NCBI RefSeq assembly: GCF_902705855.1
Contig: NZ_CACSIJ010000014.1
Location: 336,095 to 400,094 of the forward strand
Length of the DNA stretch: 64,000 bases
Source of the DNA: Zhongshania aliphaticivorans
GTDB lineage: Bacteria > Pseudomonadota > Gammaproteobacteria > Pseudomonadales > Spongiibacteraceae
Reading direction: 5' to 3'
Positions 1 to 64,000 of this stretch are shown one piece after another (the stretch's first letter is position 1; the number at the start of each line of letters is the position of its first letter). The position numbers and the translations under genes are program-made. Below the pieces are notes generated by a model. It had not been told where the DNA came from. It saw only the letters and a program-made list of their open reading frames with translations, and ran no database searches.

Positions 1-536
1 TTGGTGATGGCGGTAGTTTAGATTCGGATAGTAGCGACGGTGTTGGCATTGGTCAGCGCTCGGCGGAATTCATTATGCTGCGCTCCAAGCTTGGTTATAA
101 GTTTGCTTTGGCTGATCACTATGAATTGGCGATGAATTTAGATGCGCAGTTTAGTGATGGCACCCAGTTGCCACAGCAGCAGCAATATGTGTTGGGTGGT
201 ATGAATAGCCTTAGTGCCTATTTGCCTGGGGTGTTGATTGGCGACAATGGCTATTTTGTCCATGCGGCGCTAAATGCTAAATACCGCGCTTGGGGAATGC
301 CTGTCGAAGCGTCGATCTTTGCCGAGTACGGTGCGACTAATTTCAGCGATGTGTCTGGGGAGCTGGGTATGGAGCAATCGCTCGCCGATGCCGGTGTTCG
401 TTTTAGCGCCTCTCTTGGTTACGGCTTTGAAACGGATTTTGTTGCCGCAGTACCGCTGATGGATAAAGTCGCGGATAAGACCCGTGTTGATAGTTTGGAG
501 TCCGATTTCTTTTGGCGGCTACGCTGGACGTATTAG
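1..536 (+). CDS. Outer-membrane beta-barrel protein, C-terminal fragment (TpsB/ShlB-FhaC-like)
   Basis: The reading frame is open from the left edge (first whole codon at base 3), so only the last 178 or so residues are present. Seen: a GG-x-NSLSAY-x-PG stretch followed by IGDNGYF, then alternating hydrophobic/polar strands and the ending WRLRWTY, with a terminal aromatic residue as in outer-membrane barrels. The GG...S..Y...GD.GY pattern is typical of the barrel of two-partner-secretion transporters (ShlB/FhaC/HecB) and related Omp85 proteins. Inference: an outer-membrane translocation or assembly pore whose POTRA part lies outside the window. No passenger protein is visible downstream. An ordinary porin-like barrel is the alternative. 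Confidence 0.55.
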   Translation, partial: GDGGSLDSDSSDGVGIGQRSAEFIMLRSKLGYKFALADHYELAMNLDAQFSDGTQLPQQQQYVLGGMNSLSAYLPGVLIGDNGYFVHAALNAKYRAWGMPVEASIFAEYGATNFSDVSGELGMEQSLADAGVRFSASLGYGFETDFVAAVPLMDKVADKTRVDSLESDFFWRLRWTY

Positions 537-560
537 TCGCGCCTAATTTAATAGATGCCT

Positions 561-1064
561 TTATTCGCCTAACAGCATTTTGCTCAGTAAATGATCTAAT
601 TGATCCTGTTCTTTTGCGGTCAAATTCCGTAAACGGTCTGCGTGTAAGTGCGCAATAGTGCCAACGAGATTTTCAATCAGGTTTTTGCCTTTCGGGCTCA
701 GCTGTACGAGTAAACTGCGACCATCTTCGGGGCTTGCAGGGCGTTTTATTAAGTTGACAGATTCTAGGCGGTGAAGAAGTTTGGTAAGGCCGCCTGAGCT
801 TATTAGTAATGCTTTGCACAGTTCCGTGGGTGTAATGCGGTGGGGTGTTGCCTGCCGGCGCAGTGTTGCGAGCACGTCAAATTCTGCGCGCGATAAATTG
901 TAATCTTTTAGGCCGAGTGTTGTTTGTTTCATAAATACATCACTGGCGCGAAGTATTCTTAGAACCGCGGGTCTGGCTGCGCTGTACATTTCTGGCCAAT
1001 TTTCCTGTTGTTGACGGCGGAGCTCCTCAATGGTGGTGCGTTTGTCGTCCATGTTTAGTCTCAT
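561..1064 (-). CDS. MarR family transcriptional regulator
   Basis: A 167-residue winged-helix regulator. The central region (about 55-125) holds the MarR core: the LSRAEFDVLATL helix, a recognition helix near ELCKALLISSGGLTKLLHRLE, and the wing RPASPEDGRSLLVQLS, with the D-x-R-S-x-x-V-x-L signature of the family. The protein likely binds DNA as a dimer and is released by a small hydrophobic ligand. It is divergent from the MFS exporter at 1184, and two copies of a palindromic 20-bp element lie between them, so it probably represses the exporter. An ATG 12 bases further in (MDDKRT) is an equally possible start. Confidence 0.85.
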   Translation of the reverse strand: MRLNMDDKRTTIEELRRQQQENWPEMYSAARPAVLRILRASDVFMKQTTLGLKDYNLSRAEFDVLATLRRQATPHRITPTELCKALLISSGGLTKLLHRLESVNLIKRPASPEDGRSLLVQLSPKGKNLIENLVGTIAHLHADRLRNLTAKEQDQLDHLLSKMLLGE

Positions 1065-1120
1065 GCTTTGTTAGTTTGAAGGCGTAATTGCCACTGCTCG
1101 GTTTAGTGAATAATTGGATA

Positions 1121-1140
1121 TTATCTTGCTGGAAAGATAA
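1121..1140. promoter_or_regulatory. Palindromic operator candidate, copy 1
   Basis: The arms TTATCTTGC and GAAAGATAA are inverted repeats with one mismatch, separated by TG. A near-identical element begins exactly 30 bp further on. It lies between the divergent MarR and MFS genes and overlaps TATTAT (1119-1124), a possible -10 box. Inference: a MarR dimer site. Confidence 0.6.
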
Positions 1141-1150
1141 ATTCTAGTTA

Positions 1151-1170
1151 TTATCTTTCTGGAAAGCTAA
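1151..1170. promoter_or_regulatory. Palindromic operator candidate, copy 2
   Basis: The arms TTATCTTTC and GAAAGCTAA are inverted repeats with one mismatch, separated by TG. It matches copy 1 at 18 of 20 positions. It ends 13 bp before the MFS start codon, so a bound repressor would block transcription or initiation of the exporter. Confidence 0.6.
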
Positions 1171-1183
1171 ATACGGAAAATCT

Positions 1184-2404
1184 ATGACTCCCGCAATGCC
1201 CCCGCTGAGGCTTATTATTTCCCTCGCGCTTATTTTTGCCTTATCGCCATTGGCAATAGACATGTATCTCCCGACGATTCCTGCAATAGCTGGGGAATTA
1301 TCTGTGCCTGTGCAAGACGTAGCGATTACCGTCAGTCTTTATATTTTAGGTCTTAGTTTTGGGCAGTTTTTTGGTGGGCCGACTAGCGATTATATTGGTC
1401 GGCGCCCGGTGTTATTTATAGGCTTAGCGATATTTGCGTTGGCGAGCCTAGTCATCGCTTATACAGACTCGCTGCAAATATTTTGGTTGGCACGCTTTTT
1501 ACAGGCTTTGGGCGGAGGCTTTGCCTCTGTGGTTGTACCGGCGATTATCCGTGACCATACCGAAGGGCAGGCAACGGCAAAATTGTTTTCGCATATTATG
1601 CTGATTACCATTATTGCGCCGGCCATTGCGCCTAGCATTGGCACACTTTTATACAGTGTGAGTGGCTGGCGTATGGTGTTTATTGTGCTCGCAGTGTACG
1701 CAGTGGCAGTGTGTGTCATGGCGGCACTATTTGTTGGCCGAGCTTCGAAAGTAGCGGTGTTAGCTACTACGGCACCGGTTCAGGAAAGCTTGCTTACGCG
1801 TTATCGTTTTGTGCTGAGTAACGTAACCGCTATGCGCTATTTGGTGTCTCAGGGTTTTGCGTTTGGTGTAATGATGACATTCGTTGCCAATGCTGCGCTG
1901 GTATATATTGATCAATATGGTGTTACTGAAACGCAATTTTCTATGCTGTTTGCTGCAAATATAATTCTGTTGGCAGTTGGCAATAGGGTGAATAATTATT
2001 TGCTGAACAGTATTCTCGCCGCACGTATTATGCAAATAGCACTGCTATTTCAGTGTTTCGTCGCTGGCGGTCTACTTTTGGTTACTAGCTTTATGCCGCC
2101 GCTGTGGATAGTTGCGCCCCTCATCATGCTGTGTGTTGGCTCTCTTAGCGGTGTGATGGGTAATTCGCAAGCCAGTGCTTTGCAGTTTTTTCCCAATCAT
2201 AGCGGCATTGCGTCGGCGTTATTAGGCAGTGCGCAGTATCTAATTGGCGGTCTTATAAGTGGCGTATCAACATTATTTATAAGCGATAAAATGTGGCCGA
2301 TGACCATTACCATGTTTGTAGGTGCTTTTATTGCGTGGCTGTTTGTACCAAAGGTGTCTAAAGCGCCGCTGCAGACTAATTTGAGTGCTGAAAGTAGTCA
2401 TTAA
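1184..2404 (+). CDS. Bcr/CflA-type MFS drug exporter
   Basis: A 406-residue inner-membrane transporter with about 12 hydrophobic segments. The N-terminal half has the drug:H+ antiporter pattern of the Bcr/CflA group: LSPLAIDMYLPTIPAI in the first helix, then GQFFGGPTSDYIGRRPVL, the loop 2-3 motif (G-x-x-x-D-x-x-G-R-R-P). RFLQALGGG in helix 4 also matches. Known for the family: proton-driven export of chloramphenicol, bicyclomycin or other small hydrophobic molecules. The substrate here cannot be read from sequence. The divergent MarR gene and twin operators suggest substrate-induced derepression. The ribosome-binding site is weak (CGGAAAA), and the last operator sits just upstream. Confidence 0.88.
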   Translation: MTPAMPPLRLIISLALIFALSPLAIDMYLPTIPAIAGELSVPVQDVAITVSLYILGLSFGQFFGGPTSDYIGRRPVLFIGLAIFALASLVIAYTDSLQIFWLARFLQALGGGFASVVVPAIIRDHTEGQATAKLFSHIMLITIIAPAIAPSIGTLLYSVSGWRMVFIVLAVYAVAVCVMAALFVGRASKVAVLATTAPVQESLLTRYRFVLSNVTAMRYLVSQGFAFGVMMTFVANAALVYIDQYGVTETQFSMLFAANIILLAVGNRVNNYLLNSILAARIMQIALLFQCFVAGGLLLVTSFMPPLWIVAPLIMLCVGSLSGVMGNSQASALQFFPNHSGIASALLGSAQYLIGGLISGVSTLFISDKMWPMTITMFVGAFIAWLFVPKVSKAPLQTNLSAESSH

Positions 2405-2470
2405 CTTGATATAAAAACAGATCACTACGGTGACTATATTGAGTATTTGGCGCTAATTTTGACATGATCT

Positions 2471-3349
2471 TTAGCTATTTTTACAAAGCTCGAGCCAGCG
2501 TAATATTCCTTCACTGCGGTATTTTTGGCGGTGCAAGATAAAGTAGAAATAGCGTTTTAGATCTCGGCCATTAGCGCTTAATGGCACGAGTCGCCCACTG
2601 TCAAAGGCCGCTTGCAGGGACAGGGTTGATAGGCAGCCAATCCCCAATCCGGTTTCAACGGCGCGTTTGATTGCCTCGGTATGTTGCAGTTCAAGGCGGA
2701 TGTTTAACTCCGGCAGTAGTTCGTGTATTGCCCGGTCAAAGGCTTGTCGAGTACCTGACCCTGCTTCACGTAAGATCCACTGGGCTGAAAGTAGATCGGC
2801 GTCACTGAGGTTCTTTTTGTGAGCTAGTGGATGATTGGCGCTGCAAAAGATTTGCAATTCATCTTCTCTCCAGCGTGTGACTTCTAAGTCAGGGTGATGT
2901 AACTCGCCCTCTATCAAACCTATGTCTAGGTCGAAATTTAAAACTTGTTGGCTGATGACGGCGGTGTTGGCGACGTTCAGCTGCACTTTAGCGGCGGGGT
3001 GGCGGTTGATGAATTCGGCCATGATATCTACCGCAAGGTAATTGCCGATGGTCAGAGTGGCGCCGACTTTGAGTTCACCGACCTGATCGTGTTTACGAAA
3101 TCCTTGTTCTAGCGCTAATGCTTGGTCGAGTAGTGCCTCGGCTTGGGGGCGCAGGGCGCGGCCTAGCTCGTTTATTTGAAGGCGCTTGCCAATGCGGTCA
3201 AATAGCTGAATAGAAAATTGCTGTTCGAGGTCTTTGAGGGCGCTGGAGGCGGCAGACTGCGACATAGACAGTTGTTCTGCTGCACGGGTGATATTTTCTG
3301 TGTGGGCAGCGGCAAGAAAGACTTCGAGTTGGCGCAGGGTATAGTGCAT
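2471..3349 (-). CDS. finR: LysR-type regulator, FinR-like
   Basis: A LysR regulator of 292 residues. I set the start at MHYTLRQLEVF because LysR proteins of this type begin just before the first helix; an in-frame ATG 27 bases upstream is possible, and neither start has a clear Shine-Dalgarno. The N-terminal helix-turn-helix (about 17-36, AAEQLSMSQSAASSALKDLE) is followed by a substrate-binding domain with GLGIGCLS near residue 230. The gene is divergent from fpr. In Pseudomonas, finR is a LysR gene divergent from fpr that activates it under superoxide and other oxidants. The name rests on that arrangement and overall resemblance, not on an alignment. Confidence 0.72.
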   Translation of the reverse strand: MHYTLRQLEVFLAAAHTENITRAAEQLSMSQSAASSALKDLEQQFSIQLFDRIGKRLQINELGRALRPQAEALLDQALALEQGFRKHDQVGELKVGATLTIGNYLAVDIMAEFINRHPAAKVQLNVANTAVISQQVLNFDLDIGLIEGELHHPDLEVTRWREDELQIFCSANHPLAHKKNLSDADLLSAQWILREAGSGTRQAFDRAIHELLPELNIRLELQHTEAIKRAVETGLGIGCLSTLSLQAAFDSGRLVPLSANGRDLKRYFYFILHRQKYRSEGILRWLELCKNS

Positions 3350-3473
3350 ATTTGTAAAACCGATATCAAAAATCATAATAAGTCATTTTGCCGATAGCAT
3401 AGACCTCCCTTACAGTGTTGGCAAGTAAGAGCAGCAGCGCAGGTTTTGCGCGAATATTGAAGAGAGGTTTGCA

Positions 3474-4247
3474 ATGAGCAATATAGTTTCTGAACGAGTT
3501 ACCAGCGTCCATCACTGGAACGACACCTTATTCAGCTTTAAGACTAGCCGCGATCCATCATTCCGTTTTGAGAACGGACATTTCACCATGATTGGTCTTA
3601 AGCAGGGTGAGAGAAACCTAATGCGTGCCTACAGTATTGTGAGTGCTAACTACGAAGAAGAGCTCGAATTCTTTAGCATTAAAGTGGCGGATGGCCCGCT
3701 CACCTCGCAATTGCAGCAGATTAAAGTGGGTGATGAAATATTAATTAGCCGCAAACCGACAGGCACTTTAGTGGCAGATAATTTGCTGCCCGGTAAAAAT
3801 CTGTATCTTCTCAGCACTGGCACAGGCTTGGCGCCCTTTATGAGTATCATTAAAGATCCTGAGGTATATGAGAAGTTTGAAAAGGTTGTGCTAGTACACG
3901 GTGTGCGTTACGAGAGCGAGTTGGCTTACCAAGATTTTATCCGTAATCATTTGCCACAGCATGAATTTTTTGGCGAGTTTGTGCGCGACAAGTTGGTTTA
4001 CTACCCCACGGTTACCCGTGAGAAGTTTGCGAATCAGGGCCGCTTAACGGATTTGATTCGCAGCGGTAAGCTAATGGCAGATGTGGGCTTGCCAGCACTG
4101 AACACCGAGGATGACCGTTTTATGATTTGTGGTAGCCCAAGCATGTTAAAAGATACGTGTAGCCTACTTAACGAGGCGGGCTTTAAAGAAACACGCGGCG
4201 GTGAGTATGGCCACTTTGTCATAGAACGTGCGTTTGTAGAGCACTAA
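3474..4247 (+). CDS. fpr: Ferredoxin/flavodoxin-NADP(+) reductase
   Basis: A 257-residue FAD enzyme that moves electrons between NADPH and ferredoxin or flavodoxin in the cytoplasm, supplying reductant for Fe-S repair and oxidative-stress defence. FAD-binding motif: R-A-Y-S-I-V-S at about 53-59. NADP-binding motif: LLSTGTGLAPFMSI near 110-125, followed by LVHGVRY. The C-terminal FMICGSPSML and a final short tail after GEYGHFVIERAFVEH match the bacterial subclass I Fpr length. GAGAGG lies 8 bp before the ATG. A rho-independent terminator follows at 4273. Confidence 0.93.
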   Translation: MSNIVSERVTSVHHWNDTLFSFKTSRDPSFRFENGHFTMIGLKQGERNLMRAYSIVSANYEEELEFFSIKVADGPLTSQLQQIKVGDEILISRKPTGTLVADNLLPGKNLYLLSTGTGLAPFMSIIKDPEVYEKFEKVVLVHGVRYESELAYQDFIRNHLPQHEFFGEFVRDKLVYYPTVTREKFANQGRLTDLIRSGKLMADVGLPALNTEDDRFMICGSPSMLKDTCSLLNEAGFKETRGGEYGHFVIERAFVEH

Positions 4248-4272
4248 AATTTTCGGTTCTAGTTTCTTGTCT

Positions 4273-4294
4273 AAGCCCCGTTTTGGGGCTTTTT
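4273..4294 (+). terminator. Rho-independent terminator of fpr
   Basis: The stem AAGCCCC / GGGGCTT with loop GTTTT is followed by a T run, 26 bp after the fpr stop. Confidence 0.85.
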
Positions 4295-4475
4295 GCTTGG
4301 TGGGTTGGCGTATTGTCGCGGCTTACTCCCTGTAAAGATTAGCGTCACCTAGCTAAAGCGATGGCTACGGCGAATTTTATTTGCTTATTTATGGCTTGAA
4401 GTCGGCTTTAAGGTGGAGTCCTGCTGGCAGCCTTGATAACTTAGGTATCGGCTTTGGTCTGGGCAAGAGAACGCT

Positions 4476-5615
4476 ATGTTTAAAAAAATCGTACTATCCT
4501 TAGTGTTACTGCTGGTCGTGGCGGCGGTGTACCTGCAATTTGGACATTTGCCGGAACCGTTACCAGCCGACTCGCAGAGTAGCTATTGGCTGGAAAAGGG
4601 AATTTACGATGTCAGCTATTTCGATGTTGAGCTCGTTGATGATACCCGTCCGACACAAAAGAATGGTGACTACGCCGGCAGCAATGAACGCCGCCTGCAA
4701 ACTCGAATTTGGTATCCGCAAGACTTGGTCGCCTCGGCGCCATTACTTATCTACAGCCATGGCTTTATGTCGTCGCGCAGCGGTGGCAGCTATCTTGCTG
4801 AACATTTTGCTAGTCATGGTTATATTGTCGCCGCCATGGATTATCCTTTAACCAATATGAGAGCCCCCGGGGGGGCATTGGTTAAGGATGTTGTCAATCA
4901 GCCCGCCGATATTAGTTTTTTAATAGACCAGTTTGTGTCTTGGGATGCGGATGCGGGGCATCAGTTTTATGAGCGCGTCGATGAGAAGCATATTGGTGTT
5001 ATGGGTTTGTCTTTGGGTGGTATGACTTCGACCTTGGCGGCGTTTCATCCTCGCAGTGCAGATTTGCGGATATCTGCGGCGGTCTCAATAGCGGGGCCGG
5101 TATTTGTATTCGGGCCAGCGTTTTATGAGTCGCGAAACATACCCTTCATGATGATTGCCTCACCTATTGATGCCATGATTGATTACAGCACGAATGCCGC
5201 GACTATTTTGCCGAATGTAAAAGGTGCGGTCTTAGTGACGATGAATAATGCGTCGCATACAGGATTTGCAGCGCCAAGTCGTTATTTGAGGTGGCTTGAT
5301 AACGCCGATTTGTTGGGTTGTAGTATGGTGACTCGCGGTTTAGAAAAAACCACCGATGAGCTGTGGGCAAGTGAGTTGGGCGGCCCTGAAGAGGGTGTTT
5401 TGGCTGTGCCACAAACCGCATTGTGTACGACCGACCCTTTGCCGCCGGCAATGAGCCCTATTCGCCAGCAATGGCTGACAACACTGGCGGTGTTTCCTTT
5501 CTTTGAATCACAATTTGCCCTGAGTGAATTGCGTCGCAAGGAAGCTAGTGAGTATTTACTTAATACCTACGCCAGCGAAATAGCTGAGGTCAGCGTGGTG
5601 CGAGCCGCCAAGTAA
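4476..5615 (+). CDS. Membrane-anchored alpha/beta hydrolase
   Basis: A 379-residue protein with an N-terminal hydrophobic segment (residues 4-22) that looks like an uncleaved anchor or signal peptide, so the enzyme probably works in the periplasm. YSHGFMSS near 93-100 is the oxyanion-loop HG motif. The nucleophile elbow is G-L-S-L-G (Ser179). A late Asp (SPIDAMID) and His (NASHTGF) can complete the triad. The pattern is closest to the PAF-acetylhydrolase/dienelactone-hydrolase-like group. A C-terminal cap after residue 270 has two cysteines that may pair. The substrate is unknown and the gene stands alone. Confidence 0.75.
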   Translation: MFKKIVLSLVLLLVVAAVYLQFGHLPEPLPADSQSSYWLEKGIYDVSYFDVELVDDTRPTQKNGDYAGSNERRLQTRIWYPQDLVASAPLLIYSHGFMSSRSGGSYLAEHFASHGYIVAAMDYPLTNMRAPGGALVKDVVNQPADISFLIDQFVSWDADAGHQFYERVDEKHIGVMGLSLGGMTSTLAAFHPRSADLRISAAVSIAGPVFVFGPAFYESRNIPFMMIASPIDAMIDYSTNAATILPNVKGAVLVTMNNASHTGFAAPSRYLRWLDNADLLGCSMVTRGLEKTTDELWASELGGPEEGVLAVPQTALCTTDPLPPAMSPIRQQWLTTLAVFPFFESQFALSELRRKEASEYLLNTYASEIAEVSVVRAAK

Positions 5616-5747
5616 GTGCAATATACTTTAGAGCTATGAGTGAACTCAGCAGACGGTTATATTAATCGCGCTTTTGGCCAACGCTACTGATTCGTGGTGA
5701 GTTGGTCTTTGTATGAGAGACATCAATAATAATTGATAGGTGAAAAA

Positions 5748-6134
5748 ATGACGGTTGCTTTTTGGTGTGTGTTTATTGCGTGTTTGCTGCCGATAGTTAC
5801 CGCGTGGGCCTGTGGGTACTTCCGCGGTAAGCAGTTTGGAAAAATAGACAATAAGCATCCTCGTGCACAGTATGCGCAGCTAGAGGGGGCTGGGGCTCGG
5901 GCTTATGCTGCGCAGCAAAATGCATGGGAAGCCTTACCTGTGTTTACCGCTGCGGTGCTAGTTGCACATTTGGCGGGGGTTGATCCAAGCAAGTCGGCGA
6001 TGGCGGCCGAAATATTTATTGTTGCGCGAATTTTGTACCCTATTTTTTATATAGCTAATAAAGATGCGCTTCGTTCATTGGCATTTATTGTTGGCTTGGG
6101 TGCCTGTATCGCATTGTTTATTATGGCGGCTTAA
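5748..6134 (+). CDS. MAPEG family membrane protein
   Basis: A 128-residue membrane protein starting at an ATG preceded by AGGTG. An upstream in-frame TTG is less likely. About four hydrophobic helices are visible. The cytoplasmic-side pattern R-x-x-N/A (ARAYAAQQNAWEALPVF) and ILYPIFYIANKDALRS match the MAPEG family (eicosanoid and glutathione metabolism), whose bacterial members are small trimeric membrane proteins of mostly unknown role. It ends 5 bp before the next gene and may be co-transcribed with it. Confidence 0.82.
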   Translation: MTVAFWCVFIACLLPIVTAWACGYFRGKQFGKIDNKHPRAQYAQLEGAGARAYAAQQNAWEALPVFTAAVLVAHLAGVDPSKSAMAAEIFIVARILYPIFYIANKDALRSLAFIVGLGACIALFIMAA

Positions 6135-6139
6135 AACGA

Positions 6140-8893
6140 ATGATTGCAGTGATGCAAAAGCAAATACGGATATTGTGTTTGTTGCTGGGCTTGGTTCTGT
6201 GCGTTAACGCAATGGCGAAAACGGAGCCAGAGCCAGAAGACGACGACGGTTTAGCCGGTTCGGAGGAGTTTTTACCGATAGAAGAGCCGCCACCACCGCC
6301 GTCATTGTTACGCGCAGAGCAAATTAAACCAGAAACCTTTGATAGCTTTCCTCGCGGTGGCCCCGACAGTATTGCGGGGCTTGGCGACTGGTGGTTATCT
6401 AACGGCAAGATTTGTGTGGTGGTGAGTGACGTTGATCATCACGCAGGCATTGTTGCTGGCGGTGGAACGCTTATTGATGTTGGTCATTGTGAACGCGGTA
6501 ATGATCAGTGGACTTACGCGAATATTTTAACGGGTTTGGCGAAAGATACCGCTATTCCGGTTTCAAAGGTCAGTGCCGTGATAGACGGCGATCATGCAGA
6601 TATCATCACTGTGGGTGAGGGCGATGGTATCCGTCAAACCGTCACTTACCGTTTGCTGGAAAATGGTGAGTCCCTTGATATTGATGTGAAGATTGAGCGC
6701 ATAGGCAAGGGGCGAGAAGTACAAATGAGTGGTTTGTTTACGCTCTATTCTCAGCGCGCCCTAACGCCGTTTAGTTTGTCTAGTTACATGCCTGATGCAA
6801 CGCTGGGGTTTCAGCATCCTGCTATAGATCGTAATAAAGTGTCGTCGCTATTGGGCGGAATGATGCCTAGCGATTGGAATATTTTGGTGGGTGCGGACAC
6901 CTACGATTCCAAGATTAGTTATGGCGTGCAGCTGGGTTCGGCCGAGTTAATTAAGGCCAATGGCAGCCGCCAGCCGCTGCCGAGGTTTCTTGCGGTATTT
7001 CCTGATTACAGCTTGCATGGCTGGATGACACGCCCCTTGTGGTTTCAAAGCGAGCGGCTGACGTGGCTATCTTTGCTGCAAAATCAGTTTATGGATTTAG
7101 AAAAAGGCGAGCAGATGCTTGCCAAATTTAAAGTTTTGCTGGGCGATCGTGCAGATGTTGCTTCGGTTACCGACCAAATTTATAGCGGCCCGCAATTACG
7201 GGGTTATGTGAACAATGCTGATGTGTCCGTGGCGGTGTGGGATCAGGACGACCGCCCCGTAACCCAGAGCCGAGTGGCCGCTGATGGCAGTTTTAATATC
7301 CGTCTGCCAAAACATGTGCAATGGGTAAAAATGCAAACCACCGCGCCTTGGGGGCAAAAGATTACCCGTGAACTATCGTTGGCCGATGCGCGCAACGACA
7401 GCGGTCGCTGGGTGTTTCGCAAAAATGGTGCGCTGCGTTTACCGCGTGGCATCCCCATGAGTATGTATTTCTTTGGTTTTGGCGACACCGCAACCCCTGA
7501 GTTTGGCAATGATTTACTGGGGTTTACCGAGCAAGGGGTGTCCTTACCGGGAATGCTGCGTCGTAATCGTATTGATTTGGCGGGGGTGGATTCAGATTTA
7601 GAACAAATCGATTTACCGCCCGGGCAATATCGCGTGCTAACCGCGCGGGGGCTGGAGTTTGATGTAAAAGAATATTTGCTCACGGTTGTTGCCGGTAAAA
7701 CTAGCCAGCTACCCGTTATTCCCTTGAAGCGAATTTGGCATGGCGGTGATTGGCATTCCGCCGACTTGCACGTTCACAGCGGCGCCAGCTTTGACTCGAT
7801 ACTACCCTTCGATGAGCGCCTGCGGAGTTTTGTCGCACAAGGGGCGGAGGTGCTGGTGGCTAGCGAGCATAATCGTTTGATTGACCAGCGCGGTCGGGTG
7901 GCTGCAATGGGCTTAGAGGGTAAAGTACAGGTTATTACTGGCGGCGAATTAACAGGTATGTCCCGTACCGAAAACGCGCCAATGACAGTGGGTCATAGCA
8001 ATGCGTTTCCCCTAGTCGCGAAGCCGATGGAGTTTGCTGGCGGTATCCCGCCGGTAGAGCGCCGCGCTTTGCGAGAAGTTATCGCGGGGGTGCGTGAGCA
8101 AGCGCCAGATGCACTATTCCAATTAAATCACCCTCGAGCAGCTAATCCGCTTGATACTGATTTGGCGTTTTTTGATCATCTTTCGGTGGGTAAGAACTAT
8201 GATCCGACGCAGCCTTTAGATAGTGAGAATAATGCCAGTTTGCTGGTGACCGATGCGGTATCAGGTTTCCGCGATATCGATTTTGATGTGCTGGAAGTGC
8301 TCAACGGGGCTGAATTCGCGGTATATACCCAGATTCGCGATGATTGGTTTTCTTTGCTAAATCAGGGTGCACGTCGTGCGGCCACCGGTAATAGTGATTC
8401 CCACGGCCTTCGTAGCGTAGTCGCAGCGCCGCGTAATTATGTTTATATTCCTAACTCGAATAAGCAACTGCCATTAGATGAGGCCGCCTTTGTTAATGCT
8501 GTGCGAGCAGGGCACAGCTTTGCGACAACGGGCCCATTACTGGCGGTAACCTTGCGAGACGAATATTCAGATGTCGGTATGGGCGATACTTTTTCTGGGC
8601 GGCATGGCGAGTTGCATGTACAAATTGATGCGGCGCCTTGGGTGTCGGTTGATACCATGACAATCTGGGTAAATGGGGCGATATATCGGCAGTTGAATGT
8701 CGCATCGGGTGACCATAAAGTTGTTGAACTTATTGTAGATTCTGATTCTTATGTGGTTGTTGAGGTTAGCGGTGAGCCTAGTCCGGTATACCGAGCCCTG
8801 ATGCCTGATTTAATGCCACTGGCCTTGAGTAACCCGATATATATCGATGCAGATGGCAATGGGAAGTGGCGGGCACCCAAGATAATGAACTAG
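6140..8893 (+). CDS. Exported CehA/McbA-type (PHP-like) metallohydrolase, large
   Basis: A 917-residue protein. MQKQIRILCLLLGLVLCVNAMA is a clear signal peptide; the ATG at 6152 just before it is an alternative to 6140. The mature start is acidic and proline-rich (EPEPEDDDG, then EEPPPPPS). The middle (about 60-520) looks like beta-rich domains. From about residue 535 comes a PHP-like metal centre: SADLHVHSG (H-x-H), then ASEHNRLID near 575, NHPRAA near 670 and GNSDSHG near 752, the spacing of CehA/McbA carbamate hydrolases. A final beta domain follows. Inference: a periplasmic or surface metal-dependent hydrolase. The substrate is unknown, and the gene is far longer than the catalytic domain needs. 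Confidence 0.78.
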   Translation: MIAVMQKQIRILCLLLGLVLCVNAMAKTEPEPEDDDGLAGSEEFLPIEEPPPPPSLLRAEQIKPETFDSFPRGGPDSIAGLGDWWLSNGKICVVVSDVDHHAGIVAGGGTLIDVGHCERGNDQWTYANILTGLAKDTAIPVSKVSAVIDGDHADIITVGEGDGIRQTVTYRLLENGESLDIDVKIERIGKGREVQMSGLFTLYSQRALTPFSLSSYMPDATLGFQHPAIDRNKVSSLLGGMMPSDWNILVGADTYDSKISYGVQLGSAELIKANGSRQPLPRFLAVFPDYSLHGWMTRPLWFQSERLTWLSLLQNQFMDLEKGEQMLAKFKVLLGDRADVASVTDQIYSGPQLRGYVNNADVSVAVWDQDDRPVTQSRVAADGSFNIRLPKHVQWVKMQTTAPWGQKITRELSLADARNDSGRWVFRKNGALRLPRGIPMSMYFFGFGDTATPEFGNDLLGFTEQGVSLPGMLRRNRIDLAGVDSDLEQIDLPPGQYRVLTARGLEFDVKEYLLTVVAGKTSQLPVIPLKRIWHGGDWHSADLHVHSGASFDSILPFDERLRSFVAQGAEVLVASEHNRLIDQRGRVAAMGLEGKVQVITGGELTGMSRTENAPMTVGHSNAFPLVAKPMEFAGGIPPVERRALREVIAGVREQAPDALFQLNHPRAANPLDTDLAFFDHLSVGKNYDPTQPLDSENNASLLVTDAVSGFRDIDFDVLEVLNGAEFAVYTQIRDDWFSLLNQGARRAATGNSDSHGLRSVVAAPRNYVYIPNSNKQLPLDEAAFVNAVRAGHSFATTGPLLAVTLRDEYSDVGMGDTFSGRHGELHVQIDAAPWVSVDTMTIWVNGAIYRQLNVASGDHKVVELIVDSDSYVVVEVSGEPSPVYRALMPDLMPLALSNPIYIDADGNGKWRAPKIMN

Positions 8894-9052
8894 TCTAAGG
8901 CTGTGATTGTCATAGTCGACAAATGCTAAATGTGAATTATGGAAGCGCGTTGACCATTTAATGCTGTGAATATTGGCATGTTTTTTTTGATAATAGCTGT
9001 GTCATGATTGTCTCAGGACACAAAGATTGATGACGAACGAGGGGACTCACCA

Positions 9053-9721
9053 ATGAATATTTCTATTAACGTTAGCCGTTGGACTACGCTGCTGGTTGCG
9101 GCAGTGTTTGCAACTGCATGTAGTATCGATCCGTATACTGGCGAAGAAAAAACAAGTAATACGGCTAAGGGCGCTGGCTGGGGTGCCTTGGGCGGCGCAG
9201 TGTTAGGTGCTGCGGTATCTAGTAAGAGCGACCGTAAAAAAGGCGCGCTACAGGGCGCGGCGGTTGGCGCGGCGGCTGGCGGTGGCTATGGCTACTATAT
9301 GGATCGTCAAGAGGCCAAATTGCGCGCACGTCTTGAAGGGACTGGTGTAGGTGTTGAGCGTGTTGGCGATACCATTAAATTGATTATGCCAGGCAATATC
9401 ACTTTCGACACGGGTAGCTCAGCCATTAAAGGCGGTTTTACCAACGTATTGGATAGCGTTGTACTAGTTGCTAAAGAGTTTGATAAAACCTTAATGCAAA
9501 TTAATGGTTTTACAGATTCAACGGGTAGCTTCCAAACTAACCAGTCTTTGTCTGAGCAGCGCGCTGGTAGCGTTGGTCGTTACTTCATGAATCAGGGTGT
9601 AGCGGCAAGTCGTATTCGTACGACTGGCTATGGTCCACGCGATCCTGTTGCAGACAATAGCACTGCATCTGGTCGTGAGCAGAACCGTCGTGTAGAAATT
9701 GAGATGTTGCCAACTCAGTAA
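9053..9721 (+). CDS. OmpA-domain lipoprotein with glycine zipper (YiaD-like)
   Basis: A 222-residue outer-membrane lipoprotein. The ATG at 9053 follows GAGGGG and gives an immediate lipoprotein signal ending F-A-T-A-C; an upstream TTG would spoil it. Residues about 35-85 form a glycine zipper (GAGWGALGGAVLGAAV, then GAAVGAAAGGGYGYYMD). The C-terminal OmpA domain carries NGFTDSTGS and NQSLSEQRAGSVGRYF, and ends with GREQNRRVEIEM, the peptidoglycan-binding signature. It likely tethers the outer membrane to peptidoglycan. A strong terminator follows. Confidence 0.9.
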   Translation: MNISINVSRWTTLLVAAVFATACSIDPYTGEEKTSNTAKGAGWGALGGAVLGAAVSSKSDRKKGALQGAAVGAAAGGGYGYYMDRQEAKLRARLEGTGVGVERVGDTIKLIMPGNITFDTGSSAIKGGFTNVLDSVVLVAKEFDKTLMQINGFTDSTGSFQTNQSLSEQRAGSVGRYFMNQGVAASRIRTTGYGPRDPVADNSTASGREQNRRVEIEMLPTQ

Positions 9722-9742
9722 TACATGCAGTTAGTTGTAGAG

Positions 9743-9769
9743 GGGCGTCATTAGTGACGCCCTTTTTTT
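9743..9769 (+). terminator. Rho-independent terminator
   Basis: A perfect 8-bp stem GGGCGTCA / TGACGCCC with loop TTAG is followed by seven T, 22 bp after the OmpA-lipoprotein stop. Confidence 0.92.
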
Positions 9770-9801
9770 GTCTAAAAATTGCCTAAACACGGGGCTAAAA
9801 A

Positions 9802-10275
9802 ATGATAAATAATATCTATAGATTGCTACTTGTATGCATGGCCGCGTCGGTGCTTGCAGCCTGTGCCTCATTCAATCCCATTGAGAAGCCGAGAGTGGCA
9901 ATCACAAATCTCAATATGGCGCCGGGCAATGGTTTCCAGCAAAAGCTGCTGGTTGGGTTGCAGCTAGATAATCCTAATTCTTTTGCGGTTAACCTTGGGC
10001 GCTTGCGATACACCTTAGAGCTGCAAGGGCAGTCGCTGGCTGGCGGCAGTTTGAACGAAGCGATAAGTCTGCCTGCAAACGGCCAGACGCAGCTCGTGGT
10101 ACCCGTAGAAGTGAATCTGCTTAGTGGTATTGGGGTGTTAAGTAAGATCTTGGGGAATTTGCAATCTGATCTTGATTACAAACTTAGTCTTACTGCTGCG
10201 GTCACCAATTTTGGGCTCGGCGATATCACAATTAATAAGGTGGGTAAGGTCGGTATGGGTACGTCTGCGCCATAA
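9802..10275 (+). CDS. LEA14/WHy-domain lipoprotein
   Basis: A 157-residue lipoprotein with signal peptide and lipobox L-A-A-C (Cys21). The mature part is one LEA type 2 / WHy beta-sandwich: KPRVAITNLNM, then LLVGLQLDNPNSFAVNLGRLRYTLEL, the D-N-P-N signature of water-stress and hypersensitive-response (WHy) domains, and a C-terminal GLGDITINKVGKV strand. Known for the family: small secreted or lipid-anchored proteins linked to envelope stress and desiccation, with no defined reaction. It sits between two terminators and is a single-gene unit. Confidence 0.82.
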   Translation: MINNIYRLLLVCMAASVLAACASFNPIEKPRVAITNLNMAPGNGFQQKLLVGLQLDNPNSFAVNLGRLRYTLELQGQSLAGGSLNEAISLPANGQTQLVVPVEVNLLSGIGVLSKILGNLQSDLDYKLSLTAAVTNFGLGDITINKVGKVGMGTSAP

Positions 10276-10282
10276 AGTCTAG

Positions 10283-10321
10283 TTAAAGCCTTGTGGCGGG
10301 GGCGCCGCCACAAGGCTTTAA
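10283..10321. terminator. Bidirectional terminator between convergent genes
   Basis: A 17-bp perfect inverted repeat (10283-10299 with 10305-10321, arms beginning TTAAAGCCTTGTGGCG). The A/T-rich ends give a U tract in both directions. It separates the LEA lipoprotein from the convergent parA-like gene, whose stop codon begins 2 bp later. Confidence 0.85.
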
Positions 10322-10322
10322 C

Positions 10323-11123
10323 TTAGGCGCTTTTGGCTGCGGCCTTGTCTTTCGTTTTGCCGTCTAGGCTGTCGTGAAGGCTTAGAAGTTGCTGGGTTAA
10401 TTTATGCGACGGCGCATAGTGAATCAACGGTATTTGCCTGCTGCGAGACTCTTTCATTTTTACTGAACTGCTTAAGTACTGATCAAAAATAGGTAGGCCA
10501 TCGGCTTTCATATTATCAATGAGTTGGGTCGGCAAGCTGGCTTGGGCCTGGAACTGGTTTACAACAATGCCTTCTAATTTGAGCGCTGGGTTGTGGTCTT
10601 CGCGAATTTCTTCGACGGTCTCCATCAAGCCCATAAGTGCGCCCTGAGAAAAACTATCGCAGTCGAAGGGGATTACTAGGGAGTCTGCGGCAATTAGCGC
10701 TGAGCGGCTGTAAAAATTCAGTGCTGGAGGCGTATCAATGTATATATGCTCGTATTCCGCCTGGAGTTTGTTTAGCGCATCGCGGAGCTTGTAAATCTTG
10801 TGACGGGTTTCTAGCTCCCGTTCGATTATCGCGAGCTCTGGATGGGACGGCATTAAATACAAATTTTCAAATTCGGTTTCGTAGATGCAATCGCTAGCTT
10901 CTTTGCTTTTACCGAACAGGGAAAGCTTCTGTTTAAAAAAGTCGGCGGCGTTATCTTCTAGTTCGCGAAACTGAGGGCCGATGAGATATTCACTGCTATT
11001 GCCCTGAATATCTAAGTCGATTAGCAGGGTTTTATGTCCCTTCCATGCACTAATTGCGGCCAAATTACAGCTAATGCTCGTTTTACCGACGCCGCCTTTT
11101 TGATTGAAAATAACCCGCTTCAT
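10323..11123 (-). CDS. Orphan ParA/Soj-type ATPase
   Basis: A 266-residue P-loop ATPase of the ParA/MinD superfamily. The deviant Walker A KGGVGKTS lies at residues 9-16, Walker A' is LLIDLDIQGNSS near 35, and Walker B is HIYIDTPPAL near 128. ParA proteins position DNA or protein cargo by cycling on the nucleoid. No ParB, parS cluster, chemotaxis or flagellar gene is adjacent, so this is an orphan. The C-terminus is lysine/alanine-rich (KTKDKAAAKSA). The cargo cannot be read from sequence. Confidence 0.83.
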   Translation of the reverse strand: MKRVIFNQKGGVGKTSISCNLAAISAWKGHKTLLIDLDIQGNSSEYLIGPQFRELEDNAADFFKQKLSLFGKSKEASDCIYETEFENLYLMPSHPELAIIERELETRHKIYKLRDALNKLQAEYEHIYIDTPPALNFYSRSALIAADSLVIPFDCDSFSQGALMGLMETVEEIREDHNPALKLEGIVVNQFQAQASLPTQLIDNMKADGLPIFDQYLSSSVKMKESRSRQIPLIHYAPSHKLTQQLLSLHDSLDGKTKDKAAAKSA

Positions 11124-11173
11124 AGCTCTGCCCTGACGAAGTGTTACTGGGAAAAGGCAATCCTAGCAGCTCT

Positions 11174-11205
11174 CGTGCCAAGGTGCTATGGCCGCGCTTG
11201 GCACG
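11174..11205. repeat. Inverted repeat between two minus-strand genes
   Basis: A 9-bp perfect inverted repeat CGTGCCAAG / CTTGGCACG with a 14-nt loop, downstream of the DUF1145-like gene and upstream of the ParA gene. There is no T tract, so termination is uncertain. Confidence 0.4.
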
Positions 11206-11223
11206 GCGTTATGGGGCGAGATA

Positions 11224-11490
11224 TCAAGGTGTTGAGCTGGGCTTTTTGCCAATCCATTCACCTGTGCGCAGCACGCCAAACAATAAGACCACCACGTAAC
11301 CTTCAAGTGGATTACTGTATTCACGGTGGATGTCTTTGCGGAAAACAATGCACTCTAGCGCGTGGGCACTAAGAATGCCGATGCCGCCCCACGTTAACCA
11401 GTAACTGTTTTCACCTAATAATGGGTATGCGAAGTTGATCGCGAAGGCGACCCAAAATGCGAGTTGAGCAATTTTCAAAATCGTCGTCAT
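11224..11490 (-). CDS. Small membrane protein, DUF1145-like
   Basis: An 88-residue protein with three hydrophobic stretches (about 7-25, 32-50 and 68-80). The layout is N-terminal helix, LLGENSYWLTWGGIGILSAHALECIVF, a short polar loop, and VVLLFGVLRTGEWIGKK, which resembles DUF1145 (YhhL) inner-membrane proteins. No enzymatic motif is present and the function is unknown. It lies upstream of the ParA gene on the same strand, separated by 100 bp and a hairpin, so co-transcription is uncertain. Confidence 0.6.
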   Translation of the reverse strand: MTTILKIAQLAFWVAFAINFAYPLLGENSYWLTWGGIGILSAHALECIVFRKDIHREYSNPLEGYVVVLLFGVLRTGEWIGKKPSSTP

Positions 11491-11612
11491 AAACTTTGAT
11501 CTCTTCGTTATTATTCTAAGTGTAAAGATAATGCAGTATTGATTTCAGGCCTTCAAGTACTGTTACAATCTTGTCACTTTAATTTTTCATATTGAATAGA
11601 GACGATCAATTT

Positions 11613-12227
11613 ATGTATACGGGAATTGTGCATGGTGCGTATCCGCTTGCAAAGGTCGTACGTAAAACCGGCCTGCATCAGCTGCTTATCGACTTGCCGC
11701 CTCAGCTGCTTGAGGACTTGGTGATCGGCGCGAGCGTTGGTTTAGACGGTGTTTGTATGACCGTGACCAGCATAGATGGCGTGCGGGTGGCCTTTGACGC
11801 CATGCAAGAAACTTTGTCCTTAACAACGCTTGGCCAGTTAAATGATGGCGATAGTGTGAACGTTGAGCGTTCAGCTAAACAGGGCGCCGAGATTGGCGGT
11901 CACAATATTTCTGGTCATGTAGACGGCTGTGCCGAAGTTATCGGTATTGAAACCTCAGAGAATAATTGCACCTTGCGATTTCGTCTGCCGCAGAGTCTGA
12001 GTAAATATGTGTTTAAGAAAGGCTTTATTGGTGTGAGTGGCTGTAGTTTGACGGTAGCAGATTACCAGCGTGAAGCGGCCGAATTTACGGTGTGCCTGAT
12101 TCCAGAAACTTTACGTGTGACAAACTTTGCGCAAAAACAATTGGGTGATCGGGTCAATATTGAAGTGGATCGGCAGACTCAAGTTATAGTTGATACCGTT
12201 GAGCGGGTGTTGGCCGAGCGAGGATAG
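11613..12227 (+). CDS. ribE: Riboflavin synthase, alpha subunit
   Basis: A 204-residue enzyme that dismutates two 6,7-dimethyl-8-ribityllumazine molecules to riboflavin. The start is the ATG of MYTGIVHG, equivalent to the invariant MFTGIV of the family; a TTG 21 bases upstream is rejected. The two homologous lumazine-binding barrels are visible: GASVGLDGVCMTVTS with GGHNISGHVDG in the first, and GFIGVSGCSLTVAD with LIPETLRVTNF in the second. It ends NIEVDRQTQVIVDTVERVL, as in E. coli RibC/RibE. It stands away from other rib genes. No FMN riboswitch is apparent in the short leader. Confidence 0.94.
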   Translation: MYTGIVHGAYPLAKVVRKTGLHQLLIDLPPQLLEDLVIGASVGLDGVCMTVTSIDGVRVAFDAMQETLSLTTLGQLNDGDSVNVERSAKQGAEIGGHNISGHVDGCAEVIGIETSENNCTLRFRLPQSLSKYVFKKGFIGVSGCSLTVADYQREAAEFTVCLIPETLRVTNFAQKQLGDRVNIEVDRQTQVIVDTVERVLAERG

Positions 12228-12234
12228 TGGTGTT

Positions 12235-12260
12235 TGCCCCAGAATATGCATTCTGGGGCA
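12235..12260. terminator. Hairpin between convergent genes
   Basis: A perfect 11-bp stem TGCCCCAGAAT / ATTCTGGGGCA with loop ATGC between the ribE stop and the stop of the convergent monooxygenase. The T tract is weak on both sides. Confidence 0.65.
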
Positions 12261-12268
12261 TCGTATGA

Positions 12269-13399
12269 TTACGCCTCCTCGGGCATCAGGTTGTTAATTC
12301 GCTCTAGGGCGTCAACGTATTCGGTGACCAAGCGGAATATCACGGCGCGGGTTGATTCAACGTGGTTGATTTGCCCAACAACTTGGCCAACGGGATTGAA
12401 TGCCACTTTCTGGCAGTCGCCCACTGAGGCATATCGTGATGTGCGGCGTATACCGTCGCCACTTACCATACCTTGTAGTGGCATGCCCAATGGGCTCGGT
12501 GCATCAGCGCGTTCCCACGCTTCGGTCCACTCATTTTTAAGCATGCGGCAGGTTTTACCAGTCCATGAGCGCGAGCGCACGGTGTCTTCGCTAGAGGCGT
12601 TAAGGAGTGATTCTTTTTGAGCTGGCTCGGCGTGAGCTTCTTCTACCGTTAACCATAACGATCCTGTCCATACCCCTGCGCAGCCCATACTCATTGCAGC
12701 CAACATTTGCTGACCATTGCCAATACCCCCCGCGGCGAGTACGGGGACCGGCGCAGCGGCGGCAACAGCTTGTGGCCATAACACCACAGAGCCAACATCA
12801 CCGGCGTGACCGCCACCTTCACCACCTTGGGCAACAATAAAATCTAGACCGGCTTCTTTGTGCGCTTTGGCTTGTTTAACACGACCACACAATGCGCCGA
12901 CCAAACGGCCGCTGTCTTGAATCATTTTGATTTTATCGGCAGGAGGTGTGCCTAATGCATTGGCGATGAGTTTGCACTTGGGGCGAGTGAGTGCCTCCAT
13001 TAAAAGTGGTGTTGCGGTTGCTTCGGTCCAGCCGAGTAAGCCCATATTAGTCGTGCCGTCTGGCCATTCAGGTACGCCAGCGTCCGCCAATAATTTTTGC
13101 GCAAAGTCGATGTGCTCCTGTGGCACCATTTTCCACAATTCTTTTTCAAGGTCTTCTGGGCTCATATCGCCCATGCCTTCATATTTTTGCGGAATGACAA
13201 TATCTACGCCGTAGGGCAGGTCGCCAATATGCTCGTCGATCCAGTCTAATTCGGCTTTTAACTCTTCGGGAGAGAAGCCAACCGCACCTAACACACCAAT
13301 ACCACCGGCTTTACTGACGGCAACCACCACGTCACGGCAGTGTGTGAATGCAAAAATGGGGTATTCAATGCCGAGTTTTTTACATATTTCGGTATACAT
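12269..13399 (-). CDS. Nitronate monooxygenase family flavoprotein
   Basis: A 376-residue FMN-dependent TIM-barrel enzyme of the nitronate monooxygenase (2-nitropropane dioxygenase) family, which oxidises alkyl nitronates; many members have other substrates. The start is the ATG of MYTEICKKLGIEYPI, preceded by GAGG. An ORF extending 29 codons further upstream is not supported. Seen: AVSKAGGIGVLGAVGF near 32-48, IVAQGGEGGGHAGD near 190 (the FMN-phosphate loop and catalytic-region His), VPVLAAGGIGNGQQM near 220, and MGCAGVWTGSLW. It is divergent from the DUF465 gene. No nitroalkane-related neighbour is seen. Confidence 0.85.
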   Translation of the reverse strand: MYTEICKKLGIEYPIFAFTHCRDVVVAVSKAGGIGVLGAVGFSPEELKAELDWIDEHIGDLPYGVDIVIPQKYEGMGDMSPEDLEKELWKMVPQEHIDFAQKLLADAGVPEWPDGTTNMGLLGWTEATATPLLMEALTRPKCKLIANALGTPPADKIKMIQDSGRLVGALCGRVKQAKAHKEAGLDFIVAQGGEGGGHAGDVGSVVLWPQAVAAAAPVPVLAAGGIGNGQQMLAAMSMGCAGVWTGSLWLTVEEAHAEPAQKESLLNASSEDTVRSRSWTGKTCRMLKNEWTEAWERADAPSPLGMPLQGMVSGDGIRRTSRYASVGDCQKVAFNPVGQVVGQINHVESTRAVIFRLVTEYVDALERINNLMPEEA

Positions 13400-13627
13400 T
13401 ATCGGGCCTCTGACTAATTGCGGCGCGAAACACACGGCGCCATGAGTTAACGAGATCAGTATTGCGGACACCCTCGGTGGCGACAATGGCGTAAGTAATC
13501 AATCGCCATTGACTAAAAAGATCAGTATTCTTTGTGTAAGCCTGCCTTTGGGCTTGTGCGCTCGAGCCGCACAGAGTAAAAAGTGCTATGAATTTTCGTA
13601 AATCCCTTATAGGAATTTGGCTTTAAA

Positions 13628-13828
13628 ATGGACAGAATTCCCTCCGCAAGCGCACGTATTTTGCTTTTACAAATTCGTCATCGTGCTCTGGATACGGAGA
13701 TAACTGAGCTGGCTTTGAATCCCTACCAAAATCAGTTGTTGCTGCAACGTTTGAAGAAGGAAAAGCTGCGCATAAAGGATGAAATAGCGTGGCTAAAAGA
13801 CGATTTAATACCTGATTTGGACGCTTAG
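13628..13828 (+). CDS. DUF465 (YdcH-like) small coiled-coil protein
   Basis: A 66-residue protein, mostly charged helix, with R-H-x-x-L-D-x-E-I in the first half and KKEKLRIKDEIAWLKDD in the second. This two-helix hairpin matches the YdcH/DUF465 family of small soluble proteins of unknown function. The ATG follows TATAGGAATTTGGC. It is probably real and expressed on its own, with a terminator about 155 bp downstream. Confidence 0.75.
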   Translation: MDRIPSASARILLLQIRHRALDTEITELALNPYQNQLLLQRLKKEKLRIKDEIAWLKDDLIPDLDA

Positions 13829-13848
13829 CGGCGACTGGACAGTATGCT

Positions 13849-13866
13849 TGTGAGATATGTCTCACA
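13849..13866. repeat. Inverted repeat downstream of the DUF465 gene
   Basis: A perfect 7-bp inverted repeat TGTGAGA / TCTCACA with loop TATG. Flanking ATGCT / AGCAT extends the stem past one bulged base. There is no T tract, so it is more likely an operator or mRNA hairpin than a terminator. Confidence 0.45.
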
Positions 13867-13984
13867 TAGCATGCTGCTATTGTCTGCTTTTACTTAGTTA
13901 GTAAGTGCCCATAATAGGCACCGTCAGGAAGACTTCAGCATTCAACGGATTGGGTGCGACATAGGATGTCAAAATTTTTAAAAA

Positions 13985-14012
13985 GCCGGAGCGGATGCTC
14001 CGGCTTTTTTTT
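13985..14012 (+). terminator. Strong rho-independent terminator
   Basis: A perfect 8-bp stem GCCGGAGC / GCTCCGGC with loop GGAT is followed by eight T, with an A run on the other side. It lies 156 bp beyond the DUF465 gene and 90 bp before cmoM. It could end the DUF465 mRNA or a separate short RNA. Confidence 0.9.
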
Positions 14013-14102
14013 GCATTGAGCTTTTGTTCCAGCTTGCTTAAGCTGCGGCCTTTTTGGGTAATCCTTTCATGATGTCATTTTTATGGTCGGCAGGTTTAAG
14101 CA

Positions 14103-14882
14103 ATGACAGATCGTAACTTTGACGGTATCGCTGCGCGCTTTAAAAAAAATATCTACGGAAACGCAAAAGGCGAATTGCGACTGGCCCTGTGTTGGCGAGA
14201 GCTTATCGACAAATTGCCGGCGCTAAGCGACGGACAGCCACAGGCAGTATGGGACGCGGGTGGTGGCTTGGGACAAATGAGTATCCGTCTTGCCGGCCAC
14301 GGACACTCGGTGCTGCTCAACGATATTTCTGCAGAGATGCTAGACGTGGCGCGTAGTGACATTACGCAGGCCGGTTTGATGTCGCGGCTAGATATTCGCC
14401 ATGTCGCTATTCAAGAGATCACTACCGAGGAACGCAATCAGCAGGCTTTCGACTTGGTGCTTTGCCACGCGGTATTAGAGTGGGTGGCAAATCCAGAACA
14501 AGTGATTGCGGCTTTAGTCGCTGGAATGCGTCCTGGGGGCCATTTGTCACTGATGTTTTACAATCTTAATGCGCTTATTTTAAGCAATATGGCCAAGGGC
14601 AATTTATATAAATTACGGGATAGGGATTTTGCCGGACACCCCGGTGGTCTTACACCGCCGTCGCCGCGCCAACCACAGTATATTATTGAGCTGTTACAGC
14701 GAGCGGGTGTGGAAATTGTTGCAAAGCGCGGTATTCGTTTGGTCTACGACTTAATGCCGAGAGCGGTGCGGGCTGAACGGAGCATTGATGATGTGCAGGC
14801 CCTTGAATGGCAGTACGGCGCAGATGAGCCCTTTTGGTCCTTGGGGCGCTATGTGCACCTGCTGTGCCGTTTGCCGGAGTAA
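14103..14882 (+). CDS. cmoM: tRNA 5-carboxymethoxyuridine methyltransferase
   Basis: A 259-residue class I SAM methyltransferase. It matches E. coli CmoM (SmtA) through its length: DRNFDGIAARFKKNIYGNAKGELR at the start, the SAM loop WDAGGGLGQMSIRLA near 50-62, LCHAVLEWVANP near 122-133, RPGGHLSLMFYN near 145-158, and LGRYVHLLCR at the end. CmoM methylates cmo5U34 to mcmo5U34 at the wobble position of certain tRNAs. The gene is alone. The start is the ATG following CAGGTTTAAGCA. Confidence 0.93.
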   Translation: MTDRNFDGIAARFKKNIYGNAKGELRLALCWRELIDKLPALSDGQPQAVWDAGGGLGQMSIRLAGHGHSVLLNDISAEMLDVARSDITQAGLMSRLDIRHVAIQEITTEERNQQAFDLVLCHAVLEWVANPEQVIAALVAGMRPGGHLSLMFYNLNALILSNMAKGNLYKLRDRDFAGHPGGLTPPSPRQPQYIIELLQRAGVEIVAKRGIRLVYDLMPRAVRAERSIDDVQALEWQYGADEPFWSLGRYVHLLCRLPE

Positions 14883-14885
14883 AGC

Positions 14886-15347
14886 CTAGGTGTTGCGAAA
14901 GCGGATGCCGAGTTTGTCGTACGCTGCGCCAAGAATCCAAAGCGGTCCAATCAATAAAAATAAAATATCGGTAAAGAACGATGGCTTCTGTGCCTCTTCT
15001 TTATGGCCGACAAACTGAAAAAACCAAGCGATAATCCAAATTGCAGCGGCGGGAATCCACAACGGGAAAGCCACATAACTTTGGTAGGCCATAATGCCAG
15101 CGGCAATCAAAATGACAAAAGGCAGCATGCCTAGCGCGAGTCGCCCTGACAGGTAGCCGTAAAAAAACATCGCAGCTATTAATATCACTTGCCCAAGATT
15201 CACCGGCGTTGCGGGAATTTGTACTAGCCAAAGTAGTGCGACAGTGCACACTGCAATCGCGGGTACACACCAATAATGAATGCGCTTATTCCGTGGGTTT
15301 TGGTGGGAGGCACTATATTCGTCCAGCCATTGAGTCAGGGTGCGCAC
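14886..15347 (-). CDS. Mpo1-like (DUF962) membrane protein
   Basis: A 153-residue integral membrane protein with about four helices. N-terminal YSASHQNPRNKRIHYWCVP carries the H-x-x-x-x-N-x-x-x-H pattern, and WFFQFVGHKEEAQKPSFF carries the second His motif of the Mpo1/DUF962 family. Yeast Mpo1 is an Fe(II) dioxygenase of 2-hydroxypalmitic acid in sphingolipid breakdown; the role of bacterial homologues is mostly unassigned. It converges on cmoM with only 3 bp between stops and no room for a separate terminator. Confidence 0.85.
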   Translation of the reverse strand: MRTLTQWLDEYSASHQNPRNKRIHYWCVPAIAVCTVALLWLVQIPATPVNLGQVILIAAMFFYGYLSGRLALGMLPFVILIAAGIMAYQSYVAFPLWIPAAAIWIIAWFFQFVGHKEEAQKPSFFTDILFLLIGPLWILGAAYDKLGIRFRNT

Positions 15348-15436
15348 AGGTGTTCTCCGCTGCTATTCCAAACGTCTTACGCTAAGCGATCTGCGCAAGT
15401 GGGTCAATGACTGGGCTGACATGAGGAGCTGGTATT

Positions 15437-15805
15437 TTAGGTCAGGTCGATGCGGATAAATGCACGAGTTTTTTTGCGGCCACCTAGGCTGGCACCTACA
15501 TCTAGTAAGCGCATTTGCAAGCCGTATTTTTTTACGAGCTGGCGGTGCGCTAGTTTGCTTTCGGCTTCGTCAATTAAGTAGGCGTTGCCTGTAACATTGT
15601 CGCCAAGTGGTTTACCCGTGACGGTGCAGGGGGCGATTTTACATTCGCTAAAATTGCGTACGCGCTTGACTTTGCCCGCTTGCCCAGCAGAAAAAATATA
15701 GAGTGTTTTTGCGTCGCCAGCACACCAAACAGGCGTTGCTATAAAACTGCCGTCGCGCTTTTTGGTGCTAAATAAAATATAGCTGGCTTGGTGTAAAGAG
15801 CTCAT
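15437..15805 (-). CDS. PPOX-class flavin split-barrel protein
   Basis: A 122-residue single-domain split barrel of the pyridoxamine-phosphate-oxidase-like superfamily. Seen: YILFSTKKRDGSFIATPVWCAGD (strand pair with the R/K-D-G-x-x-x-x-x-P-V-W motif), LYIFSAGQAGKVKRVRNFSECKIAPCTVTGKPLGDNV, and a C-terminal TRAFIRIDL strand. These match the small PPOX class F420/FMN-dependent family. The cofactor cannot be told from sequence; FMN or F420 are possible. It is monocistronic. Confidence 0.8.
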   Translation of the reverse strand: MSSLHQASYILFSTKKRDGSFIATPVWCAGDAKTLYIFSAGQAGKVKRVRNFSECKIAPCTVTGKPLGDNVTGNAYLIDEAESKLAHRQLVKKYGLQMRLLDVGASLGGRKKTRAFIRIDLT

Positions 15806-15909
15806 GATGTTAAATCCAAAGAATAAACAGTGTTCGCTAGTGTGCGCGGCGAATGTGCTGCTTGCAATATCGGGATATAAGTCGTGGTAATTGAGCTGTG
15901 GTGGGAATG

Positions 15910-15938
15910 AATTTGCCGCCGATGACTGGCGGCAAATT
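15910..15938. repeat. 11-bp inverted repeat, possible terminator of the small-ORF pair
   Basis: Perfect arms AATTTGCCGCC / GGCGGCAAATT with loop GATGACT, 40 bp downstream (minus strand) of the second small ORF. On the plus strand it runs into TTTT; on the minus strand the tail is CATTCC. It may end the small-ORF transcript, but the T tract is poor. Confidence 0.5.
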
Positions 15939-15977
15939 TTACTTCATATCTGAGTGTGGAGATGGTTGTTAAGTCAC

Positions 15978-16097
15978 TCAGAAGAGTGTGGCGATGCAGT
16001 AAAACAAGCCCGTGAAAACGATGGAGATCAGACTAAATTTTGCGCCCTGTTGAGCAATGTCACTAATCGTACACGCCTTGTCGGTGTGCGAATTCAT
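15978..16097 (-). CDS. Small membrane peptide B (39 aa), paralogue of peptide A
   Basis: An unannotated 39-codon ORF. The ATG follows AAGAGGACTTTAAA, a good Shine-Dalgarno at about 8 nt. The N-terminal 20 residues are polar (MNSHTDKACTISDIAQQGAK). Residues about 21-39 are a single hydrophobic helix, FSLISIVFTGLFYCIATLF, running to the stop. The pattern A-K-F-S-L-I-S-I-V-x-x-G-x-x-x-C aligns without gaps with peptide A upstream (A-K-Y-S-L-L-T-I-V-x-x-G-x-x-x-C), so the two look like tandem duplicates. I do not recognise the family. A small inner-membrane regulator, complex subunit or toxin-like peptide are possibilities. Confidence 0.6.
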   Translation of the reverse strand: MNSHTDKACTISDIAQQGAKFSLISIVFTGLFYCIATLF

Positions 16098-16124
16098 TTT
16101 AAAGTCCTCTTAAGTAGATTGCTA

Positions 16125-16250
16125 TTAGATCAAGCTAACAAAGCAAGATGCGATGCCGACAGCAACAATAGTTAGCAGGCTGTATTTGGCAACTAATTCG
16201 CCGATTACGTTAGTGTCTTGGTTTAGTACTGCTTGTTGTAATTGAGTCAT
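16125..16250 (-). CDS. Small membrane peptide A (41 aa)
   Basis: An unannotated 41-codon ORF. The ATG follows ACGGAGCACTACC, with GGAG about 9 nt upstream. The polar N-terminus (MTQLQQAVLNQDTNVIGELV) is followed by AKYSLLTIVAVGIASCFVSLI, one membrane-spanning helix with a Cys in its second half. It is paralogous to peptide B, which begins 27 nt after this stop; together they look like a two-gene operon. TATACT (minus strand, 16299-16304) is a possible -10 box, without a good -35. No homologue is known to me. Confidence 0.6.
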   Translation of the reverse strand: MTQLQQAVLNQDTNVIGELVAKYSLLTIVAVGIASCFVSLI

Positions 16251-16538
16251 GGTAGTGCTCCGTCTATAAAGTTTTGTGTGTGTCTTGATGACGGAGCCAG
16301 TATACGAAGAATCAATAAATATTTGGGTTACATAGGGTGTGTCATAACACGCTTAAAATATTGCTTTTACACGCTTTTTTAATCATTTGGATAGAATTGC
16401 AGAGAAGTAAAAACAAGGACTTAGCGCTTCTATTACCGAATATTTAAGCAATGTTTAAGTGGGTGTAATGATGGCGCGGGGGTTAAATAGTTGTAATAAC
16501 TGAGAAAAGCCTCTGATTACGATGCCTTGTTGAAATAA

Positions 16539-17279
16539 TTAAGTGATCCCTAAATTGTATTCTTTGAGTAGCTCGCCAATTAAAAAGCTTTCAACCGCGA
16601 CCGCGCCACGGGCAAACCAATCGTCCGCTTCGGGCTTGCTTCCTACTTCGTAAATAAGGATGGGCCACGGCAGGGTGCGTAGGTCGACGTCTATGGGTAC
16701 ACAATTGCGGTCGCAAAATAAAACTTCAGGCTGTAGTTCGACCAGTGCAGCTGACTGGGGATCTGGCCACGCATCAAATACCGCGCCAAAGCGCTGCCAG
16801 CCTTCGTGAAGTGCAAGCTGAAGGGCGCTAAGTTTAAAGCTAATGAGGATGCAGCGCGACGCGACGGCGCGCAGAGTATTGATAACGGCATCGACAACAA
16901 TTTTTTCACCAAACTGAGTAAGACTCTCTTCTTTAATTTCAACGTAGGCATTCACTGCGGGGTTGGCTTGTAGCAACGCAGCAATGTCGCTGAGTCGGCA
17001 CATAGGGTTGTTCGGAAATGCATTGCCTAGGCGATAGCTTTCGGTGGCAAACAACGTATCTAGCTCAGCGGCGGGATAATCCCAAATTAATCCTTCGCAC
17101 TGGCACATACGCATTAAATTGGCGTCATGAAAAACATAGGGAACGTGGTCGGCGCTCAGTTGAATGTCGAGCTCAATGTTTACTGCGCCAGCCTGTATGG
17201 CTTGCTCAAAGGCGAGAAGGGTGTTCTCTGGGTAGTGCTGGCGCCAGCCGCGATGGGCAACAAAGTTTTCTGCTTGCAT
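16539..17279 (-). CDS. Glycerophosphodiester phosphodiesterase
   Basis: A 246-residue GDPD-fold enzyme without a signal peptide, so probably cytoplasmic (UgpQ-like). It hydrolyses glycerophosphodiesters to glycerol-3-phosphate and an alcohol. Seen: VAHRGWRQHYPENTLLAF near residues 7-24 (H-R-G and P-E-N-T), IELDIQLSADHVPYVFHDANL near 36-56 (E-x-D metal ligands and the second catalytic His), and YVEIKEES near 115. The C-terminal LIYEVGSKPEADDWFARGAVAVES matches the family end. It is a single gene, divergent from asnS. Confidence 0.9.
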   Translation of the reverse strand: MQAENFVAHRGWRQHYPENTLLAFEQAIQAGAVNIELDIQLSADHVPYVFHDANLMRMCQCEGLIWDYPAAELDTLFATESYRLGNAFPNNPMCRLSDIAALLQANPAVNAYVEIKEESLTQFGEKIVVDAVINTLRAVASRCILISFKLSALQLALHEGWQRFGAVFDAWPDPQSAALVELQPEVLFCDRNCVPIDVDLRTLPWPILIYEVGSKPEADDWFARGAVAVESFLIGELLKEYNLGIT

Positions 17280-17442
17280 AGGAATTTCACCGCGAATGGA
17301 ATTTTATAACAGTATCCAATTTATCGTAGTCGGAATAAAGTGCAGGGCAATTGTCTGATCAAAAAACCACGTCGGCAATGACTACTGCTATCGGGTTTGC
17401 GAGCCTATAATGCGGGCTTGGTTTATATTTTTTGGAGAACAT

Positions 17443-18837
17443 ATGTCTGTGGTATCGATAAAAGCCTTGTTGGCAGGACAGCGTGAACCTGGCTGTGAAG
17501 TAACTGTGCAGGGCTGGATTCGCAGTCGTCGAGACTCTAAAGGTGGTTTTTCATTTTTGGCCGTGCATGACGGCTCGGCGCAGTCGGCTATTCAGGTGGT
17601 CGCCCCCGGTGAGCTCATGAATTACGAGGCGGAGATTTTGAAGTTAACTGCTGGCTGCTCAGTTATTGTCAGTGGCGAGCTGGTGGCGTCGCAGGGTAAG
17701 GGGCAGAATGTTGAAATACAGGCAAGGCAGATTGAAGTCTGCGGCTGGGTCGATGACCCCGATACCTATCCCATCGCAAAAAAGCGCCACAGCTTTGAAT
17801 ACTTACGTACGGTGGCGCATCTGCGACCGCGTACTAATACCTTCGGCGCGATCACGCGGGTAAGGACCGTATTGGCAAATGCAGTGCACCGTTATTTTTA
17901 TGAGCGCGGTTTCCAATGGATTAACTCGCCGTTGATTACGGCCAGTGACTGCGAAGGCGCAGGCGAGATGTTCCGTGTTAGCACCTTGGATTTAATGAAT
18001 TTGCCCCGCACTGAGAGTGGTGGAATTGATTTCAGCGAAGATTTCTTTGGTAAAGAAGCTTTTCTTACCGTGTCTGGCCAGTTAAATGCCGAGGCTTATT
18101 GTTTGGCCATGTCTAAGGTTTACACCTTTGGGCCGACGTTTAGGGCTGAAAATTCGAACACCAGTCGTCACCTTGCCGAGTTCTGGATGGTGGAGCCTGA
18201 AATTGCGTTTGCCAATTTAGACGACGATGCGGCGCTGGCAGAAGATTTTTTACGGTATCTGCTCTCAGAGGTTTTAGAGAACTGCGAAGATGACCTTGCT
18301 TTTTTTAATCAGTATGTTGATGACGGTGTACTAGCCCGTTTGCAGAAAGTGGCGAACACGAGTTTTGAGCGCATGGATTACAGCGATGCGATTAAAATTT
18401 TAGAAAAGTCGGGCAAGAAGTTTGAGTATCCCGTGCGCTGGGGGCTAGACATGCAGTCCGAACATGAGCGTTATTTGTGCGAAGAACATGTCGGCGGCCC
18501 GTTGATCGTGACCAATTACCCTAAAGACATCAAAGCGTTTTATATGCGCATGAACGACGACGAGAAAACCGTCGCGGCCATGGATGTGTTGGCGCCCGGT
18601 ATTGGCGAGATTATTGGCGGTAGTCAGCGCGAAGAGCGCTTAGATGTTCTCGAACGTCGTATGGCTGAGCAAGGTTTAGACGGGCTGGAGTGGTATCGTG
18701 ACTTACGGCGCTATGGCACGGTGGCGCACGCGGGTTTTGGTTTGGGTTTTGAGCGTTTACTGAATTACATTACCGGCATGGAAAATATCCGCGACGCTAT
18801 CCCCTTTCCGCGTACCCCTAAGCACGCTGATTATTAA
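17443..18837 (+). CDS. asnS: Asparaginyl-tRNA synthetase
   Basis: A 464-residue class IIb aminoacyl-tRNA synthetase that charges tRNA-Asn. The start is the ATG of [10 protein letters not shown], after TTGGAGAAC; an upstream in-frame ATG is rejected. The N-terminal OB fold has [24 protein letters not shown]. Class II motif 2 is [22 protein letters not shown] near 230-250, and motif 3 is [15 protein letters not shown] near the end. The length equals E. coli AsnS (466). Its stop overlaps the nsrR stop region by 4 bp on the other strand. Confidence 0.96.
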
Positions 18838-19304
18838 GTCGGGGGATTCGATGCGTCGGTGTGTGAGCCGGCGCCTGTTTCATCTTCTAGAAAGAGGATA
18901 GCTCGCGTCTCGCCATCTAATAGATCGGCCAAGGTATATGTCGTCAATGCGGTCAGAAAAGCCTCAAGTGCGTTATCTAATAAGCCTTTTAATTTACAAC
19001 TACTGATAATTCGGCAGGGTTGCTCGTTACAATTAATTGGTTTGAGAGTGGTTTCAAAATGTGTCACCACATCTACGAGTGCAATTTCTTCGGCTGATTT
19101 ACTCAGCCGAATACCGCCACCTTTTCCTCTAGTAGCCTCTACATAACCTAAGCGAACCAAATGCATAACCACCTTGGATATGTGGTTTGCCGAAATGCTG
19201 TAATAGTCGCAGATATGCTGGATAGTGCTTTGCTCGCCGGCTGGCAGATGCCCCAAGAATATGAGCGTCCGAAAGGCGTAATCTGTCTGTTTGCTTAATT
19301 TCAT
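18834..19304 (-). CDS. nsrR: NsrR-type Rrf2 regulator (nitric-oxide sensor)
   Basis: A 156-residue Rrf2 repressor. The start is set at [12 protein letters not shown], the family's usual beginning. The winged helix is followed by Cys92, Cys97 and Cys103 in [17 protein letters not shown], the same spacing as the Fe-S ligands of E. coli NsrR (NC-x4-C-x5-C). Known: the [4Fe-4S] cluster reacts with NO and releases DNA, inducing detoxification genes. It is divergent from a truncated haemoglobin gene, with an NsrR-like site between them, so it likely controls that globin. Confidence 0.88.
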
Positions 19305-19354
19305 CGTTAGAGTATTGCGTAGAAACAAAAGATGCGAGTATTATACACCTTTTA

Positions 19355-19377
19355 AACATGTATAAAAAATGCATATT
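19355..19377. promoter_or_regulatory. NsrR-box candidate
   Basis: AACATGTATAA-A-AAATGCATATT fits the 11-1-11 NsrR consensus (AAxATGyATTT-N-AAATrCATxTT) in its key ATG/CAT positions. It lies 20 bp before the globin start codon in the region shared with nsrR. Confidence 0.62.
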
Positions 19378-19397
19378 AAATTACGAGGATTGATGAT

Positions 19398-19754
19398 ATG
19401 ACAACATTGTATGAGCGTATTGGTGGTGAGCCCGCAGTGGACAAAGCAGTAGACATTTTTTACGACAAGATTATGGCGGATGGGCGTATAAGCGCGTTCT
19501 TTGAAAATATTGATATGTTTGCCTTGGCCCGTAAGCAAAAGCTATTTTTGACTATGGTGTTTGGTGGTCCAAGTGAATACAGCGGTGAGGATATGCGTAC
19601 CGCTCATGCGGGGATGGGGATAAACAATGAGCACTTTAATGCGGTGGTAGAAAACCTCGCCGGAACATTGAGTGAGCTTGGTGTTGGTGCTGATGATATT
19701 GCTGAAGTCGCAAAAATCGCAGATAGCGTTCGTGATGAGGTGTTAAACCGATAA
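19398..19754 (+). CDS. Group I truncated haemoglobin
   Basis: A 118-residue 2-on-2 globin. MTTLYERIGGEPAVDKAVDIFYDKIMAD is the typical opening; MVFGGPSEYSG and MRTAHAGMGI follow, where His70 is the likely proximal haem ligand, then HFNAVVENLAGTLSELGV. Known for the group: O2/NO chemistry, including NO dioxygenation to nitrate. The divergent nsrR gene and the NsrR-like box upstream point to NO detoxification here (inference). TACGAGGATTGATGAT precedes the ATG. Confidence 0.9.
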   Translation: MTTLYERIGGEPAVDKAVDIFYDKIMADGRISAFFENIDMFALARKQKLFLTMVFGGPSEYSGEDMRTAHAGMGINNEHFNAVVENLAGTLSELGVGADDIAEVAKIADSVRDEVLNR

Positions 19755-19766
19755 TTGTGTGGATAT

Positions 19767-19821
19767 AAATAACGCGACTCGATTTAGCGGTAAGACTGCC
19801 TAAAGCTGAGTCACGTTATTT
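19767..19821. terminator. Complex hairpin between convergent globin and RNase genes
   Basis: AAATAACG (19767-19774) pairs with CGTTATTT (19814-19821). Inside, GACTC pairs with GAGTC and TTTAG with CTAAA. A long imperfect stem with A/T-rich ends, suited to bidirectional termination. Confidence 0.55.
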
Positions 19822-19840
19822 ACCAATACAGCGGTTTGAA

Positions 19841-21730
19841 TTAAACCAATAAGAACATCAGTTTGCGTTGGAAGTCATCTAGCTCTGAGGTTTTTACTTT
19901 TACTAGTTGGTCGAGTTGGAATGACTGCTTGTCGTTAAACAGGCGTAAGGTATCGGCGTCGAAGCTCAATTTTTCGGGAATGGTGCGTGCTTCTACAAAG
20001 CCGCTAATTCCGGTGTCGAGTAATTCAACCGTAAAGCCGCCGCCGTTAACGTGGGCGATTCGCGCATCGTAATCAGTGTCAGTGGTATTGCGCGCCAGAT
20101 ACTGGTATTGCAGCCATTGTTCCATCTGCTTGCTTGCCTGTCGGCCATTGCGAATGCCTTCTAGCAAGGTACTTAGTTCGTCTTCATTCGGCAGTATTGG
20201 CGTCTCGTTATTTAGTTTGGCGCGAATACAGCGTTGCACTAATAAATCGCTGTATTTACGTAGCGGCGAAGTAAAGGTGGTGTAGCGCTCTAGACCAAGT
20301 CCAAAGTGCGGTTTGGCTTCAGTGCTAATATCGCCAGGCTGTAGCATACGGGCAAAAACACTGCGCAACGGCAGGGGTGATTCGCTGCTTTCGCAGGCCT
20401 TAATTAATGCTTTATAGCCAGGCAGTGTTGCGATGTCGCAGTCTACTAAGCTGGGGATTTCTTTACTTATTACGGTGCGCACATTGTCGTAGCGATCTTC
20501 ACGTAAGCCGGCGTGGCAGACATACAACGCAGGGGAGTCGGCGAGCCATATCGCGGCGCTGCGGTTGGCGGCCAACATACACTCTTCTACTAGGTGGTGA
20601 GCATCGTTGCGCTCAATCTTGCTAATACTTTCGATTTTACGTTGCTCGTTGAGCTGGAAATAGAAATCCGGCTGCTCGGGCATAATGATGTGATGCTCGC
20701 TGCGGTACTTTTTGAGGGCCAAGCTCGCTGCGTATAAGTCCTTTAGACAGGCTTGGTCTAATTCCATTTCATTGTGGAGGTGAGCGTGGACATCGCTGTA
20801 GTTAAGTTTCGCTTTAGAGCGAATAAGCGCCTCGCTGAATTGAATGTCGCTAATCTCACCTTCTGCGCTGACTTGTAAGCTACACACGATGGCGCAGCGA
20901 TCCTCATCGGCGACTAAGGAACAGCTACCTTGAGATATTGGGTTCGGTAGCATGGTTTGGGTGAAACCAGGCAAATACACGGTGTTGGCGCGTTGCTGGG
21001 CTGCGCGATCTAGGGCGCTGCCGGGAGTGATAAACGCGCCGGGATCGGCAACGGCAATGTGTAATTCCCAGCCCTTGTCATTGGCTTGCGCCCACAGCGC
21101 GTCATCGATATCGCGGGTTTCTGCAGAGTCTATAGTAACAAAGGGAATGTCGCGAAGGTCCTTGCGAGCCTCAGCGCGCAGGTCGTCACCGATGCTGCAG
21201 TCTTTAGGCCAGTCTTTGGGGAGCTTGAATTTGCGCTGGGTGTATTTACCTTCAATACCCGCGGTGTCGGGGCTGCCGATATTTTCTAAAACTTTGACCT
21301 GTGATTTGCCGTCTTTGAAGGGGTGCTGTGCGACCTGGCAATAGAGGAAGTCGCCTTCGCTACATTTTTTGCGCTGCGATGGTGGAATAAACAGCAGTTT
21401 ATTAAAGCGCGGTAAATCGGGTTCGACAAAATGACCCTGCCCGCGCACCACGTAGCGACCGGTAAAACAGTCTAAAGGGCTTTCTAACAGCTTTTCTAAT
21501 TCTGCTTTGAATTTGCCTTTGTCGTCGGTGAGGACGTTGATACGCACTCTATCACCGGGGAAAACCCGCTGCATATCGTCGGGAGCAAGAAATACGTCGC
21601 GACCATCGTCTAAGCGCACAAATCCAAAGCGTCGCTGGCTGCCGCGAACTTCGCCGTCGCCTTGATCTTTAGAATCTATGATTTGGGTTTTCAGCTGGTT
21701 TAGCTGTAGCAGGGCATTTTTGTCGAGCAT
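19841..21730 (-). CDS. rnb: RNase II-family 3'-5' exoribonuclease
   Basis: A 629-residue protein, close to RNase II (644) and shorter than RNase R (about 800). Order: N-terminal cold-shock domains (RRFGFVRLDDGRDVFLAPDDM, then GDRVRINVL), the RNB catalytic domain from about residue 190 with IDSAETRDIDDALWA, whose Asp residues bind the catalytic Mg2+, LPGFTQTMLPNPISQGSCSL, and SPLRKYSDLLVQR near 500, then a C-terminal S1-like domain. It degrades single-stranded mRNA processively. RNase II rather than RNase R is chosen by length and the lack of a basic tail. Confidence 0.86.
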   Translation of the reverse strand: MLDKNALLQLNQLKTQIIDSKDQGDGEVRGSQRRFGFVRLDDGRDVFLAPDDMQRVFPGDRVRINVLTDDKGKFKAELEKLLESPLDCFTGRYVVRGQGHFVEPDLPRFNKLLFIPPSQRKKCSEGDFLYCQVAQHPFKDGKSQVKVLENIGSPDTAGIEGKYTQRKFKLPKDWPKDCSIGDDLRAEARKDLRDIPFVTIDSAETRDIDDALWAQANDKGWELHIAVADPGAFITPGSALDRAAQQRANTVYLPGFTQTMLPNPISQGSCSLVADEDRCAIVCSLQVSAEGEISDIQFSEALIRSKAKLNYSDVHAHLHNEMELDQACLKDLYAASLALKKYRSEHHIIMPEQPDFYFQLNEQRKIESISKIERNDAHHLVEECMLAANRSAAIWLADSPALYVCHAGLREDRYDNVRTVISKEIPSLVDCDIATLPGYKALIKACESSESPLPLRSVFARMLQPGDISTEAKPHFGLGLERYTTFTSPLRKYSDLLVQRCIRAKLNNETPILPNEDELSTLLEGIRNGRQASKQMEQWLQYQYLARNTTDTDYDARIAHVNGGGFTVELLDTGISGFVEARTIPEKLSFDADTLRLFNDKQSFQLDQLVKVKTSELDDFQRKLMFLLV

Positions 21731-22085
21731 GGATCGATGGTACCTGTGTTCGGGTCACGAAAAAGGGGTACAGGGTAGCGGAAATGTGTGGCGGAGTCTT
21801 CCGATATCACAGCGATAACGGTTGACAATGATGGTCATCGCTTTTAATAATCAAGCTACGCTGTGTTGTATGGAGCGGTCTATTGCCGTCATGCTTTCAA
21901 TGCCTTCGGGCTTACGGTTACAAACCTTCTGCGCGCTGTATTCGTTCAGCTTCGCGACAACAGCCCTACGCTCCGCGAGCTGGCGTTTTCCTCCCTAATA
22001 CCTTCCTTATTTGGTTCTCAAAACGGTCTTTTCTTGGTCGCGTTGAGCGCCGGTTTTCTTTTATGTTGTTAACAGAGAGTGTCCT
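21731..22085. other. Intergenic region holding the phoH promoter and a long leader
   Basis: It carries a near-consensus sigma-70 promoter (21822-21850) and about 225 bp of leader before the PIN-PhoH gene. An ORF at 21863-22072 opens with GTG, lacks a Shine-Dalgarno and has no recognisable content, so I do not call it. No clear terminator is seen in the leader. Confidence 0.5.
21822..21850 (+). promoter_or_regulatory. Sigma-70 promoter upstream of the PhoH gene
   Basis: A perfect -35 TTGACA (21822-21827), a 17-bp spacer, and -10 TAATAA (21845-21850). Start codon of the PhoH gene at 22086, implying a leader of roughly 225 nt. Confidence 0.72.
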
Positions 22086-23471
22086 ATGGAAAAAATCTTT
22101 GTTCTTGATACCAACGTTTTGCTGCATGACCCCATGGCGTTAAACGCCTTTCATGAGCATCGGGTGGTGATCCCGATGACGGTGTTGGAGGAGTTAGATC
22201 ATATCAAGGACAGGCGCGACAAAGACGTGAGTCGCGAGGCGAGGATAGCAATAAATGCGATCGATAAAATTTTATTCAATGCCAGTCCTAAGGCAATTCA
22301 AGAGGGGGTGCCGATTCCTAATGCGCGTGGCGGCGACGAAAACGGCAGTTTGGCTATTTTCCCCGACCAGCTAATAAACCACGATGTACCCGCGCCCTAT
22401 TTAGATGGCAGTCAGCAGCAGGCCAACGACAACCGCATTATTAATGTTGCTCTGCATTTGCAGGTTAAAAATCCCAAAGCCTACGTCTGTTTGGTAACGA
22501 AAGACATCAATATGCGTTTGAAGGCCAAAGGCTCTGGGCTGGAGAATGTAGAGGACTACCGTAAAGACCGTGTACTTGAAGACATTCAATACATGGCAAA
22601 GGGCTACGAGCACTTGCCGGGTAACTTCTGGAGTCAGGTAGACAAGGTCGATACCCTAAGAGAGGGTGGGCAAACCGTACATGTGTTGAATCGCGACGTG
22701 CTGCCTAAAGTGCATATTAACGAGTTTCTCTACGATGATAGCGGCTTCGCCAGCATGGTGAGGTCAGTCGATGAAGACAAACTTGAGCTCTTAGATTTAA
22801 GTCGAGATCAGCTCATGCATCAGCGCATGTGGGGGTTGAGTCCACGTAACTTTGAGCAGGCCATGGCCTTCTTCTTGATTTCCCGTCCGCACATCGATAT
22901 GACGGTGCTGACGGGGCCGGCTGGCTCTGGAAAGACCCTCATCGCCCTTGCTTATGGTTTACATGCTATTTTGGAAGAAAAGCGTTTCGATAAGATGATA
23001 GTGGCGCGTTCTACGCCGCCGATGGCTGAGGATATTGGTTTTCTTCCCGGCACCGAAGAAGAAAAAATGGCGCCGTGGTTGGCGGCATTTGAGGATAATC
23101 TCGAAGTTTTGCATGGCACTGACGAGTCGCCTTACAGCAGCATTGAGTACGTGAAAGACAAGGCGAATATTCAGTTTAAGTCACTGAATTTCATGCGCGG
23201 GCGCTCCTTTAATAACGCCTATATTGTGATTGACGAGGCGCAGGGGCTCACCCAGTTCCAGTTGAAATCAATCATCACACGGGTGGGTGTAAACTCCAAA
23301 ATAGTCGTTTTGGGCAACCTTGCGCAGATCGATAATAAATACATATCGCCGCTAACCTCGGGTCTTACTTATCTTGTAGAAAAGAGTAAAAACTTTGAAC
23401 ATGCCGGCGTGATGCATGTGAACGGTATAGAACGATCGCGCTTAGCGGCGTTTGCTGAGGAAAATTTATAG
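22086..23471 (+). CDS. PIN domain-PhoH ATPase (PhoH2 type)
   Basis: A 461-residue fusion. The N-terminal PIN nuclease domain (about 1-140) has FVLDTNVLLHDP, VLEELD and VTKDINMRLKA, supplying the acidic metal ligands. The C-terminal PhoH ATPase has Walker A GPAGSGKTLIAL near 277, ARSTPPMAEDIGFLPGTEEEKMAPW, and Walker B AYIVIDEAQ near 380. Known: PhoH2 proteins of mycobacteria unwind and cut RNA. In Actinobacteria the gene is paired with an antitoxin-like phoAT; no such small gene with a good start is seen here. It has a strong promoter and a long leader. Confidence 0.9.
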   Translation: MEKIFVLDTNVLLHDPMALNAFHEHRVVIPMTVLEELDHIKDRRDKDVSREARIAINAIDKILFNASPKAIQEGVPIPNARGGDENGSLAIFPDQLINHDVPAPYLDGSQQQANDNRIINVALHLQVKNPKAYVCLVTKDINMRLKAKGSGLENVEDYRKDRVLEDIQYMAKGYEHLPGNFWSQVDKVDTLREGGQTVHVLNRDVLPKVHINEFLYDDSGFASMVRSVDEDKLELLDLSRDQLMHQRMWGLSPRNFEQAMAFFLISRPHIDMTVLTGPAGSGKTLIALAYGLHAILEEKRFDKMIVARSTPPMAEDIGFLPGTEEEKMAPWLAAFEDNLEVLHGTDESPYSSIEYVKDKANIQFKSLNFMRGRSFNNAYIVIDEAQGLTQFQLKSIITRVGVNSKIVVLGNLAQIDNKYISPLTSGLTYLVEKSKNFEHAGVMHVNGIERSRLAAFAEENL

Positions 23472-23626
23472 GCAAGTATGGCAGAAGAAAAATCTTGCGG
23501 CGTTAGCTCGCGCTTTCGCTGCTAGTACCGAATCTTGATGTTTGTCAATACGGTGATGTGCGCCTGTGAGTTATATCACTCTAGGCGTATGGTGCTAGTT
23601 TCAAATACCAAAATTACGGTGTAACT

Positions 23627-23875
23627 ATGACTCTCATTCAGGAACAGCGCGATGGACGCCCAGCGATTCCTGAGAACGCGCTAGAATTACTGACAGATAT
23701 GCAAAAAATTGCTCTGCGTCGAATCGAAAATTTTGGCTGGACGCTTAAATTTATTCGTCAGCCAAGTTTTGAGCCACCGCTAGTCGTGGTAGAAAACTCA
23801 ACGGGTGTTAATATCGGCGTATTGGAAGAAGATGGCGGTGTAAATTTAAGCCCGCGCATTGTGCTGCGCGAGTAA
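23627..23875 (+). CDS. Conserved small protein of unknown function
   Basis: An 82-residue soluble protein. An N-terminal helix (residues 13-36, ENALELLTDMQKIALRRIE) is followed by short strands: WTLKFIRQPSF, PLVVVEN and IGVLEEDG. I recognise the type as a small protein recurring in pseudomonad-like genomes, but know no function. Coding is supported by its codon pattern and helix/strand layout. The ribosome-binding site is weak (GGTGTAACT). It converges on the DUF971 gene. Confidence 0.68.
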   Translation: MTLIQEQRDGRPAIPENALELLTDMQKIALRRIENFGWTLKFIRQPSFEPPLVVVENSTGVNIGVLEEDGGVNLSPRIVLRE

Positions 23876-23889
23876 TTTGGCCGTGGGCA

Positions 23890-24273
23890 TTAATTGAAAA
23901 ATTTAACGACCTGCTCGTCGGGGTCGCGGCTGGCTTTATTGTCATCGAGCTTTTGCAGGTAGTCCTTCCACAGCGTATCTTGCTGTTCGCACAGTTCCCG
24001 TAAATACGTCCATGAATAAATTCCGCTGTCGTGCCCGTCGCTAAAAACCAATTGCAAAGCGTAATTGCCAACGGGAATCAGCTCGGTAATTTGTACCTTG
24101 AGTTTGCCCGTTTGCAGGGTTTCCTGCCCTGCTCCGTGACCGCGCACCTCCGCTGACGGTGAGTGCACCCGTAAAAACTCACTATTTAAAGCAAACTGCT
24201 CGCCACTGGCATAGCTAAGCTCCAGCTGCTGAGATTGTTTGCGGAATTTAATGTCGGTGGGTGCTTGGCTCAT
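23890..24273 (-). CDS. DUF971 protein (GBBH-like N-terminal domain)
   Basis: A 127-residue protein of the DUF971/GBBH-like_N family. Seen: PTDIKFRKQSQQLELSYASGEQFALNSEFLRVHSPSAEVRGHG near the N-terminus and YALQLVFSDGHDSGIYSWTYLRELC near 75-100, which carries the SDGHxSGIYxWxYLR signature. The domain is a small zinc-binding beta fold. Known elsewhere in Fe-S-linked proteins, with no clear role alone. Placement directly after hslVU is conserved in pseudomonads. A perfect palindrome separates it from hslU. Confidence 0.87.
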   Translation of the reverse strand: MSQAPTDIKFRKQSQQLELSYASGEQFALNSEFLRVHSPSAEVRGHGAGQETLQTGKLKVQITELIPVGNYALQLVFSDGHDSGIYSWTYLRELCEQQDTLWKDYLQKLDDNKASRDPDEQVVKFFN

Positions 24274-24313
24274 GGTGTGATTTCTGCCTATGTAGTGATT
24301 TTGAGCTGGGCAT

Positions 24314-24338
24314 GCGTCGGACGTCTGACGTCCGACGC
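24314..24338. repeat. Perfect 25-bp palindrome between hslU and the DUF971 gene
   Basis: Arms GCGTCGGACGTC and GACGTCCGACGC flank a single T. There is no T tract beside it. It lies 5 bp after the hslU stop on the minus strand. Confidence 0.7.
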
Positions 24339-24342
24339 GGAG

Positions 24343-25659
24343 CTAAAGAATAAACCTGCTCAAATCTTCATCCTTCGCCAATTCACCGAGTTGATCAGAA
24401 ACGTATTCGGCGTCAATAGTGATCGAGTGGGTATCGCCAGCGTCGAAAGAAATACTTTCCAATAAGCGCTCCATCACTGTGTGCAAACGACGTGCGCCGA
24501 TGTTCTCGGTGCGCTCGTTTACTTCCCAAGCGGTTTCGGCAATGCGACGAATCCCGTCTTTGCTGAACTCTATTTTTAAGCCTTCGGTGGCGAGCAATGC
24601 TTGGTATTGCTCGGTTAATGAAGCGTGGGGTTCGGTGAGAATGCGTTCAAAATCATCGGGGGTCAGCGCAGACAGTTCAACACGGATCGGCAAGCGGCCT
24701 TGCAACTCGGGGATCAAGTCTGAGGGTTTACTCAAATGGAAGGCGCCGGACGCCACAAATAAAATGTGGTCGGTGCGGATAACGCCGTGCTTGGTGCTCA
24801 CGGTGCAGCCTTCAATTAGGGGCAGTAAATCTCGTTGCACACCTTCGCGTGATACATCAGCGCCGCCGGTTTCCTGACGTTTTGCAACCTTGTCGATTTC
24901 ATCAATAAAGACAATGCCGTTTTGCTCGGTGGCTTCTAGCGCGCGGGTTTTCAGGTCTTCTTCATTGACCAATTTAGCGGCTTCTTCATCTTGAGCTTGT
25001 TTTAGCGCAGCTTTAACGCTCATGCGGCGGGTTTTCTTTTTGTCGCTGCCCAACTTAGAAAACATGCCCTGCAGTTGACTGGTCATTTCTTCCATGCCCG
25101 GTGGTGCCATGATTTCGACACCAACAGGTGTAGCATTTAGTTCAATGTCGATTTCACGTTCATCTAGTTCGCCTTCGCGCAGTTTTTTACGGAATAGTTG
25201 GCGGGTATTGTCGCTGCGTTCTTCGCCATTATTCTCTCCGCGTGCAGGTGGCAGCAGTATGTCGAGTATGCGTTCTTCTGCGGCATCCGCAGCGCGGTGG
25301 GCGACTTGCTCCATAGCTTGTTCGCGGTAAAGCTTTATAGACACATCTACTAGGTCGCGAATAATGGATTCGACATCACGACCTACGTAACCCACTTCGG
25401 TGAACTTGGTGGCTTCTACTTTAATGAACGGCGCATTAGATAATTTTGCTAAGCGACGAGCGATTTCGGTTTTACCGACGCCGGTGGGGCCGATCATTAA
25501 AATATTCTTTGGGGTGATCTCGTTGCGCAGATCTTCTTCTAACTGCATGCGGCGCCAGCGGTTGCGCAGGGCAATGGCCACGGCGCGCTTGGCGTCGCTC
25601 TGGCCAACAATGTGTTTGTCGAGTTCGTGAACAATTTCACGGGGTGTCATATTAGACAT
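24343..25659 (-). CDS. hslU: HslU, ATPase/unfoldase of the HslVU protease
   Basis: A 438-residue AAA+ unfoldase that feeds proteins into HslV. Opening [17 protein letters not shown]; Walker [20 protein letters not shown] near 56-74; the substrate pore GYVGRD near 91; the variable intermediate domain with [13 protein letters not shown]; Walker [14 protein letters not shown] near 250; and the C-terminal peptide EDLSRFIL that docks into HslV. The length is normal (E. coli 443). It is 26 bp downstream of hslV, in one operon. Confidence 0.97.
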
Positions 25660-25685
25660 CAGATACTCCGAGGGCGCCGAGGCGC

Positions 25686-26225
25686 TTAGTATTCTAGTGA
25701 TTCGATGGTGCGACTGTGGTTGGTGTAAATGCAGATATCGCCCGCAATTGTCAGGCCTTTTTCTACAATATCCCCAGCGCTTAACTCAGTATTGTCCATC
25801 AGGGCGCGGGCCGCTGCGGTGGCGAAGGAGCCGCCAGAGCCGATGGCGATCATATTGTCTTCGGGTTCGATGACGTCACCGTTGCCACTGATGACGAGGG
25901 TGGTTTCTTTGTCTGCAACAATGAGCAGTGCTTCTAGCTGGCGTAATGACCGCTCGCTGCGCCAGGCTTTGGCGAGCTCTACAGCGGCGCGAACTAATTT
26001 GCCAGAATGCTTCTCAAGTTGGGCTTCAAATAATTCAAAGAGGGTAAAGGCGTCGGCGGTGCCGCCGGCAAAACCTGCCAGAACTTGATCTTTATAAAGG
26101 CGGCGGACTTTGCGGGCGTTGCCCTTCATGACCGTATTGCCCATGGTGACTTGGCCGTCGCCGCCGATGACAACTTGATTGTTGCGGCGAACGGAGAGGA
26201 TTGTGGTGCCGCGAAACTGTTCCAC
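25686..26225 (-). CDS. hslV: HslV, proteolytic subunit of the HslVU protease
   Basis: A 179-residue threonine protease. After cleavage of the propeptide MEQFRG, the mature N-terminus T-T-I-L-S-V carries the catalytic Thr. [23 protein letters not shown] and [18 protein letters not shown] are family hallmarks, as is [15 protein letters not shown]. It forms a double hexamer capped by HslU and degrades misfolded and regulatory proteins. First gene of hslVU. It is transcribed after the SPOR gene, 99 bp downstream of it. Confidence 0.97.
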
Positions 26226-26324
26226 GCGGGACTCCTTATCGTTAATAAAAATGCGGTGGGGTTCGATATGGTAGGTGGGGTCGCCCCTGAGGATTTCAAG
26301 GGCGGCTTGCGTCTTAACTTGGCG

Positions 26325-26927
26325 CTATTTCTTTTGGCGGATAACCAGTGTGTCGATGCTTTCGTTGATAAGCTTGCTGCGTGCGTCGCTGAGGGTGTTG
26401 TGAGATTGAAACGGCCCCACGTATACCCGATGCCAGCGGTCGCCATTGGCTTCTACCGATTCTACTTTGGCGTCTAGGCCAAGAAGCAAAATTTGAGCTC
26501 GGCGACGGTCGGCATCTGCACCTTGACGGAAGGAGCCGGCCTGCAAGATGTAGCGCTCGCCGCTGATATCGGGTTTTTCAACCGGCGGCTTGTCTACTTG
26601 CTTGATGGCGTTGCTTGGCTTCTTCGGTGCTGGCCGTGGTTCTTCGGTCACGATCACTTCGCGCTCAGGCAACACGGTAAAGAAGTCGAACTTGGTATTG
26701 CTGGTAACGTCTTTACGGTCTTTTTGTGCCTTTTCTTGTGCGGCAGCGGCCTTGCTTGCCGCTAACTTCGCTTCGCGTTCGGGGTGTTTGCTAATAACGG
26801 TAGAGTAGACCAGTACCGAGCAAATAATACCGGCAATAAAGCCCGTGCCGAGTAATGCTGAGGCGGGAAGTCCCTTACGCTCTGGGCTGCGAGTCGCGCC
26901 GCGAGTTGTCTTCTTTTGTGTTGCCAT
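26325..26927 (-). CDS. SPOR-domain cell-division-type protein (FtsN-like)
   Basis: A 200-residue bitopic membrane protein. It has a short basic cytoplasmic tail (MATQKKTTRGATRSPERKG), one transmembrane helix (about 25-45), an alanine/lysine-rich charged linker, and a C-terminal SPOR domain from about 127 (RYILQAGSFRQGADADRRRAQILLLGL, HRVYVGPFQSHNTLSDAR). SPOR domains bind denuded peptidoglycan at the septum. The position between argS and hslV is the conserved place of a pseudomonad SPOR gene. Whether it performs the FtsN role cannot be shown. Confidence 0.85.
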   Translation of the reverse strand: MATQKKTTRGATRSPERKGLPASALLGTGFIAGIICSVLVYSTVISKHPEREAKLAASKAAAAQEKAQKDRKDVTSNTKFDFFTVLPEREVIVTEEPRPAPKKPSNAIKQVDKPPVEKPDISGERYILQAGSFRQGADADRRRAQILLLGLDAKVESVEANGDRWHRVYVGPFQSHNTLSDARSKLINESIDTLVIRQKK

Positions 26928-26931
26928 GCTG

Positions 26932-28686
26932 TTACATTTCCTCTGGGGCAGACACCCCCAGCAGCGTCAATCCATTGTGTAAGACCTGCTTGACTGCGCA
27001 TGCCAGCGTAATACGGGCATCGCGCACTGCGGTCTCCACGCCCAACATTTTGTGGGCGTTGTAATAAGTGTGAAAATCGCCCGCTAATTCTCGCAGATAG
27101 TGTGCGAGTGAATGTGGCTCAAATTGTTCAGCCGCGCTGAGCAGTATTTCTGGGTAGCGAGACAATTTAACCAGTAAATCCTTTTCAACTTCGTGACTCA
27201 GTTCTGACAATTGGGCAAGGCCGGCGTCCGGCGTCCAAGTTTCACCCTGATCAGCGAGTTTGCGCACAATGCTGGCCACCCGCGCGTGGGCGTATTGGAT
27301 GTAATACACCGGATTGTCTTTGCTCTCTGACTTCGCCAGCTCTAGATCGAAATCGGTTGCTTGATCGGCTTTGCGCATAATATAGAAAAAGCGCGCAGCG
27401 TCGTTGCCCACGTCTTCCCGGAGTTCTCGTAAGGTAACGAAAGAGCCAGAACGAGTAGACATTTGTACTTGCTGGTCGCCGCGATACAGAGACACAAACT
27501 GTACCAACTTCACTACCAACTTTTCTGGATCTAGGTTCAGTGCTTGTAGGGCTGCTTTTACACGGGCGATATAGCCATGATGGTCTGCGCCCCAAATATT
27601 CACAACGGTGTCGAAACCGCGCTCAAATTTATTGAGGTGGTAGGCAATGTCCGAGGCGAAGTAAGTGGTTTGGCCGTTATCGCGTTTTACGACGCGATCT
27701 TTGTCGTCGCCGAAGCGGGTAGACATAAACCACAGGGCGCCGCTGCGTTCTTCAATAAAGCCGTTGTCTTGGAGTTTGCGAATAGCGCGGTCAACCTGAT
27801 CGGGGTCTTGGGTTAAGCTGCGCTCAGAAAACCATTCTTGGTATTCAATACCAAATTCGGCGAGGTCGCTGCGGATGTCACCAAGAATTGCATTTAAACC
27901 CTTATTAAAGGTAATGCTGTAATTGTCACCAAGTAAGTCTTTTGCGCGGTTGATTAAGTCGTCGATGTGTTTTTCTTTATCGCCTTCTGGTGCGTCCGCA
28001 CGTATGTTTGCAAACACATCGCTGGCGCTGTGGTGCAAGATTTTGCCGTGCTCTTCTAATAGTTCGCGGCCGTAGTCGGCAATGTAGTCGCCTTGGTAGC
28101 CATTGCTGGGAAAGGTGATGTCTTCGCCGCAGGCTTGTAAATAACGTAGCCATACACTGGTGCCAAGGATGTCCATTTGGCGACCGGCATCGTTTACGTA
28201 GTATTCGCGGCAAACGCTATAACCAACCGCTTCCAGCATATTGGCCACACTTGCGCCGTAAGCGGCACCACGGCCGTGGCCGACATGCAGTGGGCCGGTT
28301 GGGTTGGCCGATACAAATTCAACTTGCACCGATTTTTCGCGGCTAGCTTGGCGACCAAAGTTATTTCCTTGGGCGAAGATGTCGTGCAGCACTTGAAAAT
28401 TGCTCTCTTCATTCACGAAGAAATTAATAAAACCGGGGCCGGCGATTTCAACTTTGACGATATCGCTGGTGTCGGGCAGGGCATCGACAATTTGCTGGGC
28501 AATCGCGCGGGGGTTAGATTTTAAGGGCTTTGCTAGCGTCATCGCGATATTGCTGGCGAAATCGCCATGGGCTTTGTCGCGGGTGTGCTCTACCTGAATA
28601 GTTGTCACCACCTCGTCTGGCCACGACTGGGCACTGCGTAGGGTTTGCAGGGCCTGTTGGATATGCTGGGCGACTTTCTCTTTCAT
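26932..28686 (-). CDS. argS: Arginyl-tRNA synthetase
   Basis: A 584-residue class Ia aminoacyl-tRNA synthetase. It has an N-terminal Add-1 domain (GDFASNIAM), FVSANPTGPLHVGHGRGAAYG near 125-145 containing the HVGH (HIGH) signature, WGADHHGYIARVKAAL, and a KMSKS-like loop in VQMSTRSGSFVTL. The anticodon-binding DALR domain is C-terminal (LAHYLRELAGDFHTYYN). The length is normal. The SPOR gene starts 4 bp after its stop, so the two are co-transcribed. Confidence 0.96.
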   Translation of the reverse strand: MKEKVAQHIQQALQTLRSAQSWPDEVVTTIQVEHTRDKAHGDFASNIAMTLAKPLKSNPRAIAQQIVDALPDTSDIVKVEIAGPGFINFFVNEESNFQVLHDIFAQGNNFGRQASREKSVQVEFVSANPTGPLHVGHGRGAAYGASVANMLEAVGYSVCREYYVNDAGRQMDILGTSVWLRYLQACGEDITFPSNGYQGDYIADYGRELLEEHGKILHHSASDVFANIRADAPEGDKEKHIDDLINRAKDLLGDNYSITFNKGLNAILGDIRSDLAEFGIEYQEWFSERSLTQDPDQVDRAIRKLQDNGFIEERSGALWFMSTRFGDDKDRVVKRDNGQTTYFASDIAYHLNKFERGFDTVVNIWGADHHGYIARVKAALQALNLDPEKLVVKLVQFVSLYRGDQQVQMSTRSGSFVTLRELREDVGNDAARFFYIMRKADQATDFDLELAKSESKDNPVYYIQYAHARVASIVRKLADQGETWTPDAGLAQLSELSHEVEKDLLVKLSRYPEILLSAAEQFEPHSLAHYLRELAGDFHTYYNAHKMLGVETAVRDARITLACAVKQVLHNGLTLLGVSAPEEM

Positions 28687-28790
28687 GGTGTGGCAAAAGC
28701 TCTTAGGTCAAAAACAAGGTCGCGTATTATCACTGTTTACGCGCCATGCTGCCAGTGCTGGGGCGATTTGCTGTGAACTGAGTTGGGGGC

Positions 28791-30974
28791 CTAAAAAAGG
28801 TCGATAGGATCAACGTCGACGGACCAACGCAGGTTTTGTGGTTTGTTTAATTGGTCGCCGATATGGCAGGCGGTATGCAAGTGTTGGTGCAGCAGGCTGC
28901 GGCGCTCAGCCTGCAAAATAAGTGCGGCGCGGAATCTGCCGGCCTTGCGGGTCATTGGCGCGGGTAGCGGGCCAACGATGCTCCACTGAGTGTCGCCAAT
29001 TGGTAGCGCAGTCCTAATTTGTTCAAGAAATGCCTCTGCGCCCTGTAGCGATGTGGCATCTGCGCGAATAACAGCGCTAAAGCTGATCGGCGGCAGTGAG
29101 AACAGCCTGCGCTCGGCAAGTAGTTGCTGGGCAAAAGGCTGGTAGCCCTTATTGACCAGAGCTTCTAGCGCGGGGTGTTCTGGGCAGTGGGTTTGAATAT
29201 ACACCGTGCCGAGTTTGTCGGCACGACCAGCGCGGCCAGCGACTTGAATCAATAGTTGGCCGCTGCGCTCAGGGCCGCGAAAGTCTGCGCTGAATAAGCC
29301 GCCATCAATGTCGACAATCCCCACTAGCGTGACATCAGGAAAATGATGGCCTTTGGCCAGCATTTGGGTGCCGACCAAAATGCAGGGTTTGCCGGTGTGG
29401 ATGTCGTCGACCAGCGACTGCATGCTGCCCTTGGCAGAAGTGGTGTCGCGGTCAATACGGATCACTGCGACGTCTGGAAAGTGCCGCTTTAAGCTCAGTT
29501 CCAAGCGTTCAGTGCCTGGACCTTGAAAGATGAGTTGATGGTTGTGGCATTGTGGGCAAATACTCGGCAGGGCTTCGCTGGCATCGCAGTGGTGGCAGCG
29601 GAGTTCGCGGCGGCCAAAATGCACCGTCATTTTAGCGTCGCAGGCTTGGCAGTTTGCCAGCCAGCCGCAGCTATGGCATTGCAATTGGGGCGAAAATCCT
29701 CGGCGATTTAAAAAGATGAGCGCCTGATTACCAGCGTTCAAAGTGCGGGTAGTCGCATCGAGTAGCGATTTGCTAAGGCCTTCATCTAGGGCCTCATTGC
29801 GAATGTCGAGTAAACGTACACTGGGCGCGCTGGCACCGCCGGCTCGCTCACGTAATTCCAGCAATTGGTAGCGATTTTGCGCAACATTATGCAGGCTGTC
29901 GAGGCTGGGTGTTGCGCTGCCTAGCACCACGGGGCAGTGATGGTCTGCGCCACGTTTTACGGCAATGTCTCTTGCAGAATAGCGCCAGCCGTCTTGCTGT
30001 TTGTAGGAGGCATCGTGCTCCTCATCAACAATGATCAGTCCTAATTTGTTAAAGGGTGTAAACACCGCAGAGCGGGTGCCAAGCAAGATTTGGTGTTTGC
30101 CAGATTGAATATTTTGCCAGTTTAGTAGGCGTTCGCCGTCGCTGAGTCCAGAGTGTAGGGTGCTTACTTGTTTGGGGAAGCGCTGCTCAAAACGCTGAAG
30201 GGTTTGTGGTGTTAGGCCGATTTCTGGAATCAGCACCAGCGCTTGCTCATCGCGAGCGAGACAATTTTCAATGGCGCGAAGATAAACTTCGGTTTTGCCG
30301 CTGCCGGTTACCCCATCGAGTAAAAAGCGCTCGAAGCGGCCAAGCGCGCTCGAAATAGCATTTACGGCTTCGTCCTGTTCGCTGTTTAAAACGGGTTTAT
30401 TCGCTTGCTGGTCTTTTCGTTTGACGAGAGGGGCGTCCGCTTTGCATAAGTAGCCGCCATTAATCAGGGTATTGAGAACGTTGTTGCTATAACCCAAGTC
30501 TTTAATTTGTCGGCGCGAAAGTTGCCCAGACTGCTCGATCACTGAGAGTAGGCTGCGCTGCTGATGTGCCCGCGCTGACAAGGTCGGCAATTGGTTTATT
30601 TGCTCGCTGCACTGCCAATATTGGGCGGGCTTTTCTTTCGCGGGCTCTGCTTTGCGAAGGGTTACAGGCAGCATTTGTTGGATGCAGTCGCCGATGGGGT
30701 GATGATAATAATCAGCGGCCCAGCGCCCTAGCTCAACGAGATATGGGGAAAGTGTTGGTTTACTGTCTAGCACTTTAAGCACTGCTTTCATTTTGCTGCT
30801 GGGGATGTCGCTGCTGACATCGGTGGCAATAATGACACCGACTAGTCTCCGTGACCCAAAGGGAATGCTCACCCTCATTCCTAGTTCGGGCTCTTGCTGC
30901 AATGCGTCCGCCCACAGGTAGTCGAAGCCTCGGCGCAGGGGGCAGGGAACGGCAATGGTGACAAGTTTCGGCAT
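28791..30974 (-). CDS. priA: Primosomal protein N' (PriA helicase)
   Basis: A 727-residue DEXH helicase that restarts stalled replication forks. The N-terminal 3'-DNA-binding domain opens AVPCPLRRGFDYLW. Walker A is LDGVTGSGKTEVYLRA near 215-230. DEEH lies in LIIVDEEHDASYKQQDGWRYSARD. Eight zinc-ligand cysteines run from CHSCGWLANCQACD through CHHCDASEALPSICPQC. VGTQMLAKGHHFPDVTLV follows and GRAGRADKLG is motif VI. The length is normal. It is divergent from rpmE, as in pseudomonads. Confidence 0.96.
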   Translation of the reverse strand: MPKLVTIAVPCPLRRGFDYLWADALQQEPELGMRVSIPFGSRRLVGVIIATDVSSDIPSSKMKAVLKVLDSKPTLSPYLVELGRWAADYYHHPIGDCIQQMLPVTLRKAEPAKEKPAQYWQCSEQINQLPTLSARAHQQRSLLSVIEQSGQLSRRQIKDLGYSNNVLNTLINGGYLCKADAPLVKRKDQQANKPVLNSEQDEAVNAISSALGRFERFLLDGVTGSGKTEVYLRAIENCLARDEQALVLIPEIGLTPQTLQRFEQRFPKQVSTLHSGLSDGERLLNWQNIQSGKHQILLGTRSAVFTPFNKLGLIIVDEEHDASYKQQDGWRYSARDIAVKRGADHHCPVVLGSATPSLDSLHNVAQNRYQLLELRERAGGASAPSVRLLDIRNEALDEGLSKSLLDATTRTLNAGNQALIFLNRRGFSPQLQCHSCGWLANCQACDAKMTVHFGRRELRCHHCDASEALPSICPQCHNHQLIFQGPGTERLELSLKRHFPDVAVIRIDRDTTSAKGSMQSLVDDIHTGKPCILVGTQMLAKGHHFPDVTLVGIVDIDGGLFSADFRGPERSGQLLIQVAGRAGRADKLGTVYIQTHCPEHPALEALVNKGYQPFAQQLLAERRLFSLPPISFSAVIRADATSLQGAEAFLEQIRTALPIGDTQWSIVGPLPAPMTRKAGRFRAALILQAERRSLLHQHLHTACHIGDQLNKPQNLRWSVDVDPIDLF

Positions 30975-31065
30975 GAAAAAGCGGTTTCGCTATGGCAAAG
31001 AGCCACAGTGTATAAGAAATAGCGTGGCGGTAAGAGTCTCGTTTTTAGCTCATGGCGCGTCTTGC

Positions 31066-31093
31066 TTGCTTATTGAGCTATTTCTGTTAATAT
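31066..31093 (+). promoter_or_regulatory. Possible rpmE promoter
   Basis: TTGCTT (31066-31071), a 16-bp spacer and TAATAT (31088-31093), about 95 bp before the rpmE start. A short hairpin CAAGCT / AGCTTG (31109-31128) lies in the inferred leader. Confidence 0.38.
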
Positions 31094-31187
31094 TCGCCGC
31101 CTGAATTTCAAGCTATTTTTTGAGCTTGTCAGCCCTGCGCGGTGCCCGGCAAAAGATCGGGTGGCGGCGACCATTGAGGAAAGACCC

Positions 31188-31406
31188 ATGAAAGCAGATA
31201 TCCATCCGAATTATGTTGCTATCAACGTAACGTGCAGCTGTGGTAACGCCTTTGAAACGCGTTCTACCCTTGGCCAAGCACTTCATGTTGACGTATGTGC
31301 ATCATGTCACCCGTTCTACACCGGCAAGCAAAAAATGCTGGATACTGGCGGCCGTGTTGATAAGTTCCGCAAGCGTTTCGGCAGCCGTGGTACCACTACA
31401 GCGTAA
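31188..31406 (+). CDS. rpmE: 50S ribosomal protein L31
   Basis: A 72-residue ribosomal protein. The start is the ATG of [16 protein letters not shown] after GAGGAAAG; a TTG-type extension upstream is rejected. It is the zinc-binding (C+) form: CSCGN early and [13 protein letters not shown] later provide four cysteines. It ends [12 protein letters not shown]+ L31 is the zinc-replete paralogue; no Zur-regulated C- copy is seen in this window. Confidence 0.96.
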
Positions 31407-31747
31407 TATCGCAGTAGTGCTTGGTGGTCTGCTAGATGCAGCCACACTAAGAAAGTGCCTGGTTAAGTATTTGACCGGGCATTTTTGTTTTATAGCTTTT
31501 GATTTTGCAAATGTTTCAAAGTGTCACGGTGATGGCTGATACTTTTCACACGTCGAATCGCTAGTGCAAGCAACGACGATGTATCCGCTGCTGGCCAAAG
31601 AGCACAGCTGGATGTTGTCAACGAACACTCGAGTCTTCTTCATTTAGCTGCAATGCAGCGTTGTCATACAACTGTTATTGTTAGCGCTAATACTTTTATA
31701 ACGGCTTTTGCACCCTCTGTGGAAAAGCGAGAATCGGGAAATAAAGA
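31407..31747. other. Intergenic region between rpmE and the malic enzyme gene
   Basis: It holds the rpmE terminator (31456-31490). The remaining 250 bp presumably contains the malic enzyme promoter. I find no convincing promoter hexamers and no ORF of note. Confidence 0.4.
31456..31490 (+). terminator. Rho-independent terminator of rpmE
   Basis: TGCCTGGTTA pairs (with G-U pairs) to TGACCGGGCA around loop AGTATT, followed by TTTTTGTTT, 50 bp after the rpmE stop. Confidence 0.72.
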
Positions 31748-32995
31748 ATGTCCAAAGATGTGAAACAGGCGGCTCTGGATTACCACTCTCTCCCAACCCC
31801 GGGCAAAATTGGCATTATGCTGACTAAACCGGCCGAAACCCAATACGACCTGTCGCTGGCGTATAGTCCGGGTGTTGCTGAGCCTGTGCGTGAAATCGCA
31901 AGAGACCCTCTTAACGCGTATAAATACACTAGCAAGGGTAATTTGGTTGCAGTAATTTCGAATGGCACGGCAATTTTGGGGCTGGGTGATCTCGGTCCGT
32001 TGGCCAGTAAACCGGTTATGGAAGGCAAGGCACTATTATTTAAACGTTTTGCTGATATTGATTCGATTGATATTGAAGTTGATGCCGAAGACAGCCAAGC
32101 CTTTATCGACACGGTTAAACGTATTTCAATTACCTTTGGTGGCATCAATCTAGAAGATATCAAGGCACCCGAGTGTTTTGAAATTGAGCGCGTATTAAAA
32201 GAAATTTGCCCAATTCCTGTTTTTCACGATGATCAGCACGGCACTGCAATCGTTACTGCAGCGGGCATGTTGAACGCGCTAGAGATTCAAGGCAAAAATC
32301 TTGAGACCGCAAAAGTGGTTTGCCTTGGTGCGGGTTCTGCCGCCATTGCCTGCATGAAGTTGCTGGTAAGCTTGGGTGCGCAATACCAAAATATTTATAT
32401 GATCGATCGCCGGGGTGTTATTTATCCCGGTCGTGCGGGTTTAAACAAATATAAAGAAGAATTCCAAAACGACACCGACGCGCGCACCTTGAGTGACGCA
32501 ATTAAAGATGCAGATGTGTTCGTTGGTTTGTCTGGTGCAGATTTACTAAGTGCCGATATGCTGCGCTCCATGGCGCCAAAGCCAATTGTATTCGCGTGCT
32601 CAAACCCCGATCCAGAGATTCAACCTGAGTTGGCTTGGTCGGTGCGCGATGACATTATTATGGCCACTGGCCGTTCTGATTACCCTAATCAGGTAAATAA
32701 TGTTTTGGGTTTTCCCTTTATTTTCCGTGGTGCCTTAGATGTACGTTCAACGGCGATAAACGAAGAAATGAAGATTGCCGCGGTTCACGCCATTCGTGAG
32801 CTGGCAAAAGAAGATGTACCGCAGGCGGTGATTGATGCCTGTGGCGTGGGTGAGCTTTCATTTGGCCCAAACTACATTATTCCCAAGCCGGTTGATCGTC
32901 GTCTATTAGGCAAGGTGTCTGCAGCGGTTGCGCAGGCAGCGGTCGATAGCGGTGTAGCGCAATTACCGTATCCGGCGCATTATCCCTTGAGTTAA
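31748..32995 (+). CDS. maeB: Malic enzyme (short bacterial form)
   Basis: A 415-residue enzyme decarboxylating malate to pyruvate with reduction of NAD(P). Seen: YSPGVAEPVREIARDP near 39-54, NLVAVISNGTAILGLGDLGPLASKPVMEGKA near 65-95, APECFEIERVL, PVFHDDQHGTAIVTAAG near 158-174 with the metal-binding Asp pair, and the Rossmann motif VVCLGAGSAAIACMKLL near 190. The protein lacks the C-terminal phosphotransacetylase-like domain of E. coli MaeB (759 aa), as pseudomonad MaeB also does (about 420). Cofactor choice (NADP or NAD) is not certain. Confidence 0.9.
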   Translation: MSKDVKQAALDYHSLPTPGKIGIMLTKPAETQYDLSLAYSPGVAEPVREIARDPLNAYKYTSKGNLVAVISNGTAILGLGDLGPLASKPVMEGKALLFKRFADIDSIDIEVDAEDSQAFIDTVKRISITFGGINLEDIKAPECFEIERVLKEICPIPVFHDDQHGTAIVTAAGMLNALEIQGKNLETAKVVCLGAGSAAIACMKLLVSLGAQYQNIYMIDRRGVIYPGRAGLNKYKEEFQNDTDARTLSDAIKDADVFVGLSGADLLSADMLRSMAPKPIVFACSNPDPEIQPELAWSVRDDIIMATGRSDYPNQVNNVLGFPFIFRGALDVRSTAINEEMKIAAVHAIRELAKEDVPQAVIDACGVGELSFGPNYIIPKPVDRRLLGKVSAAVAQAAVDSGVAQLPYPAHYPLS

Positions 32996-33017
32996 GCCTT
33001 TTGGTTTAATTCGAAAG

Positions 33018-33050
33018 GCCGCCTAGCACTATGTGCGGGCGGCTTTTTTT
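33018..33050 (+). terminator. Rho-independent terminator of the malic enzyme gene
   Basis: GCCGCC / GGCGGC stem with inner AGCAC / GTGC pairing, followed by seven T, 22 bp after the stop. Confidence 0.85.
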
Positions 33051-33080
33051 ATGGCCTTGGTTTGAACTTATTCAACGGCT

Positions 33081-33980
33081 TTACGTGTTGCCGTTTTGCG
33101 CAATAATTTTGTGAATGCTGTCCCGCAGCCATTCATGAGCGGTGTCGTTACTGGCGCTACGATGCCAATACATCATCATTTCTAGTGCTGGAATTTTGAG
33201 TGGTAGCGGCATGGTCGCTAGCGGCAGAAACTGCTGAAAGCGCTGGGCTAAATGCAGGGGTAGGGTGAGCAATAAATCTGAAGTGGCAACAATATGGCTT
33301 GCCGAGTAATAACTTTGGCCACGCAAAATAATATGTCGGTTCAGCCCCTTGCGGTTTAGGGTGGCATCTTCAAGGACCGCGCCTCGACTGCGACCTGACA
33401 CGGTAATGTGCCCTGCATTTAAATACTGTTTTAAGCTAAGTGATTGTCCGCATAATGGATGGTCTCGGCGCATTAGCACGCATAAATTATCTTTAAATAA
33501 AAATTGCTGCTGAATGCTGTTGTCGACGGGCTGAGGAATATCTATTGCCATCGATACTTCGCCGCTGATGAGTTGGCGGCTTAGTTGGTCGCGCACTAAA
33601 CGCTGGCTTTGGAGTTTTACTCCTGGGGCGTGCTGCTGTAACAAGGTAATCAATTCTGGCAAGGCCACAAACTCTATGGGATCACCCATACAAATAATAA
33701 ATTGACGCTGTGAGGTGCCAGGGTCGAAGTCCTGACCTTTGTGCAGGCTTTCTTGCAAGGTCATTAATGAGTTTGCGATATCCTTGGCAATACTGTCGGC
33801 CAGTGGCGTTGGCGCAATGCTGCGGCCGCGCCGTACAAATAGGGGGTCGTCAAAATGTTCACGCAACCGCGCGAGGGCGTTGCTCACTGCCGGCTGGGTG
33901 ATGTGCAGGTCTTTGGCAGCCTCTGTTAATGAGCTTGCGCGGTAGACGGCATCAAAGACTTTGAATAGGTTTAAATCCAT
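33081..33980 (-). CDS. LysR-type regulator (NodD/LeuO-like class)
   Basis: A 299-residue LysR protein. The start is set at MDLNLFKVFDAVYR, the usual opening of this subgroup. An upstream extension of 11 codons is not supported. The helix-turn-helix lies in SSLTEAAKDLHITQPAVSNALARLREHFDDPLFVRRG (about 15-52). The substrate domain follows, with LVIPF-type motifs absent, so the ligand is unknown. It is divergent from the acyl-CoA dehydrogenase operon at 34107 and is the natural candidate regulator. TATAAT (34040-34045) lies in the shared gap and could be the operon's -10 box. Confidence 0.85.
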   Translation of the reverse strand: MDLNLFKVFDAVYRASSLTEAAKDLHITQPAVSNALARLREHFDDPLFVRRGRSIAPTPLADSIAKDIANSLMTLQESLHKGQDFDPGTSQRQFIICMGDPIEFVALPELITLLQQHAPGVKLQSQRLVRDQLSRQLISGEVSMAIDIPQPVDNSIQQQFLFKDNLCVLMRRDHPLCGQSLSLKQYLNAGHITVSGRSRGAVLEDATLNRKGLNRHIILRGQSYYSASHIVATSDLLLTLPLHLAQRFQQFLPLATMPLPLKIPALEMMMYWHRSASNDTAHEWLRDSIHKIIAQNGNT

Positions 33981-34106
33981 GCTTATTATTAATACCTGTT
34001 GCGTTTTATACATTCATAGCTGTGATTATAGATCATTTATATAATAAATTAGACTGATGTATTGCTGGGGGCTATCTTTGATCAGATAACCACAGGAGAG
34101 CAAACC

Positions 34107-35327
34107 ATGGATTTTAGCCACAGCCCACGTTGCCAAGACCTTATCGATCGCGTGCGCGCATTTATAAAAGACCGTATTGCGCCGGTAGAGGCAGATTTAA
34201 TGCCTGAATTGTTGGCGGGTAATAGTGGTAGCGACTGGACACAGTGGCGAGTTGACCCCCGTGTCGAAATGCTTAAGGAAGAAGCCAGAGAGCAGGGCTT
34301 GTGGAATTTATTCCTGCCCGACGAAGAGCGTGGCGCAGGATTGACAACTTTGGAATACGCGCCGCTTGCTGAAGAGATGGGCCGCTCCCATCTTGCTCCG
34401 CAAGTATTCAACTGCAATGCGCCAGATACCGGCAATATGGAAGTATTGTGGAAATACGGTAGTGACGAGCAAAAGCAGCGGTGGCTAGAGCCTTTGTTAG
34501 AGGGCGAGATTCGTTCAGTATTTTTTATGACCGAGCCGGATGTAGCATCTTCTGACGCCACCAATATGGAAGCGACCATTATCGAAGATGGCGATGATCT
34601 TATTCTTAATGGTAAAAAATGGTGGTCTAGCGGTGCCGGTGATCCGCGCTGTGAAATCGGTATATTTATGGGCGTGAGTAATCCCGACGCGGCTCGTCAT
34701 AGTCGTCATTCTATGGTCTTGGTTCCCATGAATACGCCGGGCGTTACTATTAAGCGTATGTTGCCGGTCTTTAATCATTTCGATGCACCTGAAGGACATG
34801 GCGAAGTGTGGTTCGAGAATGTTCGTGTGCCCAAAACGAATTTAATTTTAGGCTTGGGGCGTGGTTTTGAAATTGCTCAGGGGCGTTTAGGACCCGGTCG
34901 TATCCATCATTGCATGCGGGCTTTGGGAGCGGCTGAAAAAGCCTTAGAGTTATTAATTAAGCGCGGTACATCCCGAATTGCATTTGGTAAGCCGATTATC
35001 AATCTTGGTGGTAATCAAGAGCGGCTTGCTAATTTTCGTATCGCTATAGACCAAGCGCGGCTGCTAACACTGTATGCGGCGTGGAAGATCGACTCTGTGG
35101 GTGCGCTGGGCGCATTAACCGAAATTTCAGCGATTAAAGTGGTTGCGCCGAATGTACTGCAAGACGTGGTAGACGCCGCGATACAAATTCACGGCGGCGC
35201 GGGTGTCTCTAACGACACACCACTGGCGAATATGTTTGCGATGGCGAGGGTGCTGCGTTTAGCTGACGGCCCAGACGAAGTGCATCGCGGATTAATTGCC
35301 AGAATGGAATTAGCTAAATATAAATAA
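34107..35327 (+). CDS. Acyl-CoA dehydrogenase (ACAD11/LvaC-like)
   Basis: A 406-residue FAD flavoprotein. The start is the ATG after AGGAGAG (MDFSHSPRCQDLIDRV); an upstream TTG-type start is rejected. Seen: FFMTEPDVASSDATNMEATI near 145-165, GKKWWSSGAGDPRCEIGIFMG near 180, GRIHHCMRALGAAEKALELL, RTSR/RGTSRIAFGKPI, and QIHGGAGVSNDTPLANMFAMARVLRLADGPDEVHRGLIARMEL at the end. These resemble the ACAD10/ACAD11 family, in which a dehydrogenase-fold domain eliminates phosphate from 4-phosphoacyl-CoA. The assignment is inferred from the adjacent APH-fold kinase gene. A usual alpha,beta-dehydrogenase is the alternative. First gene of a five-gene operon. Confidence 0.82.
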   Translation: MDFSHSPRCQDLIDRVRAFIKDRIAPVEADLMPELLAGNSGSDWTQWRVDPRVEMLKEEAREQGLWNLFLPDEERGAGLTTLEYAPLAEEMGRSHLAPQVFNCNAPDTGNMEVLWKYGSDEQKQRWLEPLLEGEIRSVFFMTEPDVASSDATNMEATIIEDGDDLILNGKKWWSSGAGDPRCEIGIFMGVSNPDAARHSRHSMVLVPMNTPGVTIKRMLPVFNHFDAPEGHGEVWFENVRVPKTNLILGLGRGFEIAQGRLGPGRIHHCMRALGAAEKALELLIKRGTSRIAFGKPIINLGGNQERLANFRIAIDQARLLTLYAAWKIDSVGALGALTEISAIKVVAPNVLQDVVDAAIQIHGGAGVSNDTPLANMFAMARVLRLADGPDEVHRGLIARMELAKYK

Positions 35328-35354
35328 TAAATTTAATTTTTCGGAGCAGATACG

Positions 35355-36170
35355 ATGGGATCTAAGCGAGTTTTTATCACTGGTGGTGCCTCTGGGTTGG
35401 GGCGCGCTTTAGCAAATCGTTTTGCAGATGCGGGCTACTCGGTATGCATTGGAGACGTGGATGATGGTCGTGGTGCGGAAGCACTTGCGGAGCTAAAAGC
35501 TAAAGGCAAGGCACATTACGTTAATTGTGATGTGACTAAGGAGCATGCCCTTCAAAGTGTGGCTGATTGGTTGTTGACCAATTGGGGCGGCGTCGATGTT
35601 GTCATTAACAATGCCGGCGTGGCGTCTGCGGGTGGTATTGCTGAATTCTCGATGGATGATTGGGAGTGGGTTGTAAATATTAATCTGCTCGGTGTTGTTC
35701 GTGGCTGCAAGGTGTTTGCGCGTTTAATGCGCGACCAAGGCGGTGGCCATATTGTGAATATCGCGTCGCTGGCGGGACTAGTTTATCCACCCAAAATGGG
35801 TTCGTATTGCGCAACTAAAGCCGCTGTAGTGGCGCTATCCGAAACCATGTCATTAGAGCTTGATGCTGACAATATAAATGTGTCGGTAGTGTGCCCCAGC
35901 TTTTTTAGAACAAATCTGGCCGAGTCGGCCCGTGCTTCAGATGCAGATAGCCAAGCTGCAACACAGCGTTTGGTAAATAAGGCGAAGCTCGGTGCGGATG
36001 AAATTGCGGGGCGAGTTTTTAAAGCAATAGAGAAAGGTGATTTCTATATTCTTCCTCACGCCGAAGGGCGCGCGGTCTGGCGTTTGAAACGCCTGTTACC
36101 GTTTAAACGTTATCGCGCCATGATGTTGAAGCAAACGGCGCGGATGATGACGAATAAGCGTAAAGGTTGA
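35355..36170 (+). CDS. Short-chain dehydrogenase/reductase
   Basis: A 271-residue SDR. Cofactor motif TGGASGLGRALA near residues 9-20, N-N-A-G-V-A near 88, catalytic Ser in VNIASLAGL, and Y-x-x-x-K in YCATKAAVVALSE near 156. A D in VCIGDVDDG after the second strand favours NAD. It lies between the acyl-CoA dehydrogenase and the APH-fold kinase on one strand with short gaps (27 and 7 bp). In LvaD-type pathways an SDR oxidises the hydroxyacyl-CoA; that role is inferred. Confidence 0.88.
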   Translation: MGSKRVFITGGASGLGRALANRFADAGYSVCIGDVDDGRGAEALAELKAKGKAHYVNCDVTKEHALQSVADWLLTNWGGVDVVINNAGVASAGGIAEFSMDDWEWVVNINLLGVVRGCKVFARLMRDQGGGHIVNIASLAGLVYPPKMGSYCATKAAVVALSETMSLELDADNINVSVVCPSFFRTNLAESARASDADSQAATQRLVNKAKLGADEIAGRVFKAIEKGDFYILPHAEGRAVWRLKRLLPFKRYRAMMLKQTARMMTNKRKG

Positions 36171-36177
36171 TCGGACA

Positions 36178-37248
36178 ATGGAAAATAAGGCTGTGATCGA
36201 CGTAGCGGGTAATGTACGCAATGGCGAAGAATTAGACATTGCCGCTGTGGATGCATGGTTAAAACCGAGGATAGAGGGTTTGTCCGGTGATCCCATTGTC
36301 ACACAATACAGCGGTGGCGCATCTAACTGGACTTACCGCTTGGAATACCAAAGCCACGATCTTATTTTGCGCCGACCGCCCAAGGGAACCAAGGCAAAAT
36401 CGGCTCACGATATGGGGCGGGAATTTAAGGTGCAGTCGGCGCTCGCGCCGGTATTCCCCTTCGTGCCAGACATGCTTGCCTTCTGTGATGATCCTTCGGT
36501 AATTGATTGTGATTTTTATGTCATGCGTCGGATCGAAGGCCTAATCCCTAGGGCCAATATGCCAAAGGGATTACAGCTTTCGCCTGAGCAAACCCGCGAC
36601 TTATGTTTGTCGGTAGTTGATAAATTAGTGGCCTTGCATCAGGTGGATTATAAATCTGCTGGATTAGCGTCATTGGGTAAGGGCGACGGTTATTGCGAGC
36701 GACAAGTGCGAGGTTGGAGCGGCCGCTATCAAAAATCCAAAACATGGAATGTGCCCAGCTTTAAAAAAGTAATGACGTGGTTGGACGCGAACACACCAAA
36801 GGATGTGCAGACCTGTGTGATTCACAATGATTTTCGTTTTGATAATGTGGTGTTAAATCCTGAAAACCCTGCGGAGGTATTAGGAATTCTCGACTGGGAA
36901 ATGGCAACGCTTGGTGATCCTCTAATGGATTTAGGGAGCGCGCTGGCGTATTGGGTGCAAGCCGATGATGACAAGATAATGCGTGCGACGCGGCGTCAAC
37001 CGACCCATCTACCGGGAATGCTAAGCCGTAAAGAAGTTGTATCCTACTACTGCGAAAAAATGGGTTTGAGTACAGACAGCTGGGCGTTCTACGAAGTGTT
37101 CGGCCTGTTTCGTTTGGCGGTTATTATTCAGCAAATTTACTATCGCTATCATCATAAACAAACGAATAATCCAGCCTTTAAGAACTTCTGGTTGATTGTG
37201 TGGTATTTAGATCGTCGCTGCCGGCGAATTATTCGGGAGCAAGGCTAA
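36178..37248 (+). CDS. APH-fold phosphotransferase (ACAD11 kinase-domain/LvaA-like)
   Basis: A 356-residue kinase of the aminoglycoside-phosphotransferase fold. Seen: GGASNWTYRLEYQSHDLILRRPPKG near 43-67 (ATP-binding loop and Lys-containing strand), and catalytic HNDFRFDNVVLNP near 218-230 with GILDWEMATLGDPLMDLGSALAYW near 241-264 (Mg2+-binding D-W-E). Such genes next to acyl-CoA dehydrogenases are related to the ACAD10/11 kinase domain and to LvaA, which phosphorylate 4-hydroxyacyl-CoAs. Inference: kinase of that type. The stop overlaps the next gene's ATG (TAATG). Confidence 0.87.
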   Translation: MENKAVIDVAGNVRNGEELDIAAVDAWLKPRIEGLSGDPIVTQYSGGASNWTYRLEYQSHDLILRRPPKGTKAKSAHDMGREFKVQSALAPVFPFVPDMLAFCDDPSVIDCDFYVMRRIEGLIPRANMPKGLQLSPEQTRDLCLSVVDKLVALHQVDYKSAGLASLGKGDGYCERQVRGWSGRYQKSKTWNVPSFKKVMTWLDANTPKDVQTCVIHNDFRFDNVVLNPENPAEVLGILDWEMATLGDPLMDLGSALAYWVQADDDKIMRATRRQPTHLPGMLSRKEVVSYYCEKMGLSTDSWAFYEVFGLFRLAVIIQQIYYRYHHKQTNNPAFKNFWLIVWYLDRRCRRIIREQG

Positions 37249-37949
37249 TGCCGGCTTTGTATTTAATTCGTCACGGTCAAGCTTCATTCGGGGCGGAAGA
37301 CTACGATCAGCTATCTGAGTTAGGCATGCGTCAGTCGCAGCATCTGGGCGAGTTTCTTGCGGCCCAAGGGATTGCTCCCAATGCCGTCATTTGCGGGGGT
37401 ATGAAACGTCACCGTCAAACTGCTGAGGAGTGTTTGAATGCGATGGGTTTAGGGGCGCAGCTTGTGGACGACGCGTCGCTATGGTCGACAGATTCTGATT
37501 GGAATGAATACGATCATCTGCAAATACTTGAAGCCTACACCGCGTTGCCGGGGGTGGGTGATCGCATGGTTGAGGATATGGCTGGGGAGAATCCTAAGGC
37601 CGGATTTCAGAAACACTTCTCGCTTGCGATGCAGCGCTGGTGCGATGGTAAATACGATAATGAGTATAGAGAAACTTGGTCGGCATTTTGCGGCCGGGTA
37701 GAGCGCGGTTTAGCTACGGCGGCCAGTGCGAGTGGTAATGTGTTTGTATTTACTTCTGGTGGTGCGATCTCTGCGGTGAGTCGCCAGCTATTGCAGCTAA
37801 ATGATATGAAAGCCCTGTCGCTTAGTTGGACGCTAGCGAATGCTGCTTACAGTAAAGTGTTGGCAGGTAAAAATGGTGTCGTACTAGCGAGTATGAATGA
37901 GCACAGCCATTTAGATGGTAAGTGCCGCGATCTTTTGAGCTACCGATAA
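37248..37949 (+). CDS. Histidine phosphatase family protein
   Basis: A 233-residue branch-1 phosphatase. The start is the ATG of MPALYLIRHGQASFG, sharing one base with the upstream stop and preceded by GGGAG; an ORF starting 48 bases earlier is rejected. R-H-G at about 8-10 is the phosphate-pocket signature with the phospho-accepting His, CGGMKRHRQTAEEC supplies the second Arg, and FTSGGAISAV the later His-region equivalent. Translational coupling to the kinase suggests it acts on the same phospho-substrate or a phospho-intermediate. No specific substrate is known. Confidence 0.85.
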   Translation: MPALYLIRHGQASFGAEDYDQLSELGMRQSQHLGEFLAAQGIAPNAVICGGMKRHRQTAEECLNAMGLGAQLVDDASLWSTDSDWNEYDHLQILEAYTALPGVGDRMVEDMAGENPKAGFQKHFSLAMQRWCDGKYDNEYRETWSAFCGRVERGLATAASASGNVFVFTSGGAISAVSRQLLQLNDMKALSLSWTLANAAYSKVLAGKNGVVLASMNEHSHLDGKCRDLLSYR

Positions 37950-37978
37950 GCGTAAATGATTTTTAAATGGGAAATATT

Positions 37979-38725
37979 ATGCGTAAAAATATATTAATTA
38001 CCGGCGCCAGCTCAGGTCTTGGCGAAGGTATGGCTAGACAGTTTGCCGCAAAAGGCTGCAATCTTGCGCTGTGTGCGCGGCGCATGGAGCCGATGCAGGC
38101 ATTAAAGGCTGATATTGAAGCGAGCTACCCTAATGTAAAAGTATTTATTCGCGAGTTAGATGTGTGCAATTACCCACAGGTATTTGAGGTGTTTCGCGCT
38201 TTTCAGCAAGACATGGGCAGCATCGATCGGGTGATCGTGAATGCGGGTATGGGAAAAGGTGCCTCGCTGGGGACAGGATACTTCGAGGCAAATCGTCGCA
38301 CCGCTGAAACCAATTTTATTGGCGCGCTAGCACAGTGTGAGGCGGCATTAGAAATATTCCGCGAACAAAACAGTGGTCACCTCGTCACCGTTTCGTCAAT
38401 GAGTGCAGTGCGCGGTATGCCCCGTGCTATTAATATTTACGCTGCTACCAAGGCTGGGTTGCGAACCATGAGCGAGGGCATACGCGCTGATGTATTGGGT
38501 ACGCCAATCAAAGTAAGCTGTATATTGCCTGGTTTTATTCTTACGCCAATAAATAAAGATTTGAAGAAGGCACCATTGCGTGTTGATTTAGAGACCGGCT
38601 GTAAGGCCTTGGTAAAGGCGATAGATAAAGAGCCCGCCGAAGCTAAAGTCCCAGCGTGGCCCTGGGTGCCAATGGGTGTCGTAATGAAGTTTGCGCCATT
38701 AAAATTTATCGCCAAAATGACTTAA
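37979..38725 (+). CDS. Short-chain dehydrogenase/reductase
   Basis: A 248-residue SDR. The start at MRKNILITGASSGLG has GGGAAAT just upstream; an ATG four codons earlier has none. ITGASSGLGEGMARQF near 7-22 is the cofactor loop, ALCARRMEPM with R-R favours NADP, VNAGMGKG near 90, VSSMSAVRGMPRAINIYAATKAGLRTMSEG near 135-165 holds Ser and Y-x-x-x-K. It is the last gene of the operon, 29 bp after the phosphatase. The substrate is unknown. Confidence 0.86.
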   Translation: MRKNILITGASSGLGEGMARQFAAKGCNLALCARRMEPMQALKADIEASYPNVKVFIRELDVCNYPQVFEVFRAFQQDMGSIDRVIVNAGMGKGASLGTGYFEANRRTAETNFIGALAQCEAALEIFREQNSGHLVTVSSMSAVRGMPRAINIYAATKAGLRTMSEGIRADVLGTPIKVSCILPGFILTPINKDLKKAPLRVDLETGCKALVKAIDKEPAEAKVPAWPWVPMGVVMKFAPLKFIAKMT

Positions 38726-38738
38726 ATATTCCTGCTTT

Positions 38739-38768
38739 CCCGCCTGCATTATATTTATAGCAGGCGGG
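38739..38768. terminator. Hairpin between convergent operon and ggt
   Basis: A perfect 9-bp stem CCCGCCTGC / GCAGGCGGG with a 12-nt A/T loop between the two convergent stops. The T tract is short. Confidence 0.6.
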
Positions 38769-38779
38769 TTGAGTGCGTG

Positions 38780-40537
38780 CTAAAAGCCTAGTGCTTGTCC
38801 TTCTCTGCGGGGGTCCGCGGCGCCCTTTAATTTTTTGTCTTCTATTAAAATTCCATGTAAACCACTGGTTTGATCACGCTCTTTAAACTGGTGTCCGCGC
38901 GCTTTAAGCTGATTCTTTAGCTCGCTGGTGAAGCGTCCAATTTCTAATTCGCTGGTGTCACCCATAGCGATGATGTGGCCGCTGCTAATGGCTGCTGCAA
39001 TGTCTTGTTTTTCAACAAGAATGCGGTAAAGGCTCACGGCGACGTAATCTATGATCCTTGCGCCGCCGGGTGAGCCAATCGCAAGCAGTGGTTTATTATC
39101 TTTGAATACAATTATTGGCGACATAGATGAACGGGGACGTTTGCCGGCTTGAATTCGGTTTGCGATTTTGCTGCCATCACTATTCGTAGGTGTGAATGAA
39201 AAATCACTTAGCTGATTATTCAGTAAAAAACCGTCAACAAAAATTCGCGAACCGAAGGCGGTTTCAATGCTAGTGGTCATGCTAAGTACATTGCCCTCAG
39301 TGTCAACAATGCTGAAATGGCTGGTTGATGGAAGTTCGGGCGATGTACTTGTAATACGCTGAGGGGCTAGCGGCGGCTTGCCAGCCTCGGTCTGTGGGGT
39401 GCGCTGATCAAGCTTAATCAAGCTCGCACGCTTGGCTAAGTAAGTTGAATCAACTAGGCCAGCGGTAGGCACGCTCACAAAGTCAGGGTCGCCTACATAG
39501 GTATTTCGATCTGCAAAAGCGAGGCGCGATGCTTCAATGAAGGTGTGTATAAAATCGGCTTCTGTAAATGTAGATTTATTTTTTTCTACTTCCTCAATCA
39601 TTTTTAAAATAGCGATGACGGTTGTGCCGCCGGAGGAAGGCGGTGGTGCACCGCAAACTTGGTAAGTATGAAAGGCAGCACATACCGCGGCCCGCTCCTT
39701 GCTCTGATAGTTCGCTAAATCGGCGGCGCTTAACAAACCCGTGCGGTTTGGGTCGCTGTGAATTGCTTTGACCATATTCTTAGCGATAGCGCCTTGATAA
39801 AACGCTTTGCTACCACCTTTCGCAATTTTCTTTAAGGTGGCGGCGTAGTCTGGGTTTTTAAGCAATGTGCCAATCGCCTTTGGGGTAGTGGCGTCACTAA
39901 AGAAATACGCACTGATAGCCGGGTTAACCGCCACCTTTGGCATTTGAACTAGTAATGTATGTAAACGCGGTGAAATGGCAAAACCGTTTTCGGCGAGTGT
40001 AATTGCCGGAGAAAATAAATCTGCCCAAGGCAATTTGCCGTGCTTTTTATGTGCAGCTTCTAGCATCGCAATAACGCCGGGAACGCCCACGGAATGTCCG
40101 CCGACCACCGCGTCAAAAAAACTCATTGGCGCGCCATTAGGTTTCAAAAAATAATTTTCGTCGACGGCCTGAGGTGCCGTTTCGCGGCCATCCCAGCTAC
40201 TTAATTGATTGTGCGCAGCGTCCCAATGCAGCATGAAAGCGCCTCCGCCGATACCGGATGATTGGGGTTCTACCAAACCCAATACGAGTTGAGCAGCAAT
40301 GCCAGCATCGACGACAGAGCCGCCCGCCTTGAGTATTTTTACAGCGGCCTCGGTGGCATAGGCGTTTGCTGTAACCGCCATTGCCGATTTAGCTTTAACG
40401 GTGTGTGAGGCCCTAAAGCCGCTGGCGGCCTCGGGTACGATTACCGGATCACTGGCAAACGTAGCGCTGCAAAACACGACCAAGCTAAAGGCGAAAGTTG
40501 TTAAAAAAAGCGGCTTTTTATCGGCAATAGAAGACAT
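38780..40537 (-). CDS. ggt: Gamma-glutamyltransferase
   Basis: A 585-residue periplasmic N-terminal-nucleophile hydrolase that splits glutathione and other gamma-glutamyl compounds. The start is set at MSSIADKKPLFLTTFAFSLVVF so the signal peptide (cleaved after FA-S) is intact; an in-frame ATG eight codons earlier is possible and neither has a clear Shine-Dalgarno. Seen: GGSVVDAGIAAQLVLGLVEPQSSGIGGGAFML near 70-100, PPSSGGTTVIAIL near 300, and TSHFSIVDTEGNVLSMTTSIETAFGS near 405-430, where the T-S-H-F Thr is the nucleophile and autocleavage point. The usual lid-loop and GSPGGARIIDYV follow. A solitary gene. Confidence 0.92.
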   Translation of the reverse strand: MSSIADKKPLFLTTFAFSLVVFCSATFASDPVIVPEAASGFRASHTVKAKSAMAVTANAYATEAAVKILKAGGSVVDAGIAAQLVLGLVEPQSSGIGGGAFMLHWDAAHNQLSSWDGRETAPQAVDENYFLKPNGAPMSFFDAVVGGHSVGVPGVIAMLEAAHKKHGKLPWADLFSPAITLAENGFAISPRLHTLLVQMPKVAVNPAISAYFFSDATTPKAIGTLLKNPDYAATLKKIAKGGSKAFYQGAIAKNMVKAIHSDPNRTGLLSAADLANYQSKERAAVCAAFHTYQVCGAPPPSSGGTTVIAILKMIEEVEKNKSTFTEADFIHTFIEASRLAFADRNTYVGDPDFVSVPTAGLVDSTYLAKRASLIKLDQRTPQTEAGKPPLAPQRITSTSPELPSTSHFSIVDTEGNVLSMTTSIETAFGSRIFVDGFLLNNQLSDFSFTPTNSDGSKIANRIQAGKRPRSSMSPIIVFKDNKPLLAIGSPGGARIIDYVAVSLYRILVEKQDIAAAISSGHIIAMGDTSELEIGRFTSELKNQLKARGHQFKERDQTSGLHGILIEDKKLKGAADPRREGQALGF

Positions 40538-40687
40538 AAGGGATATCACTAGAAAGGACATGTCTTGCAGCTTGCCACGCTAAAAACGAATGCGCAAATA
40601 CCCCGCTAAAGCGCTGGGGAATAACAGCGCTGTAATGGTATTAGCTTTGGAGCCTGATATTCATCGCGGCTGGTAAGAGCAATGCCG

Positions 40688-41785
40688 CTAGCTGCTCATG
40701 CTTAAAACCGGCTTAATCACTTTGCCACTCAAGGTGTCGGCAACGGCTTTATTAATGTCTTCGAAGGCATAGCGCGTAACGAGCTTGTCTAGCGGAAGCT
40801 GACCGGCGCGGTAATATTCAATCATACGGGGAATAAAATCTCGGGGTACTGCGTCCCCCTCTATGGCACCGCGTATTTGTTTGCCGGTGGCCATAAGCAG
40901 GCCCATATCGATATTGAGTTTCGCGCCCGGCTTACCCACGCCAACGCAGACCAAACAGCCACGCGGTTTTAGGGTTTGGAAAGCTGCGTCGGCAACCGCT
41001 GGCGCGCCGGTGGTATCGAGGGCGTAGTCGATTCCACCGAGCTTTTGCAGCGCTTTTTGCAAGGATTCCTGATCGCCGCGAATACAGTGTGTTGCCCCCA
41101 ATTCGCGGGCCATGTCCAGTCTGCTGTCCATTATGTCGACGGCTATAATTGGGCTGCAGCCCGCTATTTTCGCGGCAGCAATAGCAGATAGACCCACCGT
41201 GCCGCAGCCCAGTATACAAATGCTGCTGCCACTTTCAGCGGCCATACTTAGCAACACTGAGCCCATGCCGGTCTGCACGCCGCAAGCCAGTGGCGCCATT
41301 AAACTCGGGTCTAGGTCGTCTGCCAGCGGCACCATATTTTGGGTGGCGGCAATAGCGTGAGTGGCGAAGGACGATTGTGCAAAGAAGTGGCCGGTGATGG
41401 CTTTGCCCTGTTGGCTTATGGGTGAGCTACCGTCGCTGCGAGAGCCAAGTACCTGATATACCAAGCCTTGGTCGCAGTACCCCGGTGCTGCGCTGCGGCA
41501 ATTCTTGCATTGGCCGCAACTGCCAAAGCTCATAAGTACACGATCACCAACGGCGAATTCGCTTACGCCTTCGCCTAATTGCAGTATGCGACCGACGCCT
41601 TCGTGGCCGAGCACCGCAGGCAGTGGCACCGGCATATATTGGTCGCGGGCGGCGATATCGGTATGGCAAATTCCCGTTGCTTCCACTTCTACCAAAACCT
41701 CATTGGCCTTGGGTGAATCTAGCTCGCAGTTTTCAATACAAAATGCCCCGCCCTGTTCCTTTACTACTGCGGCTGTTATTAGCAT
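40688..41785 (-). CDS. Zinc-dependent alcohol dehydrogenase (aryl-alcohol type)
   Basis: A 365-residue MDR enzyme. Catalytic zinc ligands: Cys in ATGICHTDI near 38 and GHEGVGRI near 60. Structural zinc cysteines: CGQCKNCRSAAPGYC near 91-105. Rossmann motif ILGCGTVGLSAI near 195, followed by VDIMDSRLDMARELGATHCI, where Asp favours NAD. The overall pattern is that of the benzyl-/aryl-alcohol dehydrogenases (XylB class). The substrate is not determined. It precedes no related gene on the same strand; an AraC gene with its own terminator lies upstream, so it is probably monocistronic. Confidence 0.87.
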   Translation of the reverse strand: MLITAAVVKEQGGAFCIENCELDSPKANEVLVEVEATGICHTDIAARDQYMPVPLPAVLGHEGVGRILQLGEGVSEFAVGDRVLMSFGSCGQCKNCRSAAPGYCDQGLVYQVLGSRSDGSSPISQQGKAITGHFFAQSSFATHAIAATQNMVPLADDLDPSLMAPLACGVQTGMGSVLLSMAAESGSSICILGCGTVGLSAIAAAKIAGCSPIIAVDIMDSRLDMARELGATHCIRGDQESLQKALQKLGGIDYALDTTGAPAVADAAFQTLKPRGCLVCVGVGKPGAKLNIDMGLLMATGKQIRGAIEGDAVPRDFIPRMIEYYRAGQLPLDKLVTRYAFEDINKAVADTLSGKVIKPVLSMSS

Positions 41786-41817
41786 TTTGCGATTACCTCT
41801 AAGCTGATTGTGTTGTT

Positions 41818-41841
41818 AAAAAAATCCCCGCCGAAGCGGGG
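41818..41841 (-). terminator. Rho-independent terminator of the AraC gene
   Basis: On the minus strand CCCCGC-TTCG-GCGGGG followed by ATTTTTTT, with a stable TTCG loop, 30 bp after the AraC-family stop. Confidence 0.92.
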
Positions 41842-41871
41842 TAGGCAGGGATTGTCTGTATAAAGTCGGTA

Positions 41872-42888
41872 TTAGCCAACCGCGAGCATGGTGATGCGGT
41901 AGCGGCCTGGGGCTTGCCCAAACCAACGTTTAAAGGCTTTCTGAAAAGCACTTTGATCACTGAAGCCCAGTTCTGCAGAAATATCTAACAGCCCCATGTC
42001 ATGGTCGGCTATAAGCTTGCGAGAGCGCTCTTTTCTGGCCTCGTCGACTAAACATTTAAAGTTGGTGTCAGTGTGATTTAGGCGGCGCTGCAGAGTGCGG
42101 GGCGCAAGGCTAAGATCCGCCGCAACATCTTCTAGGCGCGGTACACCCTCGGGAAGCTGGCGAACAATACAGTCCATCACATCGCGAATAACGCGGTCTT
42201 CCAATTGTAAATTAGCCAGCTCTGCGCGGGCGGCTTGTACCAGCGAGCGGTGAATAGCGGTGTGTGGAAAGCGGGTTGGGCGGTCCAAAAAGTGACTGTC
42301 GAATTCTACGCAGTTGCTGTGGCTGTTGTAGTGTACTGGGGCTTCAATAATACGGGCGATTTCTTCGGAATTCGCTGGGCCTTGGTGCGTAAAATGAATT
42401 TCACGCTTGCTGCACCAGCGGTCTAACAGGGGTTTATTAGCGCGGTACCAGCTGGTAAAGAAAAATTCTATTACCTGCCGAGAGGGTGCTTGGCGCGGTG
42501 GCAACTGCCAGCTTAGGCGGGCCAAGTCATCGTTAATGGGATTGAAGTCGACGTCGCCGTGGTCGATAAGTAGACGCGAAAAATCGACTACCGCGTTGAC
42601 TGCCTCACGGGTGCTTGGTGCGCTCATACCCAAATAGTTGACCATGCCCCAAGCTTGCTTAGAGCTGTGGGCGCCAGCGTGGGCGCCAAAATAATAGTCG
42701 TTTAGCAATTGGCTGCCGGCATCTAATAACATTTCAAACAGGCGCAGTGGGAAGCGGCCATTGTCGGTAAGGTGCTCATCTGGTGTATGGCGCATCACCG
42801 CATGTAGCTGTTGCTTGGTGATACCTTTGCTCGACAGATACTCTAGGGTGCTTTGCAGATACTCGTTGCAGACGGTGGGTGTGCGCAC
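41872..42888 (-). CDS. AraC-family regulator (OruR/ArgR-like with PF12625-type N-domain)
   Basis: A 338-residue regulator. I choose the GTG at 42888 because AGGAG sits 6 bp before it; an ATG 60 bases upstream gives an unlikely Arg/Cys-rich extension. The N-terminal domain (about 10-190) carries LRLFEMLLDAGSQLLNDYYFG and LGMSAPSTREAVNAVVDFSRLL, the AraC-binding-like domain of the acyl-CoA and amino-acid regulators. The C-terminal helix-turn-helix pair begins LEDVAADLSLAPRTLQRRL, then LLDISAELGFSDQSAFQKAFKRWFGQAPGRYR. It is divergent from a second AraC gene. Confidence 0.88.
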   Translation of the reverse strand: MRTPTVCNEYLQSTLEYLSSKGITKQQLHAVMRHTPDEHLTDNGRFPLRLFEMLLDAGSQLLNDYYFGAHAGAHSSKQAWGMVNYLGMSAPSTREAVNAVVDFSRLLIDHGDVDFNPINDDLARLSWQLPPRQAPSRQVIEFFFTSWYRANKPLLDRWCSKREIHFTHQGPANSEEIARIIEAPVHYNSHSNCVEFDSHFLDRPTRFPHTAIHRSLVQAARAELANLQLEDRVIRDVMDCIVRQLPEGVPRLEDVAADLSLAPRTLQRRLNHTDTNFKCLVDEARKERSRKLIADHDMGLLDISAELGFSDQSAFQKAFKRWFGQAPGRYRITMLAVG

Positions 42889-42909
42889 AAAATTCTCCTG
42901 TGACGCACC

Positions 42910-42936
42910 GCATTGGCATATGCGCATTGGCATATG
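42910..42936. repeat. Tandem 13-bp direct repeat upstream of the AraC gene
   Basis: GCATTGGCATATG occurs at 42910-42922 and 42924-42936, one base apart. It lies 22 bp upstream of the GTG start, between the two divergent AraC genes. AraC proteins often bind direct repeats, so autoregulation is possible. Confidence 0.6.
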
Positions 42937-43083
42937 GCTACGGCGCATTGTTATTGTATGAGCGGCGTCACGCTGCCGATGGGCTGTACATTAGCAGCAA
43001 TAAACTGTCCTTAACGACTGTTCGGTATCATTATCGGCCACAACTGCTTATCATTAGCGGCCAGATAATAATAAGGTGAGAAA

Positions 43084-44142
43084 GTGCAGCTGTTCGAGCT
43101 GGAACATATGGGGCGGCGGCGCTTGGCGGCGCTGCGGGATATTTTGCAATCTCGTTATCCCCAAATCGATAGTCGTCAGATCGCAATGGACTGCGGTATT
43201 AAATCCGATTGGTCGCAGGCGACGAGTGAAAATCGCAGCCTACAAGCGGCGCTGCGCGCACTGACGCAACTGCGTGAGGGGCCGGTGTCAGATATTGCTT
43301 TGCAGCTTGGTGATCAAGCGCAAATTACCGATTCTGGATTATTAGGCTACGCCGTCTTAACTGCGCCCACGGTCTTGCAGGCGGCGCGTATAACAAGCCA
43401 TGCCTTGAACCAATCAAACTATTTATTGCGCAATAAAATAGTGATGTCTGGGGAGCATGCGCGCACAGTGTTTACCGTAGCGGGCACGGCGCGGAGTCAG
43501 AGCGAACAGATATTGGAAATGAGCATGATTGCAGTGTGGCGCTGCATACAGGCGATTATTCCCAGTGGTCGCGCTGTCACACCAAGCTACGTCACCTTTA
43601 ATTTTCCGGCGCCGCCGTATAAAGACCGCTTTACTGAATTGTTCGCCTGCCCAGTTGAATTCAATAGCTCCCATTCGGTTTTGGCGATGCCAAAGTCGCT
43701 GGTGCACGTGACCATCCCCTCAGGCAATGCCGAGTTAATACGCACATTTTCTAGCGAGTTAAAGCAGTTACTTGGAGATGGATATCGGGGTAATAGTATT
43801 ACGGCGCGGGTGAGGCGAGCCCTGATCGAAAATCCTCAATCTTGCGCCTATTCTCTTGAAGGTACTGCCAAACAATTAAATATAGCGCCGCGTAGTTTAC
43901 GGCGCTATTTATCCCAGAACGGACAAAGTTTTCGCCAGGTCTGCTTAGAGGTGCGTATGCAGCTCGCACAGCAGTATTTGCATAGCAGTAATATGCCCTT
44001 AAAGGCCATCGCGTATCAGTTGGGTTATAAGCACGCCAGCAATTTTAACCGTGCTTTTTGCGATTACTTTGGCGCGCCGCCAGAAACCCTACGTCGTCGC
44101 CGTCAGGAAACCAACTCCAACTCTGCCAATTTGCCTAAATGA
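43084..44142 (+). CDS. AraC-family regulator, second copy
   Basis: A 352-residue regulator starting with GTG after AAGGTGAG. The N-terminal domain (about 5-200) has SDIALQLGDQAQITDSGLLGYAVLTAPTVLQAARI and ITSHALNQSNYLLRNK, of the same type as the divergent AraC gene. The C-terminal HTH region is YSLEGTAKQLNIAPRSLRRYLSQNGQSF and MPLKAIAYQLGYKHASNFNRAFCDYFGAPPETLRRRR. The last 40 bp of coding sequence overlap the end of the convergent acyl-CoA dehydrogenase gene. The ligand is unknown. Confidence 0.87.
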   Translation: MQLFELEHMGRRRLAALRDILQSRYPQIDSRQIAMDCGIKSDWSQATSENRSLQAALRALTQLREGPVSDIALQLGDQAQITDSGLLGYAVLTAPTVLQAARITSHALNQSNYLLRNKIVMSGEHARTVFTVAGTARSQSEQILEMSMIAVWRCIQAIIPSGRAVTPSYVTFNFPAPPYKDRFTELFACPVEFNSSHSVLAMPKSLVHVTIPSGNAELIRTFSSELKQLLGDGYRGNSITARVRRALIENPQSCAYSLEGTAKQLNIAPRSLRRYLSQNGQSFRQVCLEVRMQLAQQYLHSSNMPLKAIAYQLGYKHASNFNRAFCDYFGAPPETLRRRRQETNSNSANLPK

Positions 44143-45215
44143 TAATCCTGCTGGCCGCAGAGCAATTCCATTACCGTAAGCCGTTTAAAATAGGCGCCGA
44201 CATTGAGTTCGTCGGTCATACCAATACCGCCATGTAATTGCACGGCTTGCTGCCCCACATAGCGGGCACTTTCGCCAAGCTGTACTTTTAATTGCGCTGC
44301 TGACTTTTCTTGATTGTTGCTGCCTAGTTGTTGGCAGGCGGCCCACAATAATGAACGCAACTTTTCGGCGACAATCACCATGTCGGCAAAGCGATGCTGC
44401 AATGATTGGAACATCGCCAAGGGCATGCCGAATTGCTTGCGGGTCAGCAAATATTCCTGAGTAATGACTAACAATTGATCTATGGCGCCGATTGCTTCTG
44501 CGGCCATGACAACTATCGATTCGGATATCGCGGTTTGCAGCAGGGCTTCCGCTTGGCTAGCGCTTGCGATTATCGCACTTGCGGGAAGCTCAACATTGTT
44601 AAATTCAAGATCGGCGGCGCTATTGCCGTCGGCCAGCAAATAGCAGCGTTGCGTAATGCCGCTGTGTTTGGCGTTTAGTAATAAAAGTTGCAGATCACCG
44701 CCGCTGTCTCGTGTACTCACAATATAAAATTGGCTTTCCGCTGCCGCCAATACCGCCTGCTTTTTGCCGTTTAAAACATAGCCATCGGCACGGGTGATAA
44801 GTGTGCATTGAGTTAGGAGGGGATTGCCCCGCGAGCTAGATTCTTCCCATGCCAGACTCACTAAGCTCTCGCCTGAAATAAGCGCAGCCAAGTGGGATTT
44901 AGCGTCGTCGTTATTTGATGCTGCGAGCAAGCGGCCGGCGACGGTTACCGGCAACACGGGTTCTAGCACTAGGCCGCGCCCAATCTCTTCGGCAACCGCC
45001 ATCAAGTAGGGGAAGTCTAAATCTAGGCCGCCGTCGGCTTCTGAAAAAGGTAGGCCCAGTACACCGAGCTCGGCCAGTTGTCGCCAGTAGCCGGTATTGA
45101 ATACCTCAGATTTTTCGACGCGTTGACGCCGTGTTTCGTAATCGTAATGATCTTGCACAAAGCGACGCAGGCTGTCTCTAAAGGCGTTTTGATCTTCGCT
45201 GTATTGATAAAACAT
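44103..45215 (-). CDS. Acyl-CoA dehydrogenase, small subunit-like
   Basis: A 370-residue FAD enzyme preceded by CAGGAACAC. Seen: LGVLGLPFSEADGGL near 49-63, SLAWEESSSRG near 136, LTRKQFGMPLAMFQSLQHRFADMV near 255-280, QLHGGIGMTDELNVGAYFKRL near 330. It is shorter than a typical ACAD (about 385) and the TEP motif is replaced by WEE, so catalysis alone may be weak. It follows a second ACAD with a 55-bp gap; such pairs are known to form alpha2beta2 enzymes in steroid and side-chain degradation (FadE28/29 type). That pairing is inferred. The 3' end overlaps the AraC gene. Confidence 0.84.
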   Translation of the reverse strand: MFYQYSEDQNAFRDSLRRFVQDHYDYETRRQRVEKSEVFNTGYWRQLAELGVLGLPFSEADGGLDLDFPYLMAVAEEIGRGLVLEPVLPVTVAGRLLAASNNDDAKSHLAALISGESLVSLAWEESSSRGNPLLTQCTLITRADGYVLNGKKQAVLAAAESQFYIVSTRDSGGDLQLLLLNAKHSGITQRCYLLADGNSAADLEFNNVELPASAIIASASQAEALLQTAISESIVVMAAEAIGAIDQLLVITQEYLLTRKQFGMPLAMFQSLQHRFADMVIVAEKLRSLLWAACQQLGSNNQEKSAAQLKVQLGESARYVGQQAVQLHGGIGMTDELNVGAYFKRLTVMELLCGQQDYHLGKLAELELVS

Positions 45216-45270
45216 AGTGTGTTCCTGAATATTCCGGGTGCTTAGGCGCTATTCTTTAATGTGATTTGTG

Positions 45271-46473
45271 TCAGACGCCCATGACCGCTTTGGCTAGTAA
45301 GCTGCGTTGAACTTCATTAGAGCCGGCATAAATCGAGGCGGCTCGTGTGTTTAAATAATAGGGCATGGCTAACATATCGGCTTCGCTGCCCATTGCCGCT
45401 ATTCCACTTCCCACATGGAGGGCGGAATGTTGTTGGGCAAGCGCGTCTACACCAGAAATTTCTAATTGCAACTCTGAGTACTGCTGCATCACTTCTGAGC
45501 CGAGAATTTTTAGCAGAGAGGCCATTGGGCCGGGATTCTCGCCGTGCTTTAGATTGGCGTTAACGCGCTTCTCGGTGTGCTCAACGGCGCTAATATCCAC
45601 CTCAAGTTTGGCGAGTTTACGCGCAATGCTAACATCGTCTATTAGCCGCACGCTGCTTTCATTGCTTTGCTGACAGCGAGCGCGCAGGCGTTCAAATGCC
45701 GGTGTTAGCCACGCGCCAAAGGTGCTGCCGCCGCGTTCAAATTCCAGTACGTATTTGGCAACGCTCCAGCCCTTGTTTTCTTCGCCAATCCGGTTGGCCT
45801 TGGGAACGCGTGCATCGGTGAAAAACACCTCGCACTGCTCTGGCTCGCCGTCTAAGCCGATGATGGGGTGCACTTCAATGCCGGGGGTGTTCATATCTAG
45901 TAGCAAGAAACTAATACCTTGCTGGGGTTTGCCTTCGCTGCTGGTGCGCACTAGGGCAAACATTTTATTGGCGTGATGGCCGTAGGTTGTCCAAGTTTTA
46001 GAGCCGTTTAAAATATAGTCATCACCGTCACTGTCGGCGCGACACTTTAGCGATGCTAAATCAGAACCGGCACCGGGTTCGGAATAGCCTTGGCACCAAA
46101 AGTCGTCGCCGGACAACATGCCCGGTAGGTACTTAGCTTTTTGTTCTTCGCTGCCAAAGCCGATAACAGCTGGGCCTACCATTTGAATGTTTTGCGGCAA
46201 TACCGGTGGCAATTCCAAGCGGTTACATTCTTCAACAAAAATATAGCGCTGATGAATAGTCCATCCAGTCCCGCCGTATTCCACCGGCCATGCCGGTGCG
46301 ACCCAACCTTTGTTATAAAGTATTTTCTGCCACGCCATCGCCTGCTTAAACGGGGCAAACACACTGGTGGTTTTACGGCCGGCTTCGCGAATTTCGTCGG
46401 TGGCGGCGCTCTCAAGAAAGTCGCGAACTTCACGGCGAAAGGTGTCGAGTTCACTCAACTGATTAGACATCAT
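45271..46473 (-). CDS. Acyl-CoA dehydrogenase, large subunit-like
   Basis: A 400-residue FAD enzyme. AGGAAATTG precedes two adjacent ATG codons (46473 and 46470); the first shares a base with the thioesterase stop. Seen: YPVEYGGTGWTIHQRYIF near 65, QGYSEPGAGSDLASLKCRADSDGDDYILNGSKTWTT near 128-163 (the SEPGAGSD motif), EQCEVFFTDARVPKANRIGEENKGWSVAKYVLEFERG near 210-245, and a C-terminal NTRAASIYAGSNEVQRSLLAKAVMG. It resembles long-chain/steroid ACADs. Same operon as the thioesterase and the partner ACAD. Confidence 0.9.
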   Translation of the reverse strand: MMSNQLSELDTFRREVRDFLESAATDEIREAGRKTTSVFAPFKQAMAWQKILYNKGWVAPAWPVEYGGTGWTIHQRYIFVEECNRLELPPVLPQNIQMVGPAVIGFGSEEQKAKYLPGMLSGDDFWCQGYSEPGAGSDLASLKCRADSDGDDYILNGSKTWTTYGHHANKMFALVRTSSEGKPQQGISFLLLDMNTPGIEVHPIIGLDGEPEQCEVFFTDARVPKANRIGEENKGWSVAKYVLEFERGGSTFGAWLTPAFERLRARCQQSNESSVRLIDDVSIARKLAKLEVDISAVEHTEKRVNANLKHGENPGPMASLLKILGSEVMQQYSELQLEISGVDALAQQHSALHVGSGIAAMGSEADMLAMPYYLNTRAASIYAGSNEVQRSLLAKAVMGV

Positions 46474-46955
46474 CAATTTCCTACGAGCTTAGAATTTCGA
46501 ATTAATTGGAGTCCGCCGCCGTGGGCAGCGGATCGGGGTTCGTTGATGCGAAGAAAGCGCAGTACTTCGATTTCAAAATACTGGCGTAAATCATCTTCTA
46601 ATGGCTGCGGATTCCGAGTTTGTGTATTCACGTAATTGAGCAGCGCCTTACCTACCGCCCGCAACTTTTGGTCTTGGTAAAAGCGGCAGCCCAGTTCAAT
46701 GCTATCGGCTTGCACTTCAAGTACCGAGACTTCAACGTAGAAGTCTTGGCTGATGCGGGCGGCGGATAAAAAATCTAATTGCATCGACGCCGCATGCCAC
46801 ATTCCCTTGCGTGCCTCAGGCGTCGCTAGGGCCGCGTTAACCTCTGCCAAATAGCGAAGGCCAGCCTGTTCAAAGCAAATCGACAGCAGCGTATTGTTTA
46901 ATCGCCGTCCCTCAGTGTCTTTAAAATCAGACTGCGCGAAGGTAAAGGTTTTCAT
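46473..46955 (-). CDS. Hotdog-fold acyl-CoA thioesterase
   Basis: A 160-residue protein with the 4-hydroxybenzoyl-CoA thioesterase-like pattern. N-terminal TEGRRLNNTLLSICFEQAGLRYLAEV holds the long hotdog helix (about 16-45), then WHAASMQLDFLSAARISQDFYVEVSVLEV and GKALLNYVNTQTRNP form the beta sheet. The usual catalytic Asp position reads D-F-L in MQLDFLSA. GAGGAAAC lies before the ATG. The stop TGA overlaps the ATG of the next gene by one base, so translation is coupled to the acyl-CoA dehydrogenase. It probably frees CoA from pathway acyl-CoA esters. Confidence 0.75.
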   Translation of the reverse strand: MKTFTFAQSDFKDTEGRRLNNTLLSICFEQAGLRYLAEVNAALATPEARKGMWHAASMQLDFLSAARISQDFYVEVSVLEVQADSIELGCRFYQDQKLRAVGKALLNYVNTQTRNPQPLEDDLRQYFEIEVLRFLRINEPRSAAHGGGLQLIRNSKLVGN

Positions 46956-47309
46956 AGGTGTTTCCTCAAGCCGGCAGTGCGTTTAGCGTCGCCATGATTA
47001 GTTTGCGCTCACCATGCCCGCTAGGCGTAGAGCAATGATGGCTTGGCGATAATCTCGGTCCCACCGGGCGTCATTTTTCAGCAGAGGGCAAACACTCCTG
47101 CTACTGCCTGTGCACTCTAAGCAAATGCCGCCGAGGCAGACAGGTCGGTGCGCGACAATACTTGTCCAATGGCGTCAGCGGACAGAAAACGGCCCCAGAG
47201 TCCGCACTGGCGCCCTGCGACAAGCCTTGGCGCAGCTCACCAATCCTCAATGCCAATAGCATTGCAGAATGAAACGCTGAAAATAAAATGAGCTGCGCAG
47301 AGGCTGACG
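46956..47309. other. Divergent intergenic region (thioesterase operon / acyl-CoA ligase)
   Basis: 354 bp with no convincing gene. It must hold both promoters. A short inverted repeat GACAA-TAC-TTGTC at 47154-47166 is the only symmetric element noted. An ORF on the minus strand over 47101-47367 is a shadow. Confidence 0.4.
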
Positions 47310-48866
47310 ATGCTGATCCACCAAATGATTGAATATAACGCCCAGAACTATCCTGCGCTGATTGCACTGCGCTTTGCGGGCGCGACCATCACTTATGGGC
47401 AGTTCAATGCCCGTGCGAGATCACTTGCAGCCGGTCTTCAAGAGCTTGGTTTAAAGGCGGGAAGCCGCTTGGCGCTGCTGGCAAAAAATAGTCTTGAGTA
47501 TCCATTATTACTGTTGGCTTGCTTAAAAGCGGGCATCACCTTGGTTCCGCTAAACTATCGGCTGGCGCCAATGGAGTTGAGTTATATCCTCAGTGACAGC
47601 AAGAGTGAAATACTGGTAGTGGGCGATGCGGAATTGTTGAGCGCTGCGGCGCAATCAGAGGCAGTTGCGGCTATCGCGCATCGTTTTTATTGCGGTGGCG
47701 CCGAGGGTGATTGGCGTGCCTTGACGGAGTTAGAAATTGATCCCGCTAAGTTGTCTCCGCATCACGGCAGTGAGCAGGACACGGTTTTACAGCTTTATAC
47801 CAGTGGCACCACGGGTTATCCCAAGGGCGTGATGATTGGTCATCGCCAACTGAGTGACGGTTACATCATGACCAACCAAATTACACCGCGTGCTCAGGTG
47901 GCAGACAGCGGTATTATTCCTCTGCCCATGTTCCATGTAGCGGGTATGGCGGCGACTTTGTATTGGTTGTGCAATGGCATGACTGTTGAGCTAATGGCTG
48001 ACTTTATTCCCCAGCAGGTGGTGGACGCCATTATTAGCAATGATCGCTGCGATATTGTCTTAGTGCCCGCAATGATTCAGGCGATCTTAGCCTTTGTGCC
48101 AAATATTCAGGACTACGATTTCTCGTCTTTAAAACGTATTACTTATGGCGCGTCGCCTATATCTTTAGAAACGTTGCAGACCGCTTTAAATATTTTTAAA
48201 TGCGATTTTGTGCAAGGTTTTGGTATGACCGAACTGAGCTGCATGGTGCTGTGTTTGCAGCCTAGTGACCATGAGCGCGCCTTGGCGGGGGAGCCGAATT
48301 TGCTGCGTAGCTGCGGTCGGCCTTTGCCCGGCGCGGAATTAAAAATAGTAGACGAACAGGGTAATACCTTGGCCCCCGGCGAGACTGGTGAATTACTCGT
48401 GCGCTCATCAACGACCATGCAGGGCTATTGGCAATTGCCAGAAAAAACCGCCGAGACCATTGTTGATGGCTGGCTGTATACCGGCGATGCCGGTTATTTA
48501 GATGAAGACGGTTTTTTTTATATTCGCGACCGGGTGAAAGACATGATCGTTTCCGGCGGTGAAAATATTTACCCAGCGGAAGTAGAGAATGCCTTGTTTA
48601 GTCATCCCGCGATCCAAGACGTTGCTGTCATCGGCGTTCCCGATACTAAATTTGGCGAAGCGGCATTGGCGGTGTGCGTATTAAAAGCGGGTGAGGCGGT
48701 AGACGGCAATGCCCTCGTCGAATTTTGTAAAACCCGCTTGGCAAGCTACAAAACACCGCGTCAATACAGCTTTGTTCAGGAGCTGCCGCGTAATCCCTCG
48801 GGCAAGGTATTGAAGCGAATTTTGCGCGAGTCTTATTGGCAAAATGCCGAGCGTCAGGTCGGCTAG
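47310..48866 (+). CDS. Acyl-CoA synthetase (AMP-forming)
   Basis: A 518-residue ANL-superfamily ligase that activates a carboxylic acid to its CoA thioester using ATP. Seen: the P-loop LYTSGTTGYPKGVM near 160-174, GFGMTELSC near 305 (A5), YTGDAGYLDEDGFFYIRDRVKDMIVSGGENIYPAEVENAL near 390-430 (A7-A8), and PRNPSGKVLKRIL near 500 (catalytic Lys of A10). AGAGG precedes the ATG. It is divergent from the thioesterase-acyl-CoA dehydrogenase genes, so it probably starts the same breakdown route. The substrate (fatty, aromatic or steroid side-chain acid) cannot be told. Confidence 0.92.
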   Translation: MLIHQMIEYNAQNYPALIALRFAGATITYGQFNARARSLAAGLQELGLKAGSRLALLAKNSLEYPLLLLACLKAGITLVPLNYRLAPMELSYILSDSKSEILVVGDAELLSAAAQSEAVAAIAHRFYCGGAEGDWRALTELEIDPAKLSPHHGSEQDTVLQLYTSGTTGYPKGVMIGHRQLSDGYIMTNQITPRAQVADSGIIPLPMFHVAGMAATLYWLCNGMTVELMADFIPQQVVDAIISNDRCDIVLVPAMIQAILAFVPNIQDYDFSSLKRITYGASPISLETLQTALNIFKCDFVQGFGMTELSCMVLCLQPSDHERALAGEPNLLRSCGRPLPGAELKIVDEQGNTLAPGETGELLVRSSTTMQGYWQLPEKTAETIVDGWLYTGDAGYLDEDGFFYIRDRVKDMIVSGGENIYPAEVENALFSHPAIQDVAVIGVPDTKFGEAALAVCVLKAGEAVDGNALVEFCKTRLASYKTPRQYSFVQELPRNPSGKVLKRILRESYWQNAERQVG

Positions 48867-48872
48867 TAATAT

Positions 48873-49017
48873 TTATTCTTCGTTGATCCGCAGGTGGTGG
48901 CTCGCAAGGTCTACAATGCACATGTCTCCTCTCAGGGTAAGCAAGGGTCGCGGTTTTACGGTAGTGCTCACAGATGTCGAAAGACGCGCTATTATTGAGT
49001 ACTTGAAGACACTTTAA
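48873..49017 (+). pseudogene. Frameshifted C-terminal remnant of a RoxA/cytochrome-peroxidase-like gene
   Basis: Read in two frames, this stretch matches the last 45 or so codons of the three-haem cytochrome gene ending at 57253. Frame 1 (from 48873) gives DPQVVARKVYN...SSQGKQGSRF, against NQDVESRKIYN...FSQGNGGHVF. At the TTTT run (48954-48957) the frame slips by +1 and continues VVLTDVERRAIIEYLKTL with a stop at 49015-49017, against DVLNDAERKAIIEYLKTL. Nothing of the catalytic part is present. Sequence has diverged well beyond a recent copy. It is a gene relic rather than a coding gene. Confidence 0.7.
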
Positions 49018-49125
49018 CGCCCTGCGTGCCAGACTTGGCATGTGCGGATAATCAGCGGCCTCTACGAACACAGGGGCCGGCTTAGCAGCTGTTAGGCTGC
49101 CAATAAAATAAACTAATAAAACGCC

Positions 49126-49629
49126 ATGACTGATCTTCGTTTAATACTAATTAGCATCATCTTATTTCTCTCTGCGGGCGCGGCGGTGGCTGTGATGGCG
49201 GGAGATAAAGCCCCTGAGTTTAGTCGTGTCGATATGCTTGATGGTCAACGCCACAACTTGACGGACTACGCGGGCAAGGTGGTGTACGTTGATTTTTGGG
49301 CCTCTTGGTGTGGCCCTTGTAGGCAGTCGTTGCCAAGTTTAGAGGCGCTTTATAAAGAACTGGGCGAGCGTGGTTTTGCTGTGCTAGCTATTAACGTAGA
49401 TGCCTACAGCCAAGACGCCAGCAGCTTTTTAAAAGCCTACCCAGTGACTTACCCAGTGCTGCGTGATCCTGACAATAGCTTGCCCGCCGCCTTTGGCGTG
49501 AAGGGTATGCCGACCGCATTTTTGCTAGACAAAAAGGGGCTGGTGCATCGTGTGCACGAGGGCTTTCGCCCCGGCGATGCCGAGCGCCTGCGCAAAGAAG
49601 TGCTGGCACTCTTAGAAGAGGAATCTTGA
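49126..49629 (+). CDS. TlpA/ResA-type thioredoxin-like protein
   Basis: A 167-residue protein with an N-terminal membrane segment or signal peptide (about 4-25), then a thioredoxin fold. Active site W-C-G-P-C with Cys62 and Cys65, in YVDFWASWCGPCRQSLPSLEALY. VKGMPTAFLLDKKG contains the cis-proline. It acts outside the cytoplasmic membrane as a disulfide reductase or oxidase. First of four genes with DUF4266, DUF3570 and ApbE. The DUF4266 ATG lies one base after its stop, so the two are tightly coupled. A natural target is the two-cysteine tail of the DUF4266 protein. Confidence 0.9.
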   Translation: MTDLRLILISIILFLSAGAAVAVMAGDKAPEFSRVDMLDGQRHNLTDYAGKVVYVDFWASWCGPCRQSLPSLEALYKELGERGFAVLAINVDAYSQDASSFLKAYPVTYPVLRDPDNSLPAAFGVKGMPTAFLLDKKGLVHRVHEGFRPGDAERLRKEVLALLEEES

Positions 49630-49630
49630 G

Positions 49631-49843
49631 ATGCGTCTGGTTTTGTTACTACTCAGTTTGTCGGGCTTGGCGGCGTGCGCGGTGGAGCCGGTGGAGGCGT
49701 GGGAGCGCGATTTTCTGGCGCGGCCAGAAATGGCCTGGGACCCAGATGCGCTGGGCAGCTCCTATCGCAACCATGTGCATTTTAGTAAAGAAGCCAGTAA
49801 TGGCGGCGCCTCCGCTGGTGGCGGCGGCTGCGGTTGTAATTGA
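49631..49843 (+). CDS. DUF4266 lipoprotein with Gly/Cys tail
   Basis: A 70-residue small lipoprotein. Signal MRLVLLLLSLSGLAAC with lipobox L-A-A-C (Cys16). The mature part keeps the family pattern: AWERDFLARPEMAWDPDALGSSYRNHVHFSKEAS, then a flexible tail NGGASAGGGGCGCN. Cys67 and Cys69 form a terminal C-G-C, a likely metal- or redox-binding tip or modification site. DUF4266 proteins are typically encoded with DUF3570, TlpA and ApbE. Function unknown. The start directly follows the TlpA stop. Confidence 0.88.
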   Translation: MRLVLLLLSLSGLAACAVEPVEAWERDFLARPEMAWDPDALGSSYRNHVHFSKEASNGGASAGGGGCGCN

Positions 49844-49854
49844 AGGGCGGTGAT

Positions 49855-51054
49855 ATGAGTCAAAACCTAAAAAATAAACGCGCTCTTGCCGCATTAACCA
49901 GCGCCGCATTGGCTATTCCTGGTATGAGTGCGTCGGTGCAGGCCGCTTCCGTGCTGACGGAAACCGTGGTGCAGTACAAGGCCTCGGCCTACCGTGAAGC
50001 AGATTTAGACAGCAGCAAACTTTCCGGTGGCTCCCTTGAGCGCTATGAGATCGACACCCAACAAGTTCGAGCGCAAATGCCGCTGGGTGAGAAAACCGAC
50101 GCCAGCATCGAATTTATGTATGAAACCATGAGTGGTGCGTCGCCGTGGTTTATTCTGCCGGGTCAAGATGGGCCGGTGCAGGTAATGAGCGGCGCCACCA
50201 TTCACGAAGAACGCAAAGACCTGCAGGCTAAGGTTAATCATCTGCTCAACGACAAAACCGTAATTTCTTTGATTGCCGGTGTGTCGGATGAAAAAGATTA
50301 TTTCGCGGTGAACGCGGGGGTGGAGGCGCTTTATGAAATCCCCGATACCCAGCTCACCCTAACGGCTGGCTTAGGTTATAGCGACGACGAGTTAGAGCCG
50401 ACCGACGGCGCTATATTACCAGATCGCATTGAACGCGCGACCAGAGACAGCACCACTGCTTTTGTCGGGCTGTCGCAAATTCTAAGTAAAACCACCGTGG
50501 TGCAGGGCAGTTTGACTTACAGCCTACAGCGGGGCTTTTTATCTGATCCCTACAAAAAAGTTTGGATAGACGATCAAGCCACTACCATGAACGATAGCCG
50601 GCCAGACGACAGGAATCAGTTTGTTGCCCAAGCGAGGCTGCGGCATTTTTTGCCGGACTTAAAAGCAGCCCTGCATTTGGACTATCGTTATTTTGAAGAC
50701 GATTGGGAAGTTGCCTCTAGCACCATAGAGGCAGCGTGGTATCAAAACCTGCCCGGGGGTTGGGTGTTCACACCGTCGCTGCGTTACTACACCCAAAGCC
50801 AAGCTTTCTTCTATGCGCCGTATTTCTTTTCGGCGCGCAATGATGGTTTTGGCTCTGCGGATTATCGTTTGTCGCCCTATGGGGCAATCAGTGTAAAACT
50901 GCGCCTCGAGAAGCGTTGGCAAAGTTTTGACCTGCATGCCGAGTGGGAAAGCTACGAAGCCAGCGCAGATTATTCTTTAGATTCCGTCGATGTAGAAAAC
51001 CCTGCCTTGGTAGAATTTGATATTCTCTCCGTGGGACTTAACTGGCGACTCTAA
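49855..51054 (+). CDS. DUF3570 protein, exported, with flavinylation-like SGAT motif
   Basis: A 399-residue exported protein. The ATG at 49855 follows GGGCGGTGAT; an earlier TTG is rejected. Signal peptide ends near SVQAAS (residue about 30). The rest is rich in alternating strands and ends SVGLNWRL, so an outer-membrane beta barrel is plausible. Two parallel motifs stand out: MSGAS (residues 92-96) and VMSGATIHEER (110-120). S-G-A-T at 112-115 resembles the ApbE flavinylation sequence of NqrC/RnfG (S-G-A-T), and an ApbE gene follows. This would make Thr115 a possible FMN site (inference). Function unknown. Confidence 0.85.
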   Translation: MSQNLKNKRALAALTSAALAIPGMSASVQAASVLTETVVQYKASAYREADLDSSKLSGGSLERYEIDTQQVRAQMPLGEKTDASIEFMYETMSGASPWFILPGQDGPVQVMSGATIHEERKDLQAKVNHLLNDKTVISLIAGVSDEKDYFAVNAGVEALYEIPDTQLTLTAGLGYSDDELEPTDGAILPDRIERATRDSTTAFVGLSQILSKTTVVQGSLTYSLQRGFLSDPYKKVWIDDQATTMNDSRPDDRNQFVAQARLRHFLPDLKAALHLDYRYFEDDWEVASSTIEAAWYQNLPGGWVFTPSLRYYTQSQAFFYAPYFFSARNDGFGSADYRLSPYGAISVKLRLEKRWQSFDLHAEWESYEASADYSLDSVDVENPALVEFDILSVGLNWRL

Positions 51055-51099
51055 AATGCGCGCCGGCATGCTCCTTAAATTCTAACGGAGAGACAGCGC

Positions 51100-51999
51100 G
51101 TGCAGCTTTACCACTATCCTTTCACCGCAATGGCCAGTCCCTGCGAACTGCGTTTATATGGCGAATCCCAAGCATTGGCCGCTGCCGCTGCGGAGGCAGC
51201 CAAAGCCGAAGTTATCCGTATTGAACAAACCTACTCCCGCTACCGCGACGACAGCGTGGTGGGCAAAATCAATGCCGCCGCTGGCGGTGACCCCATCGCT
51301 GTTAACGAAGAAACCTGTGCCTTAATTAATTACGCCACCACCGCTTATACCGAGAGCGGCGGCCTGTTTGATATTAGCTCGGGCGTATTGCGCGAAGTGT
51401 GGAATTTTAAACTCGGCCAACTACCCAGCCCCGCCGCCGTCGCATTTTGTTTAAAGCGGGTGGGGTGGAATAAAGTGCACTGGGAGGCCCCTAATATTTC
51501 TTTGCAGCAAGGAATGGAATTGGACTTTGGCGGCTTCGGCAAAGAATACGCCGCCGATCGCGCCGCCATCATTTGCGAAGAACATGGCATCAGCTACGGC
51601 CTAGTGGAACTGGGCGGCGACATCCGCGTAATTGGCCCCCACCCCGACGGTAGCGCTTGGCAGATTGGTATTCGCAACCCCCGCGATCCCGAAGTGGCGG
51701 TTGCGGTCATACCGCTAAAGACCGGCGGCCTCGCCAGCAGCGGCGACTACGAACGCTTTATGGTGATAGACGGCAAACGCTACAGTCATATACTTAATCC
51801 CCGCACTGGCCGCCCCGTCGACAAACCGATGGCCGGTGTCACCGTTGTTGCACCGCTGTGCTTGCTTGCGGGAACCGCCGCAACCGTCGCCATGTTACAG
51901 GGTGAGAAAGCAGCGCCGACGTTTTTGAATGACCTAGGATTACCGCATTTGTGGATTGATCAAGCGGGAATGCTGGGGGGAGATCTAGTGCCGCACTAA
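51100..51999 (+). CDS. apbE: ApbE-family FAD:protein FMN transferase
   Basis: A 299-residue ApbE enzyme, which attaches FMN covalently to Thr in target proteins. GTG start after GGAGAGAC. Seen: MASPCELRLYG near 11-21, TYSRYRDDSVVGKINA near 45-60, DISSGVLREVWNF near 95, LDFGGFGKEYAADRA near 147 and HILNPRTGRPVDKPMAGVTVVAP near 227 (FAD- and metal-binding). It has no signal peptide or lipobox, unlike usual ApbE, and an in-frame stop at 51076 rules out an N-terminal extension. It closes the TlpA-DUF4266-DUF3570-ApbE operon; the DUF3570 protein is the obvious candidate target. Confidence 0.9.
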   Translation: MQLYHYPFTAMASPCELRLYGESQALAAAAAEAAKAEVIRIEQTYSRYRDDSVVGKINAAAGGDPIAVNEETCALINYATTAYTESGGLFDISSGVLREVWNFKLGQLPSPAAVAFCLKRVGWNKVHWEAPNISLQQGMELDFGGFGKEYAADRAAIICEEHGISYGLVELGGDIRVIGPHPDGSAWQIGIRNPRDPEVAVAVIPLKTGGLASSGDYERFMVIDGKRYSHILNPRTGRPVDKPMAGVTVVAPLCLLAGTAATVAMLQGEKAAPTFLNDLGLPHLWIDQAGMLGGDLVPH

Positions 52000-52221
52000 G
52001 GTGCTACTCACTGCTTTTTAAGTTTGAAAACAGCAGAGTCATTTTCACTATCTGCGTGAAGAGCGATTTAACACATTGTACTTTGTCAAAACCGCGATAT
52101 GATCGAGGAAAAGGAGTGTTTGGCAAGATTAAAGGGAGTTTTCGTCGTTTGAGCGGTGTTTACTAATAGAGAGTCTGTAATTTCTTTGAATTTCCTTTTT
52201 TATTCCATGCTGATGCTCCAG

Positions 52222-52241
52222 CTTTGGTAAGGTGACCAAAG
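52222..52241. repeat. Inverted repeat upstream of the first DUF2971 gene
   Basis: A perfect 7-bp stem CTTTGGT / ACCAAAG with loop AAGGTG in the AT-rich gap (52000-52293). No T tract. The gap also contains GTTAGG (52274-52279), a copy of the core in the attC-like element at 53008. Confidence 0.5.
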
Positions 52242-52293
52242 TTATATATGGTCTGCTTCGATATAGAAAAAATGTTAGGAAGTAGGTATTAGC

Positions 52294-52938
52294 GTGAGAG
52301 TTTATCATTTCTTAAATGAGCGATATGGTTTAGAGGCCATTTCCAATAAAACGCTTAAGGTTTCAAGATTAAAGTCATTGAATGACCCCTTTGAGTATTA
52401 TCATATTGATACTGAAAACTATGGTACTCGGAGTATTTTAAAAGAGCGGCTGAATCACGCAAATAGAGAGCTAGGAATTATTTGCTTTAGTCGAAACTAT
52501 ACAAGCCCAGCCCAGTGGGCACATTATGGAGATTCCCATCGCGGAATCTGCCTTGGGTTTGACATACCTGACAGCGAATTGTTTGATATTGAATACGTAG
52601 AACGCCGCACGGAGGGGAAAGAGTTCAAAAATTCTCTAGACCTTAAAGGGATGCAGTATATTAAGTACATGCTTTCGAAAAAGCATGAGCACTGGAAGTA
52701 TGAGCAAGAAGTAAGAATGTTAGTTCCCTTTCCCGAGAAAATAATGGATGAGCGTCTAATGTTCGTACCTTTCGCTGAAAAGTTCTCCTTGCGTGAAATA
52801 ATGCTTGGCGTTCGATGTGCTACGAGTGCAAAAAAAATAAAGTCCTATCTTGGTCAGGGAAGGGGTTGCGTTCAAGTATATAAAATGGAAATGTCTAAAA
52901 CTGAATATGAAATTCAGTTACCTGAAGTACTGTCCTAA
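52294..52938 (+). CDS. DUF2971 protein
   Basis: A 214-residue protein with a GTG start after AGGTATTAGC. Family pattern: VYHFLNERYGLEAISNKTLKVSRLKSLNDPFEYY near 2-36 and GIICFSRNYTSPAQWAHYGDSHRGICLGFDI near 68-98 (the C-F-S...P-x-x-W-x-x-Y...G-x-x-L-G-F core of DUF2971), with KYEQEVRMLVPF near 140. DUF2971 is common in accessory islands and integron cassettes; its function is unknown. AT-rich relative to neighbours. The stop codon lies inside the left core of a possible attC-like site (52933-53014). Confidence 0.85.
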   Translation: MRVYHFLNERYGLEAISNKTLKVSRLKSLNDPFEYYHIDTENYGTRSILKERLNHANRELGIICFSRNYTSPAQWAHYGDSHRGICLGFDIPDSELFDIEYVERRTEGKEFKNSLDLKGMQYIKYMLSKKHEHWKYEQEVRMLVPFPEKIMDERLMFVPFAEKFSLREIMLGVRCATSAKKIKSYLGQGRGCVQVYKMEMSKTEYEIQLPEVLS

Positions 52939-53014
52939 CAAGAAAGTTTCGTCGCCTGAGATTGGGGGGAGCCCTCGGAGTCCTCCCATTTTTAGCTGAT
53001 GCCTCATGTTAGGC
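52933..53014 (+). repeat. Possible attC-like element between the two DUF2971 genes
   Basis: The 82 bp begins TCCTAAC and ends GTTAGGC, the outer 7 bp being complementary (CCTAACA / TGTTAGG). An internal hairpin TGGGGGGA / TCCTCCCA is present. The upstream stop codon falls in the left core. ATGTTAGG also occurs at 52272-52279, so the 735 bp between would match a gene cassette. No inner R2/L2 match, integrase or second site is seen. A simple terminator-like repeat is the alternative. Confidence 0.35.
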
Positions 53015-53059
53015 CCAAACCGTGGCGTTACATTTATCGGTGCCACATAGGGAGTTAGG

Positions 53060-53896
53060 GTGAATACATATAAATACTTGGGGAGTAGATCTGCGGAGTG
53101 TTTCCTCAAAGACCAAATAATAAGATTTTCTCAACCTAAAGCATTTAATGATCCGTTCGAGCTACAACCAGAGTTTTATGTATTGGATGATGGGGTTATT
53201 GAAGGTGAAGAACTGCCATGTCAGTTTGTTCTACGTGGACATCAATCTGCTTATGAGAAGTATATTATTACGAATCACACAGCAGAAATTCAATCACGAA
53301 AATTAGATGGGAAGAATATCTACTCACAACTGAATGAGAAAATTGGCATTTTGTGTCTTACACAAGCTGAAACACTTATGCCAGTCAATTTCCTAATGTG
53401 GGCACACTATGCTGAGTCACACCAAGGCATAGTGATTGAGTTTAAGTCAGATAGTGAATTCATCCAAAATTCTAGTTTAGTGCACTATCTACCTCATAGG
53501 CCAATTATTGATGCGAAACTTTTGTATGAAAATAAGTATGTGGCTATCGAAGATCTGTACTTTAAATCTGATATTTGGTCCTACGAAAATGAAATTAGGA
53601 TAACCAAGGCATTATCTGGATGTAAAAACTTAAATATCAAAGATGCTTTGGGAAATGAAATATACGTTTCCGAAATTCCACTTGATAGTATTAAGTGCAT
53701 CTATCTAGGTTGTAATTCGAGTGATAGCTTGAAGTCAGCAGCTATTAAACTTCACCAATCATCGGGTACTAATGTTGTCTTCTTAAAGGTACATGATGAA
53801 GAGTATAAGCTTGTACCATATACCAATCTTGGTGGTACTTTGTCAGATGTTTACGAAACCAGCGAACAGCTTCTTTTAGATAGAGAAAAAATGTGA
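53060..53896 (+). CDS. DUF2971 protein, second copy
   Basis: A 278-residue protein; the GTG start (MNTYKYLGSRSAECF) follows AGGGAGTTAGG. Family signatures: QIIRFSQPKAFNDPFELQPEFY near 18-40, IGILCLTQAETLMPVNFLMWAHYAESHQGIVIEF near 95-128, and SYENEIRITKAL near 175. The two DUF2971 copies share the N-terminal LKSLNDPFE-like element but are divergent. AT-rich. Function unknown. No attC-like element is seen after it. Confidence 0.85.
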   Translation: MNTYKYLGSRSAECFLKDQIIRFSQPKAFNDPFELQPEFYVLDDGVIEGEELPCQFVLRGHQSAYEKYIITNHTAEIQSRKLDGKNIYSQLNEKIGILCLTQAETLMPVNFLMWAHYAESHQGIVIEFKSDSEFIQNSSLVHYLPHRPIIDAKLLYENKYVAIEDLYFKSDIWSYENEIRITKALSGCKNLNIKDALGNEIYVSEIPLDSIKCIYLGCNSSDSLKSAAIKLHQSSGTNVVFLKVHDEEYKLVPYTNLGGTLSDVYETSEQLLLDREKM

Positions 53897-54062
53897 TAAG
53901 CGTCGTTGAAATATAATAAATGGCAAAATCAATAACACTATTTATTTGATCGCGAGTACACTTTGGCAGCGCTTGCCACGGGTATTGCCACCACAACTCA
54001 ATTATATGAAACTGCAGCACAATAGCTGATTTATCAATAACGCATAATTAGAAGAAAACACC

Positions 54063-54563
54063 ATGAATTTTGTAGAAGAACACATTTTTGATGTCCCCCT
54101 TGAAGTCGTCGAGCGCATGTATTTTGACACAGCATTTTGCCCTCGTAAGTATGAAGAGCTGGGGCTTGAGAATATCAAGGTTGTGGGCAGTAGCGACGAT
54201 CCAGAACAGTATTTTGTCGACTGCAGTTTTGTTATGGAGCCCTCTTTGCCACTGCCGGGTTTCATCAAGAAATTTCTACCCGGTGGGGAAAAAATTAGCG
54301 TTCGTCAGATTGATCGTTGGAATACTAAAACTCGGAAGGGCGAGCTCGAAATTCAGCTCCAGGGGCTAGAAAAGGTACACATCCGAAGCGTAATGACACT
54401 AAAGGCTCACGAGCGCGGTGCCGTCAACGTTATGCAGTGGACCGTGGAATGTAAAATTCCTTTAATTGGCAACAAGCTTGCCGATTTTCTTGGCAAAGAT
54501 ATTCGTAGCAAGGCAGCCAATGATCACGCTGCGAGTCTCAAGATTCTGCAAGACTATCTATAG
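54063..54563 (+). CDS. DUF2505 family protein
   Basis: A 166-residue soluble protein of the DUF2505 (START/SRPBCC-like) type. MNFVEEHIFDVPLEVVERMYFDTAFC is the usual opening, with the later strands and helix GKDIRSKAANDHAASLKIL. A hydrophobic ligand pocket is expected from the fold. Function unknown. It is alone after the AT-rich insert, at the return to normal base composition. The ribosome-binding site is weak (AGAAG). Confidence 0.75.
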   Translation: MNFVEEHIFDVPLEVVERMYFDTAFCPRKYEELGLENIKVVGSSDDPEQYFVDCSFVMEPSLPLPGFIKKFLPGGEKISVRQIDRWNTKTRKGELEIQLQGLEKVHIRSVMTLKAHERGAVNVMQWTVECKIPLIGNKLADFLGKDIRSKAANDHAASLKILQDYL

Positions 54564-54793
54564 CCTAGCTTGCGTTTCATAAGCGATGCCCAAGCGTGTC
54601 GCTACATCCTTTTCTACCTTGTGCTCTTTGGGCTCAGCAGATGGCACCCAAATTTGGTTTGGCTCGGCCGGACAATGAGTGGCACGGCTTACCAATATGG
54701 ACGATTGGCGGGTGGTGCATACTGGGCTATAAAATAAGTTCAGTTTGCCTCGTTTTACGCCGTATTTGTTGGCGGGGGCCTCAGGAGTGCCGC

Positions 54794-57253
54794 ATGCGCC
54801 GTTTTCGTCTAGCAAATAGTTTACTCATCTCAGGCTTGTTATCGCTTGCCGCTTGCGGCGGTGGTAGCAGCGGCAGCCCTCAGGGTGGCGGCGGTGGCAC
54901 TCCGAGTGCCGGCAATAGCGGTTCGGCAGAAGAGTTCTTTCAAACCCGTTTGCAAACTTCGTCTGGCTTTTGCCGTACCTGCCATATTCCCGATGGAGTA
55001 GCGGATACCGCCGACGGCGATGGTTTGATGTTGTCTAGCAATGCCGCCGATGATTTCCGTTTGCTGCGAGCGTCTTGGGAGACCCTTGGTGGCGGGGTGG
55101 AAAGCAATCCTTTATTAATTGAGCCCAGTGATCCTAGTGAGCCGCACAGCGGTGGTAAGCCGTGGCCGGTGGGAAGTCAGCCTTATGAAGCTATGCGAAC
55201 GCTATTGGCTTGTTGGGACAATCCGGATAGCTGTGCGTTGAGCGGCGGAGGTAGTGGCCCTGCGCCAAATTTAGAGCCTTTGCTGGGCAGTGCGCGGGGC
55301 GGCCACGTTTGGTTTGATTATTGCGGTGCAGACGATAATGGTAATCCGAGACCTGACAGTGCGCTGTTACCGCCTGATCCGCGTTCGATGGTGCAACCTG
55401 GCATAAGCAATGGCAAAGCGGTGGCATTTAATGCCTTTTGGAAAGATTGTCATATTGATCCTGAGTTAGTCGGCGAAAAGCCTCATCCAGAAACCTGCGG
55501 TCAATTGCGTGAGAGTTACGCAATGGGGGCGCCAATCATGGAGGGTAATGGGCAGCTGGGTGCAGCTACTACTTTTGCCGGGCAACAGCCTCACGGTCTG
55601 TCGGCGGTGAGTGCCGATCAATACAATATGATGTGGTTGCTTTGGGGCCTGCCAGGTCGGCCAGATAATTTTGATCAGCTAGTGGCAGAGCGCCACGGCT
55701 TCGGTCCGGTTTTGAGTGGTCCCGATGCGTCTCGTAACCCCTACCCTCTACAGGGCGAAGATCCAAATCTAACGAATGGTGGCTCTGGTGTTCTGCCACA
55801 GGGTTTGACGCAAACACGTAATAATGACGGTACATACAGCGGCTATATTGCGGCCAACTGCCAAGGTTGCCACAGCACGCCGGTGGAAACCGCTGATGGG
55901 ATTGAATACCACTATGGTGCAGGTGGAGGTTTGTTGGATGCAAGTACCTCTGCGCGTGACTTTGGCGCCTTGGGTGGCGCGGGAACTTTGTTGATTGATC
56001 GCGCTGGTTTTGGTGGGCGAGTTCGGGGCACTAACAATGCGCAGTTTGCCAATGTGCTGGCACTACTGGGTAGCTTTGAAAACGCTGATCCAATGTCGTT
56101 TGGGCAAATTCTTAATAATGGTTCGACTGCTACCGGAGACACGCCTGCCTGGTGGAATGTTGGGCATCGGCCAGTCAAGTTTGTTGATGCCATGTTCTCT
56201 GGCGACGCGGTGCGAGTGGATTTTGCACTTTATTATCCACTGCTGGATAAAAACCCGTTGATCGATGGCGAAGCCCCTGGGGTTTTTGATATGGAGCGTG
56301 TCGATCAATGGATGAGTGAGAATGTACAGTACGGCGACCACTGGATTATGGCGCAGAAATCACCCGAGTATCCGGGAGAGATTGATGAACCTTTGGCCGA
56401 GCAGGGCGCGGTGTTGTTCCACACCAAAAACCTGTGGGCCGCAAACGTTAATAACCCCGTGCAACAGCCTAGTGAAGGCAATGGTAGCTGTGCTGGATGC
56501 CACGGCGCTTATTCACCGCGCTATGTGAACGATCCAAGTTATTTGGCAAGTCCAGCCTTGGAAGGTATGGCTAGCTACATCACGCCTATTGAAATTATCG
56601 GGACTGATCGTGTTCGTTTAGATACGTTTAATGAAGGCACGAATCAAGGCTTATCTGGAACGTTTGTGGGTTATCCCGAAACTGCCGGTACTGCGCAGGA
56701 TTGCCGAGTTCAGAATATGGAGTCATTACGTGACGGTCGCCCCAAGGGGTATGCTGCGCCGCCACTTTACGGTATTTGGGCAACTGCGCCTTATTTACAT
56801 AATGGCTCGGTACCAAATATTGCTGCCGTGTTGGATTCGTCGGCACGCCCAGCAATTTGGCGCAGAGTGTCTAATTCCGCTCGGGCGGATCAGCAGGGCC
56901 AAGTGGTGATGGGCTTTGATTATAATTTTGCGCGTGCCTATGACCAGCAAAACGTAGGTTGGGATTACGAAGAACTAGATTGCGGCGGAGATATTAGCTT
57001 GCCGTATTTAGATTGCACGCCGCTTGATCCGCTGGTGGATGCTATTTTGCAAATTCCTGTGAATGCGCTGTTTTCTAATCTTTTATTGGCTTGGAATATC
57101 ACCAATCCACCTATATTGAGCAATCAGGATGTGGAGAGTCGGAAAATTTATAACACAGCTATGTTTAGTCAAGGTAATGGCGGGCATGTGTTTAGTGATG
57201 TATTAAATGACGCCGAGCGCAAAGCGATTATTGAATACTTGAAAACCCTTTAA
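54794..57253 (+). CDS. Three-haem c-type cytochrome lipoprotein, RoxA/cytochrome-peroxidase-like
   Basis: An 819-residue outer-envelope cytochrome. The start is the ATG after AGGAG that gives signal peptide and lipobox L-A-A-C; an ORF beginning 198 bases earlier is rejected. After a Gly/Ser-rich linker come three C-x-x-C-H motifs: CRTCH, CQGCH and CAGCH. The last part has GYAAPPLYGIWATAPYLHNGSVPNI near 645-670, the PPL.G.W..APYLHNGS signature of di-haem peroxidases and the rubber oxygenases RoxA/RoxB. Inference: an extracytoplasmic haem oxygenase or peroxidase. The first haem is an addition to the two-haem pattern. A related remnant lies at 48873. Confidence 0.8.
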   Translation: MRRFRLANSLLISGLLSLAACGGGSSGSPQGGGGGTPSAGNSGSAEEFFQTRLQTSSGFCRTCHIPDGVADTADGDGLMLSSNAADDFRLLRASWETLGGGVESNPLLIEPSDPSEPHSGGKPWPVGSQPYEAMRTLLACWDNPDSCALSGGGSGPAPNLEPLLGSARGGHVWFDYCGADDNGNPRPDSALLPPDPRSMVQPGISNGKAVAFNAFWKDCHIDPELVGEKPHPETCGQLRESYAMGAPIMEGNGQLGAATTFAGQQPHGLSAVSADQYNMMWLLWGLPGRPDNFDQLVAERHGFGPVLSGPDASRNPYPLQGEDPNLTNGGSGVLPQGLTQTRNNDGTYSGYIAANCQGCHSTPVETADGIEYHYGAGGGLLDASTSARDFGALGGAGTLLIDRAGFGGRVRGTNNAQFANVLALLGSFENADPMSFGQILNNGSTATGDTPAWWNVGHRPVKFVDAMFSGDAVRVDFALYYPLLDKNPLIDGEAPGVFDMERVDQWMSENVQYGDHWIMAQKSPEYPGEIDEPLAEQGAVLFHTKNLWAANVNNPVQQPSEGNGSCAGCHGAYSPRYVNDPSYLASPALEGMASYITPIEIIGTDRVRLDTFNEGTNQGLSGTFVGYPETAGTAQDCRVQNMESLRDGRPKGYAAPPLYGIWATAPYLHNGSVPNIAAVLDSSARPAIWRRVSNSARADQQGQVVMGFDYNFARAYDQQNVGWDYEELDCGGDISLPYLDCTPLDPLVDAILQIPVNALFSNLLLAWNITNPPILSNQDVESRKIYNTAMFSQGNGGHVFSDVLNDAERKAIIEYLKTL

Positions 57254-57306
57254 GGTTTTTGCAAACGAAGAGGCAGAATAATGACAGTGCTTCGATTTTA
57301 AAAAAT

Positions 57307-57340
57307 AAAAAGCCATTTAGTTAATCGCTAAATGGCTTTT
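57307..57340. terminator. Bidirectional terminator between cytochrome gene and fadH
   Basis: AAAAGCCATTTAG / CTAAATGGCTTTT, a 13-bp stem with loop TTAATCG and A/T tails on both sides, about 55 bp after the cytochrome stop and 40 bp before the fadH stop. Confidence 0.88.
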
Positions 57341-57381
57341 CTCTAAAGTTAGCCAATGTATGGCGTTACATCCCCGCGCGT

Positions 57382-59768
<2,387 letters not shown>

Positions 59769-61124
59769 ATGTCAGTGATTCAGTACATTGGTTTAGAACA
59801 ATTTATGGAAGGGGTTGTTAGCCGGAATCCTGGTGAAGTCGAATTTCATCAGGCTGTCTACGAGGTTGCCGTTGATATTTTTGATTTTATACGTGACAAG
59901 CCGGTCTACCATGAAGCGCAAATTTTACGCCGTATCGCTGAGCCAGATAGAGTGGTTTCTTTTCGCGTATGTTGGGAAGACGATACTGGCAATGTCAGAG
60001 TGCAGCGGGGGTATCGCGTACAGAATAATAATTCCATCGGCCCCTACAAGGGTGGTCTACGGTTCCACAAAAGCGTTAATCAAAGTATTTTGAAGTTTCT
60101 CGCCTTCGAGCAAACCTTTAAGAATAGTTTAACCGGCTTGCCTATGGGTGGCGGAAAGGGAGGCTCTGATTTCGACCCTAAAGGAAAGTCTGATCGTGAG
60201 ATCATGCGTTTTTGCCAGTCGTTTATGACCGAGCTATATCGGCATGTGGGTGAAGACACGGATATTCCCGCCGGTGATATTGGCGTGGGCGCCCGGGAGA
60301 TCGGTTATATGTTCGGCCAGTACAAGCGCATAACTAACCGTTACGTTGGTGTGTTAACAGGTAAGGGCCTGGAATGGGGTGGCAGCTTGGTTCGCAAAGA
60401 GGCTACCGGCTATGGTGTGGTGTATTTTTTAGATCATATGTTTAAACAAGAGAAAACCACCATTGACGGTAAAGTTATTGCGATCTCGGGGGCGGGCAAT
60501 GTGGCTACACACGCCGCAGAGAAGGCAATTCAACTTGGCGCTAAGGTTGTCACCCTGTCTGATTCCACTGGTTTTATTCACGATCCCGATGGATTTAATC
60601 ATGAAAAAATTCAGTGGGTAGTTGAAAAAAAGAGTCAGGGGCGTGGAAGTTTAGCAAGTTACGTGGATATCTATTCTGGTGCTACTTTTCATGCTGGAGA
60701 AAGGCCGTGGTCAGTATCCTGTGATGTTGCCATGCCCTGCGCAACGCAAAATGAACTGAACGAGAAAGAAGCTAAAATTCTACTGAAAAATGGCGTGAAG
60801 GCGGTAGTTGAAGGCGCGAATATGCCTTGCAGCAATGATGCTATTGCGGTGCTGCGGAATGCGCGAATTTTATTTGGCCCGGCTAAGGCCGCCAATGCGG
60901 GCGGTGTCGCCGTATCCGGTTTGGAAATGAGTCAAAATAGTACGCGAATCAGTTTAAAAGAAGAGCAGTTGCAGGGGATGCTGCGCGAGATTATGGGAGA
61001 TATCCATAAGAATTGTTTGGAGTTTGCCGTGCAGGACGATGGCTATGTTGATTATGCCAAGGGCGCTAATATAGCGGGCTTTAAGAAAGTCGCCAATGCA
61101 ATGTTAGCGTTTGGAATATTGTGA
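59769..61124 (+). CDS. gdhA: NADP-specific glutamate dehydrogenase
   Basis: A 451-residue hexameric enzyme making glutamate from 2-oxoglutarate and ammonium. Seen: NNSIGPYKGGLRFHKSVN near 84-100, GLPMGGGKGGSDFDPKGKSDREIMRFCQSFM near 122-152 with the substrate lysines, DIPAGDIGVGAREIGYMFGQYK near 163-184, and the Rossmann loop ISGAGNVATHAAEKA near 240. ANAGGVAVSGLEMSQNS near 375 is the glutamate-binding signature. The ATG follows GAGGATGGCCGC. The length matches E. coli GdhA (447). Confidence 0.95.
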   Translation: MSVIQYIGLEQFMEGVVSRNPGEVEFHQAVYEVAVDIFDFIRDKPVYHEAQILRRIAEPDRVVSFRVCWEDDTGNVRVQRGYRVQNNNSIGPYKGGLRFHKSVNQSILKFLAFEQTFKNSLTGLPMGGGKGGSDFDPKGKSDREIMRFCQSFMTELYRHVGEDTDIPAGDIGVGAREIGYMFGQYKRITNRYVGVLTGKGLEWGGSLVRKEATGYGVVYFLDHMFKQEKTTIDGKVIAISGAGNVATHAAEKAIQLGAKVVTLSDSTGFIHDPDGFNHEKIQWVVEKKSQGRGSLASYVDIYSGATFHAGERPWSVSCDVAMPCATQNELNEKEAKILLKNGVKAVVEGANMPCSNDAIAVLRNARILFGPAKAANAGGVAVSGLEMSQNSTRISLKEEQLQGMLREIMGDIHKNCLEFAVQDDGYVDYAKGANIAGFKKVANAMLAFGIL

Positions 61125-61185
61125 AAATAAAAACGCCGCCAGAGATATTTTCTGACGACATTTATTGATGTGCGATATCTCAAAA

Positions 61186-61221
61186 AAAGGGCCAGTGAGC
61201 AATGCGCTCGCTGACCCTTTT
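61186..61221. terminator. Bidirectional terminator between gdhA and the lipoprotein gene
   Basis: AAAGGGCCAGTGAGC pairs with GCTCGCTGACCCTTT (G-U pairs tolerated) around AATGC, with A and T runs on each side. Between convergent stops. Confidence 0.8.
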
Positions 61222-61241
61222 AGGACGATATTGCTAAAAAA

Positions 61242-62231
61242 TTATCGCGCTGCGGATAATGCACCGAGTACGCGCTTGTTAGCTTCAGTCAGCGCTGCGC
61301 TAGCTTTGACCTTATACTCGCTTGGATTGGCAGTGATATTGATATCTTTAGCGCTAGACGAGCCGCCGCTTACTGCGCCCAATACTGAGGAGAACACGTT
61401 GGCGGCTTTTTGCAGTCCGCTGGTAGAGTCTTCACTCTTACCGTAAGCCCCTGGGATAACAACTGGTGCTTGAATTAGAATTTTCCCGTTTGGATGATTA
61501 AAAGTGCTCGTTATGCCGCGCATCCAATTAATGCCTGATCCTGGAATAACTTGAAGACCTTGGCCGGCACTGACTTCGGCGGAGTATTCGGCTCCTTTTA
61601 TGTCGGAGTAAGCATTTGACTTGTAGTCGGTTTCACTTCCGAAGTAGACAAAGTGTACGGCGTACTCGACGTTTATAATTGGCAATTGCACTTGGTTAGC
61701 GGCGTCATAGGCTGCGTAGGGTAGAGAGTCGGAGATGTCTTTCTTAATTAGGCTGCGTCCGCTGGGCGCGAATGTGGTGTCTTCGCGGCTGCCACCTGTG
61801 ATTATTTTTAATGACGATGTGGTCTTTTTTGGACTGTCTTCATATTTAAGCGATTGCCAAGCTGCGTTGTTGCTGAGAGTACTTTGGTCAGCAATGGTAT
61901 AGCCGTTGGCTGTGAGACCTGCGATAAAATCTTGGTAGGCGGCATCGGTAATACTTTGCATGACATCGTCTGGTACGCCGACTAATTTAGCGCGCATGCT
62001 ACTGGTTGCGTAGCCGGTATCACTGCTAAACATGGAGCTTTTGGCGGTCGCTGATGTTTTGTCGAAGGTGATAAACGTCACTCTAAAATCACCTAATAAA
62101 ACCTTGTTTTGGCCGGTAAAAGTGTCGGCATTTTCAATGGCAATTGGATCAACTTGCTTTGTGGCGCCACCTATTCCGGCGCAGGCGCTTATCAGCGTGA
62201 GAATCACGGCTGAGAAAATTATTTTTTTCAT
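61242..62231 (-). CDS. Lipoprotein of unknown function
   Basis: A 329-residue lipoprotein. MKKIIFSAVILTLISACAG is a signal with lipobox I-S-A-C (Cys17). The body is Ser/Thr/Ala-rich with strands such as NKVLLGDFRVTFITFDKTSATA, VEYAVHFVYFGSETDYKS and KILIQAPVVIPGAYG. There are no repeats or catalytic motifs I recognise. The Ala-rich C-terminus is KASAALTEANKRVLGALSAAR. Envelope-located by its signal. I do not recognise the family. It converges on gdhA and is separate from the yjdM operon. Confidence 0.75.
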   Translation of the reverse strand: MKKIIFSAVILTLISACAGIGGATKQVDPIAIENADTFTGQNKVLLGDFRVTFITFDKTSATAKSSMFSSDTGYATSSMRAKLVGVPDDVMQSITDAAYQDFIAGLTANGYTIADQSTLSNNAAWQSLKYEDSPKKTTSSLKIITGGSREDTTFAPSGRSLIKKDISDSLPYAAYDAANQVQLPIINVEYAVHFVYFGSETDYKSNAYSDIKGAEYSAEVSAGQGLQVIPGSGINWMRGITSTFNHPNGKILIQAPVVIPGAYGKSEDSTSGLQKAANVFSSVLGAVSGGSSSAKDINITANPSEYKVKASAALTEANKRVLGALSAAR

Positions 62232-62373
62232 GGGGAACTCGTAATTTTTCTAGGGGGTGTTCATTTTAGGAGGCTAGGCGTGCGTGGGTAACCCCCTAAT
62301 TAGGGGGCTTCAGGTGGGGAATAAGGGCGGAGCTATAAACTGCGTTTACAACGGTTTGTCTCCGCCCTAATAA

Positions 62374-62715
62374 TCACTGGCTTTTCTTAACGAATTCTGA
62401 CTTTAGCATCATCGGGCCTATACCTTTGATATTGCAATCGATGTCGTGATCGCCCTCTACCAGCCGACCAATTTTCACTTTAGTGCCAATTTTTGCGGTA
62501 GTCGATGTGCCCTTGATTTTAAGGTCTTTAATCAGTGTCACATAGTCACCTTCGGCCAGCAGGTTGCCGTTGGCATCTTTAACAACGAATTCACTTTCTG
62601 TTGCTACTGTTTCGTTAGGATTCCATTCGAATCCGCATTCCGGACAAGATAATACGGCTTGTACTTCATAGACGTAGCTTGATTCACATTTTGGGCAGGG
62701 GGGTAGAGTATTCAT
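62374..62715 (-). CDS. yjdM: YjdM (PhnA-family) zinc-ribbon protein
   Basis: A 113-residue cytoplasmic protein. An N-terminal zinc ribbon has four cysteines in [25 protein letters not shown]. The C-terminal domain is [49 protein letters not shown], the conserved YjdM/PhnA fold. Length and pattern match E. coli YjdM (111). Known: once linked to phosphonate use, but its function is not settled. It is 20 bp downstream of a 76-residue protein gene and belongs to the SulP operon. Confidence 0.91.
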
Positions 62716-62735
62716 TACTTATCTCCTTTAAAAAA

Positions 62736-62966
62736 TTATAAATAAACCGTGAAATCACTTAGGCCAAGTGATTTGATTAATGGGACTAATGTATTTAAGT
62801 CTTCTGTGGCGATGGGTTCGTCATCATTGTCGGCAAAAACAAATGACTTGCTGTGCTTGTCGCGTAGCATAACAAACCATTGGGCTTGATTGCCCGGCCT
62901 GATTCGCACTTGCGCTTCTTTCCAAGCGCCGGTTTTGCCTAAGGCAATGGCATTATCTAGTTTCAT
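62736..62966 (-). CDS. Small protein of unknown function in the SulP operon
   Basis: A 76-residue acidic soluble protein. Seen: GAWKEAQVRIRPGNQAQWFVMLRDKHSKSFVFADNDDEPIATEDLNTLVPLIKSLGLSDFTVYL, with a strand-helix layout and a conserved-looking W-F-V-M-L-R and F-V-F-A-D. I do not recognise the family. Its first 14 bp overlap the end of the SulP gene, so translation is coupled. It may help the transporter or YjdM, but nothing shows how. Confidence 0.65.
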   Translation of the reverse strand: MKLDNAIALGKTGAWKEAQVRIRPGNQAQWFVMLRDKHSKSFVFADNDDEPIATEDLNTLVPLIKSLGLSDFTVYL

Positions 62967-64000
62967 ATGATGTTCCTTTCTTTAGGGCATCTTCAATGGC
63001 ATCGTCTAGCGTGGGAAATGATGCGGCTAGAGCGCCTGAAGCTTCTCCTCGTGCTTTTGCTAAGGTTTTTAGTGGTTGAAATTGCCAGTTAGAAAAACGA
63101 ATTGATATTTTATTTTTTTCGCAGTGGTCAATTAATTTCTTGATCGCAGAGAGCCCGCCGGCGTCCAAGTAGGCGCTGTATTGTAAGTGTATGATAAGGC
63201 CATTAACCTCAACCATTTGGGTAGAAAGTTCTCCGACGATGCGATCGGCGGCGGCAAAAAATAAGGGACCTCGAATTTTTAAAACTCTTATATTCTTTGG
63301 TGGCTTTGTGTGGACAAAGTCCGGGTTGTTAGTAATGTCGACCACATCTGTTAGTGCGGCAATTTCTTTCATAAATAATAGAGAAGCCAACACGATGCCG
63401 GCGGTGATGGCGATGACCATATCGAAGAAAACAGTCAGCGATAGGCAGGTCAAAAATACCAGTACATCGCTGGTGGGAGAGGAGCGTACCAGTTTTACGG
63501 ATTTTGCCGCTTCGCTCATATTCCAGGCAACCACTATAAGAAGTGCTGCCATGGCGGGCATAGGAATGTACGCCAAGATTCGAGCTAGAAGTAATAAACT
63601 GAGTAATACAACTATTGAGTGAACAATGGCTGCAATAGGCGATGCGGCACCGGTCTTAAAGTTGGTTGCTGAGCGCGCGATGGCTGCTGTTGCCGTTACG
63701 CCGCCAAAGAAAGGAGTTATCAGGTTACCTAAACCTTGCGCTAGTAATTCGCTATTGGCGCTGTGGCGTTTGCCTGACATGCCGTCGAGTACAACTGCGC
63801 ACAGCAATGATTCGATGGCACCTAGCATGGCGATGGCGAAGGCGGCGGGAAGTAGCTCTGATATTAAGCTCAGGGATAGCCCCAGTGCTTGCCCATCTGC
63901 GCCGGGTCTGTTCCAGGGCCAGTCAAATGTGGGTAGGTAAGGGGGGATGCCAGGCGCTTGTTCACCGCTGGGTAGCAAGTAATGGAAGCGGGAGCCAATG
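62953..64000 (-). CDS. SulP-family anion transporter with STAS domain (5' end outside window)
   Basis: The reading frame is open to the right edge (HYLLPSGEQ... preceded by GSRF), so the start lies beyond base 64000. About 349 residues are seen: the later transmembrane helices (LPAAFAIAMLGAIESLLCAVVLDGM near the edge, then GNLITPFFGGVTATAAIARSATNFKTGAASPIAAIVHSIVVLL) and a C-terminal STAS domain (VLKIRGPLFFAAADRI, GLIIHLQYSAYLDAGGLSAIKKLI). The E-S-L-L and G-G-x-x-A-T-A-A-I-A-R-S segments are SulP/SLC26 hallmarks; the DauA dicarboxylate group is close. It transports sulfate, bicarbonate or a dicarboxylate. Confidence 0.88.
   Translation of the reverse strand, partial: IGSRFHYLLPSGEQAPGIPPYLPTFDWPWNRPGADGQALGLSLSLISELLPAAFAIAMLGAIESLLCAVVLDGMSGKRHSANSELLAQGLGNLITPFFGGVTATAAIARSATNFKTGAASPIAAIVHSIVVLLSLLLLARILAYIPMPAMAALLIVVAWNMSEAAKSVKLVRSSPTSDVLVFLTCLSLTVFFDMVIAITAGIVLASLLFMKEIAALTDVVDITNNPDFVHTKPPKNIRVLKIRGPLFFAAADRIVGELSTQMVEVNGLIIHLQYSAYLDAGGLSAIKKLIDHCEKNKISIRFSNWQFQPLKTLAKARGEASGALAASFPTLDDAIEDALKKGTSYETR

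Follow-up and report, generated by a model that had tools for sequence, protein, structure and literature searches.

The window, a 64,000-nucleotide stretch of Zhongshania aliphaticivorans DNA, carries at positions 49126–51999 a tandem set of four plus-strand genes in the order tlpA, DUF4266 lipoprotein, DUF3570 and apbE, whose intergenic gaps of 1, 11 and 45 bases place all four families in one cluster. The first gene (49126..49629) encodes a TlpA/ResA-like thioredoxin with an N-terminal signal sequence and a WCGPC motif (Pfam Redoxin/AhpC-TSA, E 1.5e-28); its top NCBIfam match is ResA, at 110.7 bits and under the cut-off of 170. The second (49631..49843) encodes a small DUF4266 lipoprotein (Pfam E 3.2e-21) with the lipobox LAAC and a C-terminal CGC within the tail GGGCGCN; among 121 DUF4266 matches, a C-x-C lies no more than four residues from the end in 119, and a lipobox-like pattern is present in 87. 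The third (49855..51054) encodes the DUF3570 protein (Pfam E 1.3e-61; 209.1 bits against a gathering score of 25), a predicted 16-strand outer-membrane barrel by its loop-length alternation, with a signal peptide that probably ends at VQA (residue 30). The fourth (51100..51999) encodes ApbE, an FAD:protein FMN transferase without a signal peptide (Pfam E 1.2e-75; 255 bits against a gathering score of 25.6), whose domain starts at FTAMASPCE and whose closest solved relative is TM1553 (1vrm, E 1.8e-38). These tandem Pfam matches bear out the complete operon set proposed by the first-pass annotation. A DsbD gene is absent from the cluster, the sole DsbD_TM match of the genome lying on contig C11.

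Two predicted flavinylation motifs are found in the DUF3570 protein: SGAS (50131..50142, S93-G94-A95-S96, acceptor Ser96), which occupies a conserved column, and SGAT (50188..50199, S112-G113-A114-T115 counted from the ATG at 49855, acceptor Thr115). The second is the motif that the first-pass annotation had placed at Thr115, correctly; the related motif that it reported earlier in the chain is also present, but at a spacing of 19 residues rather than 20. In NqrC and RnfG, covalent FMN sits at a motif of the S-G-A-T type, which the window barrel also has; those systems combine an FMN-binding domain with a lipoprotein ApbE, whereas the window combines a predicted outer-membrane-type barrel with a signal-less ApbE. 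For loop and motif counts, 116 of 126 DUF3570 matches were kept (score above 100 bits, 331–559 residues, identical C-termini removed), while three proteins of about 900 residues (L069, L080 and L092) and fragments were dropped. Across these non-redundant homologues, a [ST]GA[ST] motif stands at the SGAS column in 81 of 116 and two motifs lie within the loop in 19 of 116, so the motifs are present beyond chance. The 80-genome set holds most, not all, DUF3570-bearing genomes and some relatives without the family, and counts are among the matches listed; the class and phylum samples overlap. The first 101 regions include one without DUF3570 (L068, bearing the genome's second ApbE) and one duplicate pair (L003 and L063, from the same Z. 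marina contig), and two Hymenobacter plasmids were also read. A single-protein query against genome contigs returned two close Zhongshania records only.

Loop lengths over the 116 homologues place seven turns with medians of 2–4 residues on one side of the barrel and the motif-bearing loop (loop 2), with a median of 35 residues, on the opposite side. In some homologues the b14–b15 turn of the short side is as long as 27 residues, and the medians of two long-side loops are just 1 and 2. With strands assigned by visual inspection of the window protein, these lengths fit a model of a 16-strand outer-membrane barrel in which both motifs would lie in an outward loop; where an aromatic end of the C-terminal strand was sought, the protein terminates in WRL. 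AlphaFold without an alignment, run on the mature window protein alone, gives a pLDDT of 32.6 and a pTM of 0.25. No solved relative of DUF3570 was found, the best PDB match having an E of 0.56, and the DUF3570 alignment found no relative among viral contigs.

The window ApbE begins MQLYHYPFTAMASPCE and shows no signal peptide or lipobox. An in-frame TAA (51076..51078, plus strand), as the first-pass annotation had observed, bars an N-terminal extension, and the seven sense codons between it and the GTG at 51100 include no ATG, GTG or TTG. A signal peptide is therefore excluded unless the assembly contains a frameshift, and a misplaced start, which was considered, is ruled out by the same stop; the Z. 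marina ApbE (L063) has the same starting residues. Analysis of 131 non-redundant ApbEs, minus one truncated, with signal peptides called by a hydrophobicity rule rather than SignalP, reveals that 55 of 59 DUF3570-linked enzymes lack a signal, compared with 8 of 71 unlinked ones (63/71 with a signal). Across five thresholds, the linked signal-less counts range from 53 to 55 and the unlinked signal-bearing counts from 58 to 65. In a tree of 144 ApbEs, one clade holds 74 of 77 signal-less and none of 67 exported enzymes (support 0.974), this split having been picked as the best separator of the two groups. The three signal-less enzymes outside the clade are one with a weak hydrophobic stretch (L161), one that looks twin-arginine (L164) and one near a contig end (L186). 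On the sequence predictions, a missing signal peptide, the main point raised in the first-pass annotation against flavinylation, is thus the rule for DUF3570-linked ApbE and marks one ApbE clade rather than being peculiar to this genome; a reading of the window enzyme as the odd one out is rejected. The partner is predicted to be exported: in 71 clusters with a signal-less ApbE, a signal-like hydrophobic stretch is found on DUF3570 in 69 at a mild threshold and in 60 at a stricter one, and the distance from ApbE to DUF3570 is at most 150 bases (overlaps counted) in 52 of the 64 pairs, of 71, that could be measured.

The co-variation check proposed with the original observation comes out in its favour. 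Where a signal-less ApbE lies no more than 6 kb away, all 71 barrels have a glycine-type motif or a close variant, the motif being variant or shifted in nine and a variant (TGSS, TGST, IGAS or SGSS) in seven. Conversely, none of the 18 SSAS/TSAS barrels has a signal-less ApbE within 6 kb, and 14 have no ApbE of any kind within that distance; most retain TlpA and DUF4266, which indicates that the module is possible without the glycine motif. HZS-alpha-like dihaem proteins occur near SSAS barrels, one of them scanned by Pfam. The glycine motif, as predicted from these sequences, therefore tracks the signal-less ApbE type. Motif-bearing barrels lacking an ApbE within 6 kb (18 of 81), together with one whose ApbE is truncated, were examined as possible rule-breakers and set aside, because 17 of these 19 loci belong to genomes with a signal-less ApbE elsewhere (11 in the first loci, six in later-read loci); the two left over (L132 and L146) each have a dihaem neighbour of the kind usual at SSAS loci. 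Additionally, one genome (G389, locus L265) has SGAS in the loop, yet its sole ApbE match is exported (L288).

The core of this system, a DUF3570 protein loaded with flavin by its partner ApbE, is already published. The Chlorobium luteolum DUF3570 protein is flavinylated by its own ApbE at two [S/T]GA[S/T] sites, as established by co-expression in E. coli and mutagenesis (Meheust et al. 2021, PMC8238504, here as excerpted). Flavinylation is accordingly demonstrated experimentally for a homologue and predicted for the window protein; the first-pass annotation had left it undecided whether the pairing had been tested, which this homologue answers, and its proposal that DUF3570 carries ApbE-attached FMN within an extracytoplasmic redox set gains support. 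The excerpts of that paper also describe the set of thioredoxin-like protein, DUF4266, DUF3570 and ApbE, with or without DsbD, and count 316 clusters in which these four genes occur and DsbD does not. The window matches the published DUF3570 (PF12094) system in the four families, the two [S/T]GA[S/T] motifs and the CxC tail of DUF4266; that system often includes DsbD, which also occurs in a congener, in its long-type cluster (L052). No discussion of the missing ApbE signal was found in the excerpts, and the paper's main text, searched by word, contains neither 'barrel' nor 'porin'. The signal-less clade, the motif tracking, the barrel topology and the RoxA neighbourhood described below go beyond the literature searched; motif conservation, the clade, the signal-bearing substrate, loop topology and RoxA linkage were tested here at the level of sequence.

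Together, these data favour, at a rough probability of 55%, a reading in which DUF3570 is flavinylated by the operon ApbE in the cytosol before Sec export and its flavins trade electrons with the thiols of TlpA and DUF4266 and possibly with RoxA-like haem proteins. The operon ApbE would attach FMN, derived from cytosolic FAD, to the unfolded precursor, which would next pass through Sec and enter the outer membrane as a barrel with covalent FMN at Ser96 and Thr115. Both flavins would end up in loop 2, either on its outward side or within the outer vestibule. TlpA and the DUF4266 lipoprotein with its CxC (joined by DsbD in the sister cluster) may hand thiol electrons to these flavins. We infer both the order of assembly and the direction of electron flow: the ApbE branch seemingly remains cytosolic, and attachment of the cofactor therefore probably precedes export of the barrel. 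The C. luteolum protein in E. coli was mostly in the pellet and was purified denatured (PMC8238504, excerpts), so modification is evidently possible on a chain that has not folded into an outer-membrane barrel. A signal-less ApbE clade tied to an exported barrel would represent a second assembly route, with the cofactor first and export second, which predicts Sec passage of a flavin-bearing chain and would explain the modification of outward loops; if true, a cell-surface flavoprotein would be made without exporting FAD.

Alternatively, the exported enzyme could flavinylate DUF3570 and the operon ApbE could serve a cytosolic protein, an arrangement that we consider improbable. The genome does encode another ApbE, on contig C13, whose signal is of the lipoprotein type, and Klebsiella pneumoniae, as described in part of PMC12052999, likewise has an ApbE without a signal peptide beside an exported one, the cytosolic enzyme serving a soluble fumarate reductase. 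The likeness, drawn from that description, stops at the substrate, since the linked substrate in the window bears a signal peptide. One genome (G376) retains a signal-less ApbE with no DUF3570 match, which fits either this arrangement or gene decay. Against it, the operon-type ApbE keeps to the neighbourhood of DUF3570 and goes with its motif class, and neighbour clustering, in which families were partly identified, finds no same-strand family other than DUF3570, TlpA, ApbE and DUF4266 in more than 18 of 98 loci.

The signal-less ApbE might instead enter the periplasm in a different way, by travelling with a partner or by being released, and flavinylate the unfolded barrel there. DUF3570 has a signal peptide, and the excerpted literature describes secreted ApbE as the usual agent of extracytosolic flavinylation and cytosolic ApbE for soluble fumarate reductase and trypanosomatid fusions. 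However, none of the 55 linked signal-less enzymes has a signal-like stretch by the hydrophobicity rule, no lipobox or twin arginine is seen among the N-termini inspected, the signal-less trait marks one clade, and FAD is available in the cytosol, so this route appears quite unlikely. Least probable is that the motifs are relics in this lineage and the unflavinylated barrel belongs to a thiol system only, like the ApbE-less SSAS barrels that mostly keep TlpA and DUF4266, since both motifs and an ApbE frame of 297–320 residues are kept in 10 of 10 short-type loci of the window's family, Spongiibacteraceae.

A RoxA-like lipoprotein gene with three CxxCH motifs (54596..57253, plus strand, likely start 54794; Pfam RoxA-like_Cyt-c, PF21419, E 6.1e-21) lies 2.6 kb downstream of apbE, beyond two DUF2971 genes and a reading frame at 54063–54563. 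Its last 636 residues (215–850 of the piece 54701–57250) match PDB 4b2n with an E of 2.2e-100. That entry, titled '70 kDa protein', we take to be the RoxA rubber oxygenase; compared with it, the window protein has an additional N-terminal part that brings a third CxxCH and a lipobox, and its gene lies near a flavin/thiol module. With a match limit of 74 bits, fixed after the data were seen, all nine short-type regions that were re-read from Spongiibacteraceae contain RoxA-like genes, and a tenth genome of the family (G384) has a RoxA match about 13 kb away. Outside the family the linkage is weak: of seven short-type loci read, three of which lie on short contigs, two show it. This neighbourhood makes the RoxA-like lipoprotein a possible partner for a DUF3570 protein, and a literature search returned no paper naming both ApbE and RoxA. 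In Spongiibacteraceae the flavins may exchange electrons with these triheme lipoproteins, a partnership that we infer and that, if true, would create a flavin–haem electron path at the cell surface. The combined proposal, that the cytosolic ApbE clade loads two FMNs before Sec and that the surface flavin is the electron partner of triheme RoxA-like lipoproteins in Zhongshania relatives, is tentative and rather doubtful as a whole. Directly upstream of tlpA, a broken 3' remnant of a RoxA-like gene (48878..49017, plus strand) consists of pieces in two frames that resemble the RoxA-like C-terminus; by blastn, a single match of 94.3% identity to a Z. marina locus (L307), which has a longer frame at this position, runs from 48878 through the operon.

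The operon at 49126-51999 (+ strand) consists of four tandem genes, assigned by Pfam to a TlpA/ResA-like thioredoxin, a DUF4266 lipoprotein, DUF3570 and ApbE; the lipoprotein ends in CGC followed by one residue. This gene set, with its C-G-C tail, is as the first-pass annotation described it. DUF3570 starts with ATG at 49855 (+); its signal peptide probably ends at VQA (residue 30), and its two motifs are SGAS (residues 93-96) and SGAT (residues 112-115). The protein shares 98% identity with that of Z. marina NZ_PQGG01000024. ApbE starts with GTG at 51100 (+) and has no room for a signal peptide, because an in-frame TAA lies directly ahead of it (51076-51078, +), which bears out the earlier claim of a signal-excluding stop. 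Genome searches found one DUF3570 copy, a second ApbE with a lipoprotein-type signal (contig C13), and one DsbD (contig C11).

The core of the proposal, flavinylation of DUF3570 by ApbE, is already known, and experimental tests of the pairing exist. In the portions available of Meheust et al. 2021 (PMC8238504), Chlorobium luteolum DUF3570 co-expressed with its own ApbE in E. coli acquired flavin fluorescence, which was abolished only with alanine at both [S/T]GA[S/T] motifs; that text also describes clusters in which ApbE and DUF3570 occur with a thioredoxin-like protein, DUF4266 and DsbD, and a further 316 that lack DsbD. A literature search for DUF3570 or DUF4266 found this paper alone. We put the probability that the window DUF3570 is flavinylated at about 0.85. 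Cytosolic ApbEs are known for soluble fumarate reductase and trypanosomatid fusions, according to sections of a 2025 review (PMC12052999). The missing signal of DUF3570-linked ApbE is not mentioned in those parts of the two papers, nor in the corresponding parts of a 2024 follow-up (PMC11334425) and its preprint (PMC10979944).

Judged by a hydrophobicity rule on the sequences, a missing signal peptide is the rule in DUF3570-linked ApbEs (same strand, within 3 kb): 55 of 59 are signal-less, and 63 of 71 unlinked ApbEs, mostly from the same genomes, carry a signal. The eight unlinked signal-less enzymes comprise five of the same sub-family (L118, L120, L181, L194, L216) and three doubtful calls. 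Varying the hydrophobicity limit from 1.2 to 2.2 gave 53-55/59 linked signal-less and 58-65/71 unlinked signal-bearing enzymes. The best split in a tree of 144 ApbEs defines one clade with 74 of 77 signal-less and none of 67 exported enzymes (support 0.974). This clade has its own domain start, an AM-initial pattern found in 68/77 signal-less and 1/67 exported ApbEs; additionally, PC followed by E/Q/D/R and a hydrophobic residue occurs in 62/77 versus 0/67. The substrate barrel is predicted to have a signal although its ApbE has none: a hydrophobic stretch precedes the first strand in 69 of 71 barrels with signal-less ApbE at a mean of at least 1.0 (60 of 71 at 1.5), and one of the two failing at 1.0 lacks its N-terminal part in the frame used. 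DUF3570 and ApbE lie within 150 bases of each other in 52 of the 64 measurable pairs (of 71). Genome G376, of the same genus, retains a signal-less ApbE (L181:5956-6864) with no DUF3570 match and a RoxA-like gene ~8 kb downstream (L305), reflecting either decay or another substrate.

Co-variation of motif and enzyme, the check proposed in the first-pass annotation, was run on 116 non-redundant barrels and supports the pairing. DUF3570 was found in 13/21 genomes of the window's family, at least 95/369 of the class and 29/398 of the phylum, in overlapping samples; the first 101 regions contained DUF3570 in 100, DUF4266 in 94, TlpA in 81 and ApbE in 64, and 20 later regions plus two Hymenobacter plasmid regions were added. 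The SGAS column holds [ST]GA[ST] in 81 barrels, whose ApbE within 6 kb is signal-less in 62, absent in 18 and truncated in one; for the other 35 it is signal-less in nine, exported in five and absent in 21. All nine of these barrels with a signal-less enzyme keep a related glycine motif (four TGSS, one each of TGST, IGAS and SGSS, and two shifted within the same loop). SSAS/TSAS occupies the column in 18 barrels, of which 14 have no ApbE within 6 kb and none has a signal-less one; the exported enzyme near the other four belongs to the class in three cases and to a Hymenobacter plasmid in the fourth. The fifth barrel with an exported ApbE is in L145. Fisher's exact test of enzyme against motif type gives p = 4e-6, a guide only, since the sequences are related. 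Nineteen motif-bearing barrels have no complete ApbE nearby, and 17 of these come from genomes with a signal-less ApbE elsewhere; an exception is G389, whose barrel (L265) has SGAS in its loop and whose sole ApbE match is an exported enzyme. DUF3570 proteins of ~900 residues with SGAT motifs also occur (L069:5391-8144, L080, L092:5366-8104).

Sixteen strands were set by eye on the window DUF3570, and the inter-strand segments were measured in the 116 homologues. Seven turns on one side of the predicted barrel have medians of 4, 4, 3, 4, 2, 3 and 3 residues and vary little in length apart from the last (up to 27 residues), and the loops on the other side have medians of 1, 35, 2, 26, 30, 5, 18 and 17. 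The C-terminal strand ends in YSF or YEF in some relatives and in WRL in the window protein. Alternating short and long loops, a signal peptide and such a strand end are outer-membrane barrel traits, and the short side of these barrels is normally periplasmic. Both motifs fall within loop 2, one of the long-side loops, and that end also contains many of the best-conserved residues (SDPYK, RPD.R, DDW, RYY.QSQA.F). This sequence-derived model fits an outer-membrane barrel with its motifs in an outward loop. A flavin in loop 2 could hardly be added after membrane insertion, which fits attachment before export.

Specifically, ApbE, using cytosolic FAD, would attach FMN to the unfolded DUF3570 precursor, at Ser96 and Thr115, soon after synthesis; Sec would then export the flavin-bearing chain, and the barrel would insert and display its flavins on the outer side. 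Bonardi et al. 2011 reportedly found that chains with bulky attachments pass SecYEG. Conductance estimates of a ~0.4 nm pore, in the part available of PMC6028853, a review that also cites Bonardi et al., do not help the idea of such passage. On balance we lean towards cytosolic attachment. Periplasmic thiol electrons would be supplied by TlpA and the CxC lipoprotein DUF4266, with flow possible in either direction. The resulting picture, in which a clade of signal-less ApbEs serves an exported barrel, would be a consistent and testable variant of the known core.

In the window's family, RoxA-like triheme proteins may act as the terminal partner, and electrons would naturally enter through their extra N-terminal haem; we regard this partnership as doubtful. 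The long-type DUF3570 (~440 residues) of the same genus has a DsbD gene between DUF3570 and ApbE (L052), whereas the window's short-type cluster lacks DsbD and is set among RoxA-like haem proteins. In L052:5476-9734 (Zhongshania relative G385) the TlpA-DUF4266-DUF3570 unit is duplicated in tandem, with one ApbE across the region read. The window's RoxA-like gene (54596-57253; RoxA-like cytochrome profile and PDB 4b2n, E 2.2e-100) encodes a lipobox and a third CxxCH. All nine re-read short-type family regions (L306-L311, L313-L315; 13.5-19 kb each) contain one or more RoxA-like genes, on both sides in four, and the tenth genome, G384, has a match ~13 kb off. Genome-wide PF21419 matches of at least 74 bits, a limit set after data inspection, occur in 10/10 family genomes with the short type versus 1/11 without (G376; p 3e-5); two genomes without it have matches at 66 bits. 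Outside the family, only 2/7 of the short-type loci read contain RoxA-like genes (L125, L128). Directly upstream of tlpA lies a broken RoxA-like 3' end of ~140 bases (48878-49017), where the Z. marina locus L307 has a frame of 648 residues that includes two CxxCH. The literature searched yielded no description of this haem-protein neighbourhood and no paper with ApbE and RoxA together.

SSAS barrels mostly lie near an ~890-residue protein with two CxxCH; one such protein matches HZS-alpha. In loci L132-L151 (SSAS/TSAS), TlpA and DUF4266 are frequently joined by small OMP-type barrels and a dihaem HZS-alpha-like protein, mostly with no ApbE within 6 kb; these loci are possibly a flavin-free version of the module. 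Two adjacent DUF2971 genes (52294-53896) lie between apbE and the RoxA-like gene; this gap may be an insertion hotspot, because other genes fill it in L061. The frames at L126:477-4243 (G318), with 10, 18 and 24 CxxCH, represent a very haem-rich repeat protein and are encoded antiparallel to a short-type DUF3570/ApbE pair.
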